A stretch of 50,023 nucleotides of DNA from positions 1 through 50,023 of the forward strand of contig JAILCI010000024.1 of NCBI GenBank assembly GCA_024686335.1, in the 5' to 3' direction. Below the pieces are notes generated by a model. The model was not told the origin of the DNA. It saw nothing but the letters and a program-made list of their open reading frames with translations, and ran no database searches. Within the stretch, counting starts at the first letter, position 1. Every line of letters begins with the position of its first letter. Shown here one piece after another: positions 1-50,023 of the stretch. Source of the DNA: Bacteroidales bacterium (GTDB lineage: Bacteria > Bacteroidota > Bacteroidia > Bacteroidales > WCHB1-69). Position numbers and translations under genes: made by a program.

Positions 1-3000
1 CGCTACCTGATGGATTTCACTTCACGGCTGGCCGGAGCTGCCAACCAGGCACAAATCTCCCAAGCCAACATACTTGGATTCGCCTCCGTTCTTGATCAGA
101 ACAAACAGCAGGTGGAGATGAGCGCCACGGCTTTGCAGAAACTCCTGATGAATATGTTCACCGCTCCGGAGAAATACGCTCGTTTGGCCGGAATGTCTGT
201 GAAAGAATTTGCCGATGCACTGAAAAATGACGCAAACGAGGCCTTGATTTCTTTCCTGGACACCCTGAACAAAAAAGGCGGGCTGTCGGAACTGGCACCC
301 ATATTCAAGGATCTCGGCCTTGACGGTGCCCGGGCCAGCGGCGTGATCAGTGTGCTGGCGGGCAAAATCGATGATGTCAGGGAAGCACAAGCCACAGCCA
401 ACGCCGCCTTTGCTGAAGGAAACTCCGTCATCAACGAGGCTGCTGCCGTAAATGGAAACGCCGCCGCCCAACTCGACAAGGCCAAGAAGGCCGTGCAGGA
501 TGCCAAAGCGGCACTGGGAGCGGAGCTGCTGCCGGTTATCACGCAGCTGACACAGACTTCGGCAGGCGGATTGCGTACGGCAGCGGCAGCGGTCAAGTTC
601 CTCACCCAGCACAAAGGGCTCGTGATTGGCTTGGGGGTTGCATACGGTGCATTACACGCGGCCCAGAAGCTGGTGATCGCCGCACAGAAGGAACATGTGG
701 CTCTCTCCATCAAAGGCACCGCCGTGGGCAATGCCTACAAATCGGTGGTGATGTTGATTGCTGCGGCAAAAGCCAGGCTTGCCGGCAGCACGGCAGCCGC
801 AACCTTGGCACAAAAAGAGTTCAAGGCCGCGTTTGCCGCCACTCCTTGGGGTGCCGTCATCGTCGCCATCGGTGCGGTGGCCACCGGGATGGGGATGCTC
901 ATATCCAAACACCGTGACGCCAAAAAAGCCGCAGAGGAATTCAACACCGAGTGCGCTCGAGAACAGGCCGAAGCCGAATACTTGTTCGACAAACTCAAGA
1001 AAGCCGAAAAGGGTACCAAAGATTACGAGAAGGCCCTTCGGGAACTCAAGGAAAAGTATCCGGAAATCATCCAGCAGCACCTGGATGAAGAGGGGGCACT
1101 TCGCGATGTAGAGCAGGCATATAAGGATGTGATCAAACAGATCCAGAACAAAGTTGCCGCTCAAGTTAAGGAGGAAGAGATAAATGCCGCCACAGAGGAG
1201 GGTATAAAGGATATGGTTAAGGCTACAAGAGGCTTCAACGACCAGCAGAAGGCTGTCATAAAACAGATGGCGGAGTCTGGAGCGTCGGCTAAGGAGATAG
1301 GCGATGCGATCGGAATCTCCTACTACTTTACTGACTACCGGGGAGAAAGGGTGAAGGACGAAAGATTCCAGCGACTGGAGAAATATGTCGAGGCATACTC
1401 CAAAATGAGGAAGGATATCGAAAAAATTGACAAGCAGTATGCTCCATATATAGAATCTGTTTTTTCGGCAAGTACCGGGACTGGCGGGACTGGCGGAACC
1501 GGTGAAGATGGCGGGGATGACGGAAAAGGAGGCGGCGATGGGTCAGGCAAGTCGTTGAAGTCCAAGATGGAGGATTTTCAAAAAGACCTCGCTAAGTTTG
1601 TCAATGTACAGCGTACCTCACAGATGACCGAGTGGGCCAAAACCAAAGCCCAGATCGATGAGCAGTACAACCAACTGCTTGCCCGGGCAAAAGAACTGTA
1701 TGGGGAAGGATCCAAGTCCTATAACGACATCACGTCCAAGCTTGTGACGGGTAGGGCTCAACAGATGTCGGAAGCTATGGCTCAATACATCAAAACTTTG
1801 ACGGATGCAGCCAAGAAAGCTGACGGAGGACGTGCTGCTACAGGTTCTCCACTGTTAGATGCCGTATACGGAGAGCAGGACAAGTGGGATGAGCAGATTG
1901 GAGTTCTGAAGGCTAACATAGCCGCCATCGATGAAGTCCTCAAGGATATGGACCCGGAATCTTCTGATTGGGCGGAAGCCAACAAGACGAGATCTGATTT
2001 TGTTGCACAGTCGCTAACCTTGCTGGAGAACAGGGCAAAGGCCGTGTCTGACGTCATAAAGACGTACACACAGTCCGATACCGAATTTATCAAACAGAAG
2101 ACTGCCGAGATAGAGCGTGCGCGGATGAGCGAGCACGACCGCCAGGTTGCAGAGATCAAGGATGTATATAACACCAAGATTGCAGCCAAGAGAGCGGAAA
2201 TCGCAGCCCTGGAACAATTAATGAAGGAAAATCCCGAGAACAAGGATATTCCAGAACAGATAGAGGAACTGAAGAAGGTGATCCGTCAGCTTGAGTCTCT
2301 GATGGGCATTGAAATATCCAATGTCCCTACAGGAGGAGGCAAAAACAAGTCCGTATGGCAGCAGATCGCCGAATTCGACTGGTCCGACATGGGAGAGAAC
2401 TGGCAAATAGGTCTTGACCTGATGACTCAGGGCCTTCAGGATCTCGCCTCTGCCGCCTTTGATGTCTATGGGTCCATACTGCAGATCCAGAGCAACACTA
2501 CCGAGGCGGAGATAAAAAACGCCCAGGAAGCTTATGACGCCAAGACTGCTTCATTGAAAAGACAACTCGACCAGGGCCTCATATCCCAGAAGAGGTACGA
2601 TGCACAGGTTGAAAAACTTACAGAGGAGAAGGAGAGAAAAGAGAAGAAACTCAAACACGAGCAGTTTGCACGCGAGAAGACCGCAAATATCATCCAGGCG
2701 ACCATTACGGGAATTTTGGCGGCCATGAATTCGTTCAGCCAGAACGGCGGTTTTCCATGGGGACTTGTCCCCATGGCCATCTCTACTGCAATGACGGGTG
2801 TGCAGATTGCCGCTATCGCCTCGCAACCCAACCCCTACTATATGGGAGGTTACATCCGAGGTCTGCAGTATGCGGTTATGGGAGAGAGAGGCGACGAGTG
2901 GGTGGCATCGCACCAGCTGCTGGCAAACCAGGAGACAGCATCCATAATCGCCGCGCTGGATGAATACCAGAAAGGCAACCGCTCCGCGTTGTCTGAAATA

Positions 3001-3243
3001 CGGTTCTCCGCTCCGGATTCACAAATTGTGTCCCAAGCCGCCCGCCAAACCGGTGGTAACTTTGCCGCGTCAAACCAGACAAGCAACTACTATCAGACTG
3101 TCAATACCGAGTTGCTCCGCGAGGTTCAGAAGATGAACATGTTTCTCATGGATCCTAACAACCGGAGAGCATACATCAGCAGGAGAATACAGCTCGAGTT
3201 TGATCAGCAGGAAGAAGAGGTCAGGACAATGGCAAGACTGTAA
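1..3243 (+). CDS. Phage tail tape measure protein (5' end outside window)
   Basis: The reading frame is open from base 1 (Arg-Tyr-Leu before the first Met at base 10), so the true start lies left of the window. The visible part is about 1080 residues, mostly Ala-, Lys- and Glu-rich helix with long coiled-coil stretches. A hydrophobic segment (GAVIVAIGAVATGMGMLI) lies near residue 280 and a Gly/Asp-rich linker near residues 485-515. A C-terminal block contains MGGYIRG and GERGDEWV, a glycine-rich ending common in tape measure proteins. The N-terminal part, with alternating Ala-rich helices and KGGLSEL/GLDGARASGV-like text, resembles the TP901-type tape measure core. Such proteins set tail length and travel with the DNA through the envelope. 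It heads a same-strand tail operon. The family assignment is by recognition, not by search. Confidence 0.85.
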   Translation, partial: RYLMDFTSRLAGAANQAQISQANILGFASVLDQNKQQVEMSATALQKLLMNMFTAPEKYARLAGMSVKEFADALKNDANEALISFLDTLNKKGGLSELAPIFKDLGLDGARASGVISVLAGKIDDVREAQATANAAFAEGNSVINEAAAVNGNAAAQLDKAKKAVQDAKAALGAELLPVITQLTQTSAGGLRTAAAAVKFLTQHKGLVIGLGVAYGALHAAQKLVIAAQKEHVALSIKGTAVGNAYKSVVMLIAAAKARLAGSTAAATLAQKEFKAAFAATPWGAVIVAIGAVATGMGMLISKHRDAKKAAEEFNTECAREQAEAEYLFDKLKKAEKGTKDYEKALRELKEKYPEIIQQHLDEEGALRDVEQAYKDVIKQIQNKVAAQVKEEEINAATEEGIKDMVKATRGFNDQQKAVIKQMAESGASAKEIGDAIGISYYFTDYRGERVKDERFQRLEKYVEAYSKMRKDIEKIDKQYAPYIESVFSASTGTGGTGGTGEDGGDDGKGGGDGSGKSLKSKMEDFQKDLAKFVNVQRTSQMTEWAKTKAQIDEQYNQLLARAKELYGEGSKSYNDITSKLVTGRAQQMSEAMAQYIKTLTDAAKKADGGRAATGSPLLDAVYGEQDKWDEQIGVLKANIAAIDEVLKDMDPESSDWAEANKTRSDFVAQSLTLLENRAKAVSDVIKTYTQSDTEFIKQKTAEIERARMSEHDRQVAEIKDVYNTKIAAKRAEIAALEQLMKENPENKDIPEQIEELKKVIRQLESLMGIEISNVPTGGGKNKSVWQQIAEFDWSDMGENWQIGLDLMTQGLQDLASAAFDVYGSILQIQSNTTEAEIKNAQEAYDAKTASLKRQLDQGLISQKRYDAQVEKLTEEKERKEKKLKHEQFAREKTANIIQATITGILAAMNSFSQNGGFPWGLVPMAISTAMTGVQIAAIASQPNPYYMGGYIRGLQYAVMGERGDEWVASHQLLANQETASIIAALDEYQKGNRSALSEIRFSAPDSQIVSQAARQTGGNFAASNQTSNYYQTVNTELLREVQKMNMFLMDPNNRRAYISRRIQLEFDQQEEEVRTMARL

Positions 3244-3257
3244 CAAATACGATACAC

Positions 3258-4445
3258 ATGCAGATACAGAAGGCCCCATATAAATACGATTTCGTGGACA
3301 ACCATCCGGAGTTCGTCATCAGAACAAACAGGGAAGACTCCGACGGGTATCGCCTGCTTGCCTGGTTCGAGGTAGGAGGCGAGACCACTCCTGATCTGTG
3401 GTTTGAATACAGCGACAGCCGCGTAAGGCTGGATATGGGCTTTCTCAAATCAATGTTCCAGAAGCCTGTAGTTCCGGGCGTCGGGCTTTCATATCAGGAC
3501 ATTATTCGTTGTGACACGGCTATGCTGCCTTCAAAGCTTTATTTTGCCGAAGTCAACACATCTTCCGGAGAATACGACAGGACGCAGCTGGCAACCAGCG
3601 CAAGCGCACAGTTCTACCTGGTAAACGGTCTTCTTGAGCAGTACTGCAGGGACAACAATATCCCGGACTGGACAACATCGGACACGTCGCATTTCTACCT
3701 GCACACGGATATCGACATTTTTGCCCAGGACAACGGGGCAGTCAAATATACGGATTTTGATGTTGATGAATATCTCCATATAAGCAATTTCACTACTGCC
3801 GACATCACCGCGACACCTGTTGTGGTGGTTAGGAAGAAGGACGGTACCAGCGATACCATTTCAACATCATCCCTCACTTTCAATAAGCATAGTCTTTACA
3901 CTATTCCGGTGTCGCTGGCCGCCTTCGACTACCAGGATATCGACAACGCGGTATCCTATACTGTCAGCTTTGCCAATAACAGCATCTCCAGAACCTATAT
4001 CCGCAAGGACTTCGCATGGGGGTTCCACACGTTCCTGATGCTGGATTCAATGAACCTCTACGAGACTTTCATGGTTGAATATATTGCCAGGGAAGAGCAG
4101 ACGGAAGGAGAAAGACGCGTAATAGCCAATATCGACAGCTATGCGACTTCGGACAGACAGACAGTATATACTGCCATGTGTCATCCGCGGGCATCGTCAT
4201 CTCTCAACCTCCTGAAATCCGCATTTTCGAAGCAAGACAACCTGATGCTTGACGGAGATTACGCATGGAAGGTCGATATGATACCAGGCAGTCTCACAGT
4301 CAGTGACGAAAGCTCTGATCTGATTGCCGCCGAGTTCTCCTTCAGACTTAGGGAAAAGATAAACCGCGATCCACAGAACGTGAACGAGGTTGCTGAAGCG
4401 GATTTGTCAAGCAGAATAATAAGAACAGATACAATTTTTAGATAA
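3258..4445 (+). CDS. Phage tail protein downstream of tape measure (distal tail or baseplate type)
   Basis: A 395-residue soluble protein beginning 14 nt after the tape measure stop. There is no signal peptide or membrane segment, and the composition is rich in beta-formers and aromatic residues (many Tyr, Phe, Thr), as in tail-tip proteins. In long-tailed phages the gene following the tape measure normally encodes the distal tail or baseplate protein, so position is the main argument. The C-terminal half contains text on residue triplets such as DGDYAWKVDMIPGS that I do not recognise as a catalytic motif. The next gene starts 1 nt after its stop, so the two are co-translated. I cannot assign a family, and it could also be an adaptor or a minor tail protein. 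Confidence 0.6.
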   Translation: MQIQKAPYKYDFVDNHPEFVIRTNREDSDGYRLLAWFEVGGETTPDLWFEYSDSRVRLDMGFLKSMFQKPVVPGVGLSYQDIIRCDTAMLPSKLYFAEVNTSSGEYDRTQLATSASAQFYLVNGLLEQYCRDNNIPDWTTSDTSHFYLHTDIDIFAQDNGAVKYTDFDVDEYLHISNFTTADITATPVVVVRKKDGTSDTISTSSLTFNKHSLYTIPVSLAAFDYQDIDNAVSYTVSFANNSISRTYIRKDFAWGFHTFLMLDSMNLYETFMVEYIAREEQTEGERRVIANIDSYATSDRQTVYTAMCHPRASSSLNLLKSAFSKQDNLMLDGDYAWKVDMIPGSLTVSDESSDLIAAEFSFRLREKINRDPQNVNEVAEADLSSRIIRTDTIFR

Positions 4446-4446
4446 T

Positions 4447-4797
4447 ATGGCAAAAATAATCTCATTTATAGTATCAAAGGCAAAGTATATTTTGGGTGGC
4501 CTGGCGGCCATCATTATCGTTGCCCTTTCAGGCGTTACGGCACACCAGAAAAATGCCGTGCGTGATGCAAGGACGCAAATTGAAACCCTTGAGGCGAGCA
4601 TTGCCGAAAAAAACGAATTGATTACCCGGTTGGCCGCCATGGAAGCGGTACATTGCGAGGTAGGAATAACAGTAAAGAATACGGCGGTACTCGGATCAAA
4701 CACATCCGGCAATATTGCCCAGGAAGCCGAGCAAATATCCTCTTATCTCAGAGGCGAAATTCTTGACAAAATAATGCAATCCGAAAACAATCAGTAA
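4447..4797 (+). CDS. Small membrane-anchored coiled-coil phage protein
   Basis: 116 residues. An N-terminal hydrophobic helix (residues about 11-31, including ILGGLAAIIIVALSG) is followed by a predicted coiled coil rich in Glu, Ala and Lys (residues about 38-65). One transmembrane helix followed by a periplasmic-type coiled coil resembles inner-membrane spanins (Rz-like) and some holin-neighbour proteins. The gene sits between the tail-tip gene and the fibre genes, not next to an evident endolysin, so a lysis role is only a guess. It starts 1 nt after the previous stop and ends 2 nt before the next start. Confidence 0.6.
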   Translation: MAKIISFIVSKAKYILGGLAAIIIVALSGVTAHQKNAVRDARTQIETLEASIAEKNELITRLAAMEAVHCEVGITVKNTAVLGSNTSGNIAQEAEQISSYLRGEILDKIMQSENNQ

Positions 4798-4799
4798 TT

Positions 4800-5507
4800 A
4801 TGGCCACAATCAATCTACTGCAAATAGGTTGCACTGCACAGGAACTCATCGACACGATCAACGCCCTTGTCGCAGCGCACAATGACGGCGAAAACGCAGC
4901 CGTATCTTCATATAATGATCTGACCGACAAACCGACAATCAACGGAGTCACACTGTCTGGTTCAAAGACAACAGCAGATCTTGGTATCAATATTGCCGGC
5001 ACGGCCGACTACGCAACCTACGAGGCCGCATGGGCAACCAAGACCTACGTGGATAACGCCGACACGAATACGGTGGCAGCCGCCGAGGCAGCAGCCCAGG
5101 AGGTCCTTGACAGCAAGATGGACAAGGATCTGGGCAATATTGCAGCGGTCACTTCCGTCGGGGATGACAGCTATATACCGATAGCTACTGACGACGGCAT
5201 CAAGAAGATCCTGGTAACTACTGTCGCCGCATACGCACGGGTCAAAAATGAATCAAACGTTCAGATACGGACAGTTATTTCCAACCCGAGACAGATGTTT
5301 CCTCTCTCCGGAGAAAAGAATGGCGAAAACACTACATACACCACCTCTGCTGAATTCACGTTGGGCAGCACCGAGCTATACCTTAACGGCCAGCTGCTGA
5401 CTTTAGACAGCGATTACATGGAAGATTCCACGACATCGGTAACGTTGCTCACCTATGCACCTACCAATGAGGATATTTTGACGTTGTACGCAATACCTGC
5501 TGAATAA
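4800..5507 (+). CDS. Phage tail fibre protein
   Basis: 235 residues. The text YNDLTDKPTINGVTLSG followed by KTTADLGI is a recurring element of phage fibre proteins, where it forms short repeats near trimer-forming segments. An Ala-rich helix (residues about 78-105) is followed by a beta-rich C-terminal domain ending in LTLYAIPAE. No enzymatic motif is visible. The gene ends in TAATG, sharing one base with the next start, which indicates translational coupling in the tail operon. It is probably a fibre or fibre-adaptor subunit. The receptor is unknown. Confidence 0.7.
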   Translation: MATINLLQIGCTAQELIDTINALVAAHNDGENAAVSSYNDLTDKPTINGVTLSGSKTTADLGINIAGTADYATYEAAWATKTYVDNADTNTVAAAEAAAQEVLDSKMDKDLGNIAAVTSVGDDSYIPIATDDGIKKILVTTVAAYARVKNESNVQIRTVISNPRQMFPLSGEKNGENTTYTTSAEFTLGSTELYLNGQLLTLDSDYMEDSTTSVTLLTYAPTNEDILTLYAIPAE

Positions 5508-5872
5508 TGGCAAGGACAACCCTAAGACAGGACCAGACCAGATTCGCCTATAAGCATGGCACGACAGCCTATTGGAATGCAGCTGTAGGTTTTATCCCGC
5601 AGGCGGGAGAGATAGTCGTGTATGACGACTACTCCTCCGAGGTCGTTGACGGAGTAACTGTCTATTATCCGAACATCAAGATCGGCACGGGGAATGCCTA
5701 CATACAGGACCTGCCATTCCTTGGCCAGCAGGAGACAACAGAGATGCTTGAGCACATCAACAATACTGGCATCCATATAACTGCTGCGGAGAGAGTATCA
5801 TGGAATGCCAGATTAAATGTAAATGACAATCAGGAAACCATTGGGGAAACCCTCATTTTTATTAGAAATTAA
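5507..5872 (+). CDS. Hypothetical phage tail-region protein
   Basis: 121 residues starting with the last base of the preceding stop codon. The N-terminal half carries aromatic, beta-rich text (EIVVYDDYSSE, TVYYPNIKIGTG) of the kind seen in short fibre-associated proteins of gut phages, where a cue for a mesh or grid value of a parameter is followed by a helix (TEMLEHINNTGIHITAAER). There is no signal peptide or membrane segment. The role is inferred only from its place between two fibre genes. It may be a fibre-attachment or chaperone protein. Confidence 0.6.
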   Translation: MARTTLRQDQTRFAYKHGTTAYWNAAVGFIPQAGEIVVYDDYSSEVVDGVTVYYPNIKIGTGNAYIQDLPFLGQQETTEMLEHINNTGIHITAAERVSWNARLNVNDNQETIGETLIFIRN

Positions 5873-5883
5873 TTCAAGAAAAC

Positions 5884-7065
5884 ATGCCAAATCCAACAAT
5901 CAGTTCAATTCAATTGCCATCAGGCAATACCTATGACATAAAGGATTCTACCGCGCGAGACGCCATCGCGGCTCTTGAAGGCGGTTCGTATTTCCTCGGC
6001 CTGACGACAACGGCGCTGTCCAACAACAGCACCACCAACCCCATCACCATCGACGGGGAGAGCGTTACAGCCAAAAACGGAAACATCGCCGTATACGGTA
6101 ACGCCGAGTTTATCTTTAACGGGACCAAGTGGATAGAGTTCGGCGACTTGAGCAGCCTCGGTGCGCTGGCATACGAGGACAGCGTGGCGCTCGACAAGGG
6201 AAGCGGCGACAACGTTCTGGGCGAGGCGACCACGTTCACCAACGGAACATCGGCCGTGACCTTCGCTGGCGGCACCACCGACATCGTACTCGGGGCTTCA
6301 ACCACGTTCAGCGTGACGCAACCGACACTGTCCGTAACTCCTTCCACAACCAACATCAAGGCCACAGCAAGCGGCACAGCTGTAGGAGCGGACGGCACGG
6401 CATCGGCCATCACAGGATTCGGCGACCATACCACGGATACGTTCATGAAGGGCGTAAGCGTGGACACCAGCAAGAAGCTCGTGACCACATCGGTCCCCAA
6501 CGTGACTGGCAACACATCTGTGTCCATACCCAATGTAACCTCCGTAGGTACTGCCGACACGTGGGGGTTCGCCATGGGCAGCGGATCTGCGGCAGAAACG
6601 CTCATCATATCCGGGACAAACGGAACCGTCCCGACTCTTGGCACCGCCCTGAGCGCCACAGAGGTGACGCTGGGTACACCCATTACGGCGGCTACTGGCA
6701 GCATTACGACAAACGGCAAGGGGGACGCCGTAGTAACAGATGTTACTATCGATGGCAAAGGAAACGCCATCACGGCCCTCGGCACACCGACCACGAGCAG
6801 CTGCCTGACGGGAGTAAAGGTTACATCCCAGCCAACAGTCAGCCTCTCCACAGGCGCGACAGCAGGCACTGGAGTCATATCCGTGGCAACGGGCATCTCG
6901 TCAGCCACTGCAAGCGGAACGGCCGTAACCGCCAACAGCGACGACAACGTGACAGCGGTCACTGGAATCGGAACTGGCACGGCGGCAGCGCAAACCATCA
7001 CAGTAGGGACAAATGACAAGGTCAAGGTGGCCAAGTATGCCGATCTCGACGTAACCGTATCATAA
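5884..7065 (+). CDS. Thr/Gly/Ala-rich repetitive phage fibre protein
   Basis: 393 residues. The N-terminus has the tag SIQLPSGNTYDIKDSTARDA, an element shared in weaker form with the next gene (KIQLPDGTVENVNDS). A compact segment containing FNGTKWIEFGDL follows. The remaining roughly 300 residues are low-complexity beta-repeat text dominated by Thr, Gly, Ser, Ala and Val, with recurrent units such as TASGTAV, TGVKV and ITGFG/VTGIG. This is typical of an elongated fibre shaft, possibly trimeric. GC content and codon use stay in line with the other phage genes. The composition produces long spurious open frames on both strands, which I do not count as genes. Confidence 0.75.
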   Translation: MPNPTISSIQLPSGNTYDIKDSTARDAIAALEGGSYFLGLTTTALSNNSTTNPITIDGESVTAKNGNIAVYGNAEFIFNGTKWIEFGDLSSLGALAYEDSVALDKGSGDNVLGEATTFTNGTSAVTFAGGTTDIVLGASTTFSVTQPTLSVTPSTTNIKATASGTAVGADGTASAITGFGDHTTDTFMKGVSVDTSKKLVTTSVPNVTGNTSVSIPNVTSVGTADTWGFAMGSGSAAETLIISGTNGTVPTLGTALSATEVTLGTPITAATGSITTNGKGDAVVTDVTIDGKGNAITALGTPTTSSCLTGVKVTSQPTVSLSTGATAGTGVISVATGISSATASGTAVTANSDDNVTAVTGIGTGTAAAQTITVGTNDKVKVAKYADLDVTVS

Positions 7066-7076
7066 ATCAATAAATT

Positions 7077-8408
7077 ATGGCTGTAAGGAAAATCCAACTG
7101 CCAGACGGCACTGTTGAGAACGTCAACGACAGCCGTTTGCATATTTATCGGACTCTCACGGGGACGGCTGCGGTAACCTCGTCCCCGTACTACTGTTCAC
7201 GATGGGATGTCACCGACGACACCGTGACCGCCTACGAGGACGGCATGGTGGTGTGGCTGGAAGTACCCGTGGCGGGCAACGGCTCCTACGGAACGTGCCT
7301 GCAGATCAACTCTCTTGGCTACAAGCCTGTCGTCTACAATGTGAACACTATGATATCCTCGCGCTACTCGGTAGGCTCCATGGTGCTTGCGTGCTACAAC
7401 GCCACGCAGACGGCGACGGCGTACTTCAACAGCGGCAGCGCGACGACTGTGACTGGGTGCTGGCAGGTGATGGACTACGACACCAACACCACGTCCATAA
7501 GCAACCTGTACCATCCGAGAGCGACGAGGGTGGTGACTGGGGGGCAGCTCAAGCGGTACGTCATGTGCGTCGAGGCCGACGAGACGGGTATAATCCCGCT
7601 CAACTACACAGGCACGACAGCGACCACCAAGACCATGACCACGGAGGCGTTCGACCCTACGAGGGAGATACTCTACTACACCACCAACGCAACAGTGGCC
7701 GAGAACAACTCCGTTGCGCTTAGCGGATGCTTCTACTCTAACACATCCGTTGACGCAAGATACACCTTCAACAGTGGTACCACGCTGACGGCCAACAGGG
7801 AGCTGTACATGGTGTTGGATGTGCAGAGCGACGGGCGGCTGTGCAAGCTGGCTTCCACCCCATGGTCGCAGACACTTCCGACCACCGATGACGGTCACGT
7901 ATACCTTCTGCTGGGCTACGCATACGACACCTACCACATAGAGCTCTACCCGCACCACCCCATGTTCAAGCATGACGGCACAAGCCTTAATATATGGCAC
8001 GGGACCATACCCTCCGTGCCTACCAACGTGAGTTCCTTCACCAACGACGCGGGATACTTGACGGAGTACGACTTCAAGCACACTGAAAATACAACCGTAA
8101 GCGACGAATCCGTCACCATTACCTTCGCCGCCAACACGAGAGGCTCGCAGATGATAACCGTCTCCGCGGACATCGGCATAACCTTCGCCGTCAACAACTT
8201 CTCCGACAACTACCTCTGGATAGCCAACAGCGGCAGCGCGGAGATAGACGTCACCGTCAGCGCCGTCACACTCGACGGCACGAGCGTCAGCGACGTGTAC
8301 GTGCCCACTGACGGCATCACAGTACCCGCAGGCGGCGTCTGCGAGCTGGGCATCATCGCCAACAGCGACGGGGCGTTCATAACATCAAGAAACGACTTGG
8401 CAATATGA
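7077..8408 (+). CDS. Phage tail fibre protein
   Basis: 443 residues. The N-terminal tag IQLPDGTVENVNDS resembles that of the upstream shaft protein, which suggests a common anchoring mode. The middle is Tyr/Thr-rich beta text, and at about residues 315-325 the element NVSSFTNDAGYLTEYDF appears, a common fibre motif (S-x-F-x-N-D-x-G-Y). The C-terminal domain (about 335-443) has the look of a small beta-sandwich ending in FITSRNDLAI. Its stop overlaps the next start by 4 nt (ATGA). It is probably a fibre carrying a C-terminal head. There is no chaperone-cleavage or depolymerase motif that I can see. Confidence 0.7.
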   Translation: MAVRKIQLPDGTVENVNDSRLHIYRTLTGTAAVTSSPYYCSRWDVTDDTVTAYEDGMVVWLEVPVAGNGSYGTCLQINSLGYKPVVYNVNTMISSRYSVGSMVLACYNATQTATAYFNSGSATTVTGCWQVMDYDTNTTSISNLYHPRATRVVTGGQLKRYVMCVEADETGIIPLNYTGTTATTKTMTTEAFDPTREILYYTTNATVAENNSVALSGCFYSNTSVDARYTFNSGTTLTANRELYMVLDVQSDGRLCKLASTPWSQTLPTTDDGHVYLLLGYAYDTYHIELYPHHPMFKHDGTSLNIWHGTIPSVPTNVSSFTNDAGYLTEYDFKHTENTTVSDESVTITFAANTRGSQMITVSADIGITFAVNNFSDNYLWIANSGSAEIDVTVSAVTLDGTSVSDVYVPTDGITVPAGGVCELGIIANSDGAFITSRNDLAI

Positions 8409-9019
8409 GGAGACAGATGACCATATCGGCAGGAGGGCTTCCAAGCGGATACACACAGCTCTCGTACATACAGGGCACGGGCAGCCAGCATATCGTCACC
8501 GACATCTACAGCGGAAGGAAGACAAACGTCTCGCTGGACATGACCATGGTCGGTTCGGGAGGCATATTCGTCGGATGGATGTCAGCCGCGAACAACTACT
8601 GTAGAAGCTACATCGCTGCGGCAGACTACAACGTTTCCCTCGGCTACGGGGACGGGTACAACTCGGGATACTACAACAGCAGCGTGAGAATGTCCGTGAA
8701 CGGGAGGTACCTTCTGGAGTACCAGACATTGAGCGGAAGCCACTGGCTCAAGATTGACGGAAACACTGACTTCTCAAGCGCATCGTCATCCACCTACATA
8801 ACCACGCAGAAGTTCACGATATTCGCACGCAACGTGGACGGCACTGCCAACGCCAAATCAAAGTACAAGCTCCACGAGCTTTACATATCGATAGACGACG
8901 TGCTGATGGGGCATTTCATCCCGGTTCTCCGCACGTCCGACAGCAAGCCCGGCCTGTGGGATCTTGTCACATCGACCTTCTACACAAACGCAGGATCGGG
9001 AGAGTTTTCATACGCATAA
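8405..9019 (+). CDS. LamG-like phage receptor-binding or fibre protein
   Basis: 204 residues. It starts with a short basic tag (MRRQMTISAGG), followed by LPSGYTQLSYIQGTGSQHI, a signature frequent in gut-phage tail proteins with a concanavalin A/LamG-like beta-sandwich. The C-terminal text FIPVLRTSDSKPGLWD and FYTNAGSGEF completes that domain. The gene at 12298 has the same organisation (GYTQLSYIESTGTQY at the front, SDSKPGMYD and FYTNAGTGEF at the end), so the two are paralogues at the two ends of the fibre cluster. Such domains usually bind surface glycans. The ligand cannot be read from sequence. Confidence 0.75.
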   Translation: MRRQMTISAGGLPSGYTQLSYIQGTGSQHIVTDIYSGRKTNVSLDMTMVGSGGIFVGWMSAANNYCRSYIAAADYNVSLGYGDGYNSGYYNSSVRMSVNGRYLLEYQTLSGSHWLKIDGNTDFSSASSSTYITTQKFTIFARNVDGTANAKSKYKLHELYISIDDVLMGHFIPVLRTSDSKPGLWDLVTSTFYTNAGSGEFSYA

Positions 9020-9029
9020 ACATAAGACT

Positions 9030-9542
9030 ATGGGACTTATCAAAGGAGACAACGACAATTATTACTACTACTTCAAGCTCCGCAACGGAGTGGAGTATGC
9101 AATCAAGGTGACTCTCATACACATCAACACCAGCATTATGACGATGTACCGCGAGATGACGGACGAGCAGAGGGAGTTCTACCTCGCCAACCCGACGGCT
9201 TCCGTGCAGGAGGTCGTCAACTGCGAGCTGACTCCGCCCTACGTGCCGCCGACACCCGATGTGGCGGAGTACGCGGCCCAGAAGTGCAAGGATCTGAAGG
9301 AAGCCTGCCTCGGAACAATCACCGTGAGCACCATCGAGTACGCCATGGCGGCTGACAAATTGGACAATCTTACGGCAGACTGCTATTACTCTCTTACGGA
9401 TGCACGGACCGTCATCAACGACTTCCGCACGCAGAGCAAGACCGTGATGACGCTCTACGACACATACGCAGGGCAGATGACCGCCGCCGCTACCGTCGAG
9501 GCTATAGACACATTGTATAACGAGGCGATAGGGGCGTTATGA
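9030..9542 (+). CDS. Phage tail-fibre-associated protein
   Basis: 170 residues from the ATG at 9030. An in-frame upstream start at 8964 would run through the end of the preceding gene, so I chose the internal ATG, which follows that stop by 10 nt. The N-terminus (MGLIKGDNDNYYYYFKLRNG) is aromatic and beta-like. The middle has a Pro-rich hinge (PPYVPPTPDV), and the C-terminal half is helical (EYAAQKCKDLKEACLG and onward), similar in layout to DUF4376-type tail proteins, though I am not certain of that family. The stop overlaps the next start by 4 nt. It may be a fibre adaptor or assembly protein. Confidence 0.6.
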   Translation: MGLIKGDNDNYYYYFKLRNGVEYAIKVTLIHINTSIMTMYREMTDEQREFYLANPTASVQEVVNCELTPPYVPPTPDVAEYAAQKCKDLKEACLGTITVSTIEYAMAADKLDNLTADCYYSLTDARTVINDFRTQSKTVMTLYDTYAGQMTAAATVEAIDTLYNEAIGAL

Positions 9543-10177
9543 GCAGGAGACATTATACAAAAGAAAACGATAGTCCGCTAATGTTGTTTCTTGCCGCGCA
9601 TAACTGCATTCTTTATTCCCCGCTGTCGCAGACAGACACAACCGACTGGATTAGCGGCAACCAGATTGAGACGTATGCGTCTGGATCAATGGTGTGGGAT
9701 GCGAACAACAATATTTGGAAATTCCAGCACGTGAGCGGCCAGCCGTATAACAATAACATGTATGCAGCCAAGTGGGAGTTTAACACACAACTGCCATCGC
9801 GTAGAGCAATATTCACATGTGTTGCGGAATTTCTCGCCTATAATGTAAGCGACATAAACCAATGCTATGATTATTTGCCGACACGAGTAGGATTTGGATT
9901 TTGGGGCACGAAGGATGTCATAACGGATTCAGCGCAAGTTTTCAAGCCTTCTGGCTCGGTCTCGGTAATCCAATACCAATATCGAAATGGTATTAGTGTT
10001 TTTTCATATACTTATAGTAGCGGTCCGACTTTGCCTGTCGCCACGCACTTACGCATAGGGACGTTTCATAATACAACGCAGGCGCCAGTGCAGGGACCTT
10101 ACGGCATTCGTAACCTTGCACTCTTGGCAGACCCCCTCACATTGGATGAAATCAACGAATATTTTAGTCTGATATAA
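9539..10177 (+). CDS. LamG-like phage receptor-binding protein (tag MSRRHY)
   Basis: 212 residues. It begins with the tag MSRRHYTKEN, and then LAAHNCILYSPLSQTD, a form of the 'LVLYLPL' opening of concanavalin A/LamG-like domains. A Trp/Tyr-rich beta domain follows, and the end (RNLALLADPLTLDEINEYF) matches the helix that closes these domains, where text such as 'ALSAEEI' is common. It is one of four clustered genes of similar size with this plan (9539, 10359, 11002, 11690). It is coupled to the upstream gene by an ATGA overlap. AT content is higher than in the preceding fibre genes, which fits module exchange. Confidence 0.7.
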   Translation: MSRRHYTKENDSPLMLFLAAHNCILYSPLSQTDTTDWISGNQIETYASGSMVWDANNNIWKFQHVSGQPYNNNMYAAKWEFNTQLPSRRAIFTCVAEFLAYNVSDINQCYDYLPTRVGFGFWGTKDVITDSAQVFKPSGSVSVIQYQYRNGISVFSYTYSSGPTLPVATHLRIGTFHNTTQAPVQGPYGIRNLALLADPLTLDEINEYFSLI

Positions 10178-10186
10178 TATAATAAT

Positions 10187-10357
10187 ATGGAACAACAAGT
10201 CAACATACAAGGCATAAACATTATCAAGGCGGTCATCGCGGCATTGCTGCTTTTCGCGGCACTGTCGCTGTGCAGGCACATGGCAATCTCGCGGGTGTCA
10301 GCCCCATCGGTGACACTTCAATGGGCCGCCGACAGCTCATGGGTGAAAGGATGGTGA
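10187..10357 (+). CDS. Small single-pass membrane protein inside the fibre cluster
   Basis: A 56-codon frame (ATG at 10187, TGA at 10355-10357) fills the gap between two fibre genes exactly, with 9 nt before it and 1 nt after it. The product has one strong hydrophobic helix (residues about 13-33, including IKAVIAALLLFAALSLC) and a short polar tail ending in two Trp-containing stretches. Size and topology would suit a holin, a pinholin or a small membrane accessory protein, but nothing identifies it further. Tight packing in the operon is the best evidence that it is a gene. Confidence 0.55.
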   Translation: MEQQVNIQGINIIKAVIAALLLFAALSLCRHMAISRVSAPSVTLQWAADSSWVKGW

Positions 10358-10358
10358 T

Positions 10359-11009
10359 ATGAGAAGACAGTTCAAAAAGGTAACGGAGGACTATCTGTCA
10401 TGGCTCAAGTCTCTGGGCTGTGTACTGTATCTGCCGCTGTCGGAGGACCTTCAGGACAAGATAAGTGGCGAGTACATACAGCTTACAGGCAACGGAGCGT
10501 GTGTATGGGACAGCACGGAAGGGATGTACAAATTCACAGACCCGTCATCCACAGGGCAGCACATCGGACTTATAGCCAACGACATCAACAAGGGGACTTT
10601 CCCCAACAACCAGCTGACCGTCCTGCACGGGATAAAGAGAGTAAGCACGAGCAACTACCTCAAGACGATAGCGCCTAATACTACTAATGGAAATACTTCG
10701 TTGGCGCTTTGCGCTTGCTATAATGCGTCTGGCAACCTCGCCAACTTTCCCAACTCATACACCCCTGTGGCGTATATGATGAACGGATACTCAAACAGAG
10801 TGTTTTACCAAGAGGGAGCCGTGTTTGCCTCATACGCGTATTACTCGAGTTACCTTCCTTCCAACTGGTCTACATCAGGCGACGGCATAAAGATAGGGTA
10901 TGTGAATAACAGTAATCAGAGAAGCACGTCATGGTACATGTCCGAGGTGTATCTGTTCAACACTGTTCTTGACCTGACGACAATGAGAAAAATACAAGGA
11001 TATGAGTAG
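10359..11009 (+). CDS. LamG-like phage receptor-binding protein (tag MRRQ)
   Basis: 216 residues. The tag MRRQFKKVTEDYLSW is followed by LKSLGCVLYLPLSEDLQDKISG, which is the opening strand set of a LamG-like domain. The C-terminal text MSEVYLFNTVLDLTTMRKI corresponds to the closing strand and helix of these domains. There is no catalytic motif, so binding rather than cleavage is likely. It overlaps the next gene by 8 nt (11002-11009). It is a paralogue of the neighbours at 9539, 11002 and 11690 in plan, but the body of the domain is strongly diverged. Confidence 0.7.
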   Translation: MRRQFKKVTEDYLSWLKSLGCVLYLPLSEDLQDKISGEYIQLTGNGACVWDSTEGMYKFTDPSSTGQHIGLIANDINKGTFPNNQLTVLHGIKRVSTSNYLKTIAPNTTNGNTSLALCACYNASGNLANFPNSYTPVAYMMNGYSNRVFYQEGAVFASYAYYSSYLPSNWSTSGDGIKIGYVNNSNQRSTSWYMSEVYLFNTVLDLTTMRKIQGYE

Positions 11010-11685
11010 ACGACACAACATACAGACAGGTGGGGAAGGTGGTTACCTTACCCCGACCATGCTGCTTCATCTTGACGGCAACTACACCGATGAGATGGGC
11101 AACACCACGTCTATAACCCCGTCGGACAATTTTGTCTCAGGAAAATTCGGCATGGCATATTATTCAACAACAAACAACTTCCTTCAATTCTACATCGGGG
11201 ACAATCCTATCGGTACTCAGGACTTTACTATTGATTTTTGGGCATACTGCCTCGATTATACAACCGCGGCAACTTTCAGGTGGTTGTTCACATTCTATCC
11301 TAACTATTCCACAGGCCAGTCGGGGTGCTTCAACTATAGAGTGAAAAATGACGGGTCTCTCCAGTACAGCTATTATGACGGTTCGTGGCACGACACTCTT
11401 GTCGGCGCTACGTTGCCTCTAAACACATGGACTCACTTGTGTGTAGAGCGTATAAATGGGGTGCTGACTTTCTTTGTGGATGGAATTGTTGTCTACACCC
11501 TTAGTCTGCCGTCATTCTACATAGCCGAAGCCCCGAACTCGTACCTTGACATAGGTAATTGCTACGCAAACGCTGCACAGGGCCGAAGAAATTTCAACGG
11601 ATACATAGATGAATTCAGGATGATAGTGGGTCAGGCGCAATGGACGGACAACTTCACGCCGCCGACAACACCATATAACATATAA
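11002..11685 (+). CDS. LamG domain phage receptor-binding protein (tag MSRRHN)
   Basis: 227 residues. The tag MSRRHNIQTGGEGGYL is followed by a clear LamG/concanavalin A-like fold: TMLLHLDGNYTDEMGN, FVSGKFGMAYY, FTIDFWAYCLD, NTWTHLCVERINGVLTFFVD and the closing GYIDEFRMIVGQAQWT. These are the conserved strands of the Laminin_G_3 type. The cleanest LamG member of the cluster, it supports the reading of the more diverged neighbours. It starts 8 nt inside the previous gene. It probably recognises a host-surface carbohydrate, but the specific ligand is unknown. Confidence 0.8.
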   Translation: MSRRHNIQTGGEGGYLTPTMLLHLDGNYTDEMGNTTSITPSDNFVSGKFGMAYYSTTNNFLQFYIGDNPIGTQDFTIDFWAYCLDYTTAATFRWLFTFYPNYSTGQSGCFNYRVKNDGSLQYSYYDGSWHDTLVGATLPLNTWTHLCVERINGVLTFFVDGIVVYTLSLPSFYIAEAPNSYLDIGNCYANAAQGRRNFNGYIDEFRMIVGQAQWTDNFTPPTTPYNI

Positions 11686-11689
11686 TACT

Positions 11690-12301
11690 ATGAGCAGAAG
11701 ACACAATATACTTACAGGAGAAGACTTGCCGCCCTTCAGCGAGAACCTCGTGTTCTGGGCGCCGCTCACACAGGGAGACCTGACCGACCATGTCAGCGGA
11801 GTCACCCTGTCGGTGCCGTACGGGTCGGTGACGTGGGATGCAGGCAGCCAGGGGTATAAGATATACGGACCTAATTCCGCGAAAAAGTATGTCGGAGCAT
11901 GGATGAACCTGTCCTTGGGATTCGACATTACCAACCTCGGGTACACACTGTCGTTCGAGCTGTACTCGTGGAGTGCGGTGTGGATTATACCTGCATGCCT
12001 CGGAGGCAGGACGTTCGCGCAGAACGTTAACATAGGCGCCACAAACAACACTTGGCAGAGGATAACCAATGTACTTGAGCCTTACGACGGAGTGAACGTT
12101 CACTATTCTCACCAATACCTTAACGGAGTCGACAAGTTCCCCTACTCAAGAGGAACATCCCCGGTAGCAGGCAACTCCAGCACCAATCTTCAAGTCGAAC
12201 TTAATACGAGAGGTGACAACAACCTTAACTACACCTACGTCATGAGGAACATAACCATATACAACAGAGCCCTTTCAGCCTCGGAGGTGGCGCAACTATG
12301 A
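11690..12301 (+). CDS. LamG-like phage receptor-binding protein (tag MSRRHN)
   Basis: 203 residues. The tag MSRRHNILTGEDLPPF is almost the same as in the gene before it (MSRRHNIQTGG). Then comes ENLVFWAPLTQGDLTDHVSG, the typical first strand pair, and the end reads RNITIYNRALSASEVAQL, the closing strand and helix of LamG-like domains. Its stop overlaps the next ATG by 4 nt. The body of the domain differs from the neighbours, so the tag is conserved while the binding part varies. It starts 4 nt after the previous stop. Confidence 0.75.
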   Translation: MSRRHNILTGEDLPPFSENLVFWAPLTQGDLTDHVSGVTLSVPYGSVTWDAGSQGYKIYGPNSAKKYVGAWMNLSLGFDITNLGYTLSFELYSWSAVWIIPACLGGRTFAQNVNIGATNNTWQRITNVLEPYDGVNVHYSHQYLNGVDKFPYSRGTSPVAGNSSTNLQVELNTRGDNNLNYTYVMRNITIYNRALSASEVAQL

Positions 12302-12906
12302 GAAGGCACATCATGCAGACAGGTGGCGGCGGTCCGCTGCCAGAAGGGTACACGCAGCTGTCGTACATCGAGAGCACGGGCACGCAGTATCTTGTAATAT
12401 CAGGTTACTACCCTTCCACTTCTTCAACCGTTACCGGCAGATACAAGCTGACAACAGCTCCTTTGTCCGTCATATTCCAGTCAGGCAAGGACAGTAACAG
12501 GGTTATGCTATGCCCGGTTAACTCCACAAGAATAGACTACTGCTTCGGGAGTGGATATAAGACACTGAATGTCGGCAGCGGATACAGCGACCTCGGCACA
12601 TGGTATGACTTCACCATGACCTGCAACAGTCTGACGATAAACGGACATGATTTCTCCATCACGGGTACGGCAAACGTCACGCCTGCCATAGAACTTCACC
12701 TGTTCGCAGCCAATTTTGGCACGGGAGACCTGACGGTACGGCCGAACGCACTCGCGCACATTGCCTTCTCAAATCCGTCAAGGAGCATCGACCTTTACCC
12801 CGCTCTCCGCGACTCCGACAGCAAACCCGGCATGTACGACATAGTCAACGACGTCTTCTACACCAACGCTGGAACAGGGGAGTTCGTATACGAACCAGTA
12901 CAATAG
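12298..12906 (+). CDS. LamG-like phage receptor-binding protein (GYTQLSYIE type)
   Basis: 202 residues. The tag MRRHIMQTGGGGPLPEGY leads into TQLSYIESTGTQYLV, the front strand of the gut-phage LamG-like type. The C-terminus SDSKPGMYDIVNDVFYTNAG is the matching end. It is a close paralogue of the gene at 8405 in plan, and the tag joins that type to the MSRRHN genes. It is the last gene of the fibre cluster and is followed by 39 nt of AT-rich spacer before the baseplate-like gene. Confidence 0.75.
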   Translation: MRRHIMQTGGGGPLPEGYTQLSYIESTGTQYLVISGYYPSTSSTVTGRYKLTTAPLSVIFQSGKDSNRVMLCPVNSTRIDYCFGSGYKTLNVGSGYSDLGTWYDFTMTCNSLTINGHDFSITGTANVTPAIELHLFAANFGTGDLTVRPNALAHIAFSNPSRSIDLYPALRDSDSKPGMYDIVNDVFYTNAGTGEFVYEPVQ

Positions 12907-12945
12907 AAGAAAGAACAATGTTTATATAAATACAATTATATATAT

Positions 12946-15282
12946 ATGATAAGAATTTTCGCTAACGGACAGGAGCTGAAACTATACAGGTCAACATCCC
13001 TCAATGTCGAGTTGACCAACGCCCTATTCTCGTCACCGGACATAGAGGGAGATGTCTCCTATACCTTCAATCTTCCAGTGGAAGGCAACGAGGCCGTGAT
13101 CAACCATGCCAACCTGCTGCATAGTGACAGCCCGGCAGCGATGCCTTGTTCAGTATACTGTAACGGGGCGCTCAGCTGGTCAGGCAATATCATCATCCAG
13201 AAGACGTCATGGGATTCCGTGTCGGCAGCCATCGTCATCAATCCGTATCCGGATGATTTTGCCGGAAAGTCGTTGACCAAAGACGCCGACGAGGCGACGG
13301 TGATTTCGGCGTCACGTTCCATCCATGACGCCGCGTGGAGACTGTTTCTGGAAAACTCAGTCAACCAAGATGACGTCAAATTCGCACCGTTCATAAACGA
13401 GGACGGATACGGGTCTGAAAACGACAATTGGGGGTGGTGGTACGGGAACAAGCGAAGCAAGGTGGTAAACCCTCTGTATTTCAACGACAATGGCGTATTG
13501 ATAGAGAATGATACCGTGCCGTTCTCCCAAGTCGCCAACCAGCTTTTCAACCTTGACGACAGCGACGGCGAGGGTTCTGCCGTCACCGAAGACAACCAGC
13601 TCGCCTTCTGCCCTCAGATCCGACTGTCCAGGATCCTCGAGATGTGGAGCAAGAATGCCGGATACCGCTTCATCAACCATCTGGGAGAAGACATCAACCG
13701 TACATATCTCCAGTCGCAGAGATCTCTCGACGGGAGCATTGCACAGTACGACGACATCGGCGAGGGCCTACGTGTCGAGACAAACGCATCGCAATGGATA
13801 TCCAGCCGCTTCCTATACTGCAACTCGTACTGGCTTGACGGACAGAGCCAGGACTCCTACGTCCATGACGGCATGGTGTGGATCCAGTCTCCTGGATGGT
13901 GGCAGATAGACATCTCTGCCGACTACACCAGGAACGACGTCTCTCTCGGCCAGTGGGCACCGGACTATTCCAACGTGTATCTCAAGATCTACACAGGCAA
14001 CCACACACTGGCCGAGATCCACGACGGATCTGACATTTTCCTTGAGCAGACATTCCATAACCCGGAGTGGCACGTCAACAGCAGCAGGCGTGTATACATC
14101 CCTTCAACATACTGCAATGTGGGACTGAAGTTCTGCCTCTACATCCGGATGAAGCACAACGGATGGGTGAACGACCAGTATTTTCCGCGGATCCTTCAGC
14201 ATGTGAGCATGGACATCTCATTCCGCAATGTCAGCCTCGATCAGCAGCAGGCAGGGTTCAACATCTTCCGGAGACAGTTCTCGATACCCGAATGCTGCCC
14301 GGATGTCACCAATGCCGAGTTTCTCAAGACGATAATGGAGACTTTCGGACTGTGCTACTTCATATCCGGGAAGATGAAGCAGCTGGAACTTGTCCCGTTC
14401 TCTTCCCTCGAGAAAGCGGGCGCTCTGGATCTGACCGATTACGAGCTCTCGCGGGAGACGGAGTCATCTGTGCCGGAAGAGGCACTGCACTCCTTCCGCC
14501 TCAAGCCACTGACCGGAGAGGAGTATGACAAGTCTCTGAGGATTGACGACGTGGCGTCGACACTCCCGGATGCATACGTCAACCACGAGCATTACGTTCT
14601 CCAGACCAAGACGAACACCCTCTTCCGCGCCGGCAATGCCGAAGACGAGGAAGGCCACTGGGTTGAGAACTGGGAAGAGATCGGCGGGAATCCGGATTCC
14701 CTATATGTGGGAAGCGGGAAGGAGACCAGACACGAGCCGTCCGTATCCATACCCCACCAGAGATTCGCCGGCGGCGGAAGACGCGGGCAGGGCTCCATGG
14801 ATGTCCAGACCGGAGAGACTCCGCAGCTCGCAGTCGCCAACTTCACAATACACAGCGACCTGTATAACTGCGGAGAAAAGCCGTCCGAGATCATCCTGAC
14901 GCAATACAGGGGATTCCGCAAGCGCACATATCCCCAGAGCAGCAGCTATCCCTACGTCATGAGCGAGGTAATGCTGCCGGTATGGGCTGATGGAATGAAC
15001 CTCAAAACCACCGGTGACGGATCGGTAGGGGAGACCTACATCAAGCCAGTCCTGGAACTTGAGAACCACAGGACCGTGACCTACAAGTTCCGTATTCCGT
15101 ATCTGATGATCCAGACCGTGGAGGACCTTCTGAGGCCCGACACGGCGGAGCCTGAAGATCAGACCCGTTTTCTCATGGTCAGGAATGTCAAGAGCGTGCC
15201 GAAGAAAATCCAGTTCCAGATCGACAACGACCGCGATGACACTGTCCTCTGCCAGATAGAGGCCGTCAAGTTCTACAGCTAG
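12946..15282 (+). CDS. Large phage tail/baseplate structural protein
   Basis: 778 residues, beta-rich. The N-terminal part (MIRIFANGQELKLYRSTSLN, then SYTFNLPVEGNE) resembles a type of hub or baseplate protein seen in Bacteroidota prophages, where a strand of the form 'xxFxLPxxxN' opens the protein. There is no signal peptide or membrane segment. Asp/Tyr/Trp-rich insertions in the middle suggest surface domains. It is the last + strand gene of the prophage, and its stop codon (15280-15282) directly abuts the stop of the convergent integrase gene with no bases between. The exact tail role (hub, spike or fibre base) cannot be decided from sequence alone. Confidence 0.65.
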   Translation: MIRIFANGQELKLYRSTSLNVELTNALFSSPDIEGDVSYTFNLPVEGNEAVINHANLLHSDSPAAMPCSVYCNGALSWSGNIIIQKTSWDSVSAAIVINPYPDDFAGKSLTKDADEATVISASRSIHDAAWRLFLENSVNQDDVKFAPFINEDGYGSENDNWGWWYGNKRSKVVNPLYFNDNGVLIENDTVPFSQVANQLFNLDDSDGEGSAVTEDNQLAFCPQIRLSRILEMWSKNAGYRFINHLGEDINRTYLQSQRSLDGSIAQYDDIGEGLRVETNASQWISSRFLYCNSYWLDGQSQDSYVHDGMVWIQSPGWWQIDISADYTRNDVSLGQWAPDYSNVYLKIYTGNHTLAEIHDGSDIFLEQTFHNPEWHVNSSRRVYIPSTYCNVGLKFCLYIRMKHNGWVNDQYFPRILQHVSMDISFRNVSLDQQQAGFNIFRRQFSIPECCPDVTNAEFLKTIMETFGLCYFISGKMKQLELVPFSSLEKAGALDLTDYELSRETESSVPEEALHSFRLKPLTGEEYDKSLRIDDVASTLPDAYVNHEHYVLQTKTNTLFRAGNAEDEEGHWVENWEEIGGNPDSLYVGSGKETRHEPSVSIPHQRFAGGGRRGQGSMDVQTGETPQLAVANFTIHSDLYNCGEKPSEIILTQYRGFRKRTYPQSSSYPYVMSEVMLPVWADGMNLKTTGDGSVGETYIKPVLELENHRTVTYKFRIPYLMIQTVEDLLRPDTAEPEDQTRFLMVRNVKSVPKKIQFQIDNDRDDTVLCQIEAVKFYS

Positions 15283-16401
15283 CTAGAACTCCAGCTTGTT
15301 CCATTCCAGGATCTTCAAAGCATCCGACTTGTGTGTATACATCTCCGTCATCCGGAGAGAGTGATGGTCTGCGAGCTCCTTCACATACTTGGCGGGCACG
15401 CCCGCCTCGAGCATCTCAGTAATGCCGGTGTCCTTAAGGCTGTAGAACTGGTACTCCTCCGGGAACCCGAGCTCGTCGCGCATCATCTTCCATCTTTCCG
15501 CTATCCTGGTTGGCGCCATCATCTTCTTTCCAGGCTCGTAAGTGTTGCGGTCTGCGAAGATGTAGTAAGCCTGTGGCAGATCCGAAATGGTCTTGAAGTA
15601 GTCCAGCAGACAGTCCGGGATGCCCAGTTCCCGCTCGTTGTGGTTCTTCGATACGGTTGCCTTCACTCTCAGGATCTTCCTGTTCAGGTCCACGTCACCG
15701 ACCTGCAGCATGCAGATCTCTTTCGGACGGATGAAGAGACGGAAGCACAGCTGCATCACATGACAGAACCTCGGGCATGTCTTCTGGTAGTATTCCATGA
15801 TTCTCTTCCTGTCGGAAGCCGGGATGATTGTCCTGCTCTTCCTGTCGACCTTGAGCCTCGGCAGGTTGGTGGCTGGGTTCTCCGCCATGTATCCGCGCTG
15901 CACCACGAACTCGAAGAGCGTGCTCAAGAATCCGGCATAGTTGTTATATGTCCTGTTTGACAGGTTACCCTGGTCGGCAGCCCATTCCATGAATGATACC
16001 AGGTGCGACTTCTCAACCATCAGACAGTATTTGCCTTCAAGACCGATCTTCTTCATGTACTGGAGAAATATGCCGGCGAAAGATCGGTACGACCGCATTG
16101 ATGCAGGGCGGAGTCTCTTCTCCTTTGCCATAAGAAAGCGGTGTACGGCCTCGTCGACTGTCACGGCCTTCGCTCCGGCTTTCTCGACGAGCGGGTTCCA
16201 TCCGGCGAAGAGTTTCTCGTTGATCTGGTGGCATAGGACATTGGCGTAGCGCTCGCGCTCCTTGGCCAGTCGGATGTGGTTAAGTTTGATCTTGCGCCTG
16301 ACCAGTTTCTGTGTGGTCGGGTCTGTGACGTAGAATGAAATGTAAGATTCTTTGCCTTTGTGGTATTCGGCAGGTTTGAATGTTACAAAAGGGATAGGCA
16401 T
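15283..16401 (-). CDS. Tyrosine recombinase, prophage integrase
   Basis: 372 residues. The N-terminal arm-binding-like region (1-80) is followed by a SAM-like core-binding domain (about 80-185) and a catalytic domain. Visible catalytic positions are Arg225 (FIRPKEICML), Lys252 (ATVSKNHNEREL), His346 (ELADHHS) and the nucleophile Tyr355 (TEMYTHK). The usual H-x-x-R box is here YSLK (320-323), so Lys replaces the second Arg and Tyr replaces the first His. Similar changes are, as I recall, usual in Bacteroidota phage and element integrases. It catalyses site-specific integration and excision. The gene reads away from a tRNA-Glu gene 129 nt upstream, fitting tRNA-targeted integration. There is no adjacent excisionase gene in the window. 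Confidence 0.9.
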   Translation of the reverse strand: MPIPFVTFKPAEYHKGKESYISFYVTDPTTQKLVRRKIKLNHIRLAKERERYANVLCHQINEKLFAGWNPLVEKAGAKAVTVDEAVHRFLMAKEKRLRPASMRSYRSFAGIFLQYMKKIGLEGKYCLMVEKSHLVSFMEWAADQGNLSNRTYNNYAGFLSTLFEFVVQRGYMAENPATNLPRLKVDRKSRTIIPASDRKRIMEYYQKTCPRFCHVMQLCFRLFIRPKEICMLQVGDVDLNRKILRVKATVSKNHNERELGIPDCLLDYFKTISDLPQAYYIFADRNTYEPGKKMMAPTRIAERWKMMRDELGFPEEYQFYSLKDTGITEMLEAGVPAKYVKELADHHSLRMTEMYTHKSDALKILEWNKLEF

Positions 16402-16452
16402 ATTTTTTTTTCCTTTCTATGTTTTTTGCCATGGAAAGGAGGCGTTAACAAC

Positions 16453-16470
16453 TGTCCCGATTTTGTCCCG
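16453..16470. repeat. Paired TGTCCCG direct repeats upstream of integrase
   Basis: TGTCCCG occurs at 16453-16459 and 16464-16470, 11 bp apart start to start, about one helical turn. They lie between the integrase start and the tRNA-Glu terminator, where arm-type binding sites of an integrase often lie. The function is inferred from position only. Confidence 0.35.
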
Positions 16471-16482
16471 GCACTCTTTTGT

Positions 16483-16522
16483 AAAAAGGGCGCAAACACT
16501 TTGTTATCAGCATTTTGCGCCC
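16483..16522 (-). terminator. Rho-independent terminator after tRNA-Glu
   Basis: On the minus strand, GGGCGCAAA (16522-16514) can pair with TTTGCGCCC (16496-16488), a perfect 9-bp stem with a 17-nt loop, followed at once by five T residues (16487-16483). It lies just after the tRNA-Glu 3' end and would stop the tRNA transcript before the integrase gene. If the att site is at the tRNA 3' end, this hairpin belongs to the phage side of the junction. Confidence 0.7.
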
Positions 16523-16529
16523 ATCTCGG

Positions 16530-16604
16530 TAGCGAGTAGGAGATTCGAACTCCTGATCTTCAGGATGAAAACCTGACGTCCTAGGCCGACTAGACGAACT
16601 CGCC
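16530..16604 (-). tRNA. tRNA-Glu (anticodon TTC), likely prophage attachment site
   Basis: Read on the minus strand, the sequence forms a full cloverleaf. The acceptor arm is GGCGAGT/ACTCGCT with a G-U pair at 1-72. The D stem is GTC/GAC, and the anticodon stem TCAGG/CCTGA encloses TTTTCAT, so the anticodon is TTC for Glu. The variable loop is 5 nt, and the T arm AGGAG/CTCCT carries the TTCGAAT loop. The discriminator is A, and CCA is not encoded in full. Its 3' end faces the integrase, the classic geometry for integration into a tRNA 3' end, so the phage may have supplied the last bases of the gene. Confidence 0.92.
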
Positions 16605-16677
16605 ATCAGTGTCAGAATTTGACGCGGCAAAAATAGTCATTTTTTTGATATCACCAAATCCCGACTAGAATTTTTTT

Positions 16678-17352
16678 TTAGTCCTCGTTTTTGTCTTGTT
16701 CGAACCTGAATCCCAGACGTTTACCAGTCTGCAGACGGTTGAGGTCTTCAATCTCTAACATGTCATTGACGGTGATAATTTTGGTCTTTTCATAGTCTGG
16801 AACCAGCAAATCGAAGTTGATTGTGTAGATGATTGCTGATTTGAGAATCTCGCTTACGGCATCCTTGTTGATCTGGTTGACGCTGAAGTTGTTCAGCACC
16901 TTGGCCAGCTCTCTCTTACCCTCGATGTAGTAGTGGCCCTCCTTGTTGATGAGGATACGACCGATCATATATCCTAAGTCGTTGATACGGTTGTACTCGA
17001 ATGAGTCACGCAGGAAGTTGAATATCTGAATCATACCGCAGTATGAACGAGTCTTGTCTTCCTTGATGTACGGAGTCTTCATGACCTCGTGCTCGCGTGA
17101 GAACTCGAAAATGTTACTGTGCATCATGAAAATCAGCACATCGCCAGCAAATTGTAACTGGAATTGGTATTGATTCTTGTTTTTGTAAAGAACGGGCACG
17201 TTTTTGTGTTCGTCCGCATATTTGTCTCTGTAAAAATCCTCAAAGCCCTTTGCACACTCTTTGAACATCTGCATGGTCTCCAAGGTAACCCCAAAGATGT
17301 CCTGCTTTAGCTGGCCTTTGGTGATCAGTAGGTTGCATAAACTATCGTCCAT
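16678..17352 (-). CDS. Conserved hypothetical protein
   Basis: 224 residues from the ATG at 17352, which is preceded by a purine-rich AAAAGGAAA. A TTG further upstream at 17382 would add ten Lys/Arg/Asn residues and lies on the promoter box, so I reject it. The protein is soluble, helical and charged, with no signal peptide. Text such as FAGDVLIFMMHSNIFEF and NDLGYMIGRILINKEGHYYI suggests a mixed alpha/beta cytosolic protein. I do not recognise a family. It is divergent from gyrA and preceded by its own promoter. Confidence 0.75.
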   Translation of the reverse strand: MDDSLCNLLITKGQLKQDIFGVTLETMQMFKECAKGFEDFYRDKYADEHKNVPVLYKNKNQYQFQLQFAGDVLIFMMHSNIFEFSREHEVMKTPYIKEDKTRSYCGMIQIFNFLRDSFEYNRINDLGYMIGRILINKEGHYYIEGKRELAKVLNNFSVNQINKDAVSEILKSAIIYTINFDLLVPDYEKTKIITVNDMLEIEDLNRLQTGKRLGFRFEQDKNED

Positions 17353-17379
17353 TTTTTTCCTTTTATTATTTTTAGGCCG

Positions 17380-17408
17380 CAAACATACACAATTTATTCA
17401 TTTCCAAA
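17380..17408 (-). promoter_or_regulatory. Bacteroidota-type promoter for the gene ending at 16678
   Basis: On the minus strand TATGTTTG (17387-17380) fits the -7 consensus TAnnTTTG, and TTTG at 17408-17405 lies 17 nt upstream as a possible -33 box. The predicted start of transcription near 17373 leaves a short leader before the ATG at 17352. Confidence 0.5.
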
Positions 17409-17576
17409 CATATTAAGGCCTAATTTTTCCCGTCTTCAATTGTTGATAAGTATGTCTAAAAAAATGTGCCAAAAAGTGTTGTTTTTTCAAAAAAAAATCA
17501 TATTTTAGATTTTTATTTTAAACCAACCTAAAGTATTGATATTTAGTTTCTTACAAAAACTATTATTGCGAAAATT

Positions 17577-20138
17577 ATGACTGAGGAAGAAAAATTAGGA
17601 GAGAAAATTGTACAAGTAAACATTGAAAACCAGATGAAGACGGCGTATATCGACTATTCTATGTCGGTTATCGTGTCTCGTGCTCTGCCCGACGTGCGTG
17701 ACGGTCTGAAGCCCGTTCAACGCCGTATCATCTATGCTATGTGGGATAATAACATCGTTTCCACACAACCCTATAAGAAATCTGCGAGAATCGTCGGTGA
17801 GGTGCTCGGTAAGTACCACCCGCATGGTGACACTGCCGTTTATGACGCTATGGTCCGTATGGCTCAGCCGTGGTCCCTCCGCTATCCCTTCGTGGACGGT
17901 CAGGGTAACTTCGGTTCAGTAGATGGCGATAGCCCAGCTGCTATGCGTTACACCGAAGCCCGTCTCCGCAAGTCCGCTGAAGATATGGTTGCCGATATCG
18001 AGAAGGATACCGTCGACATGACACTCAACTTTGACGACTCTATTCCAGAGCCGACAGTGCTGCCGTCTAAGATTCCTAATCTTCTCGTGAACGGTGCTTC
18101 CGGTATCGCTGTGGGTATGGCCACCAACATGGCTCCTCATAACCTCTCCGAGGTGTGCGACGGTATCTGCGCCTATATCGACAACAACGATATCTCTATA
18201 CCGGATCTGATGCACTATATCAAAGCTCCGGATTTTCCATCTGGTTGCGAAATCTATGGTTATCAAGGTGTTCAAGAGGCATTCCTCACTGGCCGTGGCC
18301 GTATCGTGATGCGTGGTCATGCCGAAATTGAGGTCGACAAACTCAAAAATAGAATCATTGTCACCTCTCTGCCTTACATGGTCAACCCGTCCGACATGAT
18401 CAAACATACCGTCGATCTCGTTAAAGACGAAAAAATCGCCGGTATCACCAATATCGAGAACCTCACCAACAAGCGCAACGGTACGCGTATCGTTTATGAT
18501 CTCAAGCGTGAGGTTGTTCCAGAGGTTATCCTCAACAAGCTTTATCAGATGACCGCTCTGCAGTCCTCATTCAGTGTCAACAATGTCGCCCTCGTCAATG
18601 GCCGTCCTATGACGCTGAACCTTAAGGACATGATCGTTGAATATGTGAAACACCGTCATCAGGTGGTTATCCGCCGCGCCCAGTTCGACCTTAAGAAGGC
18701 TGAGGCACGTGCCCACCTGCTGGAAGGCTTCCTCAAGGCCCTCGACATTATCGATGAGGTTATCGCCCTCATTCGTGCCTCCCAAACTGTTCAAGAAGCT
18801 CAAGAGGGTCTTATGCAGAAGTGGGGTTTCACCGATCTTCAGGCTAAGGCTATCGTCGAGATGCGTCTCCGTCAGCTGACCGGACTCGAGAGAGAAAAAC
18901 TCCAGAACGAATACGACGAACTCGTCAAACGTATTGCCTACCTCAAGGATGTTTTGGCTAACGAGAGTCTCCGTATGCAAATTATCAAGGATGAACTGCA
19001 GGATATCAAGCATCGCTATGGTGATCCTCGCCGTTCCCCGATCCAATACTCCTCCTCCGAGTTTAAAGTCGAAGATACTATCCCTGATGATGAGGTGGTC
19101 ATCACCATCTCCCACCTGGGCTACATCAAGAGAACTCCGCTGGCTGAGTATAAGGTTCAACAACGTGGTGGCAAGGGCTCCCGTGGCGGCAGTTCCCGTG
19201 ATGAGGACTTCATCGAGCACCTCTACATGGCTACTAACCACAACTACCTGCTCTTCTTCACCGAGAAGGGTAAGTGCTTCTGGCTGCGTGTGTTCGAGAT
19301 TCCTGAAGGCGTTAAGACCTCTAAAGGCCGTGCTGTACAGAATATCCTCCAGATTGAAGAGGACGACAAGATCGCCTCTATCATCAATCTGCAGTCTGTG
19401 ACGGATCCTGATTATATAAACAACCACTTTGTCTTCCTCTGTACCGAGAAGGGTATCATCAAGAAGACCTCTATCGATGCTTACTCCCATCCGCGTAAGA
19501 AAGGTATCATTGCCATCAATGTTCGTGAAGGCGATAAGCTGATTGCCGCTCGTTTTACAGACGGTAACAGCGAGATGATGCTGGCACTGCACTCCGGTCG
19601 TGCCATCCGTTTCAAAGAGAGCGAAGAGATGCGTGCTATGGGACGTAACGCTGCTGGTGTCAAGGGTATCACCCTCGCCAACGAGGATGACCGCATCGTC
19701 GGCGTGCTCACCATCGACAATCCTATGAGCTCCGTACTTATTGTTTCCCAAAATGGTTACGGTAAACGCTCCCTTTTGGAAGACTATCGTATCACTCACC
19801 GTGGCGGTAAGGGCGTCAGCACCATCAAGATCACTGAGAAAACTGGCAACTTGATTGCTATGAAGGACGTGACCGATGAGGATGACCTCATGATTATCAA
19901 CCGTTCCGGCATCGCTATCCGTCTCCACGTTGATACTCTCCGCATTTTAGGACGTAACACTCAAGGCGTCAAGTTGATCGACCTTCGCAAGAACGATGTC
20001 ATCGCCGCCGTTTGTGTGGTTCCTCGCCAGGATGATGAAGATGAAGAGTTGGAAACCGAAGATGGAACAACACCTGAAACTCCCGAGACTACTGAAGAAC
20101 CGATAAACGATACTGAAAATACAGAGTCTAACGAATAA
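17577..20138 (+). CDS. gyrA: DNA gyrase subunit A
   Basis: 853 residues, a normal GyrA length. It is the breakage-reunion subunit of gyrase (GyrA2GyrB2), which introduces negative supercoils using ATP hydrolysed by GyrB. The active-site Tyr125 lies in [10 protein letters not shown]. The N-terminal domain (about 1-490) is followed by the beta-pinwheel C-terminal domain. The GyrA box reads QQRGGKG (528-534), one residue from the common QRRGGKG, and this box distinguishes gyrase from topoisomerase IV. The quinolone-determining region reads [10 protein letters not shown], so Thr86 and Asp90 stand at E. coli positions Ser83 and Asp87. The C-terminus is a long acidic tail. I see no strong promoter in the 190 nt before it, though AT-rich tracts are present. 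It is followed 12 nt later by a TPR gene. Confidence 0.98.
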
Positions 20139-20150
20139 TTTTTTCCAACA

Positions 20151-21338
20151 ATGAAAAAGATCATTTCCGTTATCTGCCTCCTGCTGTGCCTGCATCTCTT
20201 GTCAGCACAAAAGCCATCATTGACCAAGGCTTACAACTTCTTCTATGATAAGAACTATCTGAAAGCCAAGGAGATGATAGACCTTTGTACACAGGACGAG
20301 AAGTTGGCCGGTAAGGCGCAGACCTGGCTTTATAAAGGTAATATCTGCTATTTTCTCGCAAATGAGGAATATAGCGCCAAACAGAAGGATGCATCTTTTG
20401 TGATTGAACATCCGGATGCTCCAGTCGAGGCTTATGCAGCTTTCAAAAAGTCCCTTGAACTGAACTCCAATGCGGAAGCAATGGATATGTTTTCCGCTAA
20501 AGATGCTATGAAGCAACTCTATCCGTTGCTTCTTGTCAGAGGAGTTGACCAGCTGATTGCGAAAGATTATGAAGCTGCCAAGAAGACTTTGGGCATGAGT
20601 ATAGAGTCCTACGAAATGGAGACTCCCCAATACCCAATGCATGGCGAGATTTACTACTATTATGCCTACACCTTGGAAATGATGAAACAGCCTGCCGAGG
20701 CTTCTGCTTATTATCAGAAAGCTCTGAAAGATGGCTCTACCAACCCTTATGTCTTTGCTCGTTTGATGGAATACTATAAGGAGCAGAACGATAGGGCAGG
20801 GGTGGAAGATGTTGTCAAGAAGGCAAAAACTGCAATCCCTAATGAGGTCAGCACTAGTCTGGCAGAGATTGATTATCTCTACTGGATTGGCGATAGCGTG
20901 AGCGCTCGCAAGGCTCTCAACAATATCAGCGCTTCTAATCTGACGAAATCTGATGATATTGTCAACCTGGCTAACTTCTACATCAAGGAGAAACGCTATG
21001 AACAGGCTTCCCCACTGTTGGAAAGAGCTAATCGTATGACCCCTGACAATTTCGTGATTCTCTATAACTTGGCTGTATGCAAATACTGTATGCATGAGAC
21101 CGCTTTCGAGAACTACAACTCACTGTTGCTGGACGATAATGCTGCCACCCGAAGGGCGGCCTACAAGCAGGAATCTGATAAACTTCTCCAGGAGTCTGCA
21201 GATTTTTTTGAACAGGCCCGTAAACTTAACCCTACTGACCTGAGTCTATTAAATACTCTGCGCTCTATATATACGCAGCAACAGTCACCAAAAGCTGAAG
21301 AAATTGATAAGATCATTAAGTCATTAGAAAATAAATAA
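20151..21338 (+). CDS. Secreted TPR-repeat protein
   Basis: 395 residues. A Sec signal peptide (MKKIISVICLLLCLHLLSAQ, cleavage likely after the Ala-Gln region) is followed by helix-turn-helix repeats of the tetratricopeptide type. Examples are the Ala/Tyr-rich pairs around GKAQTWLYKGNICYFLA, APVEAYAAFKKSLELN, AEASAYYQKALKDG and RYEQASPLLERANRM. It is probably a periplasmic or outer-membrane-associated scaffold. It starts 12 nt after gyrA and is followed 25 nt later by a paralogue with the same plan, so the three are likely one transcription unit. The partner proteins are unknown. Confidence 0.8.
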   Translation: MKKIISVICLLLCLHLLSAQKPSLTKAYNFFYDKNYLKAKEMIDLCTQDEKLAGKAQTWLYKGNICYFLANEEYSAKQKDASFVIEHPDAPVEAYAAFKKSLELNSNAEAMDMFSAKDAMKQLYPLLLVRGVDQLIAKDYEAAKKTLGMSIESYEMETPQYPMHGEIYYYYAYTLEMMKQPAEASAYYQKALKDGSTNPYVFARLMEYYKEQNDRAGVEDVVKKAKTAIPNEVSTSLAEIDYLYWIGDSVSARKALNNISASNLTKSDDIVNLANFYIKEKRYEQASPLLERANRMTPDNFVILYNLAVCKYCMHETAFENYNSLLLDDNAATRRAAYKQESDKLLQESADFFEQARKLNPTDLSLLNTLRSIYTQQQSPKAEEIDKIIKSLENK

Positions 21339-21363
21339 TTAATAACCTTAAAACCACATTGCA

Positions 21364-22575
21364 ATGAAAAAATTAATGTTAATCGTCCTTGGTGTATTTT
21401 TAAGTGCATCTGTATTTGGACAGTCCTGCCTGGACGACGTTTGGCAGTGCCTTCGTAACGGCCAACCACCAAAAGCCAAAAAATTCCTGGAAGAGTGCAT
21501 GAAGAGCAATCCTGAGAGCGCTCAAGTATGGTTGATGAAAGGTAACGTATACTATCGTCTGTGGGAATCAGACAACAAGAAAAAAACTGCCGATCCTAAC
21601 TATACACCGCGTTATCCCAACGCTGCTATCGAGGCTAACGAGGCTTTCTTGAAAGCTTTAACACTCGATTCCAAGGTTGAACCTAAATCAGGTATGATGG
21701 GCGCAAAACTTGGTCAGCAGGCTCTGGCTATCCCTATCTACGATATGGGTGTGGCTGCTATGAAAGCTCAGAAATATGACAAGGCTATTGAATATTTCAA
21801 ATTGGCCGCTAACAACTTCGAGTTGGGTAAAGAGTCTGCAAATGCTTCTCTTTCATACTACCAAGCAGCTATTTGCTACTTATACAACAAAGATCCTCAG
21901 AATGAGAAGGTGATGTTGGAGAAAGCAATTTCTAACGGCTTGAATTCACCGGACGCCTATACAGAGCTCTATTATCTCTACAATGCAGATAATGATACAG
22001 TTAACTGCAAAGCTACTCTGGAAAAAGCCCTTGCTAATCTGCAACCTGAACAGAAAATCAACATGGCTGATGCTCGTATGAACTACTACGCTATGATTGG
22101 TGATAACGATCAACTGATCGCTGTAACGGATGAGGTTATGGCCGACATCAATTCTAGAGAGACCAAGACTGAGGTTGACAAGAACATGATCTCTATCTGC
22201 GCCAACTACCTCTCCAACTGCAAAGCTTTCGACAAAGCTGAGAATATCCTGACCGCAGCTCTCGCAACGGATCCTGACAACTTCAACTACCTCAGCCAGA
22301 TGGGATACCGCTACTATGAGGAGATGCACGCATACATGGAAAGAGTGAAAGAGCTTCAGAACAAGAAACAATGGAACGATGCCAATGCTATCAACCTCAG
22401 CCCTGAATTCAAACAGACTAAGGTAAACGCTCACGAGTGGTGCGAGAAGGCTTACAATGTTGACTCCGATAACCTCGACAACAACAAGCGTCTTCGCGAG
22501 TTGAAGGTTCTCTTGCAGAAAGAGATTCCTCAGGAGTTGAACGATAAGATTAATGCTCACATTACTAACGAGTAA
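21364..22575 (+). CDS. Secreted TPR-repeat protein (paralogue of the preceding gene)
   Basis: 403 residues. The signal peptide MKKLMLIVLGVFLSASVFGQ is followed by TPR-type helical repeats, for example QVWLMKGNVYYRLWE, AAIEANEAFLKALTLD, YDKAIEYFKLAANNF and FDKAENILTAALATD. The layout (WLxKGNxxYxL, then Pro-rich linker, then AxEAxxAFxKxLxLxS) matches the gene before it, which shows an old duplication. It is likely periplasmic. A strong terminator hairpin lies 23 nt after the stop, which closes the gyrA-TPR-TPR unit. Confidence 0.8.
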   Translation: MKKLMLIVLGVFLSASVFGQSCLDDVWQCLRNGQPPKAKKFLEECMKSNPESAQVWLMKGNVYYRLWESDNKKKTADPNYTPRYPNAAIEANEAFLKALTLDSKVEPKSGMMGAKLGQQALAIPIYDMGVAAMKAQKYDKAIEYFKLAANNFELGKESANASLSYYQAAICYLYNKDPQNEKVMLEKAISNGLNSPDAYTELYYLYNADNDTVNCKATLEKALANLQPEQKINMADARMNYYAMIGDNDQLIAVTDEVMADINSRETKTEVDKNMISICANYLSNCKAFDKAENILTAALATDPDNFNYLSQMGYRYYEEMHAYMERVKELQNKKQWNDANAINLSPEFKQTKVNAHEWCEKAYNVDSDNLDNNKRLRELKVLLQKEIPQELNDKINAHITNE

Positions 22576-22598
22576 TACTAGACTATAATATTAAAATG

Positions 22599-22636
22599 AA
22601 ATAAGCCGTTTCTAAAAAGCGGCTTATTTTATTCTT
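22599..22636 (+). terminator. Rho-independent terminator after the TPR genes
   Basis: AAATAAGCCG (22599-22608) pairs with CGGCTTATTT (22620-22629), a perfect 10-bp stem around an 11-nt loop, followed by T-rich sequence. It separates the gyrA-TPR unit from the M16 protease gene. Confidence 0.8.
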
Positions 22637-22674
22637 TAAATTCAATAAGAGTATTCATTTTAAATCAAATATTT

Positions 22675-25584
22675 ATGAAAAATCTATTCTTGAAATGTTT
22701 CTGTCTGGTAACGGTCTGTCTCTTTGCCGTTAGCCTGAATGCACAGAATTATCATAAAGAGACATACCAGAATGACCCGATGAATGTTATCCACTATACG
22801 TTGGATAATGGTCTTCAGGTCTACATGTCCGTGAATAAGGATGTGCCGCGTATCCAAACCTACATCGCAGTGCGCGTGGGTAGTAAGAACGATCCTGCTG
22901 AGTCTACAGGTCTTTCCCACTATCTGGAGCACCTGATGTTTAAGGGTACTAACCACTTTGGTACTCTTGACTGGAATAAAGAGCAGGCCTGCTTGAAGGA
23001 GATTGAGCGTCTGTATGAGGTCTATAACCACACCACAGACCCAGCCAAACGCAAAGCTATCTATCATGAGATTGACTCTGTATCATACGAGGCATCCAAA
23101 TATGCTATTCCGAATGAGTATGACAAGTTGATGTCTATGATTGGTGCGCAGGGTACCAATGCATTTACCTCCAATGATATGACCGTTTATCAAGAGGATA
23201 TTCCTAGCAATGAGTTGGAGCGTTGGCTCAAAATTGAAGGCGAGCGTTTCTCTAATCCTGTTTTCCGTTTGTTCCATACCGAGCTGGAAGCCGTTTATGA
23301 GGAGAAGAATATGAATATGGCTAAGGATTCCCGTACTGCATACGAGAAGATGAACGAGGCCCTTTTCCCGCACCATCCTTATGGTACTCAGACTACTATC
23401 GGTACTATTGAGCACTTGAAGAATCCTTCCCTGACCAATATCAACAAGCATTTCGACACCTATTATGTGCCGAATAACTACTGTATTGCCATGTCTGGCG
23501 ATTTTGATCCTGATCAGGCTATCAAGTTGATCGACAAATATTTCGGTAAGATTCAGCCTAAGTACATCCCTGACTTCACCTATGTCAAGGAGAAACCGAT
23601 TCGTGAGGTCAAGACAGTTGACGTTTACGGTTTGGAGGCTGCCAGCGTGCGCATCGCCTTCCGTATCGATGCCGGTACAGGTTCCCGCGACGTCCTTCTC
23701 GCTGAGATGGTGGACGCTGTCTTGATGAACGGCTCCTGCGGTATTATCGATGAGAACATCAATCAGAAACAGTTGGCTCAATATGCTGCTTCCGGTGTGA
23801 GCGACATGAACGATTATGCCTACTTCCAGCTTATCGGTATGCCAAAACAAGGACAAACTCTCGAGCAGTTGAAAGACCTTTTGTTAGAGCAAATTGAGGT
23901 CTTGAAGTCCGGCAATTGGGATGAGGATCTGCTCACAGCTGCTATCAACAACCGCAAACTGAGAGATATGACCTCCTTAGAGAGCAACTCCAACCGTGCT
24001 ATGGCAATGGCAATGGCTTATCTCTCTCACCAGAACTGGCAAGATGTGGTCAACGAGACCGAGAACATGAGCATGGTGACGAAAGAGGATGTCATCGACT
24101 TTGCTAACCGTATGTTCAAGAAAAATAACTATGTAGTGGTTTACAAACGTCAAGGTGAGCAGCGCAATGTTCAAAAAGTGGACAAGCCTGCCATTACTCC
24201 TGTGGTTATCAACCGCGATGTGGAGAGTTCTTTCTTGAAAGAGGTTAAAGATATGAAGGTGAACCCCATTGAGCCCGCTTTCGTGGATTTCAACAAGGAT
24301 ATGCAAAAGGGCAAAGCCAATGGCAACGAGATTCTCTATGTGAAGAATACCGACAATACCCGTTTCCAATTGATCTATCGCTATAACTATGGTCATCTCT
24401 ACGACAAGAAAGCTAAGATTGTCAATGAGTTCATCAGCCAACTGGAGAGTGAGAATCGTACCCTCAGTCAGATCAACCGTGAGATGTACGACCTCGCTTG
24501 CGATTACAATATCAGTATTAGCGGTGAATATGCAAATGTTCGTATCTCTGGTCTGAGTGAGAATATGGAGAAGGCTATGGCTATCGTGGAAGATATTCTA
24601 AACCACCCGAAAATCTCTGAAGAGTCTGTCAAGAACTCTATCAGTGACGTGCTGAAGAGCCGTGAGGATGCCAAGTCTCAGCAGAACCGTATCTTCCAAT
24701 CAATGCTTACATATGTTTCTTTTGGTGAGAATGCTGTCCGCAAGTATTTCATGACCAATGATGAACTGAAGCAGTTGAAGGCTCAAGACGTCATCAACCA
24801 GATCAAGACGATGACCTCCCAACCTCAGCGCATTCTCTATTATGGTGATTTGAGCCTCAGTGACCTGCAGAAGGTTATTACCGATAAGCACAGTGTTCAC
24901 CAGGCTAAGAAACCCGCCAAGAAGGGTGTTGAATACGACCGTCTGCCTACGAAAGACAACAAGGTCTACTTTGCACATTACGATGCAAAACAGTCTTTGT
25001 GCCGTCAGTTGTCTACTTCTATCATAGCAAACTGGGCTTTGAGTCCTCAAGTTGAGATGTACAACGAGTATTTCGGTGGTAGCATGAACTCCATCGTATT
25101 CCAGGAGATTCGTGAGAAACGTTCTCTCGCTTACTCTGCTGCTGCTTACTATCTGGAGCCGTCAGAGAAGGGTGAGTATAACTTCAACATGACTCATATC
25201 GGTACTCAGAATGATAAATTGATTGATGCTATGGAGGCCTTCAATGACCTTTTGGACAACATGCCGGTTTCCGAGCTCAACTTCGACCTCGCCAAGACCT
25301 CTTTGATCTCTCAATATCGTACTAACCGTATTCGCAAGACGGGTATCATCAACCATTATCTCGATTGCGAAGAGAAGGGTCTCAAGACCTCTCCTGAGAA
25401 GGCCAACTATGCCGCTATCCAGAAGATGACGATGAATGATGTGATCAACTTCAACAAGACCTACATCAAGGATCAGAAGAGAGTCGTTGTTATTCTTGGT
25501 AACAAAGACGAAGTCGATTTGAAAGGTCTGGAGAAGTACGGCAAGGTGACGACACTCACCTTGGAGGAGATCTTTGGATACTAG
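22675..25584 (+). CDS. Secreted M16 family zinc metallopeptidase (two-domain)
   Basis: 969 residues. The N-terminal signal peptide (MKNLFLKCFCLVTVCLFAVS) is followed by an M16 peptidase domain with the inverted zinc motif HYLEH (His82, Glu85, His86) and the distal ligand Glu210 in EAVYEEKN, with Glu203 seven residues before it as in mitochondrial processing peptidase. The length and the second half (from about 540, lacking HxxEH but with the family's closing fold, including REKRSLAYSAAAYY) fit a full pitrilysin-type two-domain protein. It probably cleaves peptides in the periplasm. The substrate is unknown. A terminator follows the stop codon. Confidence 0.92.
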   Translation: MKNLFLKCFCLVTVCLFAVSLNAQNYHKETYQNDPMNVIHYTLDNGLQVYMSVNKDVPRIQTYIAVRVGSKNDPAESTGLSHYLEHLMFKGTNHFGTLDWNKEQACLKEIERLYEVYNHTTDPAKRKAIYHEIDSVSYEASKYAIPNEYDKLMSMIGAQGTNAFTSNDMTVYQEDIPSNELERWLKIEGERFSNPVFRLFHTELEAVYEEKNMNMAKDSRTAYEKMNEALFPHHPYGTQTTIGTIEHLKNPSLTNINKHFDTYYVPNNYCIAMSGDFDPDQAIKLIDKYFGKIQPKYIPDFTYVKEKPIREVKTVDVYGLEAASVRIAFRIDAGTGSRDVLLAEMVDAVLMNGSCGIIDENINQKQLAQYAASGVSDMNDYAYFQLIGMPKQGQTLEQLKDLLLEQIEVLKSGNWDEDLLTAAINNRKLRDMTSLESNSNRAMAMAMAYLSHQNWQDVVNETENMSMVTKEDVIDFANRMFKKNNYVVVYKRQGEQRNVQKVDKPAITPVVINRDVESSFLKEVKDMKVNPIEPAFVDFNKDMQKGKANGNEILYVKNTDNTRFQLIYRYNYGHLYDKKAKIVNEFISQLESENRTLSQINREMYDLACDYNISISGEYANVRISGLSENMEKAMAIVEDILNHPKISEESVKNSISDVLKSREDAKSQQNRIFQSMLTYVSFGENAVRKYFMTNDELKQLKAQDVINQIKTMTSQPQRILYYGDLSLSDLQKVITDKHSVHQAKKPAKKGVEYDRLPTKDNKVYFAHYDAKQSLCRQLSTSIIANWALSPQVEMYNEYFGGSMNSIVFQEIREKRSLAYSAAAYYLEPSEKGEYNFNMTHIGTQNDKLIDAMEAFNDLLDNMPVSELNFDLAKTSLISQYRTNRIRKTGIINHYLDCEEKGLKTSPEKANYAAIQKMTMNDVINFNKTYIKDQKRVVVILGNKDEVDLKGLEKYGKVTTLTLEEIFGY

Positions 25585-25618
25585 AGAGTTGATAATTGAT
25601 AGTTGACAGTTGATAGTT

Positions 25619-25657
25619 AAGGGCTGGGGGAATTGATTCTTCCAGCCCTTTTTTTCA
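25619..25657 (+). terminator. Rho-independent terminator after the M16 gene
   Basis: GGGCTGG (25621-25627) pairs with CCAGCCC (25642-25648), extended by two A-T pairs on each side, and is followed by a run of T residues (25649-25655). It is a typical intrinsic terminator 35 nt after the stop codon. Confidence 0.8.
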
Positions 25658-25683
25658 GTTATCAGTTATCAGTTTTCAATTAT

Positions 25684-25739
25684 CAGTTAAACAGTTAAAC
25701 AGTTAAACAATTAAACAATTAAACAGTTCAACAACTAAG
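25684..25739. repeat. Tandem 8-bp repeat (CAGTTAAA family)
   Basis: Seven head-to-tail 8-bp units: three CAGTTAAA, two CAATTAAA, then CAGTTCAA and CAACTAAG. They sit in a gene-free stretch (25585-26026) with further TTATCAGTT/TTTTCAATT sequence on both sides, some of which returns at 25925-25985. This is low-complexity intergenic sequence, not a CRISPR array, since there are no spacers. Confidence 0.75.
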
Positions 25740-25781
25740 CAAACGTCAGTACTCCAAAGACGATTTTGCCACTTGTTTTTC

Positions 25782-25836
25782 CCTGTGGCACAACCGTGCC
25801 ACAGGAAGGACTATTCCCCTTCTATTTTAGAAGGGG
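25782..25836. repeat. Two adjacent perfect hairpins in a gene-free stretch
   Basis: CCTGTGGCAC (25782-25791) pairs with GTGCCACAGG (25796-25805) around AACC, and CCCCTTCTA (25816-25824) pairs with TAGAAGGGG (25828-25836) around TTT. The following GTGCCCGTAGGGCGGGGTAG is GC-rich. The combination looks like an interspersed intergenic element of the kind scattered in Bacteroidales genomes. Lengths or copy number elsewhere cannot be read from this window. Confidence 0.6.
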
Positions 25837-25996
25837 TGCCCGTAGGGCGGGGTAGTAATATTCAAGATATTTTCATTGAGATTATTTGCTCCATTTATGG
25901 TTGATACGAGCATCAATCACAAGCTCAGTTTTCAGTTATCAATTTTCAGTTATCAGTTAACAAGTTAAAACAGTTAAACAATTCAACAAGAAAATG

Positions 25997-26004
25997 TACT
26001 TTTG
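25997..26004 (+). promoter_or_regulatory. Putative -7 box for the Smr-domain gene
   Basis: TACTTTTG fits TAnnTTTG, 22 nt before the ATG at 26027. No clear -33 TTG was found at 17-20 nt upstream, since the region is simple-sequence DNA. Confidence 0.45.
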
Positions 26005-26026
26005 CAGTTGATAAATATTCAGCGGG

Positions 26027-26272
26027 ATGGCTAAGACAAACAGTACAATTCGGGTGGACATCCACGGCATGTACGTGGAGGATGCGATGGAACTCCTGAG
26101 GGCGCGGATAGAAAGAGCACCGCGCGGGACGGAGAAGATTGTCGTGGTGCATGGCTATAACCGCGGGACTGCTTTGAAAGAGGCTGTCCGTAGACTGCGA
26201 TCCCCACGTATTGTGGAGATTGCTCCCTCTTTTGTCAACGAGGGCGAGACCGTCATCTGGCTGAGAAGTTAA
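26027..26272 (+). CDS. Small Smr-domain protein
   Basis: 81 residues, consisting of one Smr (small MutS-related) domain. The DIHGMYVEDAMELL element matches the DxHG-x-x-x-x-E-A motif, and VVHGYNRGTALKEAVRR matches the HGxGxG-type loop with the following helix. In larger proteins this domain binds or nicks DNA or RNA. A free-standing small Smr is common in Bacteroidota and its role is not settled. The gene is preceded by a TACTTTTG box and follows a repeat-rich spacer. Confidence 0.75.
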   Translation: MAKTNSTIRVDIHGMYVEDAMELLRARIERAPRGTEKIVVVHGYNRGTALKEAVRRLRSPRIVEIAPSFVNEGETVIWLRS

Positions 26273-26394
26273 AATCTTCAGAACCGTTTTTTCATTTCAT
26301 ACATTTAAACGACTATTTCGTACAAAAGCCCTTTCGACACTGCTGAAGTTGTTGATGGAAAGGATATCTTTGCCGCATATTTTATTTGAGAAAT

Positions 26395-27423
26395 ATGAAA
26401 AGAAGAACCCTTCTCTCAGCTGTTTTCGCTGCTTTCGTTGTGCTGTTGCTCGGAGGCTGCTCCCAGTTTGGAAATATGAACGACAATCCTCTCCCGGAAG
26501 GTGTCGAGGAGCGTTCAATCTATTATTGGCGAACCACTTTTGAACTAAATGATAATGAGTTGGATTTTCTAAAGGATCATCAGGTCAAACGTATGTATGT
26601 CCGCTTGTTTGACGTGGATGTCAACAAAGATACCCTTTCTTCTGAAAGTTGCGTGCCGATTGGTACTATCGTCTTCAAAAGTCCGATTCCTGAGGGTATT
26701 GAGATTGTGCCAGTAGTTTTCATCACACCGGAAGCTATTCTGCACTATGAGGAGTTTATTCCTTTCCTTTGCAAACGAATTCACGCCATGTGCAAATACA
26801 ATGGCTTAGGCGACGTGAGAGAGGTGCAGTTCGACTGCGACTGGACCTCTTCCACCCGCGAGGACTATTTTCAATTCCTTCGTGAAGTGAAAGAGGAGTT
26901 GTCGTCTTACTATTCTAACGTGTCCATATCTTCTACTATTCGTCTTCATCAACTTACCCAAGATCCGCCAGATGTTGCATATGGTACACTGATGTGCTAC
27001 AACACAGGAGATTTTAGAGATTTTAACACGAAGAATGCAATTTTGGACGTAGAAGATGTGAAACCCTATCTTGGTTATTTAAAAGACTATCCCCTCTCGC
27101 TAACGCTGGCTTTGCCCGTCTTCGAATGGGATGTGGAATTTTCTGTAGATGAGGATTTTATCGCACTTAATGAGCATCAGTTCAACTTCTCCGATACAAA
27201 AAAGTTCCAGAAAACGGATAGGGAGAACCTCTATAAGTTGATGGAGAATGGAGAAGTGCAAAAATATGTTAGAAATGAGGTGGTGAGTGCTAAAACTATC
27301 TTGAAAACGAAAAAGATGGTTGAGAAGGCTCGTAAAGCCAAAATGCCCGTAACCCTGTATCATTTGGATTCTGTTCAACTTTCAAAATATAGCGACAATG
27401 AAATTGAAAAAATGTATCGTTAG
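26395..27423 (+). CDS. Lipoprotein of unknown function (DUF3142-like)
   Basis: 342 residues from the ATG at 26395. An in-frame TTG nine bases upstream is less likely. The signal peptide ends in a lipobox (LLLGGCSQF), so it is probably a membrane lipoprotein. The body has alternating strands and helices, with RMYVRLFDVDV, IEIVPVVFIT, VREVQFDCDWTSSTREDYF and LSLTLALPVFEWD, the order expected of a TIM-barrel-like glycoside-hydrolase-type fold resembling DUF3142. I base the family name on memory only. It overlaps the next gene by 26 nt, so the two are coupled and probably form one complex. Confidence 0.7.
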   Translation: MKRRTLLSAVFAAFVVLLLGGCSQFGNMNDNPLPEGVEERSIYYWRTTFELNDNELDFLKDHQVKRMYVRLFDVDVNKDTLSSESCVPIGTIVFKSPIPEGIEIVPVVFITPEAILHYEEFIPFLCKRIHAMCKYNGLGDVREVQFDCDWTSSTREDYFQFLREVKEELSSYYSNVSISSTIRLHQLTQDPPDVAYGTLMCYNTGDFRDFNTKNAILDVEDVKPYLGYLKDYPLSLTLALPVFEWDVEFSVDEDFIALNEHQFNFSDTKKFQKTDRENLYKLMENGEVQKYVRNEVVSAKTILKTKKMVEKARKAKMPVTLYHLDSVQLSKYSDNEIEKMYR

Positions 27424-29680
27424 TCTCTTCCTGCTAGCCTTTACAGGAAGTGTGTTTGCTTGCAGTTTCGGATATATAAATCCGAAATACCACTATCTTT
27501 TCTTTACCGGTTACGACCGCTACGAGGGGACTTATAGCACATGCAGTTGGAAAACGGCTCAGGATAAGCTGTTTAAGGATGAGAATATCGAGTTCTGGTA
27601 TAATTATGTCGATAAAAAGGTCTCTAAGAATGCCGTCGAGAAAGCTATCTATGAACAGCAATTTTATGCTAAGACCTCTTTTTTTCAATATTTGAGTGAA
27701 AAGAAGGATTCTGTTGCGCTGAAATATTGGGGATGGGTGTTGACAGGAGATCCCAAGTATACCAATTGGATGATGTCCTCCTGGTATTATCCTGAGGAGG
27801 TCAATGCTCATTTAGACAAGGCAGATTTGAAGCTGTTGGAACAGTGCTCCAATCGGGAGATACAGAATCGTTACGTGCTGCAGTGTATGCGCCGTAGTTT
27901 TTATCTTGAAGATTATAAACAGTGTGCCGACATTTGGAAGAAATATGGCAAGAATATCCCGGAAAGTGCTCTTCGTACGCAATGTCTGAACTATTATGGC
28001 GGTGCATTGAAGAGGATGAACCGCGATGTAGATGCCGCCATCGTTTACGCGGGCATCGGATACTTTGACATGTATCTCCACTATAATGTGGATGTGCTGC
28101 GTGAGATGTATCGTCAGACTCCCAATTCTAAAGATCTGGAGTTTGTGGTCCAGCAGTTTGTGAACCAGTATCAGGATAATCGGAAGAGCGGGCAGTCCCA
28201 AGCCTTTTCTGCTCTGGCTGAGGAGGTTGTGCGTGACGGGAAGAGTAGCAATCCGGCGCTATGGAAGTCTGCTGAGGCCGCTTTGGCATATCTGGACAAT
28301 GATGTTGCTCGTGCCACCCAGCTGATTCACCAGGGTGACTCTTTGGATGGCTCTCATGCTGCCAAGGAGAATGTCAAGATGCTGCGCCTTATTATCCATG
28401 CAGCCGGCAACTTGACAGGCGATGCCTACGATGAAGCTCTTCACCCGGATCTGCAATGGCTGACGGAGAGTATCAACAGAGACCTCCGTTCTAAACATAC
28501 CAGTTATGATGATTATGAATCGGATGAAATGTATATCTACAACTGGCCTACTCCTTCTCTTCATCGCGCAAAAGTGTTCAGAAGAGCCATTTTGCTCGGT
28601 GTTGTCCCGCATTTCCAGAAGAGTGGTGAAATCTATAAGGCCATTGCTTATCTCAATTTGTACAATGAGACATTGTGCGACTCTAAGTCGTTGAGAACCA
28701 AGGTCCGTAAGGGGAAAATAACAACTCCTTATCCAAATCACTGGACTTACAATGAGGACTATTGGACCCGTCTTTTCATCTTTATGGATAATGCAGAGAT
28801 AAAGGATATCCAGCAGTATCTCAATTTCTTGAAAAAGCAAAATCAAACGGAATCTGACAAATTTCTATTGGCGCACAGCTATAGGGACCCAAACTACTTC
28901 AACGAATTGATTGCCACAAAGTTCATGCGTAATGAGCAGTATGACTCCGCGATTGTCTATCTGAGCAAAGTCTCGGATAAATTCTTAAAGACGCAGAATA
29001 TCTATCCCTATTTGTCCAATGAAGATTATTATAATCCTTTTAGGGAGGAGTGGATTACCAAGAAGGAGCTGAATGGCAAGTTCGGATTGAGTTTTGATCC
29101 TGTACAAGAATATCGCCAGAATCCTGGTAAACTGAATTTCTGCAAAATAATGTCACGATTGAAGAGAGAAATCGCAGCTGAAAAGGATCCTAATACCAGA
29201 GCACAATTGCGATATGCTTATATTATCGGTCTATATAATAGTAGTGTTGGTAGAAGTTGGGCGTTGACGAGTTATCATAATGGGCAAGAGAATATTTACG
29301 GGGATGAGGAAACAGATTTCAATAGTAAGTATTATGATCCAGCGCACAGCCGTAAATTGACGGAGAGTATTTCGAAGCAGCTCTTGCGGAATCTCAGTGT
29401 GGCTGAGAAGGAGGCTCAGGACAAGATGCTTCTGAACAAATGCTACTGCCTTCGCTACCGATTGGTGGAGGATGGCGAGGCGTTGTATTGGGATAGTGCT
29501 AGTTGCGAGGAGATAGACTGGGATCATTATGAGCAGTGGTTTGATAAGAAAAAACAATACTTTAAAGATGAGCTGCAGAGAGTGACCAATGACATCCGCA
29601 AGCAGAATCCTAAACACAATCGTGAGGAGTTGCGCAAGACTTTCTGCGATAAGCAACAAAACTGGAAACGGGATTCATAG
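27398..29680 (+). CDS. Large secreted protein coupled to the lipoprotein gene
   Basis: 760 residues. The N-terminal signal peptide (MKLKKCIVSLFLLAFTGSVF) is followed directly by ACS, so either signal peptidase is possible, though the -2 residue is unlike a normal lipobox. The body is helical and Tyr/Trp-rich (for example AALAYLDNDVARATQLI and QYDSAIVYLSKVSD) and looks TPR-like in its middle and C-terminal parts. The start lies inside the lipoprotein gene (26-nt overlap), a strong sign of translational coupling. I do not recognise a family. The pair may act on extracytoplasmic glycans or proteins, but the sequence gives no proof. Confidence 0.7.
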   Translation: MKLKKCIVSLFLLAFTGSVFACSFGYINPKYHYLFFTGYDRYEGTYSTCSWKTAQDKLFKDENIEFWYNYVDKKVSKNAVEKAIYEQQFYAKTSFFQYLSEKKDSVALKYWGWVLTGDPKYTNWMMSSWYYPEEVNAHLDKADLKLLEQCSNREIQNRYVLQCMRRSFYLEDYKQCADIWKKYGKNIPESALRTQCLNYYGGALKRMNRDVDAAIVYAGIGYFDMYLHYNVDVLREMYRQTPNSKDLEFVVQQFVNQYQDNRKSGQSQAFSALAEEVVRDGKSSNPALWKSAEAALAYLDNDVARATQLIHQGDSLDGSHAAKENVKMLRLIIHAAGNLTGDAYDEALHPDLQWLTESINRDLRSKHTSYDDYESDEMYIYNWPTPSLHRAKVFRRAILLGVVPHFQKSGEIYKAIAYLNLYNETLCDSKSLRTKVRKGKITTPYPNHWTYNEDYWTRLFIFMDNAEIKDIQQYLNFLKKQNQTESDKFLLAHSYRDPNYFNELIATKFMRNEQYDSAIVYLSKVSDKFLKTQNIYPYLSNEDYYNPFREEWITKKELNGKFGLSFDPVQEYRQNPGKLNFCKIMSRLKREIAAEKDPNTRAQLRYAYIIGLYNSSVGRSWALTSYHNGQENIYGDEETDFNSKYYDPAHSRKLTESISKQLLRNLSVAEKEAQDKMLLNKCYCLRYRLVEDGEALYWDSASCEEIDWDHYEQWFDKKKQYFKDELQRVTNDIRKQNPKHNREELRKTFCDKQQNWKRDS

Positions 29681-29687
29681 TTTTTTC

Positions 29688-29695
29688 TATTTTTG
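29688..29695 (+). promoter_or_regulatory. Putative -7 box for the LytTR gene
   Basis: TATTTTTG fits TAnnTTTG, 20 nt before the ATG at 29716. There is no good TTG at the right distance upstream, so the match is partial. Confidence 0.45.
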
Positions 29696-29715
29696 CACTT
29701 TTAAAACAGTGAGTT

Positions 29716-30078
29716 ATGTCTGAATTTTTGGTCCTTAGCAATAGTAACGAGCTGGTTCGCATTGCCGCGAGCAGCTTGGTATATATTGCCTCTGAGGGAA
29801 ACTATTCGGATATATTCACTTGTGACAAAGAGTGCCGAACGGTCACTTTACAACTGGGCGTTATAGAGGAACGTATTAACAATCAGATTAGATCTGCTGA
29901 GAACGAGTTCGTGCGTATCGGTAGAAGTTTGATTGTGAATCTTCGATTCTTGCATTATATCAATCCGTCGAGAGGTCAGTTGATTCTCTCTGACAACCAT
30001 TCCTTTAAGTTCAACCTGGAGGCTTCTAAGGAAGCTCTGAAGACGTTGAAAGAATATGTTGAAAAAGAAGTTAAGTGA
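29716..30078 (+). CDS. Stand-alone LytTR DNA-binding protein
   Basis: 120 residues forming one LytTR domain without a receiver. The text VYIASEGNYSDIFTCD matches the LytTR opening (I-x-x-x-G-x-Y-x), FVRIGRSLIVNLRFLHYI matches the conserved R-x-x-R-S-x-I-V-N region, and GQLILSDNHSFKFNLE is the closing strand set. It probably binds tandem direct repeats near promoters. It has no phosphorylation domain, so its control must come from elsewhere. Its stop overlaps the start of the next gene (TGATG), so the membrane protein encoded there may be its partner or sensor. Confidence 0.85.
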   Translation: MSEFLVLSNSNELVRIAASSLVYIASEGNYSDIFTCDKECRTVTLQLGVIEERINNQIRSAENEFVRIGRSLIVNLRFLHYINPSRGQLILSDNHSFKFNLEASKEALKTLKEYVEKEVK

Positions 30079-30932
30079 TGAAACATTTTGAAGATATAAA
30101 AGACGACGAGATCCGGATCATCAGTCGGCAGGAGGTTCGCAAGACTCCTTTGTATAAGCGCTGGTGGTTTTGGGCTTTAATAGTGCTCGCCATTCTGTTG
30201 ATGGTGGTTGTGGCTCTTATTCTTCGTCATGGTGCGGAAACAAAAAAAGCGCCAATTCCTGTTACAGAAGTTGTTACTATGTCAGCGCCTCGGGAAGAGG
30301 CGGGCCCGGCTTCTGTCATCTTGCGAGATACGTCCATTAACGATGTTCCGTTGCGTATACTGACGCCTGTAAATGCATGGCCCGAGCTCATGATCGGGCT
30401 TCCGGATTCTAAGGACACATCGTTGATGCTTGTGACTCAGGCTGCTGATATCCGAGCCGATAACAACAAGATAGTAGGAGCTTTTGTGCTGGAAGGAGAA
30501 CCTATTTCGTGGGGTAAATCCAAGAAGGGTTTCTGCGCTATTGTGGAAGACCAAGTATACATTGGAATGGCCGAGAATACTCCGTTGTTTGAGGAGGCTA
30601 CCGAGAAGGCTGGCTATTTCTTCCGCCAGTATGCTTTGGTGAACAATGGACAGATGGTAGAGAGTAATCTCAAGAAAAAGGCTCTTCGCCGTGCTTTGTG
30701 TGAGTCTGAAGGCCAGATATTCGTGGTGAGTAGTATGGCCAAAGAGTCCATGCACGACTTTTCGCAGGCGCTCGTCGACTTGGGCGTGAGCAATGCCATT
30801 TATTTGGTGGGTGGCGACTCCTACGGTTTCTGCCGCCAGCCCGACTCGTTGATGCAATGGGGCTCGACGGAGTGGACCACGGATGGTGAATTTGTCAACT
30901 TTATCGTTTGGCGCTCTTTAATTGAAAATTAA
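30078..30932 (+). CDS. Membrane-anchored protein with phosphodiester glycosidase-like domain
   Basis: 284 residues from the ATG at 30078, inside the TGATG overlap with the LytTR stop. The residues before the membrane helix are cytoplasmic-like (EDIKDDEIRII), and the helix spans about 27-49 (WWFWALIVLAILLMVVVAL), after which the rest should be periplasmic. The C-terminal part includes LKKKALRRALCESEGQIFVVSS and ALVDLGVSNAIYLVGGDSYGF, similar to the NAGPA/DUF2233 phosphodiester glycosidase fold, where the last element normally carries 'LDGGGS'. Here it is VGGDS, so activity is uncertain. It is a likely sensor or effector coupled to LytTR. Confidence 0.65.
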   Translation: MKHFEDIKDDEIRIISRQEVRKTPLYKRWWFWALIVLAILLMVVVALILRHGAETKKAPIPVTEVVTMSAPREEAGPASVILRDTSINDVPLRILTPVNAWPELMIGLPDSKDTSLMLVTQAADIRADNNKIVGAFVLEGEPISWGKSKKGFCAIVEDQVYIGMAENTPLFEEATEKAGYFFRQYALVNNGQMVESNLKKKALRRALCESEGQIFVVSSMAKESMHDFSQALVDLGVSNAIYLVGGDSYGFCRQPDSLMQWGSTEWTTDGEFVNFIVWRSLIEN

Positions 30933-30950
30933 AAATGCGATACCATGTAG

Positions 30951-30970
30951 GGTCGATGCGTGCATCGACC
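30951..30970. repeat. Perfect palindrome GGTCGATGC-GT-GCATCGACC
   Basis: Two 9-bp arms with a 2-nt centre, 18 nt after the end of the membrane-protein gene. It could act as a bidirectional terminator, but no T-run follows. It is more like a REP-type repeat, which are common in intergenic DNA of these genomes. Confidence 0.5.
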
Positions 30971-31019
30971 ATTAATTGAAAATGAGAAGTGTAAAGATGC
31001 AAAGGAACGAAGTTTTTTC

Positions 31020-31480
31020 TCCCGCAGATTACGCAGATAAACGCGATAATTATTGTTTAATTTTTCAACGTAAATTGCCATGAATCGATCGTGAATTAAC
31101 CAAAAATAATTTATGGATGATTTACGGGTATTTTTTGGTAATTTGTGTTTTATTTTTCCCGCAGATTACGCAGATTTTATTCGCTACGCTCATTATACAC
31201 CTCCTCACTTTGACTGCGTGCTGAAGGCACGCTATCCCAATAACCCCGCACGATAGTGTGGGGTAGACAGCCGCAGCGGAGTCTCAGCGTGCCGAAGGTA
31301 CGCAACTATTATTGCCCTGATGATGACAGATGATCCAGGTTGACAGAGCCTTGGAGGGACGAAAGACTACAGGCAGGGGTGTGAACCCCTGTATGCAGCG
31401 GTCGACGGATGCAATCAAGAGCCCCGAAGGGGCGAAAGAGGTGTTTCATTTTTCAACGTGAATTGCCACGAATTACCCGT
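31020..31480. repeat. Gene-free stretch with diverged interspersed repeats
   Basis: Positions 30933-31580 contain no credible gene. Within it CCCGCAGATTACGCAGAT occurs twice (starting near 31021 and 31159), TTTTTCAACGT followed by AATTGCCA occurs near 31060 and 31450, and short blocks such as GCCCCGAAGGGGC and CCCGCAC/GTGTGGG form small hairpins. Similar sequences are scattered repeats in this phylum. I see no intact ORF or remnant that I can name. Confidence 0.5.
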
Positions 31481-31532
31481 AATATAATTTTCAATTTTCA
31501 ATTAAAAAATATTCTTTTTGTTCTTTTTTTGG

Positions 31533-31562
31533 TTGACAAATTATATTATTTTTGTATTTTTG
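31533..31562 (+). promoter_or_regulatory. Strong Bacteroidota-type promoter of the XRE-ImmA gene
   Basis: TTG (31533-31535), 19 nt, then TATTTTTG (31555-31562), an exact match to the -33 TTG and -7 TAnnTTTG consensus with the expected spacing. The start of transcription would fall near 31569, so the leader before the ATG at 31581 is only about 12 nt. Confidence 0.75.
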
Positions 31563-31580
31563 TAAACCTATGTTAAACGT

Positions 31581-32633
31581 ATGAATATGGAAGATATTTT
31601 TTCACAACGTCTTAAAAATGCGAGAGTTATGCAAGGCCTGTCTATGGATGGACTGTGCGATAAAATGAATGGTATCGTCTCGAAACAAGCTATTTCTAAA
31701 TATGAACGGGGAGAGATGATGCCAAACAGCAGTGTTTTGTTGGCTCTTTCCAAAGCATTGAATGTTTCTGCGGATTATTTTTTTCGTACTGGTGTCCGTT
31801 TGGAGAATGTTGAATTTCGAAAGAAAGCATCTCTGAGTAAAAAAAAGGAAGCGCAAATCACAGAAATAGTGCGCGATCATTTGGAACGTTATATTCTGAT
31901 TGAAGAGATTGTTTCAATGAATACTCCTTTTAGCAATCCTATTCGGAATTCTGCGATTAGTAATTTCAATGACATTGAAATTGCGGTTCGCGAATTGAGA
32001 AAGGCGTGGTGGATAGGCCTGGATTCACTGCCGAATATAACGGAATTGTTGGAAGATAAAGGTATTAAGATTATTGAAATTGAAGCCGACGACAAGTTTG
32101 ATGGTCTTTCGGCAAATGTAAATAAAGGAACGATTCCCGTTGTTGTAATTAATAAGCAATGGCCTGTGGAACGCAAACGCTTTACCTGTATGCATGAGTT
32201 AGGGCATTTGCTTCTCCAACTGCCTTCAGATTTGGATGAAAAAGCCAAAGAGAATTATTGCCACTATTTTGCAAATGCGATGTTGCTTCCTTGTGACGCT
32301 TTTTTGAGAGAAATAGGACCGAAACGAAGACATTTGTCCACCTCTGAATTGATTCCGATAAAAGAGTATTTTGGGATTTCTATATCAGCTATTTTGAAGC
32401 GGGCACGAGATTTAGAGGTTATCTCAGAATCCTATTATAAGTCGTTTTACATTCGTGTTTTGAGTAAAAACAGAAAAGAAATAGGTTTAGGTAATTATTT
32501 GGGCCGTGAGAGTTCTAACCGATTTATGCAACTGCTTTATAGAGCTACTTCCGAAGAGTTGATTTCCATGAGTCGCGCTGCAGAAATCGCCAATATGACA
32601 TTGTCGGACTATAGAGAAGCCTATTTATCATGA
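31581..32633 (+). CDS. XRE-family regulator with ImmA/IrrE-type metallopeptidase (antitoxin-like)
   Basis: 350 residues. The N-terminal HTH_3 domain (about 7-67) has the recognition helix in VSKQAISKYERG. The middle is a linker, and the C-terminal COG2856-type peptidase carries HELGH (His205, Glu206, His209), with Glu224 or His228 as a possible third ligand in KENYCHYFANAMLLP. Proteins of this build typically repress a nearby gene and, in toxin-antitoxin modules, act as the antitoxin. The stop overlaps the PIN gene by 4 nt. The start is ATG at 31581 with another ATG at 31587. It has its own strong promoter upstream. Confidence 0.85.
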   Translation: MNMEDIFSQRLKNARVMQGLSMDGLCDKMNGIVSKQAISKYERGEMMPNSSVLLALSKALNVSADYFFRTGVRLENVEFRKKASLSKKKEAQITEIVRDHLERYILIEEIVSMNTPFSNPIRNSAISNFNDIEIAVRELRKAWWIGLDSLPNITELLEDKGIKIIEIEADDKFDGLSANVNKGTIPVVVINKQWPVERKRFTCMHELGHLLLQLPSDLDEKAKENYCHYFANAMLLPCDAFLREIGPKRRHLSTSELIPIKEYFGISISAILKRARDLEVISESYYKSFYIRVLSKNRKEIGLGNYLGRESSNRFMQLLYRATSEELISMSRAAEIANMTLSDYREAYLS

Positions 32634-33133
32634 AAATAGTTGTAAATGATGCTAATATTCTGATTGATTTTTGTAAGTTGGAGATACTTGAGGCTTTTTT
32701 TCAGCTCCAGTATGATTTTCAAGTGGTAGATGCTGTGTGGGAAGAATTGAATACGCAACATCAAATACAGTTGCAGCCTTTTATACAAGAAGAGCGTCTT
32801 GCTGTTATTACAGAAGCGGCTGAAATAAAGGATATTCTTCTGATAAAGGAAGAAAGGGGGCAGCTTTCTATACCAGATTGCACATCTTTGCTATACGCAA
32901 AAAAACAACAGACAATCTTGTTGACCAGTGATAAAAACCTGCGATCCACGGCAACCCAGCATAAAGTAGAAGTACACGGTCATCTTTGGATATTTGACAA
33001 TTTGGTGAATTCTGGAATCCTTTCTGGAAAAACTGCAGTAGAGAAATTATTGAACATGACCGCCGAGGTAAACCCTAAATTGGGTCTGCCCAAACCTGAA
33101 CTGGAAATGAGAATAAAGAATTGGAAACAGTAG
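32630..33133 (+). CDS. PIN-domain nuclease, toxin partner of XRE-ImmA
   Basis: 167 residues. PIN-domain acidic positions are visible: Asp7 in VVNDANILIDF, Glu38 in AVWEELN, Asp83 in SIPDCTSLLY, and Asp101 in LLTSDKNLR. These usually coordinate Mg2+ for RNA cleavage. The C-terminal tail (about 125-167) is an extension beyond the basic PIN fold. The ATGA overlap with the XRE-ImmA gene is the standard arrangement for a two-gene module with the regulator first. The target RNA is unknown, and I infer a toxin role only from the pairing. Confidence 0.8.
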   Translation: MKIVVNDANILIDFCKLEILEAFFQLQYDFQVVDAVWEELNTQHQIQLQPFIQEERLAVITEAAEIKDILLIKEERGQLSIPDCTSLLYAKKQQTILLTSDKNLRSTATQHKVEVHGHLWIFDNLVNSGILSGKTAVEKLLNMTAEVNPKLGLPKPELEMRIKNWKQ

Positions 33134-33172
33134 TTTTCTCGTGAATATGATTGCTAAAAACAATCGTTAATA

Positions 33173-33221
33173 TGTCACTTTTCGACATTGAGAAATGTCA
33201 AATTTGATCCCAAAAGTGACA
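33173..33221. repeat. Palindromic repeat, copy 1 (TGTCACTTTT dyad)
   Basis: TGTCACTTTT (33173-33182) and AAAAGTGACA (33212-33221) form 10-bp arms with a 29-nt interior. The interior itself contains GACATT-GAGA-AATGTC, a second hairpin. About 20 nt later comes TAATTTTCAATTATCAATTA-type simple sequence. A second copy with the same 29-nt interior length is at 38420. Confidence 0.75.
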
Positions 33222-33343
33222 CCACTTGCCTTACCCCAATCTAATTTTCAATTATCAATTATCAATTATCAATTCCACTGACACTCCCTGTCACTCGAAT
33301 CCCAAAAATCAACGTTTTTTTGCCAAAATTCTCATTGTTTTTG

Positions 33344-33373
33344 TTGATTTTCTGCATCAATTTGTTACTTTTG
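33344..33373 (+). promoter_or_regulatory. Bacteroidota-type promoter of the secreted-protein gene
   Basis: TTG (33344-33346), 19 nt, then TACTTTTG (33366-33373). Both match the -33 and -7 consensus. The predicted leader before the ATG at 33432 is about 50 nt. Confidence 0.7.
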
Positions 33374-33431
33374 CAAAGTTGAAAGCAGACATGGGGTGTT
33401 AATAATTATCAACCATAAATAAACTAAAACT

Positions 33432-34007
33432 ATGAAAAAGATCTTCTATTTTTTGTTCGCGATGACCTTATTTTTCACTGTCTCTGCGCAGGAGCATCTC
33501 AAATTCAAAGGTGTGCCGATAGATGGGACGTTGAAAAATTATACTAATGCGATGATCAATGCCGGTTTCCAATATGAGGGAACACAGGATGGTGTTGCAG
33601 TCCTTTCTGGTGATTTCGCTGGTTATAAGGGGTGTATTGTCGGTGTTTCTACTTTGCAAAATTGCGATGTTGTTAGTTGGATTGCTGTGATTTTTCCTGA
33701 AAAGGATACGTGGATATCTGTTTTAGGAGATTACGAACATCTTAAAGATATGCTGACGGAAAAATATGGTAATCCTCAAAAGTCGAAAGAGGAGTTTACT
33801 GGCTACATTGGTGATTATGATAACGGAATGGTAATGCATGCTTTAAGCAAGGACGAATATGTTTGGTTCACATCATTTTCTACCGAACTTGGAGAAATTG
33901 AGTTGTCAATTATTTCATCTGATTATAGCAAAGCTTCTGTTCGACTGAGATATTATGATAAGATAAATTCCGAGAAGGTTCGTGAGGCGGCGATGGATGA
34001 TTTATAG
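33432..34007 (+). CDS. Small secreted protein of unknown function
   Basis: 191 residues. The signal peptide MKKIFYFLFAMTLFFTVSAQ is followed by EHLKFKGVPIDGTLKNY and a short mixed alpha/beta domain with text such as VSWIAVIFPEKDTW and LKDMLTEKYGNPQKS. Similar short secreted proteins (opening with 'LKFKGIPIDG') are, as I recall, common in gut Bacteroidales. There is no catalytic motif. It lies inside the segment bordered by the palindromic repeats at 33173 and 38420, but its promoter and signal peptide make it unlikely to be part of the intracellular system next to it. Confidence 0.75.
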   Translation: MKKIFYFLFAMTLFFTVSAQEHLKFKGVPIDGTLKNYTNAMINAGFQYEGTQDGVAVLSGDFAGYKGCIVGVSTLQNCDVVSWIAVIFPEKDTWISVLGDYEHLKDMLTEKYGNPQKSKEEFTGYIGDYDNGMVMHALSKDEYVWFTSFSTELGEIELSIISSDYSKASVRLRYYDKINSEKVREAAMDDL

Positions 34008-34094
34008 AACTTAGTTTTATAGATTTAAAACTTAATAATTAGTTAAATAATGCTTTAAAAGTTATTAGTAAGATCTATTCGTATTTTTAATATT

Positions 34095-35627
34095 ATGTAC
34101 AAATCATCTGATGATATTATTCCGTTTTGGGGCGAGAAGATATCTAGTAAGAATGGTCGTGACCCTCTTGCTATTCAAAATAGTAGTGTGGTTATATATG
34201 TTAAAATGATAAGTGGCATTACCAACGTGACGACGAGAGTTCGTTATAATGGGTTCTATTGTTGGCTTTTGAACTTGATTTCAAATAGGCTCTTTAAACC
34301 AGGTTCCACGTTAATGGATACTCCTAAGGAACAGATTAAATATCTCAGACGTGGAGAATTGTTGTTGGCCTATGTGATGCAATATTGTTATCCTCAAGTT
34401 ACTGGTGTGGGAGGCAGTAACTATACATCTAAACAGCTGTTCAAAGGAATTTTTAACATTGCCAAAGGTGCAGATTTAGATAATAAGGATACTGCTTATT
34501 GGAAAGGTAAACTTGGAGTGTTTGGCCAATATTACGTAGGTGCTATGGCTCGTCTGAGACTAGTCAAATATCCCGATGCTAGTCATCGTTCTTATAGGGT
34601 TGCCAAACCAAATGGAATTAATCTTTCCAGTGTTTTTTCTAAGTCACTGACGAAGGAAATTGAAGATTTATTCTGGGAAGCGATTCATTCCGGTGAAATT
34701 TCGGAAGGGAAACTCCGTAAATTGAATAAGTTAGCTCTTCACCTTATAGATGATAAAGATGAACTTGATGAATATCAAAAAATATTTAGTGCTACAGATG
34801 AAATTGACAATGAAACTAACCATACATTTTCGACCATTAAATTGCTAATGACATTTATTAAAGGCGAAGGATTTTCAGTTAAACCTAAATCATTAGTGTT
34901 GTCCTTTTTACGCTACAATTTTCTAGAAACGTTGAAGGAGAATTTCATAGTAAAGAACGAACAGCTTTCTTGGTTCATGTATGAGCTTAATGAATTGACA
35001 CATGCTGCTTATGAAGCATATCACTTTGCTATTTTGTATTCTACTACGGAAGATTCTCAACCATTAGATTTGATTATTGGAAGTATAGAACGTGGTTTTA
35101 AGGAATGTGAGAGTTTGACGGAGACAATTGATGGGATATATGAACTATACAATAAAATGCAATCTTGTTATAAAACAAAAGAATATGGGGAATTAGTGTA
35201 TTTTGCATCCCAGTTGCTCATATCATTATTTAAATCAATTGAGAAAGACAAAGATAAACTCAATTCTTTTGGAATTCAAGAGGGATATTATAGGCATCCA
35301 GGATTTGCTCCTACATTATTGGAAAGGTTGGTCGGTACTGGTGACAGAATCTGTGATTGGCCTATGGCAGAAAATTGTATTTACTCCGCTATTAATGACC
35401 ATTTATATAGTTCGTATACCAAGTCTTCTATAGGCCAAGGTGTTGTGCATAATTATATGGTAGACGACGGCTTGATTTGGCGTTTAAGGCTGACAGAGCC
35501 AGTTAGGACTTCTCCACGTCTTCAGAACGTTTTACAATATATAGAAGATATGAAATGGATTGAAAGAGATGCTGAAGACTGTTATGTACTTACTGAGCGT
35601 GGAACTGAAATAATGCAAGTGAAATGA
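34095..35627 (+). CDS. Unknown protein paired with a PLD-like protein (candidate defence gene 1)
   Basis: 510 residues. I do not recognise a family. The N-terminal part has DDIIPFWGEK and a Tyr-rich segment around VRYNGFYCWLLNLI. The middle is mostly helical, and the last 60 residues (VRTSPRLQNVLQYIEDMKW and onward) look like a winged-helix end with a short beta hairpin and TERGTEIMQ. There is no signal peptide or membrane segment. The gene is AT-rich relative to the chromosomal genes at 17-26 kb. It overlaps the PLD-like gene by 4 nt (ATGA), so the products probably act together. It could be a sensor or adaptor for the nuclease-like partner. Confidence 0.7.
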   Translation: MYKSSDDIIPFWGEKISSKNGRDPLAIQNSSVVIYVKMISGITNVTTRVRYNGFYCWLLNLISNRLFKPGSTLMDTPKEQIKYLRRGELLLAYVMQYCYPQVTGVGGSNYTSKQLFKGIFNIAKGADLDNKDTAYWKGKLGVFGQYYVGAMARLRLVKYPDASHRSYRVAKPNGINLSSVFSKSLTKEIEDLFWEAIHSGEISEGKLRKLNKLALHLIDDKDELDEYQKIFSATDEIDNETNHTFSTIKLLMTFIKGEGFSVKPKSLVLSFLRYNFLETLKENFIVKNEQLSWFMYELNELTHAAYEAYHFAILYSTTEDSQPLDLIIGSIERGFKECESLTETIDGIYELYNKMQSCYKTKEYGELVYFASQLLISLFKSIEKDKDKLNSFGIQEGYYRHPGFAPTLLERLVGTGDRICDWPMAENCIYSAINDHLYSSYTKSSIGQGVVHNYMVDDGLIWRLRLTEPVRTSPRLQNVLQYIEDMKWIERDAEDCYVLTERGTEIMQVK

Positions 35628-38209
35628 TTCCCTTTAGACAACTTATAAATGAGATACCTGCAAAGAAATTCCATTCTGCAGTAATGACTTCGTTTTCGAT
35701 AAATTTATATTATTGCGAAGTGCAATTGCTTCGAACTCTGGCTGGCAAAGGAATTAATTTTGTGTCAGCAATTGTTGATTCAGATTGTCTTTCTAATCAA
35801 CTATTAAAATTTAGCAATGCCTTTGAACGAAAACGTTCTTTGGATTTCAGTATTCATGGGTATAAAACAAAGGGTGCATTTCATCCAAAAATACAATTTT
35901 ATGCAGGGGAGAAGAGTGTATTAGTTCTTGTCGGATCCGGGAATTTAACAGTAATGGGACACGGTAAGAATCTTGAAGTCTGGTCTCCGTTTATGGTTGA
36001 AAGTGTTGATAGCCCGGCATATCCATTGGTGCGAGATGTGTGGAACTATCTTAAAGGGATTTATAATCAGCTTGGAACCGAAGCTGATTATATTGTTCGT
36101 TCTATCGAGGAAAATTGTGCTATTCTACAAAAGCAATATGATGGGGATGTTATAGAGCATATTGTTGGAGAAAATAGTGTTAGGCTTTTCACCAATAAAA
36201 ATACATCATTATTTGACCAATGTATTGATTGGATAGGGGATGACAAAATCAAGACTATTACTATCATGGTGCCATTCTATGATGATGAGGCAAAATTGAT
36301 TAAAGCTTTGAATGAAAGATTTAAACCTCAAGAAATGAACCTTGTTGTAGAAGAGGGCTTTGGAGTGTTGCCAAATAAGAAAAGTATTCCTGACTATATC
36401 ACGATGTATGATTGGAGGAGTATTAAAGATTCTTTTGGGAATATGTATCAAAGTTATTTCCACTCTAAGTGTTTTTTCTTTGCTGGAGAAATGTATAATT
36501 ATATGCTTTGTGGAAGTGCTAATGCATCGGTGGCTGCTTTTGGTATCCCAGGTGCTAACCCTACAAATCATGAAACTTGCGTAGGGTTTAAGTCCAAATC
36601 AACAAATTATTTAAAATTGTCCGAGTTCGAATTGAATGATTCAATTAATGTTGATGATATTATTTCAACAAAAGAGCCTAAAGATAATTATAACTCCGAA
36701 GGCACCCAGAGCCTTTGGATAAAGGAAGCATCGTATTGTAATGACGAATATGAGTTATCTATAGAAAACCAATCCGATGAAATAGATGTGAATATAGCCT
36801 TTTTTACAGGGAGTAGATCAGATTCCTTTTGCTTCAAAGAACATTTGAAATGGGGATCGAGTATGATAAAAGGCATATTTAACTTACCGATTAACCCACT
36901 TTATGTTGAGATAACAAATTCCAAAGGAGTTCTGATTTCCAATCGTCAGTTTGTGATACCGACGGATATACTAGGAGTAAATAATCCTTCACCTGAATCC
37001 GTGTATATTAGGAAAAGATGTCGTGAAATCGAATCTGGCAATTTTGTCAATGGTCAGATGCTTAAATTTTTCACGGATCTTTTTTTTGTCCAAAATTCAA
37101 AAAAGCCATTGAATAGCATTTCAAATGAAAGTGCCGAGAAACCAGTAAGTGATGAAGAAGGGTTTTCATTTGACTCTTTAGAGGAATACCTCCGAGATGA
37201 TAGTCCAGAAATGCCAAATGTCTTAAGAGGAAGAAAGGGTAGAGAATCTACACGTCGTTCTATGATGTTTTTTGATAGTATTGTTTCATATATATCTAAG
37301 AGCTTTCAGGAAAAGAAGAATGAGGATATTGATGAAGAAGAAACTGAAGATGTTTCTAAATCATCAGGCCGAGACAAATCTGAATCACAAAATAGAGCTG
37401 TGAAAAAAGAGAAGGAAGCAAACAATATTAGAGATAGGATTTTAAAAATGTTTGACAAGTATATTTCGAACCTGGAATTTTCTGCTTTGTCAGAAAGGGA
37501 TGTTAAACGATCTATCTCATTACTTGAGGAATTAAAACAATTTATGGCCGCTATATTTTTCTTATATAGAACTTTCAGTTATAGATATACTTTGACAAAT
37601 GATGATGAAACGGAACATTCACTTATAAAACTTTTGAGATTACCAACTGATAGAAAGACTGCAACGGAGTATTTTTATCGAATAACATCTTTGTTTGGAT
37701 TGTACGTGATGAAATCAGCAATCCTGGATGAAGATGACAAGAATGATAAAAGAAATATTACTGAACTTTTGCAATATGCTTTTAAATTGTGTCTTACAGT
37801 TTTTTCAGTTTGCGATTGTTTAAATGAGAGCAATAAAGATTATGAAATGTTGGCTCCATACAAAGCTGTTGCTATAATGAATTTGAGACATTCACTATGT
37901 ATTGATATAGATTCTATTACAACTGATCAAGTGTTTGAGTTGTTGGATAGAGATATTCAGCTGATGGATGAATTTGATGAAACAGCTATAAAGACTTATA
38001 TCAACAATAATATTGCGTTATTAAATAATCCAGATAAAATTGTCAAGGATGATGTATTTGGATATTACTTTCTGAAGTCCTTTAATAAGTATGTTGCATT
38101 GCCATGTACGATGGCTTATCAATTCAATTCGGTAAAGCGGGAATATTGTTCTGATTATCGATACTTTTATAAACAACAAAAGATGGTAAAAGTTTACCCA
38201 TATAAATAA
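35624..38209 (+). CDS. PLD (HKD)-like nuclease-type protein (candidate defence gene 2)
   Basis: 861 residues. Two phospholipase D half-sites are visible: His87-x-Lys89 in AFHPKIQF with GSGN at 104-107, and His280-x-Lys282 in YFHSKCFFF with GSAN at 297-300. Two HxK(x)nGSxN copies within one chain normally build a single active site for phosphodiester cleavage by a covalent His intermediate, as in HKD nucleases and in PLD components of some defence systems. The C-terminal 500 residues contain an acidic low-complexity stretch (about 560-615) and a helical end without a recognised domain. It is coupled to the preceding unknown gene. Length and pairing match no named system that I know. Confidence 0.8.
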   Translation: MIPFRQLINEIPAKKFHSAVMTSFSINLYYCEVQLLRTLAGKGINFVSAIVDSDCLSNQLLKFSNAFERKRSLDFSIHGYKTKGAFHPKIQFYAGEKSVLVLVGSGNLTVMGHGKNLEVWSPFMVESVDSPAYPLVRDVWNYLKGIYNQLGTEADYIVRSIEENCAILQKQYDGDVIEHIVGENSVRLFTNKNTSLFDQCIDWIGDDKIKTITIMVPFYDDEAKLIKALNERFKPQEMNLVVEEGFGVLPNKKSIPDYITMYDWRSIKDSFGNMYQSYFHSKCFFFAGEMYNYMLCGSANASVAAFGIPGANPTNHETCVGFKSKSTNYLKLSEFELNDSINVDDIISTKEPKDNYNSEGTQSLWIKEASYCNDEYELSIENQSDEIDVNIAFFTGSRSDSFCFKEHLKWGSSMIKGIFNLPINPLYVEITNSKGVLISNRQFVIPTDILGVNNPSPESVYIRKRCREIESGNFVNGQMLKFFTDLFFVQNSKKPLNSISNESAEKPVSDEEGFSFDSLEEYLRDDSPEMPNVLRGRKGRESTRRSMMFFDSIVSYISKSFQEKKNEDIDEEETEDVSKSSGRDKSESQNRAVKKEKEANNIRDRILKMFDKYISNLEFSALSERDVKRSISLLEELKQFMAAIFFLYRTFSYRYTLTNDDETEHSLIKLLRLPTDRKTATEYFYRITSLFGLYVMKSAILDEDDKNDKRNITELLQYAFKLCLTVFSVCDCLNESNKDYEMLAPYKAVAIMNLRHSLCIDIDSITTDQVFELLDRDIQLMDEFDETAIKTYINNNIALLNNPDKIVKDDVFGYYFLKSFNKYVALPCTMAYQFNSVKREYCSDYRYFYKQQKMVKVYPYK

Positions 38210-38419
38210 AAATCGAAATTAAGAAATATTTTTTTAACCACTGAAATTTTCATGGTATAAATATTCGATTTGCTTAAGTTGTCAGAAAAGGATTGAAATA
38301 TCACCTTTTATTTGCCACTTTTGACTTCTCTTTTTTGGCGATTTTACAATGAAAACTGTCATAGTCTGCTTCCCTAATGATTCCCTTGCTTTCATGATTG
38401 CCAAAAATGTGCGTTAAAA

Positions 38420-38468
38420 TGTCACTTTTGAGCTTTGTGAAATGACGAATTGAATGCCAAAAGTGACA
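38420..38468. repeat. Palindromic repeat, copy 2 (TGTCACTTTT dyad)
   Basis: TGTCACTTTT (38420-38429) and AAAAGTGACA (38459-38468), identical arms to copy 1 at 33173, again with a 29-nt interior. About 19 of the 29 interior bases match copy 1, and both copies are followed by a similar TAATTTTCAA-type tail. The two copies have the same orientation and border the secreted-protein and PLD genes. Confidence 0.75.
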
Positions 38469-38520
38469 GCACCAACCATCCTCAAATATAATTTTCAACT
38501 TTCAATTTTCAATTAAAAAC

Positions 38521-38560
38521 TGTCACTTTTGAATGTTTATAAATGACAATTTGAATGCTT
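38521..38560. repeat. Palindromic repeat, copy 3 (right arm lost)
   Basis: TGTCACTTTT at 38521-38530 with an interior (AAATGACAATTTGAATGC and neighbours) very like copy 2, but the matching right arm is degenerate. With copy 2 it makes a partial tandem pair. The stretch 38210-38629 otherwise holds no gene. Confidence 0.6.
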
Positions 38561-38623
38561 AATTTTCAAGTTTTCATCTTTTTCAAAACATAATCCAGAC
38601 AGGTTGATTGAATGAAAAGAAAC

Positions 38624-38639
38624 GGAGGCCTAAACCTCC
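38624..38639 (-). terminator. Possible terminator overlapping the DUF2130 stop codon
   Basis: GGAGG (38624-38628) can pair with CCTCC (38635-38639) around CCTAAA, and T-rich sequence follows on both strands (TTTT after CCTCC on +, TTTCTTTT after the hairpin on -). It is short, so efficient termination is uncertain. Its position at the end of the minus-strand gene supports it. Confidence 0.35.
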
Positions 38640-39979
38640 TTTTCTTCATTATCATTCACCTCTTCCCACTCAGTCAAAGTCCGAGCTTCCTCAAATGCCT
38701 TCTTCATCGTCGGATTGTTGCGTGTCAGTCTCTTGATGGTCAACTCTTCGGCCTTGTTGTTGGCAAGACGTAGGTTGTTCTCGGAACCGATCAGTGCTTC
38801 CTTAATTTTATTCAGATGGTCAATGGACTTGTCAATCTCATCGATGGCTTTTTGGAATCTTTCACTAGCAATACGGCAGTTGCGACCGAACTTCTCTTTG
38901 AAATCAGCCAAATCATCTTCGAAATGGGTTATATCTATCGACTGCTTCTTGGCAATGGCAAGTTCTCTTTGATACTCCAGACTTTTTTTGGATGTCTGAA
39001 CCAACAGTGTGATCAGAGGAATAAAGAACTGAGGACGGATGACGTACATCTTCGGATAACGGTGCGACATGTCGACGATGCCTGTGTTGTATAACTCACT
39101 ATCCGGTTCAAGAAGACTGACTAAAACTGCGTACTCACAGTTTTTCTTAGTGCGATCAGAATCTAACTTCTTGAGAAAGTCTTCGTTTTTATGTTTGGTT
39201 GTTGTCTCGTCAGCCTCATTCTTCATCTCAAACATAATTGAGATGTATTTCTCACCGTCTTCAGAGTCGCTGAAGATGAAGTCACCTTTGCTACCTCCAG
39301 AAGCATCGTTGTCTTTCTCAAAGTAAGCATTAGGGAAAAGAGGTCTGATACGGTTGAATTCAGTGCTGCAATGCTGCTCCAGAGTTTCACCAATCATCTT
39401 GGTGGACATTTTGGCCTTAAGGTCCTTGTAATAGTCAATTTGCTCTTGAGCTAATTTTAACTTGTTTTCGTATAACTCTTTTTGATTTGAGATTCGGTTG
39501 GTGTTTTCTGCTTTTTGCGATTCAATTTCCGCCTTCAGTCGCTCAATCTCAAGCTCTTTTCCGTTGAGGATGTCCTTTGACTTATTCTGCTCTTCCAAGA
39601 CTGCCATTTTTTGTTTAGTTGAGCTATTTTCTAATTTTGCTTTCAAGTCATTAATGTCCTGGTCTTTTTCCGCTAGTGCGAGTTGCAGAGCAGACTCATT
39701 ATTCTGTTCAACAGTGTTAAGTTCACTCTTTAATCGATTTATTTCCAGGTCTTTTTTGTTAAGCTCTTCCGCTTTTTTGTTCAACTCCTTCTGGTGTTTG
39801 TTTTCCAATTGAGCTTTGAGCTTTTCTTGTTCAGTCAACTGTAGTTCATGTAACTCGGTTAGTCTACGCTTGACTTCTGCGTCAAATTCCGCATTCTTTA
39901 CCTGGTTGGCAATAATAGCGTAATCGTCTTCATTAACGGTGAATACATTTCCACATTTTGGGCATTTCAATTCTTTCAT
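38630..39979 (-). CDS. DUF2130 / RmuC-like coiled-coil nuclease-type protein
   Basis: 449 residues. A zinc-ribbon-like CPKC (Cys6, Cys9) at the N-terminus is followed by a long coiled coil (about 30-190). The domain after it contains GSKGDFIF (Asp233) and FEMKNE (Glu251, Lys253), which looks like a PD-(D/E)xK nuclease core. The C-terminal segment is again helical. This combination fits DUF2130, a family found with DNA-modifying and restriction genes. The promoter carries the same dyad as hsdR, so it is probably regulated with it. Nuclease activity is inferred from the motif only. Confidence 0.8.
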
Positions 39980-40046
39980 AATGTTTGTTTTTTTGAATTA
40001 ATAATAAAGTTAATAAGCTCATAAATCTGTGATCAAATTGATGTTG

Positions 40047-40085
40047 CAAAAGTAATTCAGATAGGTTCAGTCATATTGAACCTAT
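40047..40085 (-). promoter_or_regulatory. Promoter and operator dyad A, upstream of DUF2130
   Basis: On the minus strand a TACTTTTG box (40054-40047) is preceded by ATTCAG (6 nt, plus-strand reading) and the dyad ATAGGTTCA (40061-40069), 7 nt, TGAACCTAT (40077-40085). There is no -33 TTG at the usual distance, so the dyad covers the region where it would be. The same layout recurs at 44244-44282 and 47612-47650. Confidence 0.7.
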
Positions 40086-40140
40086 TTGAGATAGCTGTAA
40101 ATTATGCTTGTAAAATATTTTGTTGTAATGAATAGCTGAA

Positions 40141-40626
40141 TTAATCCGAATTCCTATTGATATAAAAACTCCCGTCATGAACCTGTTTCCCTGCATCATC
40201 GACCCAGCTTATCCAATATTTGGCAAATGAATCTGCTGATGAGCATAAGAATTCAACTTCATTATCACTTTCAGCTTCTACTATTTCAGGCAACTCGCTT
40301 AAAATTTCCAAAGCATTGGGGTACTGTTGGATGATTTCATTCGTAAACCCAATTTTGATTTCTTTAGCAGCGCATTTTCCTGTATTCTTTATTAGGATTA
40401 GCATCGGTCCTCCTTTGATTCGTTTGGAGAATTCTAAAACAAGGTTTGCATGTTTCAATGCTTCCCTTTCCCGTATTCTCTCCTCGAGATCATATTTGTT
40501 CAACTTTGATTGCTGGCAATGAGTTCGTATCCCTATTGTCAGGCTGACTCCTGCAATTATCAGACTAATGATTCCGATAACTACCCCTAAATCAAGATTC
40601 CAATTAAATGCCAAAAGTGTTGTCAT
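40141..40626 (-). CDS. Small membrane protein, downstream partner of hsdR
   Basis: 161 residues. The N-terminus carries a membrane helix (LGVVIGIISLIIAGVSLTI, about residues 13-31) preceded by a short periplasmic-like stretch, and the rest should be cytoplasmic: a helical charged region (about 40-65) and a small beta-rich domain. It starts 7 nt after the hsdR stop, so it is co-transcribed with it. The family is unknown to me. The position suggests a role with the restriction subunit, perhaps at the membrane, but it could be an unrelated accessory gene. Confidence 0.7.
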   Translation of the reverse strand: MTTLLAFNWNLDLGVVIGIISLIIAGVSLTIGIRTHCQQSKLNKYDLEERIREREALKHANLVLEFSKRIKGGPMLILIKNTGKCAAKEIKIGFTNEIIQQYPNALEILSELPEIVEAESDNEVEFLCSSADSFAKYWISWVDDAGKQVHDGSFYINRNSD

Positions 40627-40633
40627 AATATCC

Positions 40634-43600
40634 TTACTCTATCACCCCCGCTTCTGCCAATTCAATCGTGTTTTGTGATGTCACGTAGAGGTACATGGCT
40701 ACTAATTTGTGCGTGGCCTCTCTCAACTCTTGCTCCGAGGAGGTGGCTGATTCGTGAGACTCGCCATCTCGCCAACTTTTCACTGCATTGTAGTAATCTG
40801 CAAACAGTGCAAACTGGTCGTCGTGGTTGTGGTGCAGTTTTGAAAGGCATGGGATGGACATGACCGCGTCAATGAACGATGCAGATTTGTGCTCTTTTAC
40901 GACCGGACGGACTTCAAATCCATTGATGAGATAGAATAACTTCTTCAGGAAGGTTTCGTATTTGCTCAAGATGGTGTTAAAGTGACGGCGACGGTCCACC
41001 AAGCGCATCTGCCCACCACAGTAAATATGGTTCAACGAGTCCTTGACCATCTCGTTCATGCCGTCGTATTTCGGCAAGGTTTCTTTGACGACGATGCGTA
41101 GTGTGATATCCACGATTTCCGGTACGGGACGAATGGATTTCTGCAGGGCGGAGAAATCGTTTTCGAACTCCTTGACAATCTGTGCGATGAGTTTGTCGGC
41201 GTCGAATGGCAATGCCTGGTCAGACGCTGTGACTTTTGCCATGTGGTCCACCATCCTGCTTACGAACTCTTTTGAGAATGGGGTCTTGTCTTGTAATTCC
41301 TTCAAGAAGTCAAGGAATTTTCCAATGTTACCTTCAGCCTTCTCCATTAATTTCTCATAGATGAGTTTTGCTAGGATGTCGGGACTGTTGCCTGCACGGA
41401 AAGCCTCAATGATTTCCACATCTTCCTGAATCTCATCCACGATGGTGCGGATCACTTTGTCATGACCATCTAAAAAGTTTTTAAATGGTTCGTTGATAAT
41501 GTCAAGAATTTCTGATAAAGGCAGCTCTTCGTCAGGATTTTTTGCCGTTGGGTCTTTACCTGCTGTGATGGGTAGAGTTGTGTCTTCATCATCCAGAGGT
41601 AAAGCACCGTCAAATGTAAGTTGCTGGCGCAGTTTGTCCAGGTCTATTTGCTCCAAGATTTCCATCGGAAGGGTTTCCTTGGTATATGGCAGGTATTTGT
41701 AAAGCAGTCTGCAGAAGATGTAAAACTCTTCCAAATCGGTGTCAATGAAGTCCATGACCTGCGCGAGGAAACCATAACTGCGTACATATCGATCTACATA
41801 TTTGCGCAGTTTTTCTTTATCCTCATTGCTCATCGGCAACACATAGTTGTTTACGATACTTTTCAATATGCTTGGGACATTGTTCAGTTGATTTGAAACG
41901 ACAGCTTTGGCTACTGTCTGAACCTCATCAGGCGAGTACACCTTATATTCGTCAATTTTGTTTTTCAGTGTATACAGACGTTGTAGATCAACCTTCCCTT
42001 GAAGATCTGTCCGTTTATAGTATTGCTGGAATGCTTTTTGCACATCCTCGGCTTTGTTGCGGAAATCGATAACCATAGTGTCGGTTTTCTCTATTTTTCC
42101 GTCTTTATAGCAGCGGTTCAGACGGCTAAGCGTCTGAATGCATTGAATGCCGCCCATCAATTTGTCTACAAACATGGTATGTAATAGCGGTTGGTCAAAA
42201 CCTGTTTGAAATTTGTCTGCTACTACCAAAATACGATATTCGGGCTTGTTGAACTGCTCGCGGATGGCATTGTCTCTGATGCCAAAGCCATTCATACTGT
42301 CTTCGCTGTAGCTTTGCCCGTCAATTTCTACTTTTCCGGAGAAGGCTACCAGTGTCTTGATGGAGTTGTTGTATTCTGTTTTGATGACATCGTCAATGTA
42401 CTGCTTGAACATGACAGCAGATTTGCGTGAATCTGTTACTACCATCGCCTTGGCTCTGCCACCAATCTTGTGAATGGTGTGATTCATGAAATGAGTTACC
42501 ATCATCCGAGCTTTCTGCATCATATTGTAGGGATCTTCATTTAGCGCCTCCATGATGAGCCGAATGGATTTTTTCTTTTCAAATTCATCATCGCACTGAT
42601 TATCCTCTTTGTGATCTTTTTTCACATACTCATACATGGTCAGATAGGTGACGTAGTTCTCCAGCACATCCAGAATAAAACCTTCGTCGATGGCCTGCTT
42701 CATGGTGTAGTAGTCATGTGCTTCGTAGAAGTCGTTGCCAATGCTATGTTTCATTGCATTTGTGCTCTCTACGGTAGTTTTGCGGCCGAATAGGATGTAT
42801 GTTCTGTCCTTAGGTGTGGCAGTGAAAGCGTAGAAACTTAGGTGCTTCATACGCTGTCTCATCCTTTGCATGTATGCTAAGGTCATCTCGTAGGTGTCTT
42901 CAAAGTCTTCGTCGAAGGCTACCTTATCATTGCTTGTCAAGGCTTCTGCCAAGTCTTTCATAGACTCGTTTCCTAGAGCGGTGTGAGCTTCGTCAACGAT
43001 GATGGCATAATGACGGTCAACTTTGTTCTTCAGGAAGGGTAGGGCATAGCTGAATTTCTGTACTGTACAGACGATGATACGTGGAGGGTTTGGCTCGTCG
43101 AGGGCAGCTGCCAGTTTGTATGAACCTTTCCGGATGTCGCGGACTGTCTTGGCCACCTCTTCAAAGGCATTCACATCGTCGGCCATGTTGGCATTGAGTA
43201 CAATACGGTCTGTCACCATGATGATGCAGTCATAAATGGGATTTCCTTTATCATCCAATGTGTTGGCCAGTTGGTGAGCCAACCAGGCCATGGTCTTGGT
43301 CTTTCCGGAACCTGCAGAATGCTCAATGAGATAGTTGTGTCCAGCACCTTCAGCCTTGGCGTAGTTGATAAGTTTACGCACTGCCCGTAGTTGATGGAAA
43401 CGCGGGAAGAATACGGTTTCTTCTTTGTCGGTTTTGTTGACCTTGTATGACTTGATGAAATGCTCGATGATGTTGAGCAGACTGTCTGCCTGCCAAATGT
43501 CGCGCCACAGATAAGCTGTTGCATAGTCTCCCGGGATGACTGGATTAACACTGTCCTGGTTGAAAGGGAGAAAATTGGTACCTTCACCTTTCAGACGGGT

Positions 43601-44218
43601 AGTCATGAAAGCATAGTTGTTGTCAACAGCGAAATGGACCAGACAGTTTCGCAGAAAACGGTTGTTCGGGTTGCGGTCTCTACGGTATTGCTGGATGCTG
43701 TGGGTGTAGTTTTGGTCTGTAAACTCGTTTTTGAGTTCCGCTGTGATGATGGGCAATCCGTTGATGAAGATGACGAGATCAAGAGTATTAGCACTGTCGG
43801 TTTTGTCGGTGGAGTAGTGCATCTGTCTTACCACTGCAAATCGATTAGCCTTATAGAGTTTGTCCGGTTCACTTCCTGCTGGCGCCATCTCATCTTTGAA
43901 AGCCACGAAACGAACTTCCGTGCCTCTGATTTTGATGCCTTTCTTCAGGATGTGCAGCATCCCTTGATTTTCCAAGGTGCTGTTATATACGCGAATGACT
44001 TCGTCTATAGCACCATTTCCGAACTCTTTTGTCAACTTGGCCCAGGTTTTGGTTTGAGCCTGCAGAAAGTGTAGCAGTTCATCCTTATCGCACATGTTTT
44101 TGACGACAGGTGTGAAATCCTCTTTTTTAGGATAACTGCGTTGACAATACATTGGACTGTTTGCCAGATAGCTGCTGATTTGATCTTCGAGTCTCTTTTC
44201 GGTCATCGGGTTACTCAT
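40634..44218 (-). CDS. hsdR: Type I restriction-modification system, restriction subunit
   Basis: 1194 residues, close to the usual length. The N-terminal nuclease core is visible (Asp147 in LDLVIFI; Glu161 and Lys163 in TAELKNE), followed by the translocase: Walker A SAGSGKT (301-307), DEAH (409-412) and TATP (466-469). The remaining helicase and C-terminal parts are present, without frameshift. HsdR cleaves unmethylated DNA away from the recognition site after ATP-driven translocation, in a complex with HsdM and HsdS. Its own promoter lies between it and hsdS, with the dyad shared with DUF2130. Confidence 0.95.
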   Translation of the reverse strand: MSNPMTEKRLEDQISSYLANSPMYCQRSYPKKEDFTPVVKNMCDKDELLHFLQAQTKTWAKLTKEFGNGAIDEVIRVYNSTLENQGMLHILKKGIKIRGTEVRFVAFKDEMAPAGSEPDKLYKANRFAVVRQMHYSTDKTDSANTLDLVIFINGLPIITAELKNEFTDQNYTHSIQQYRRDRNPNNRFLRNCLVHFAVDNNYAFMTTRLKGEGTNFLPFNQDSVNPVIPGDYATAYLWRDIWQADSLLNIIEHFIKSYKVNKTDKEETVFFPRFHQLRAVRKLINYAKAEGAGHNYLIEHSAGSGKTKTMAWLAHQLANTLDDKGNPIYDCIIMVTDRIVLNANMADDVNAFEEVAKTVRDIRKGSYKLAAALDEPNPPRIIVCTVQKFSYALPFLKNKVDRHYAIIVDEAHTALGNESMKDLAEALTSNDKVAFDEDFEDTYEMTLAYMQRMRQRMKHLSFYAFTATPKDRTYILFGRKTTVESTNAMKHSIGNDFYEAHDYYTMKQAIDEGFILDVLENYVTYLTMYEYVKKDHKEDNQCDDEFEKKKSIRLIMEALNEDPYNMMQKARMMVTHFMNHTIHKIGGRAKAMVVTDSRKSAVMFKQYIDDVIKTEYNNSIKTLVAFSGKVEIDGQSYSEDSMNGFGIRDNAIREQFNKPEYRILVVADKFQTGFDQPLLHTMFVDKLMGGIQCIQTLSRLNRCYKDGKIEKTDTMVIDFRNKAEDVQKAFQQYYKRTDLQGKVDLQRLYTLKNKIDEYKVYSPDEVQTVAKAVVSNQLNNVPSILKSIVNNYVLPMSNEDKEKLRKYVDRYVRSYGFLAQVMDFIDTDLEEFYIFCRLLYKYLPYTKETLPMEILEQIDLDKLRQQLTFDGALPLDDEDTTLPITAGKDPTAKNPDEELPLSEILDIINEPFKNFLDGHDKVIRTIVDEIQEDVEIIEAFRAGNSPDILAKLIYEKLMEKAEGNIGKFLDFLKELQDKTPFSKEFVSRMVDHMAKVTASDQALPFDADKLIAQIVKEFENDFSALQKSIRPVPEIVDITLRIVVKETLPKYDGMNEMVKDSLNHIYCGGQMRLVDRRRHFNTILSKYETFLKKLFYLINGFEVRPVVKEHKSASFIDAVMSIPCLSKLHHNHDDQFALFADYYNAVKSWRDGESHESATSSEQELREATHKLVAMYLYVTSQNTIELAEAGVIE

Positions 44219-44243
44219 AACAGTATATTTTTTATTTACAATG

Positions 44244-44282
44244 CAAAATTAAAAACCATAGGTTCAGTGATATTGAACCTAT
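44244..44282 (-). promoter_or_regulatory. Promoter and operator dyad B, upstream of hsdR
   Basis: On the minus strand TAATTTTG (44251-44244) is 6 nt from the dyad ATAGGTTCA (44258-44266), 7 nt, TGAACCTAT (44274-44282). The dyad touches the last codon of hsdS. The predicted transcript would start near 44237, giving a short leader before hsdR (44218). Confidence 0.75.
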
Positions 44283-45502
44283 TAGCACACTTTTCTTTTA
44301 CCTGTCACCACCTCCGTGATGAGGGATTGCTTATATTCACGCAGAAGTTCAATCTGTCGCTTGACTGCTGTGATTTGCTTGTCGATTTCAGCACAACGGG
44401 AGTCAAGATAATTGGCAATTTCCGTTTGTTCAGTAGGGTCGGGGTAGGGTAATCTTACATTCGCATAACTATCTGCGGAAATCTCTTTAAAAGTTGCTCC
44501 AGAACCTAACAAATCAAAGAATTCAGTTGCGACACTAAGAACATAATAGTAGAATAATGAATTTACTTCTTTGGGCACACAAGATAAACATCCTTGGTTT
44601 GTACATAGTTCAACGTTATTAATTGCAACAGTGCCTATTGGTGCTCGTTTGGAGAAAATTATACTGCCTGGAGGGACTAATTGCGTATTACAAGAATTAT
44701 AACCTTGTTGGGTGATTGTTCTTGAACCTTTATCGATGAACTTGTCTTCAGTTTTATAATCGGCTGGAGTTACCCATACAATGTCTCCATCCCAGTAGTT
44801 TTTATTTTCTGTTTTTGGTGTGGCTCCAGCAAAAATATCAAAGAAGAATTTGATTTTTTTGACTTCCCAATGTTCTGGCACCATCCCAATCCATTCCACA
44901 CCGCTGTCCTTCATAGGCACGTTTGGGTTGAGGCCGCGTGTCACCGCTTGGGTGATTTCACTTTGCTTCAGTTCCTGCAGAAGTTCAATGCGTCGCTCCT
45001 GTGTGGCTACAACCTTGTCGATGTCCGCGCAACGGGCGTCTAAGTAAGAGGCGATAGCTTGCTGCTCGGGGAGAGGTGGAACACAAACATGATTATTACC
45101 TAAATCTGTTTGCGTCATGCTTGGTAATGCAGTAGCTGTCTGATAATATGCAAATGGAAAAGTTATTGCTTGATAAAACATGTATCTACAACATGTCTTA
45201 TTTTTAGGAATAGCATAAAACATTGTGTCGACAGCCCAAAATTTCCCTTTAAAATATAATGGTTTATCTACAGTTCCTTTTCGACCTAATAAAACAACTT
45301 CTCCATCATGCATGAATTGAGATGCATAAGCAAATTGTCCACCAGAACCAATAACGGGATAACCATCCTCTGCTTGAACATGTTTATAATCCATACCATT
45401 GTTTATGTTCATATTGAATTTGAAAGGCATAACTTCCCAATGTTCTGGCACATCGCCAATCCACTCAATACCTGATGACTTATATTTATCGTATTGCTTC
45501 AT
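44282..45502 (-). CDS. hsdS: Type I restriction-modification system, specificity subunit
   Basis: 406 residues with the duplicated half-structure of HsdS. The repeat SGIEWIGDVPEHWEV (about 10-24) and SGVEWIGMVPEHWEV (200-214) open the two target-recognition domains. PPLPEQQAIASYLD (142-155) and DPTEQTEIANYLD (355-367) open the two conserved spacers. HsdS recognises the DNA target, each half contributing one part of a bipartite site. The stop is 63 nt before hsdR, and hsdM ends 2 nt before its start. The recognition sequence cannot be read from the protein by eye. Confidence 0.93.
   Translation of the reverse strand: MKQYDKYKSSGIEWIGDVPEHWEVMPFKFNMNINNGMDYKHVQAEDGYPVIGSGGQFAYASQFMHDGEVVLLGRKGTVDKPLYFKGKFWAVDTMFYAIPKNKTCCRYMFYQAITFPFAYYQTATALPSMTQTDLGNNHVCVPPLPEQQAIASYLDARCADIDKVVATQERRIELLQELKQSEITQAVTRGLNPNVPMKDSGVEWIGMVPEHWEVKKIKFFFDIFAGATPKTENKNYWDGDIVWVTPADYKTEDKFIDKGSRTITQQGYNSCNTQLVPPGSIIFSKRAPIGTVAINNVELCTNQGCLSCVPKEVNSLFYYYVLSVATEFFDLLGSGATFKEISADSYANVRLPYPDPTEQTEIANYLDSRCAEIDKQITAVKRQIELLREYKQSLITEVVTGKRKVC
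44862..45451. repeat. 20-bp direct repeats inside hsdS
   Basis: Two identical 20-bp copies of ACTTCCCAATGTTCTGGCAC, at 44862-44881 and 45432-45451, encode the PEHWEV region in front of the two recognition domains. Such repeats can mediate exchange of recognition halves by recombination. Confidence 0.7.
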
Positions 45503-45504
45503 GG

Positions 45505-47295
45505 TTATTCTGTTTTTTTAAGGATTGACAATTCCGATTCCATCTCTTTGTCCAGTGCCATCAGCTCCGCTAGAATCTCATCAGTGGAGCGCAAAGGCTT
45601 ATAGCGGTAGAACATTTTTGTAAAGGGGAATTCACAGCCTATTTTATCCTTTGTGCGGTCCATCCAGGCGTCGGGTACAAAGCGTAATACTTCCTCTTTA
45701 AAGTAGGTGTCTATATCAGTTTTGAGCGGTATGCGTTCTGTGTCGCGCAGGGAGCTGTCGGGTTGCGGTTTGCCCTTCTTCAAGATGGGTTCTCCGTTCC
45801 CATTGCACAAGGGGCGTTCCACGGTCACCTTAGTGTAGAGGAAATCTTCATTGTCCATCAGTTTGGCCACTTCAACCTCTTCCCCGCCTATAGTCATGGA
45901 TGCATTATTATAGTTGCGATACAGCTCCACGATTTTCGCTGTGGCTTCATCAGAAATGCTGTAGCGCTTCTTTCCCAGATTCTTTTGCAGCAGTGCAGAG
46001 AAGGTCTCTTGGTCTGCCGCGTTGATGAAGAGAACCTTACCCTTGTGAGACTCCGGTTTTTTGTTGTCGAGAATCCAAAGGTATGTGGCAATATCGGTAC
46101 TGTAAAACAGGCTCTTCGGGATGGCCACAATTGCATCTAACAGGTCGCGGTCGAGGAAGCTTTTGCGGATATTGCTCCAGCCGCTGCCGGCGTCTCCGTT
46201 AAAGAGAGGGGAGCCGTTCAGCACAATGCCGATGCGGGAACCGTTATCGGGGTCCATCTTGCTGATCATGTGCTGGAGGAAGAGTAGGGAACCGTCCGAG
46301 GTGCTGGGCAGTCCTGCGGAGAAACGACCATCGGGGTTCTCGCTCTCCGCTTTGATGGTTTTCTCAATCTTTTTCCAGTCCACGCCGAACGGTGGATTAG
46401 CCAACATGTAGTTGAAGACCTTTCCTGCGAACTTGTCGTTGGCGAGAGTGTCGCCTACTTCAATCTGGCCGCTTTGCAGCTCGCCTGTCAGCAGCATGTC
46501 TGATTTACAGATGGCGTAGGTCTTTTCGTTCAACTCCTGACCGTTCAGGATTACGTGTACGTCCGTTCTGCCGGCTTTCTGGGCCTCCTCTTCGATATGT
46601 TTCTTTGCCACAGTCAGGATGCCTCCGGTGCCGCAGCAAGGGTCGTAGATGCTGAAATGTCGTCCGGGCACTTGAATGTCGTCCTCTTTGCCTGTCAGCA
46701 CTAGTGATACAAGGGTTCGCACAATGTCGCGAGGAGTGTAGAACTGACCCGCCTTAGTGTTGGTGGTCTCCTTAGCTCTACGGATTATAATCTCAAAGAT
46801 GGTACCCATCTTGACATTATCCACATTGTCAGGACCTAGGTCGATATTGGCAAACTGTTGGGTCACCTGATAGAGGAGGTTTTCGCGGTTTAGACGGCTG
46901 TAGATTTTGCTCAGGTCGCCGTTTTCTGCATCCTCATGGGTGAAGTTGTTCAGGATATCCTTGATATTGTCGGTATAGCCATCCAGGTACAGCTTGAAGT
47001 TTGTGGCTATGGCCGAGGGTTTGTCGAGCAGTTTACTCAGCGTGAGACCGCTTGTATTGTAGAACTGGAGGTTGTTCTTTCTCATCAGCGATTTCAGCAC
47101 CACCTCGCGCATTTTGGGGTCATTATTTTTTGCCAGTTCCTTTTCTATAGAGTCGCGCACGGGCAGCAGGATGCAGTCCATACGTCTGAGTACGGTAAAG
47201 GGCAGGATCACGTTTTCGACTTCAGTATCGTCGTATGTGTCGCGGATAGTTTCTTTTACGTTCCAGATCATGCTGGCAAGTTCTTGTTCGGTCAT
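45505..47295 (-). CDS. hsdM: Type I restriction-modification system, methyltransferase subunit
   Basis: 596 residues. The N-terminal helical HsdM domain (about 1-150) is followed by the N6-adenine methyltransferase core: SAM-binding motif DPCCGTGG (218-225) and the catalytic NPPF (300-303). It transfers a methyl group to the adenines of the HsdS target and, together with HsdR, forms the restriction complex. It has its own TATTTTTG box about 90 nt upstream and a separate dyad, distinct from the ATAGGTTCA dyad of hsdR. hsdS starts 2 nt after its stop. Confidence 0.95.
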   Translation of the reverse strand: MTEQELASMIWNVKETIRDTYDDTEVENVILPFTVLRRMDCILLPVRDSIEKELAKNNDPKMREVVLKSLMRKNNLQFYNTSGLTLSKLLDKPSAIATNFKLYLDGYTDNIKDILNNFTHEDAENGDLSKIYSRLNRENLLYQVTQQFANIDLGPDNVDNVKMGTIFEIIIRRAKETTNTKAGQFYTPRDIVRTLVSLVLTGKEDDIQVPGRHFSIYDPCCGTGGILTVAKKHIEEEAQKAGRTDVHVILNGQELNEKTYAICKSDMLLTGELQSGQIEVGDTLANDKFAGKVFNYMLANPPFGVDWKKIEKTIKAESENPDGRFSAGLPSTSDGSLLFLQHMISKMDPDNGSRIGIVLNGSPLFNGDAGSGWSNIRKSFLDRDLLDAIVAIPKSLFYSTDIATYLWILDNKKPESHKGKVLFINAADQETFSALLQKNLGKKRYSISDEATAKIVELYRNYNNASMTIGGEEVEVAKLMDNEDFLYTKVTVERPLCNGNGEPILKKGKPQPDSSLRDTERIPLKTDIDTYFKEEVLRFVPDAWMDRTKDKIGCEFPFTKMFYRYKPLRSTDEILAELMALDKEMESELSILKKTE

Positions 47296-47385
47296 AGGTA
47301 GATGTTATTGAGGTGTTTTAAATTGTTGTAATAAAAATGATTTTAAAAGTTGAATTAAACTGATTGTGTTAAACGACTAAGGTTG

Positions 47386-47393
47386 CAAAAATA
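47386..47393 (-). promoter_or_regulatory. Putative -7 box of hsdM
   Basis: TATTTTTG on the minus strand, with no clear TTG at the usual distance. A 10-bp dyad arm (47408-47417) lies 14 nt upstream of this box, so it may overlap the -33 region. Confidence 0.5.
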
Positions 47394-47407
47394 GCATTTT
47401 AAGGATT

Positions 47408-47472
47408 AAAAGTATCATAAAATCGTTCGTTTTTGACACGGTATTTTCATTATTTGAAAATGTGATACTTTT
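47408..47472. promoter_or_regulatory. Widely spaced dyad between the 31-codon ORF and hsdM
   Basis: AAAAGTATCA (47408-47417) and TGATACTTTT (47463-47472), exact 10-bp arms 45 nt apart. Inside are TTTTCA and TGAAAA, a second dyad of 6 bp (spaced by TTATT). The pair sits just upstream of the hsdM -7 box and would suit binding by two dimers or a loop. Confidence 0.45.
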
Positions 47473-47473
47473 A

Positions 47474-47569
47474 TTATTTGAAGAAGTCACTAGGATCTTT
47501 TCCGAAAAACATGCCGACAAAGACTTGTAAGATTAATCCAATGCCTCCGATAATTATGAAAAGTGTCAT
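47474..47569 (-). CDS. Putative 31-residue membrane protein upstream of hsdM
   Basis: ATG at 47569 to TAA at 47474-47476. The product is mostly one hydrophobic helix (MTLFIIIGGIGLILQVFVG) followed by a short charged tail (GKDPSDFFK). No Shine-Dalgarno is visible, which is normal here. It sits about 36 nt after the predicted start from promoter C, fitting a real short leader. The same region gives longer frames in other reading directions, but they have the composition of chance ORFs. Its link to restriction is by position only. Confidence 0.5.
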   Translation of the reverse strand: MTLFIIIGGIGLILQVFVGMFFGKDPSDFFK

Positions 47570-47611
47570 AATGAAATAATTTTGGTGAATAAAAGCGGTT
47601 AATTACGGATG

Positions 47612-47650
47612 CAAATATTAAAAAAATAGGTTCAGAGATATTGGAGATAT
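47612..47650 (-). promoter_or_regulatory. Promoter and operator dyad C, upstream of the 31-codon ORF
   Basis: On the minus strand AATATTTG (47619-47612, one mismatch to TAnnTTTG) is exactly 6 nt from ATAGGTTCA (47626-47634), 7 nt, TGGAGATAT (47642-47650). The second arm is degenerate (6 of 9 bases). The geometry is identical to copies A and B. It overlaps the stop codon of the gene at 47650. Confidence 0.6.
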
Positions 47651-48732
47651 TATTGTTGTTGAACAAGAAGTCGATTTCGTAGGTCATGTATTGTGGAAAA
47701 TGTGTTTGATCCACACAATGCTACGTAATTTTTCGCATTATCTGTTCCTTGATCGTACTCACATTTTCCTCTTATATGCATTTCTTGGAATTTTGTAAGT
47801 AGGTCGTTTATTCTTTTAACTGCTGGACTAGAATTGTCATAAAGGCCATGAGAATAAACGTACTCAATTCGAAGATCTTGGTTGCATATTGGACAACCAT
47901 CATTCTTAAAAGCTTTTATTAGATGATCTACTGTTATGATGAAATAATTTGAAATAATTCTACGATCATGTGTGGCATCATAATTGAAACAACTACCGGA
48001 GACTGAAAACAACTCGATAATAATATTATATGGTTTTCTAAGTTCTAGTTTGATAAACTCATCAAGTTGTCTTACTACATTTTCTCTTTTATAGTTGCGA
48101 TCTGTGCTGGCATTTTCGTCAAATAATACAAGTACATGATAGTCACATGATAATGATTTGGGAAGAATGCATCTTAATATCTGTTTGATGTTCTCAATCC
48201 CATCCGTATAACCACTTTTATATTTCCCCTCCCATCCGAATATATACCTGTCTACGATTATTAAAGAATTACTGGGTACTTTTAAACCATTATTGAAAAG
48301 ATCTTTCCAAGAGTATTCATAATTATCTTTAAATAAAGCAATTTTATGCTCTTCTCCAGATATGTCACATTCACGTAGGTTATCGGTTGATTGGCATAGG
48401 ATGCCGTATTTTTCCTGTATAGCTTGAGCTTGTTGTTTATCAATATCTAGTAAAAAAACGCCTTGAGGTTCACTTAATAGGAACTCAGTATCATCATTAA
48501 TTATATTGTTAAAGTCTTTTTTTGATACTGTCAAATTGATGTCATAGCTTTCTGAAAAGGTGAACAAAGGATCGTTGTAATCTTCCAATTCTTCATATAT
48601 GTTTTTGTCTAGAAATAAAACAGTTTGTTTTGACAAAAGAGTAAACCAAACATTTCGTTCTTTTTCCTCTTTGGGCATCTCTTCTAAGCAAATGCGCTCC
48701 AATGAAGCAGCTGAAATATATATTCTAAACAT
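47650..48732 (-). CDS. Unknown protein paired with AAA ATPase (candidate defence effector)
   Basis: 360 residues, cytosolic. A strand-rich N-terminal part (MFRIYISAASLERI) leads to a helical middle, and text such as NSLIIVDRYIFGWEGKYK and DYHVLVLFDENAS shows buried beta strands ending in acidic residues, as in nuclease-like or Rossmann folds. A C-x-x-C (CPICNQDL, near residue 282-290) and a Cys nearby may bind a metal. I do not recognise the family. It starts 3 nt after the end of the ATPase gene, so they form one operon and probably one system. It is AT-rich like the PLD module. Confidence 0.65.
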   Translation of the reverse strand: MFRIYISAASLERICLEEMPKEEKERNVWFTLLSKQTVLFLDKNIYEELEDYNDPLFTFSESYDINLTVSKKDFNNIINDDTEFLLSEPQGVFLLDIDKQQAQAIQEKYGILCQSTDNLRECDISGEEHKIALFKDNYEYSWKDLFNNGLKVPSNSLIIVDRYIFGWEGKYKSGYTDGIENIKQILRCILPKSLSCDYHVLVLFDENASTDRNYKRENVVRQLDEFIKLELRKPYNIIIELFSVSGSCFNYDATHDRRIISNYFIITVDHLIKAFKNDGCPICNQDLRIEYVYSHGLYDNSSPAVKRINDLLTKFQEMHIRGKCEYDQGTDNAKNYVALCGSNTFSTIHDLRNRLLVQQQ

Positions 48733-48735
48733 ATG

Positions 48736-50023
48736 TTACTCTTGTTTTTTTGCATTCTTCAACACAGCCATATGTAACTTTCCAGCCTCATTAATGAACC
48801 CATCACCAAATTTTCTTTCAAAGAGGCCAGTGGTAGAATAAACCATATCATAGGGAATACCGTCGGAAGGGAAATAATAGACCTTGAAAGGATTGTGGTT
48901 GTCAAGTTTTTCTTGGGTGGTGTAGTTGTTTCCGACAATGACTTGCGAACGTCGTATTAGATATTCAGAATGGGTTTCTATTATGAAACGAAAATCATAT
49001 TTGGTGTTCAGTTCGAAAAACAAATCGGCAATTTTACTCTGAAACATAGGATGGAGATTTTGTTCAGGTTCCTCTATGATGATAATGTGCGAATAGTGAA
49101 GCCTCGAATTGAGATTGTTTGCTGATTTTGACTTTTTGGGGAGCGTTATAGCCAATCTGAATAAAAGTACCATCAATTGAATGCTTCCCATTCCCATATC
49201 TGCCAGGTTAACAGATTTATCATTGTTGTTAATAATTTTAACTAGGTGTGCTTCTCCTCCAACAGATGTTATTTTGTAATCCTTTCCTATGCCAAATTCT
49301 TTCATCCAATATTTTATAAAAGTTCTTTTATAATCTCCGTCAGATTTTGGAAGTGAAGCAAATTCGTCAATGGTTCTCGAAAGATAATCATTTGTGTCTT
49401 TTGCACTGTAGATAACGGTTTGAGTTACTGCATGAGCATATAGGTATTCTATAGATATAATTCCTTGCAAATATTGAGTTTTAGGAAAACGGAAAATCCA
49501 TTCTTCACCTTTAGGATTGTCAAATACTGTTAGAGTGTACTTTTTAAGGAAGGTAACAGTTTCTTCGTTGACATTATCTATAGGTTTTAATTTATTTACT
49601 AATTCACTACCAATATAATTTTTAGTTTTATCAAATTCCATAGTAGCGCTAATGGCTATTTCAATGGTAGATTCTAGGGTGTCAATTAAATCAAGACCGT
49701 AATACTTTAGATATTGTGTGATATTATATTCTAACCTGTATTTTTTAGGGATAGATTTCAAAAATGATTGTACAACAGTTCTCTTTTTGCCAGAAATAAA
49801 CGATAATTGACCACTCGAAACTTCTGTTGACTTGAATTCAATTGTTGCAGTATTGTTTTGGAGATCGAAAAGAGAATAAATACCCATCGATATATATTCG
49901 ATACTAATCTTTGAAATAATACCATATGCCGTTTCTTCGTCGTTGTTGTCTCCTATAACATCGATTGAGATATATTGTTCTCCTAAACAAGTGGAAAAAG
50001 TAATGATGTTATTTTTTGCTTCA
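48736..50023 (-). CDS. AAA ATPase, DUF3696-like (5' end outside window)
   Basis: The frame stays open through the right edge: the 45 codons before the Met at 49887 read as ordinary protein (KNNIITFSTCLGEQY, GDNNDEETAYGIISK), so the start lies beyond base 50023. A signature and D-loop type part are followed by the Walker B-like strand HIIIIEEPEQNLHPMFQSK and the sensor ETHSEYLIRRSQ. The C-terminal FGDGFINEAGKLH resembles the DUF3696 ending. Walker A should be in the missing part. ATPases of this AAA15/OLD-like group drive several two-gene defence systems, as sensors for their effector. Confidence 0.8.
   Translation of the reverse strand, partial: EAKNNIITFSTCLGEQYISIDVIGDNNDEETAYGIISKISIEYISMGIYSLFDLQNNTATIEFKSTEVSSGQLSFISGKKRTVVQSFLKSIPKKYRLEYNITQYLKYYGLDLIDTLESTIEIAISATMEFDKTKNYIGSELVNKLKPIDNVNEETVTFLKKYTLTVFDNPKGEEWIFRFPKTQYLQGIISIEYLYAHAVTQTVIYSAKDTNDYLSRTIDEFASLPKSDGDYKRTFIKYWMKEFGIGKDYKITSVGGEAHLVKIINNNDKSVNLADMGMGSIQLMVLLFRLAITLPKKSKSANNLNSRLHYSHIIIIEEPEQNLHPMFQSKIADLFFELNTKYDFRFIIETHSEYLIRRSQVIVGNNYTTQEKLDNHNPFKVYYFPSDGIPYDMVYSTTGLFERKFGDGFINEAGKLHMAVLKNAKKQE

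Follow-up and report, generated by a model that had tools for sequence, protein, structure and literature searches.

A two-gene module of a predicted DNA-binding protein and a PLD-superfamily protein, related to the ZacA–ZacB core of the Azaca defence system

Two adjoining genes, here called A and B, form a genuine two-gene module in the window, the whole 50,023-nt stretch of Bacteroidales DNA that was analysed, and their products are, judged by sequence comparison, distantly homologous to ZacA and ZacB, two components of the Azaca system, with the gene order shared. Azaca has been listed as a defence system that includes a helicase and whose mechanism is not known. Because A and B come without the Azaca motor protein, they may represent a simpler, enlarged version of Azaca defence: we consider them probably a sister branch of the ZacA–ZacB core, enlarged and without a helicase, and most likely a two-subunit nuclease complex. 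The locus comprises the following features:

34095..35627, plus strand: gene A, an ORF of 510 aa, ZacA-related
35624..38209, plus strand: gene B, an ORF of 861 aa, encoding a ZacB-related PLD protein
35624..35627, plus strand: 4-nt overlap between the stop of A and the start of B, from the ORF coordinates

The first-pass annotation had described two genes of these positions and lengths overlapping by 4 nt, which the ORFs bear out, and had called them AT-rich, in agreement with a GC content of 34.2% for the pair vs 45.7% in the remaining window. Its proposal of a two-component module is strongly supported, since A adjoins B in 30 of the 32 loci with relatives that were examined, from Bacteroidota to Streptomyces plasmids, and the two loci lacking the adjacency contain fragments. 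The count is made up of 29/30 loci, which were also relabelled with independent profiles, plus one locus in reversed order (B–A, L091). Distances among A proteins track those among B proteins across 27 loci (r = 0.95; none of 5000 permutations reached this value). Gene A occurs in 6/395 genomes of the phylum, with B alongside in all six, and the pair in 1/40 genomes of the genus; it is also found on plasmids and predicted viral contigs (IMG/VR). A phage-encoded origin was considered and dropped, as tblastn at 1e-5 matched neither A nor B in 50,697 phage records. The overlap is exactly 4 nt in 16/29 pair loci and some overlap exists in 28/29, with start codons set mechanically for this count; such an arrangement may couple the translation of A and B.

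Protein B belongs to the PLD superfamily by sequence, with a PLDc_2 match and two half-sites whose H, K and N are conserved in 28/28 aligned sequences. Its parts are:

35882..35944, plus strand: half-site 1, H87-P-K89 ... G104-S105-G-N107; H, K, S and N identical in 28/28 aligned B
36461..36523, plus strand: half-site 2, H280-S-K282 ... G297-S298-A-N300; H, K, G, S and N identical in 28/28
residues 1-345: two-lobed PLD domain (PLDc_2, predicted model)
residues ~363-446: beta-strand-rich domain (predicted model)
residues ~469-590: low-confidence linker (predicted model)
residues ~592-857: helical and beta C-terminal part (predicted model)

The two full HxK...GSxN half-sites noticed at first reading thus stand, with H, K, S and N invariant at both. 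The classical HKD motif carries an Asp five residues after the Lys; this Asp is present in 0/28 B sequences at either half-site. The model of B is of moderate confidence (pLDDT 69.7, pTM 0.52), and its best Foldseek match is TDP1 (E 2.1e-9). Among five near relatives of B, conservation is 0.74 and 0.61 in the PLD lobes and 0.43 and 0.40 in the C-terminal part, for which a sequence search against solved structures returned nothing at E<=1. B is predicted to be a DNA-cutting enzyme. Like B, TDP1 carries two half-sites on one polypeptide and has no classical Asp, so a role in DNA repair or plasmid maintenance, in which B would clear protein–DNA adducts as TDP1 does, draws on the closest solved fold and on the missing Asp. 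However, B is only 10–13% identical to TDP1 in the Foldseek matches listed and differs from it in its extra C-terminal domains, constant partner gene and defence context; the sporadic distribution given above and the occurrence on mobile DNA and next to genes of defence systems also argue against such a role, which we regard as highly improbable.

Protein A is predicted to be a DNA-binding protein. Its AlphaFold2 model (pLDDT 85.5) consists of an all-helical core and a C-terminal winged helix at ~454-508, and alignments reveal a conserved N-terminal block at residues ~19-60 with the family consensus G-x-D-P-L-G...G-I-T-N-V-T-x-R-x-R-Y. HTH_45 matches 5/13 A relatives (E<=1; best 1.9e-6) and Sso10a matches 4/27 (E<=0.1; best 1.1e-4), while Foldseek searches with the model returned nothing at E<=0.001 in PDB or BFVD, so that A has no match among solved structures. 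The predicted DNA-binding-type winged helix, the 4-nt overlap behind a preceding A gene and the strict co-inheritance would all fit an abortive-infection or toxin-antitoxin-like pair, in which B is a toxic nuclease kept inactive by A and freed upon infection. The large size of A across the family and the B–A order in L091 speak against this reading, though neither point is strong; we consider it unlikely.

In a PADLOC scan, ZacB models matched 13/13 B relatives (best 5.7e-18) and window B at 1.4e-7, and ZacA models matched 7/13 A relatives (E<=1; best 1.5e-5); window A alone matched 0 ZacA families. Profile–profile comparison joined B to ZacB (prob 98.3, E 2.4e-14) and A to ZacA (prob 95.2, E 2.7e-8, over 89 columns), the latter link being carried by the A relatives and a block of ~90 residues and reaching only 61.6% with 13-sequence profiles. 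In the reverse direction, the A profile found 8/9 canonical ZacA places and the B profile 8/9 ZacB places. Part of the ZacB signal in B is a general PLD signal, since DrmC and DpdK models match other B relatives, and for window B the matches to PDC-M27B (1.2e-7), a model of a PADLOC candidate system, and to ZacB are about equal.

Azaca and the present pair share two adjoining genes in like order, the ZacA-type N-terminal block and a PLD protein with two half-sites, but differ in the third gene. A helicase-type ORF (ZacC) follows ZacB in 8/8 fetched Azaca loci, whereas the source genome of the pair yielded no ZacC candidate or match. When the ORFs around the pair in 30 loci were compared with ZacC, three ZacC queries matched the DrmD-like helicases lying upstream in L001 and L013 and no other neighbour (E<=1e-3; range 1.5e-6 to 5.9e-12). 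Partial helicase matches to ZacC occurred in 4/10 genomes searched, the best (6.4e-15) lying ~8 kb from the pair in G297, and bridging loci that retain a helicase also exist. The proteins differ in size too: A spans 497-585 aa and B 708-938 aa in the helicase-free pairs, vs 385-435 aa and 592-681 aa where a helicase follows (27 vs 10 sequences for A and 28 vs 8 for B, two unreliable B rows excluded). Against the 396 positions of the ZacA model stand the 510 aa of window A, and against the 586 of the ZacB model the 861 aa of window B, which adds the linker and the C-terminal part. B is also set apart from ZacB in the tree by a single branch (SH-aLRT 100; a quick tree with long branches flagged), which makes the pairs without a helicase look like a lineage of some age rather than a series of single losses.

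This branch, the absence of a ZacC match from the source genome and the catalytic residues retained in 28/28 B sequences all weigh against a degenerate Azaca, in which ZacC would be supplied elsewhere or lost and A and B would now be functionless; homology to ZacA and ZacB speaks for such decay, which we judge very unlikely. A wholly unknown pair is rejected in view of the same homology. The initial impression of an unknown pairing therefore holds only in part: the genes are related to a named system, an outcome that the annotation had itself set as refuting, and they keep their distinctness in having no ZacC, larger proteins and a separate B branch, so that A and B fall outside Azaca as defined.

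DrmC of DISARM and DpdK are PLD-superfamily proteins whose HMMs match 16/28 (best 1.6e-8) and 5/28 (best 6.2e-7) B relatives, respectively, without matching window B; both sets are weaker than the ZacB matches. DISARM was rejected because no DrmA or DrmB was among the PADLOC matches listed for 12 window proteins around the pair. PDC-M27B matches 11/13 B relatives (best 6.9e-10), but the family-wide match is weaker than that to ZacB, and PDC-M27 membership was rejected since the 13 A relatives matched no PDC-M27 model (E<=1). The PLD restriction enzymes SauUSI and R.NgoAVII have PLD folds among the Foldseek matches of B (E<=0.001); in contrast to these proteins, B has no helicase domain, and the match spans one part of B (164-259 alignment columns). 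No description of the A–B pair was found among the open-access papers listed by the literature searches.

The setting of the pair agrees with the defence island suggested at first pass. Its window neighbours include an RmrA-like regulator, a PIN-type gene and the type I R-M genes hsdR, hsdS and hsdM, the R-M set lying on the opposite strand with hsdR ending 2.4 kb off. Co-occurrence with defence genes, proposed as a check, is supported among relatives: R-M components lie near the pair in 8/30 loci, and three further loci have a Zorya, Tiamat-like or DrmD-like neighbour, while several loci have no defence neighbour under the labels used. The hsd genes are close and on the same strand in L006, L007, L043 and L046, and on the opposite strand in the window, L009 and L069; 22/30 loci carry no hsd label.

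Some of these arrangements suggest that A and B could borrow a neighbour's translocase (HsdR, Zorya D or a DrmD-like protein) in place of ZacC and serve as an extra nuclease module. In L007 the pair is flanked by hsdS and hsdR. It lies downstream of hsdR in L006, where two ORFs intervene, and in L043, where one does; a single ORF also separates it from a preceding DrmD-like helicase in L001 and L013, and in L011 it comes after a Zorya set. A 'ZorB-like' label for a gene of L001 was withdrawn after failing with an independent query. Of eight genomes allowing the test, five have a strong N6_Mtase (at least 190 bits) no more than 12 kb from the pair, with a chance-probability product of 3.4e-9 over these five, both limits having been chosen after the data were seen; the three negative genomes contain no strong N6_Mtase anywhere. 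However, R-M components are within reach in only those 8/30 loci, the window set has the strand and distance noted above, and L004, L008, L012, L014 and L015 have no translocase neighbour under the labels used. We consider borrowing somewhat unlikely.

Under the preferred reading, a helicase-free sister branch of the ZacA–ZacB core, A and B would assemble as a two-subunit nuclease complex. A would be a helical adaptor that binds DNA through its C-terminal winged helix and either keeps B on DNA or restrains it from acting there. B would hydrolyse phosphodiester bonds, its two half-sites forming one composite active site. PLD enzymes act independently of metal through a covalent phospho-histidine, and by analogy B may do the same. 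The C-terminal half of B, which diverges fast, could serve in recognition or activation. We infer an anti-phage role for the pair and a trigger for its action; invading phage or plasmid DNA, the presumed substrate, would be cut without a dedicated ATP-driven motor. ATP independence stays an inference because translocases of other systems lie near some relatives and partial ZacC matches occur in 4/10 genomes.

A bolder version, possible but held tentatively, is that A and B are a so far undescribed, self-contained two-protein restriction machine without an ATP-driven motor, made of a new-fold winged-helix adaptor and a TDP1-like nuclease, with the C-terminal half of B replacing the sensing or positioning by ZacC. 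If so, one core would have given rise to two solutions, the three-gene Azaca types and the A–B pairs, with the latter acting as a portable effector, insertable beside R-M, Zorya or Tiamat-like operons. A widespread helicase-free sister of Azaca with a shared core would offer a smaller object for biochemistry. It points to a likely irreducible core of a ZacA-like adaptor and a PLD enzyme, allows the role of the helicase in Azaca to be asked directly, and would add a family not confidently named by the defence HMM library used. We take canonical ZacA to resemble Pfam DUF6361, a likeness that plays no part in the argument.

The palindromic repeat copies reported on either side of the pair proved to be a 122-nt direct repeat containing a palindrome with 10-bp arms:

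33147..33268, plus strand: left copy, palindrome at 33173-33221
38394..38515, plus strand: right copy, palindrome at 38420-38468

The copies are identical at 94/122 positions, vs 61/122 for the best of 300 mononucleotide shuffles. No further full copy was found in the 2.74-Mb assembly, where 40 of the 50 candidates from a first look were scored. The palindrome pattern in its exact form is confined to the two flanking repeats. Besides A and B, the two repeats enclose a 191-aa ORF.

The open reading frame (ORF) check bore out the coordinates, lengths and 4-nt overlap that the first-pass annotation had assigned to two genes of the window, called A and B here and the pair together:

34095-35627, forward strand: A, 510 aa
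35624-38209, forward strand: B, a PLD protein of 861 aa

The description of the two as a module was likewise upheld. A and B are adjacent on one strand in 29 of 30 loci (the window and 29 others, not all independent, since L042/L066, L014/L015 and L006/L065 are close couples); the exception is L072, a predicted viral contig with a truncated B only. The first labelling of these loci used queries that included some of the genes themselves; relabelling with profiles built solely from the 13 rows of the alignments of A relatives (A1) and B relatives (A2) recovered A in 29/30 loci, the most distant at 1.6e-9, and B in 30/30. With start codons assigned mechanically, 28 of 29 loci show an overlap of the two genes, which is 4 nt in 16 of them. 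A tblastn search of 72,556 plasmid records with A matched 15 records, 12 of them also with B; in the other three, from Rhizobium, the match spans just 49 residues of A. Five records were matched by B alone, and a diverged A lies beside B in all three of those fetched. Distance matrices of A and B across 27 loci correlate at r = 0.95, a value to which kinship of hosts may contribute (0/5000 permutations as high; 0.94 without four near relatives). Beyond the 30 loci, L091 (6180-10249) shows the reversed order B-A with a 4-nt overlap.

The pair is best read as an enlarged sister of the Azaca core that lacks the helicase, a new variant of a kind already known. Two papers list Azaca among defence systems and credit it with a PLD-like domain and the ZacC helicase (PMC10952713, PMC10925250), and a review gives its mechanism as unknown (PMC12926258). 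The pairing had been put forward as one not known; this gave way in that ZacA and ZacB matches relate it to a named system, and stood in that ZacC, the third gene of Azaca, has no candidate in the window's genome. At a threshold of E<=0.01, no Pfam, PADLOC or NCBIfam family was matched by the window's A; among 13 A sequences including it, seven match ZacA (E<=1, best 1.5e-5). All 13 B sequences match ZacB (E<=0.01, best 5.7e-18), the window's B at 1.4e-7, and at 1.2e-7 it also matches the candidate PDC-M27B.

Searching 297 genomes from a different phylum with the ZacA model yielded nine canonical Azaca loci. Larger regions were retrieved for eight of these, and in 8/8 ZacB is followed by an ORF carrying a DEVGLGKT motif (833-1095 aa, one cut at the edge of the fetched region). 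Profile-profile comparison aligned 27 A with 8 ZacA over 89 N-terminal columns (probability 95.2, E 2.7e-8) and 28 B with 6 ZacB across the PLD core (probability 98.3, E 2.4e-14); with 13-sequence profiles, A reached just 61.6% and B 97.2%. In the reverse search, the A profile recovered 8/9 canonical ZacA places and the B profile 8/9 ZacB places. A 34-row PLD-core tree, built by a quick method with long branches flagged, splits B from ZacB by a single branch (SH-aLRT 100). A further locus, L092 (genome G530), holds a 188-aa A fragment at 8096-8662, with no B seen in the fetched stretch, which partly reads N; its genome also holds a canonical Azaca locus.

Two loci from this other phylum, with A-like, B-like and helicase-type ORFs in a row, stand between the pair and canonical Azaca:

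L089, 7076-10432 and 3591-7124: A-type 435 aa, B-type 681 aa, then a 1177-aa ORF, ZacC match 4e-13
L090, 5387-10625: A-type 385 aa, B-type 592 aa, then a 767-aa ORF, ZacC match 1e-6

The pair-family B profile matches the B-type proteins of these loci at 4.6e-21 (L089) and 3.3e-23 (L090), and more weakly the two ZacB tested (8e-9 and 7e-7). Pair-only A spans 497-585 aa (n=27) and B 708-938 aa (n=28); with a helicase behind, A-type proteins span 385-435 aa (n=10) and B-type 592-681 aa (n=8, leaving out one N-run row and one mechanical 720-aa ORF with an over-extended start). Longer A and B thus accompany helicase absence. Partial ZacC matches occur in 4/10 genomes searched (best 6.4e-15): in G297 the matching ORF is on the opposite strand, some 8 kb past the pair, and in G395 the match maps to the DrmD-like helicase that precedes the pair in L001. 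When the ORFs neighbouring the pair in the 30 loci were searched with three ZacC queries, matches were confined to the DrmD-like helicases in L001 and L013.

The predicted structure of A (13 sequences; pLDDT 85.5, pTM 0.85) is helical throughout, with a winged helix at the C-terminal end, and matched nothing in PDB or BFVD at E<=0.001. Of 13 A, five match Pfam HTH_45 (best 1.9e-6, at E<=1), and 4/27 A relatives match NCBIfam Sso10a (best 1.1e-4, at E<=0.1). Across five near relatives, identity is 0.81 in the N-terminal block, 0.77 in the winged helix region and 0.53 in the helical core. For B (12 sequences; pLDDT 69.7, pTM 0.52), the model predicts a PLD domain with two lobes, a domain rich in beta strands, a linker that stays below pLDDT 50, and a C-terminal part combining helical and beta elements; its best PDB match is TDP1 (E 2.1e-9; TM 0.50 by target, 0.27 by query), followed by PPK1, SauUSI and NgoAVII. 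Identity in the near relatives is 0.74 and 0.61 in the PLD lobes, and 0.43 and 0.40 in the C-terminal part. Both half-sites noted as complete at first reading are so: H87, K89, S105, N107, H280, K282, S298 and N300 are identical in 28/28 B, and none of these sequences has Asp where a classical HKD motif would place it.

PLD superfamily enzymes catalyse without metal, via a covalent phospho-histidine. Because the two half-sites lie within one chain, B would form a single active site. A has a predicted winged helix and is strictly paired with B, which suggests a role in positioning B on DNA or in holding it in check there. The genomic context, the scattered occurrence and the kinship to Azaca lead us to infer that the pair probably acts against invaders. 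Another study describes a portable pair of MBL-fold nuclease and protease taken up by several systems (PMC12799240); the likeness is an analogy only.

A is present in 6/395 genomes of the phylum, with B adjoining in 6/6; nine further genomes match the B profile only, and weakly (<=46.7 bits). Within the genus, the pair occurs in 1/40 genomes, the window's own (23 of the 40 fall in the high-quality tally). The proposed defence association gained support, with R-M components in the fetched stretch of 8/30 loci, whose flank lengths differ, a count unchanged with independent queries:

Loci with R-M components: the window, L006, L007, L009, L042 (just an HsdR-like ORF), L043, L046, L069

Among ten pair-bearing genomes, a strong N6_Mtase (190 bits or more) lies <=12 kb from the pair in five (G000, G351, G339, G046, G297), whose chance probabilities multiply to 3.4e-9, both limits having been picked after the values were seen. 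G395, G396 and G398 have no strong N6_Mtase anywhere in the genome (the G396 contig has just 2.4 kb upstream), and for G104 and G397 short contigs preclude a call. An annotated Zorya set lies near the pair in L011, and Tiamat TmtA-like and DrmD-like genes lie upstream of it in L001. In the Prevotella loci L001 (14151-15513) and L006 (12136-13539), the pair is followed by C39-type peptidase and Sir2-type genes, annotated in L006 and assigned in L001 from where they lie and how large they are; the upstream systems differ despite these common downstream genes. Pair, peptidase and Sir2-type gene perhaps form a larger portable cassette.

In the window, the AT-richness noted for the pair is evident (GC 34.2% vs 45.7% in the rest), and it does lie between palindromic repeat copies: a 122-nt direct repeat with a palindrome encloses the pair and a 191-aa ORF, its copies 94/122 identical (300 mononucleotide shuffles reached 61 at most). 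Searching the 2.74-Mb assembly gave 19 matches (40/50 candidates scored), of which two are the window copies and 17 are limited to the query's AT-rich 3' portion; the exact 10-bp-arm palindrome pattern occurs solely in the two flanking repeats. The 191-aa ORF (33432-34007) has a signal-peptide-like start and no match in PADLOC, Pfam or NCBIfam (E<=0.01).

The defence island claimed for the window is also present. Upstream, at 31581-33133, lie an RmrA-like HTH/peptidase (ImmA-IrrE) regulator (best PADLOC 4.8e-44) and, sharing 4 nt with it, a gene whose PIN matches are weak (PDC-S70 2.1e-8; Pfam PIN under cut-off); the two form a toxin-antitoxin-like pair (RosmerTA). Downstream, on the opposite strand, are a DUF2130 protein, a 161-aa ORF, hsdR, hsdS and hsdM. 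A second palindromic repeat (40045-40086 and 44242-44283; 42 nt, 83% identical), separate from that around the A-B cassette, brackets the 161-aa ORF and hsdR. Beside hsdM, two minus-strand ORFs (47650-50022) are possibly another defence pair: one of 360 aa, which matched nothing in PADLOC (E<=0.001), and one AAA-ATPase-like, matching NsnB, HEC-03B and AriA models (best 1.1e-18).
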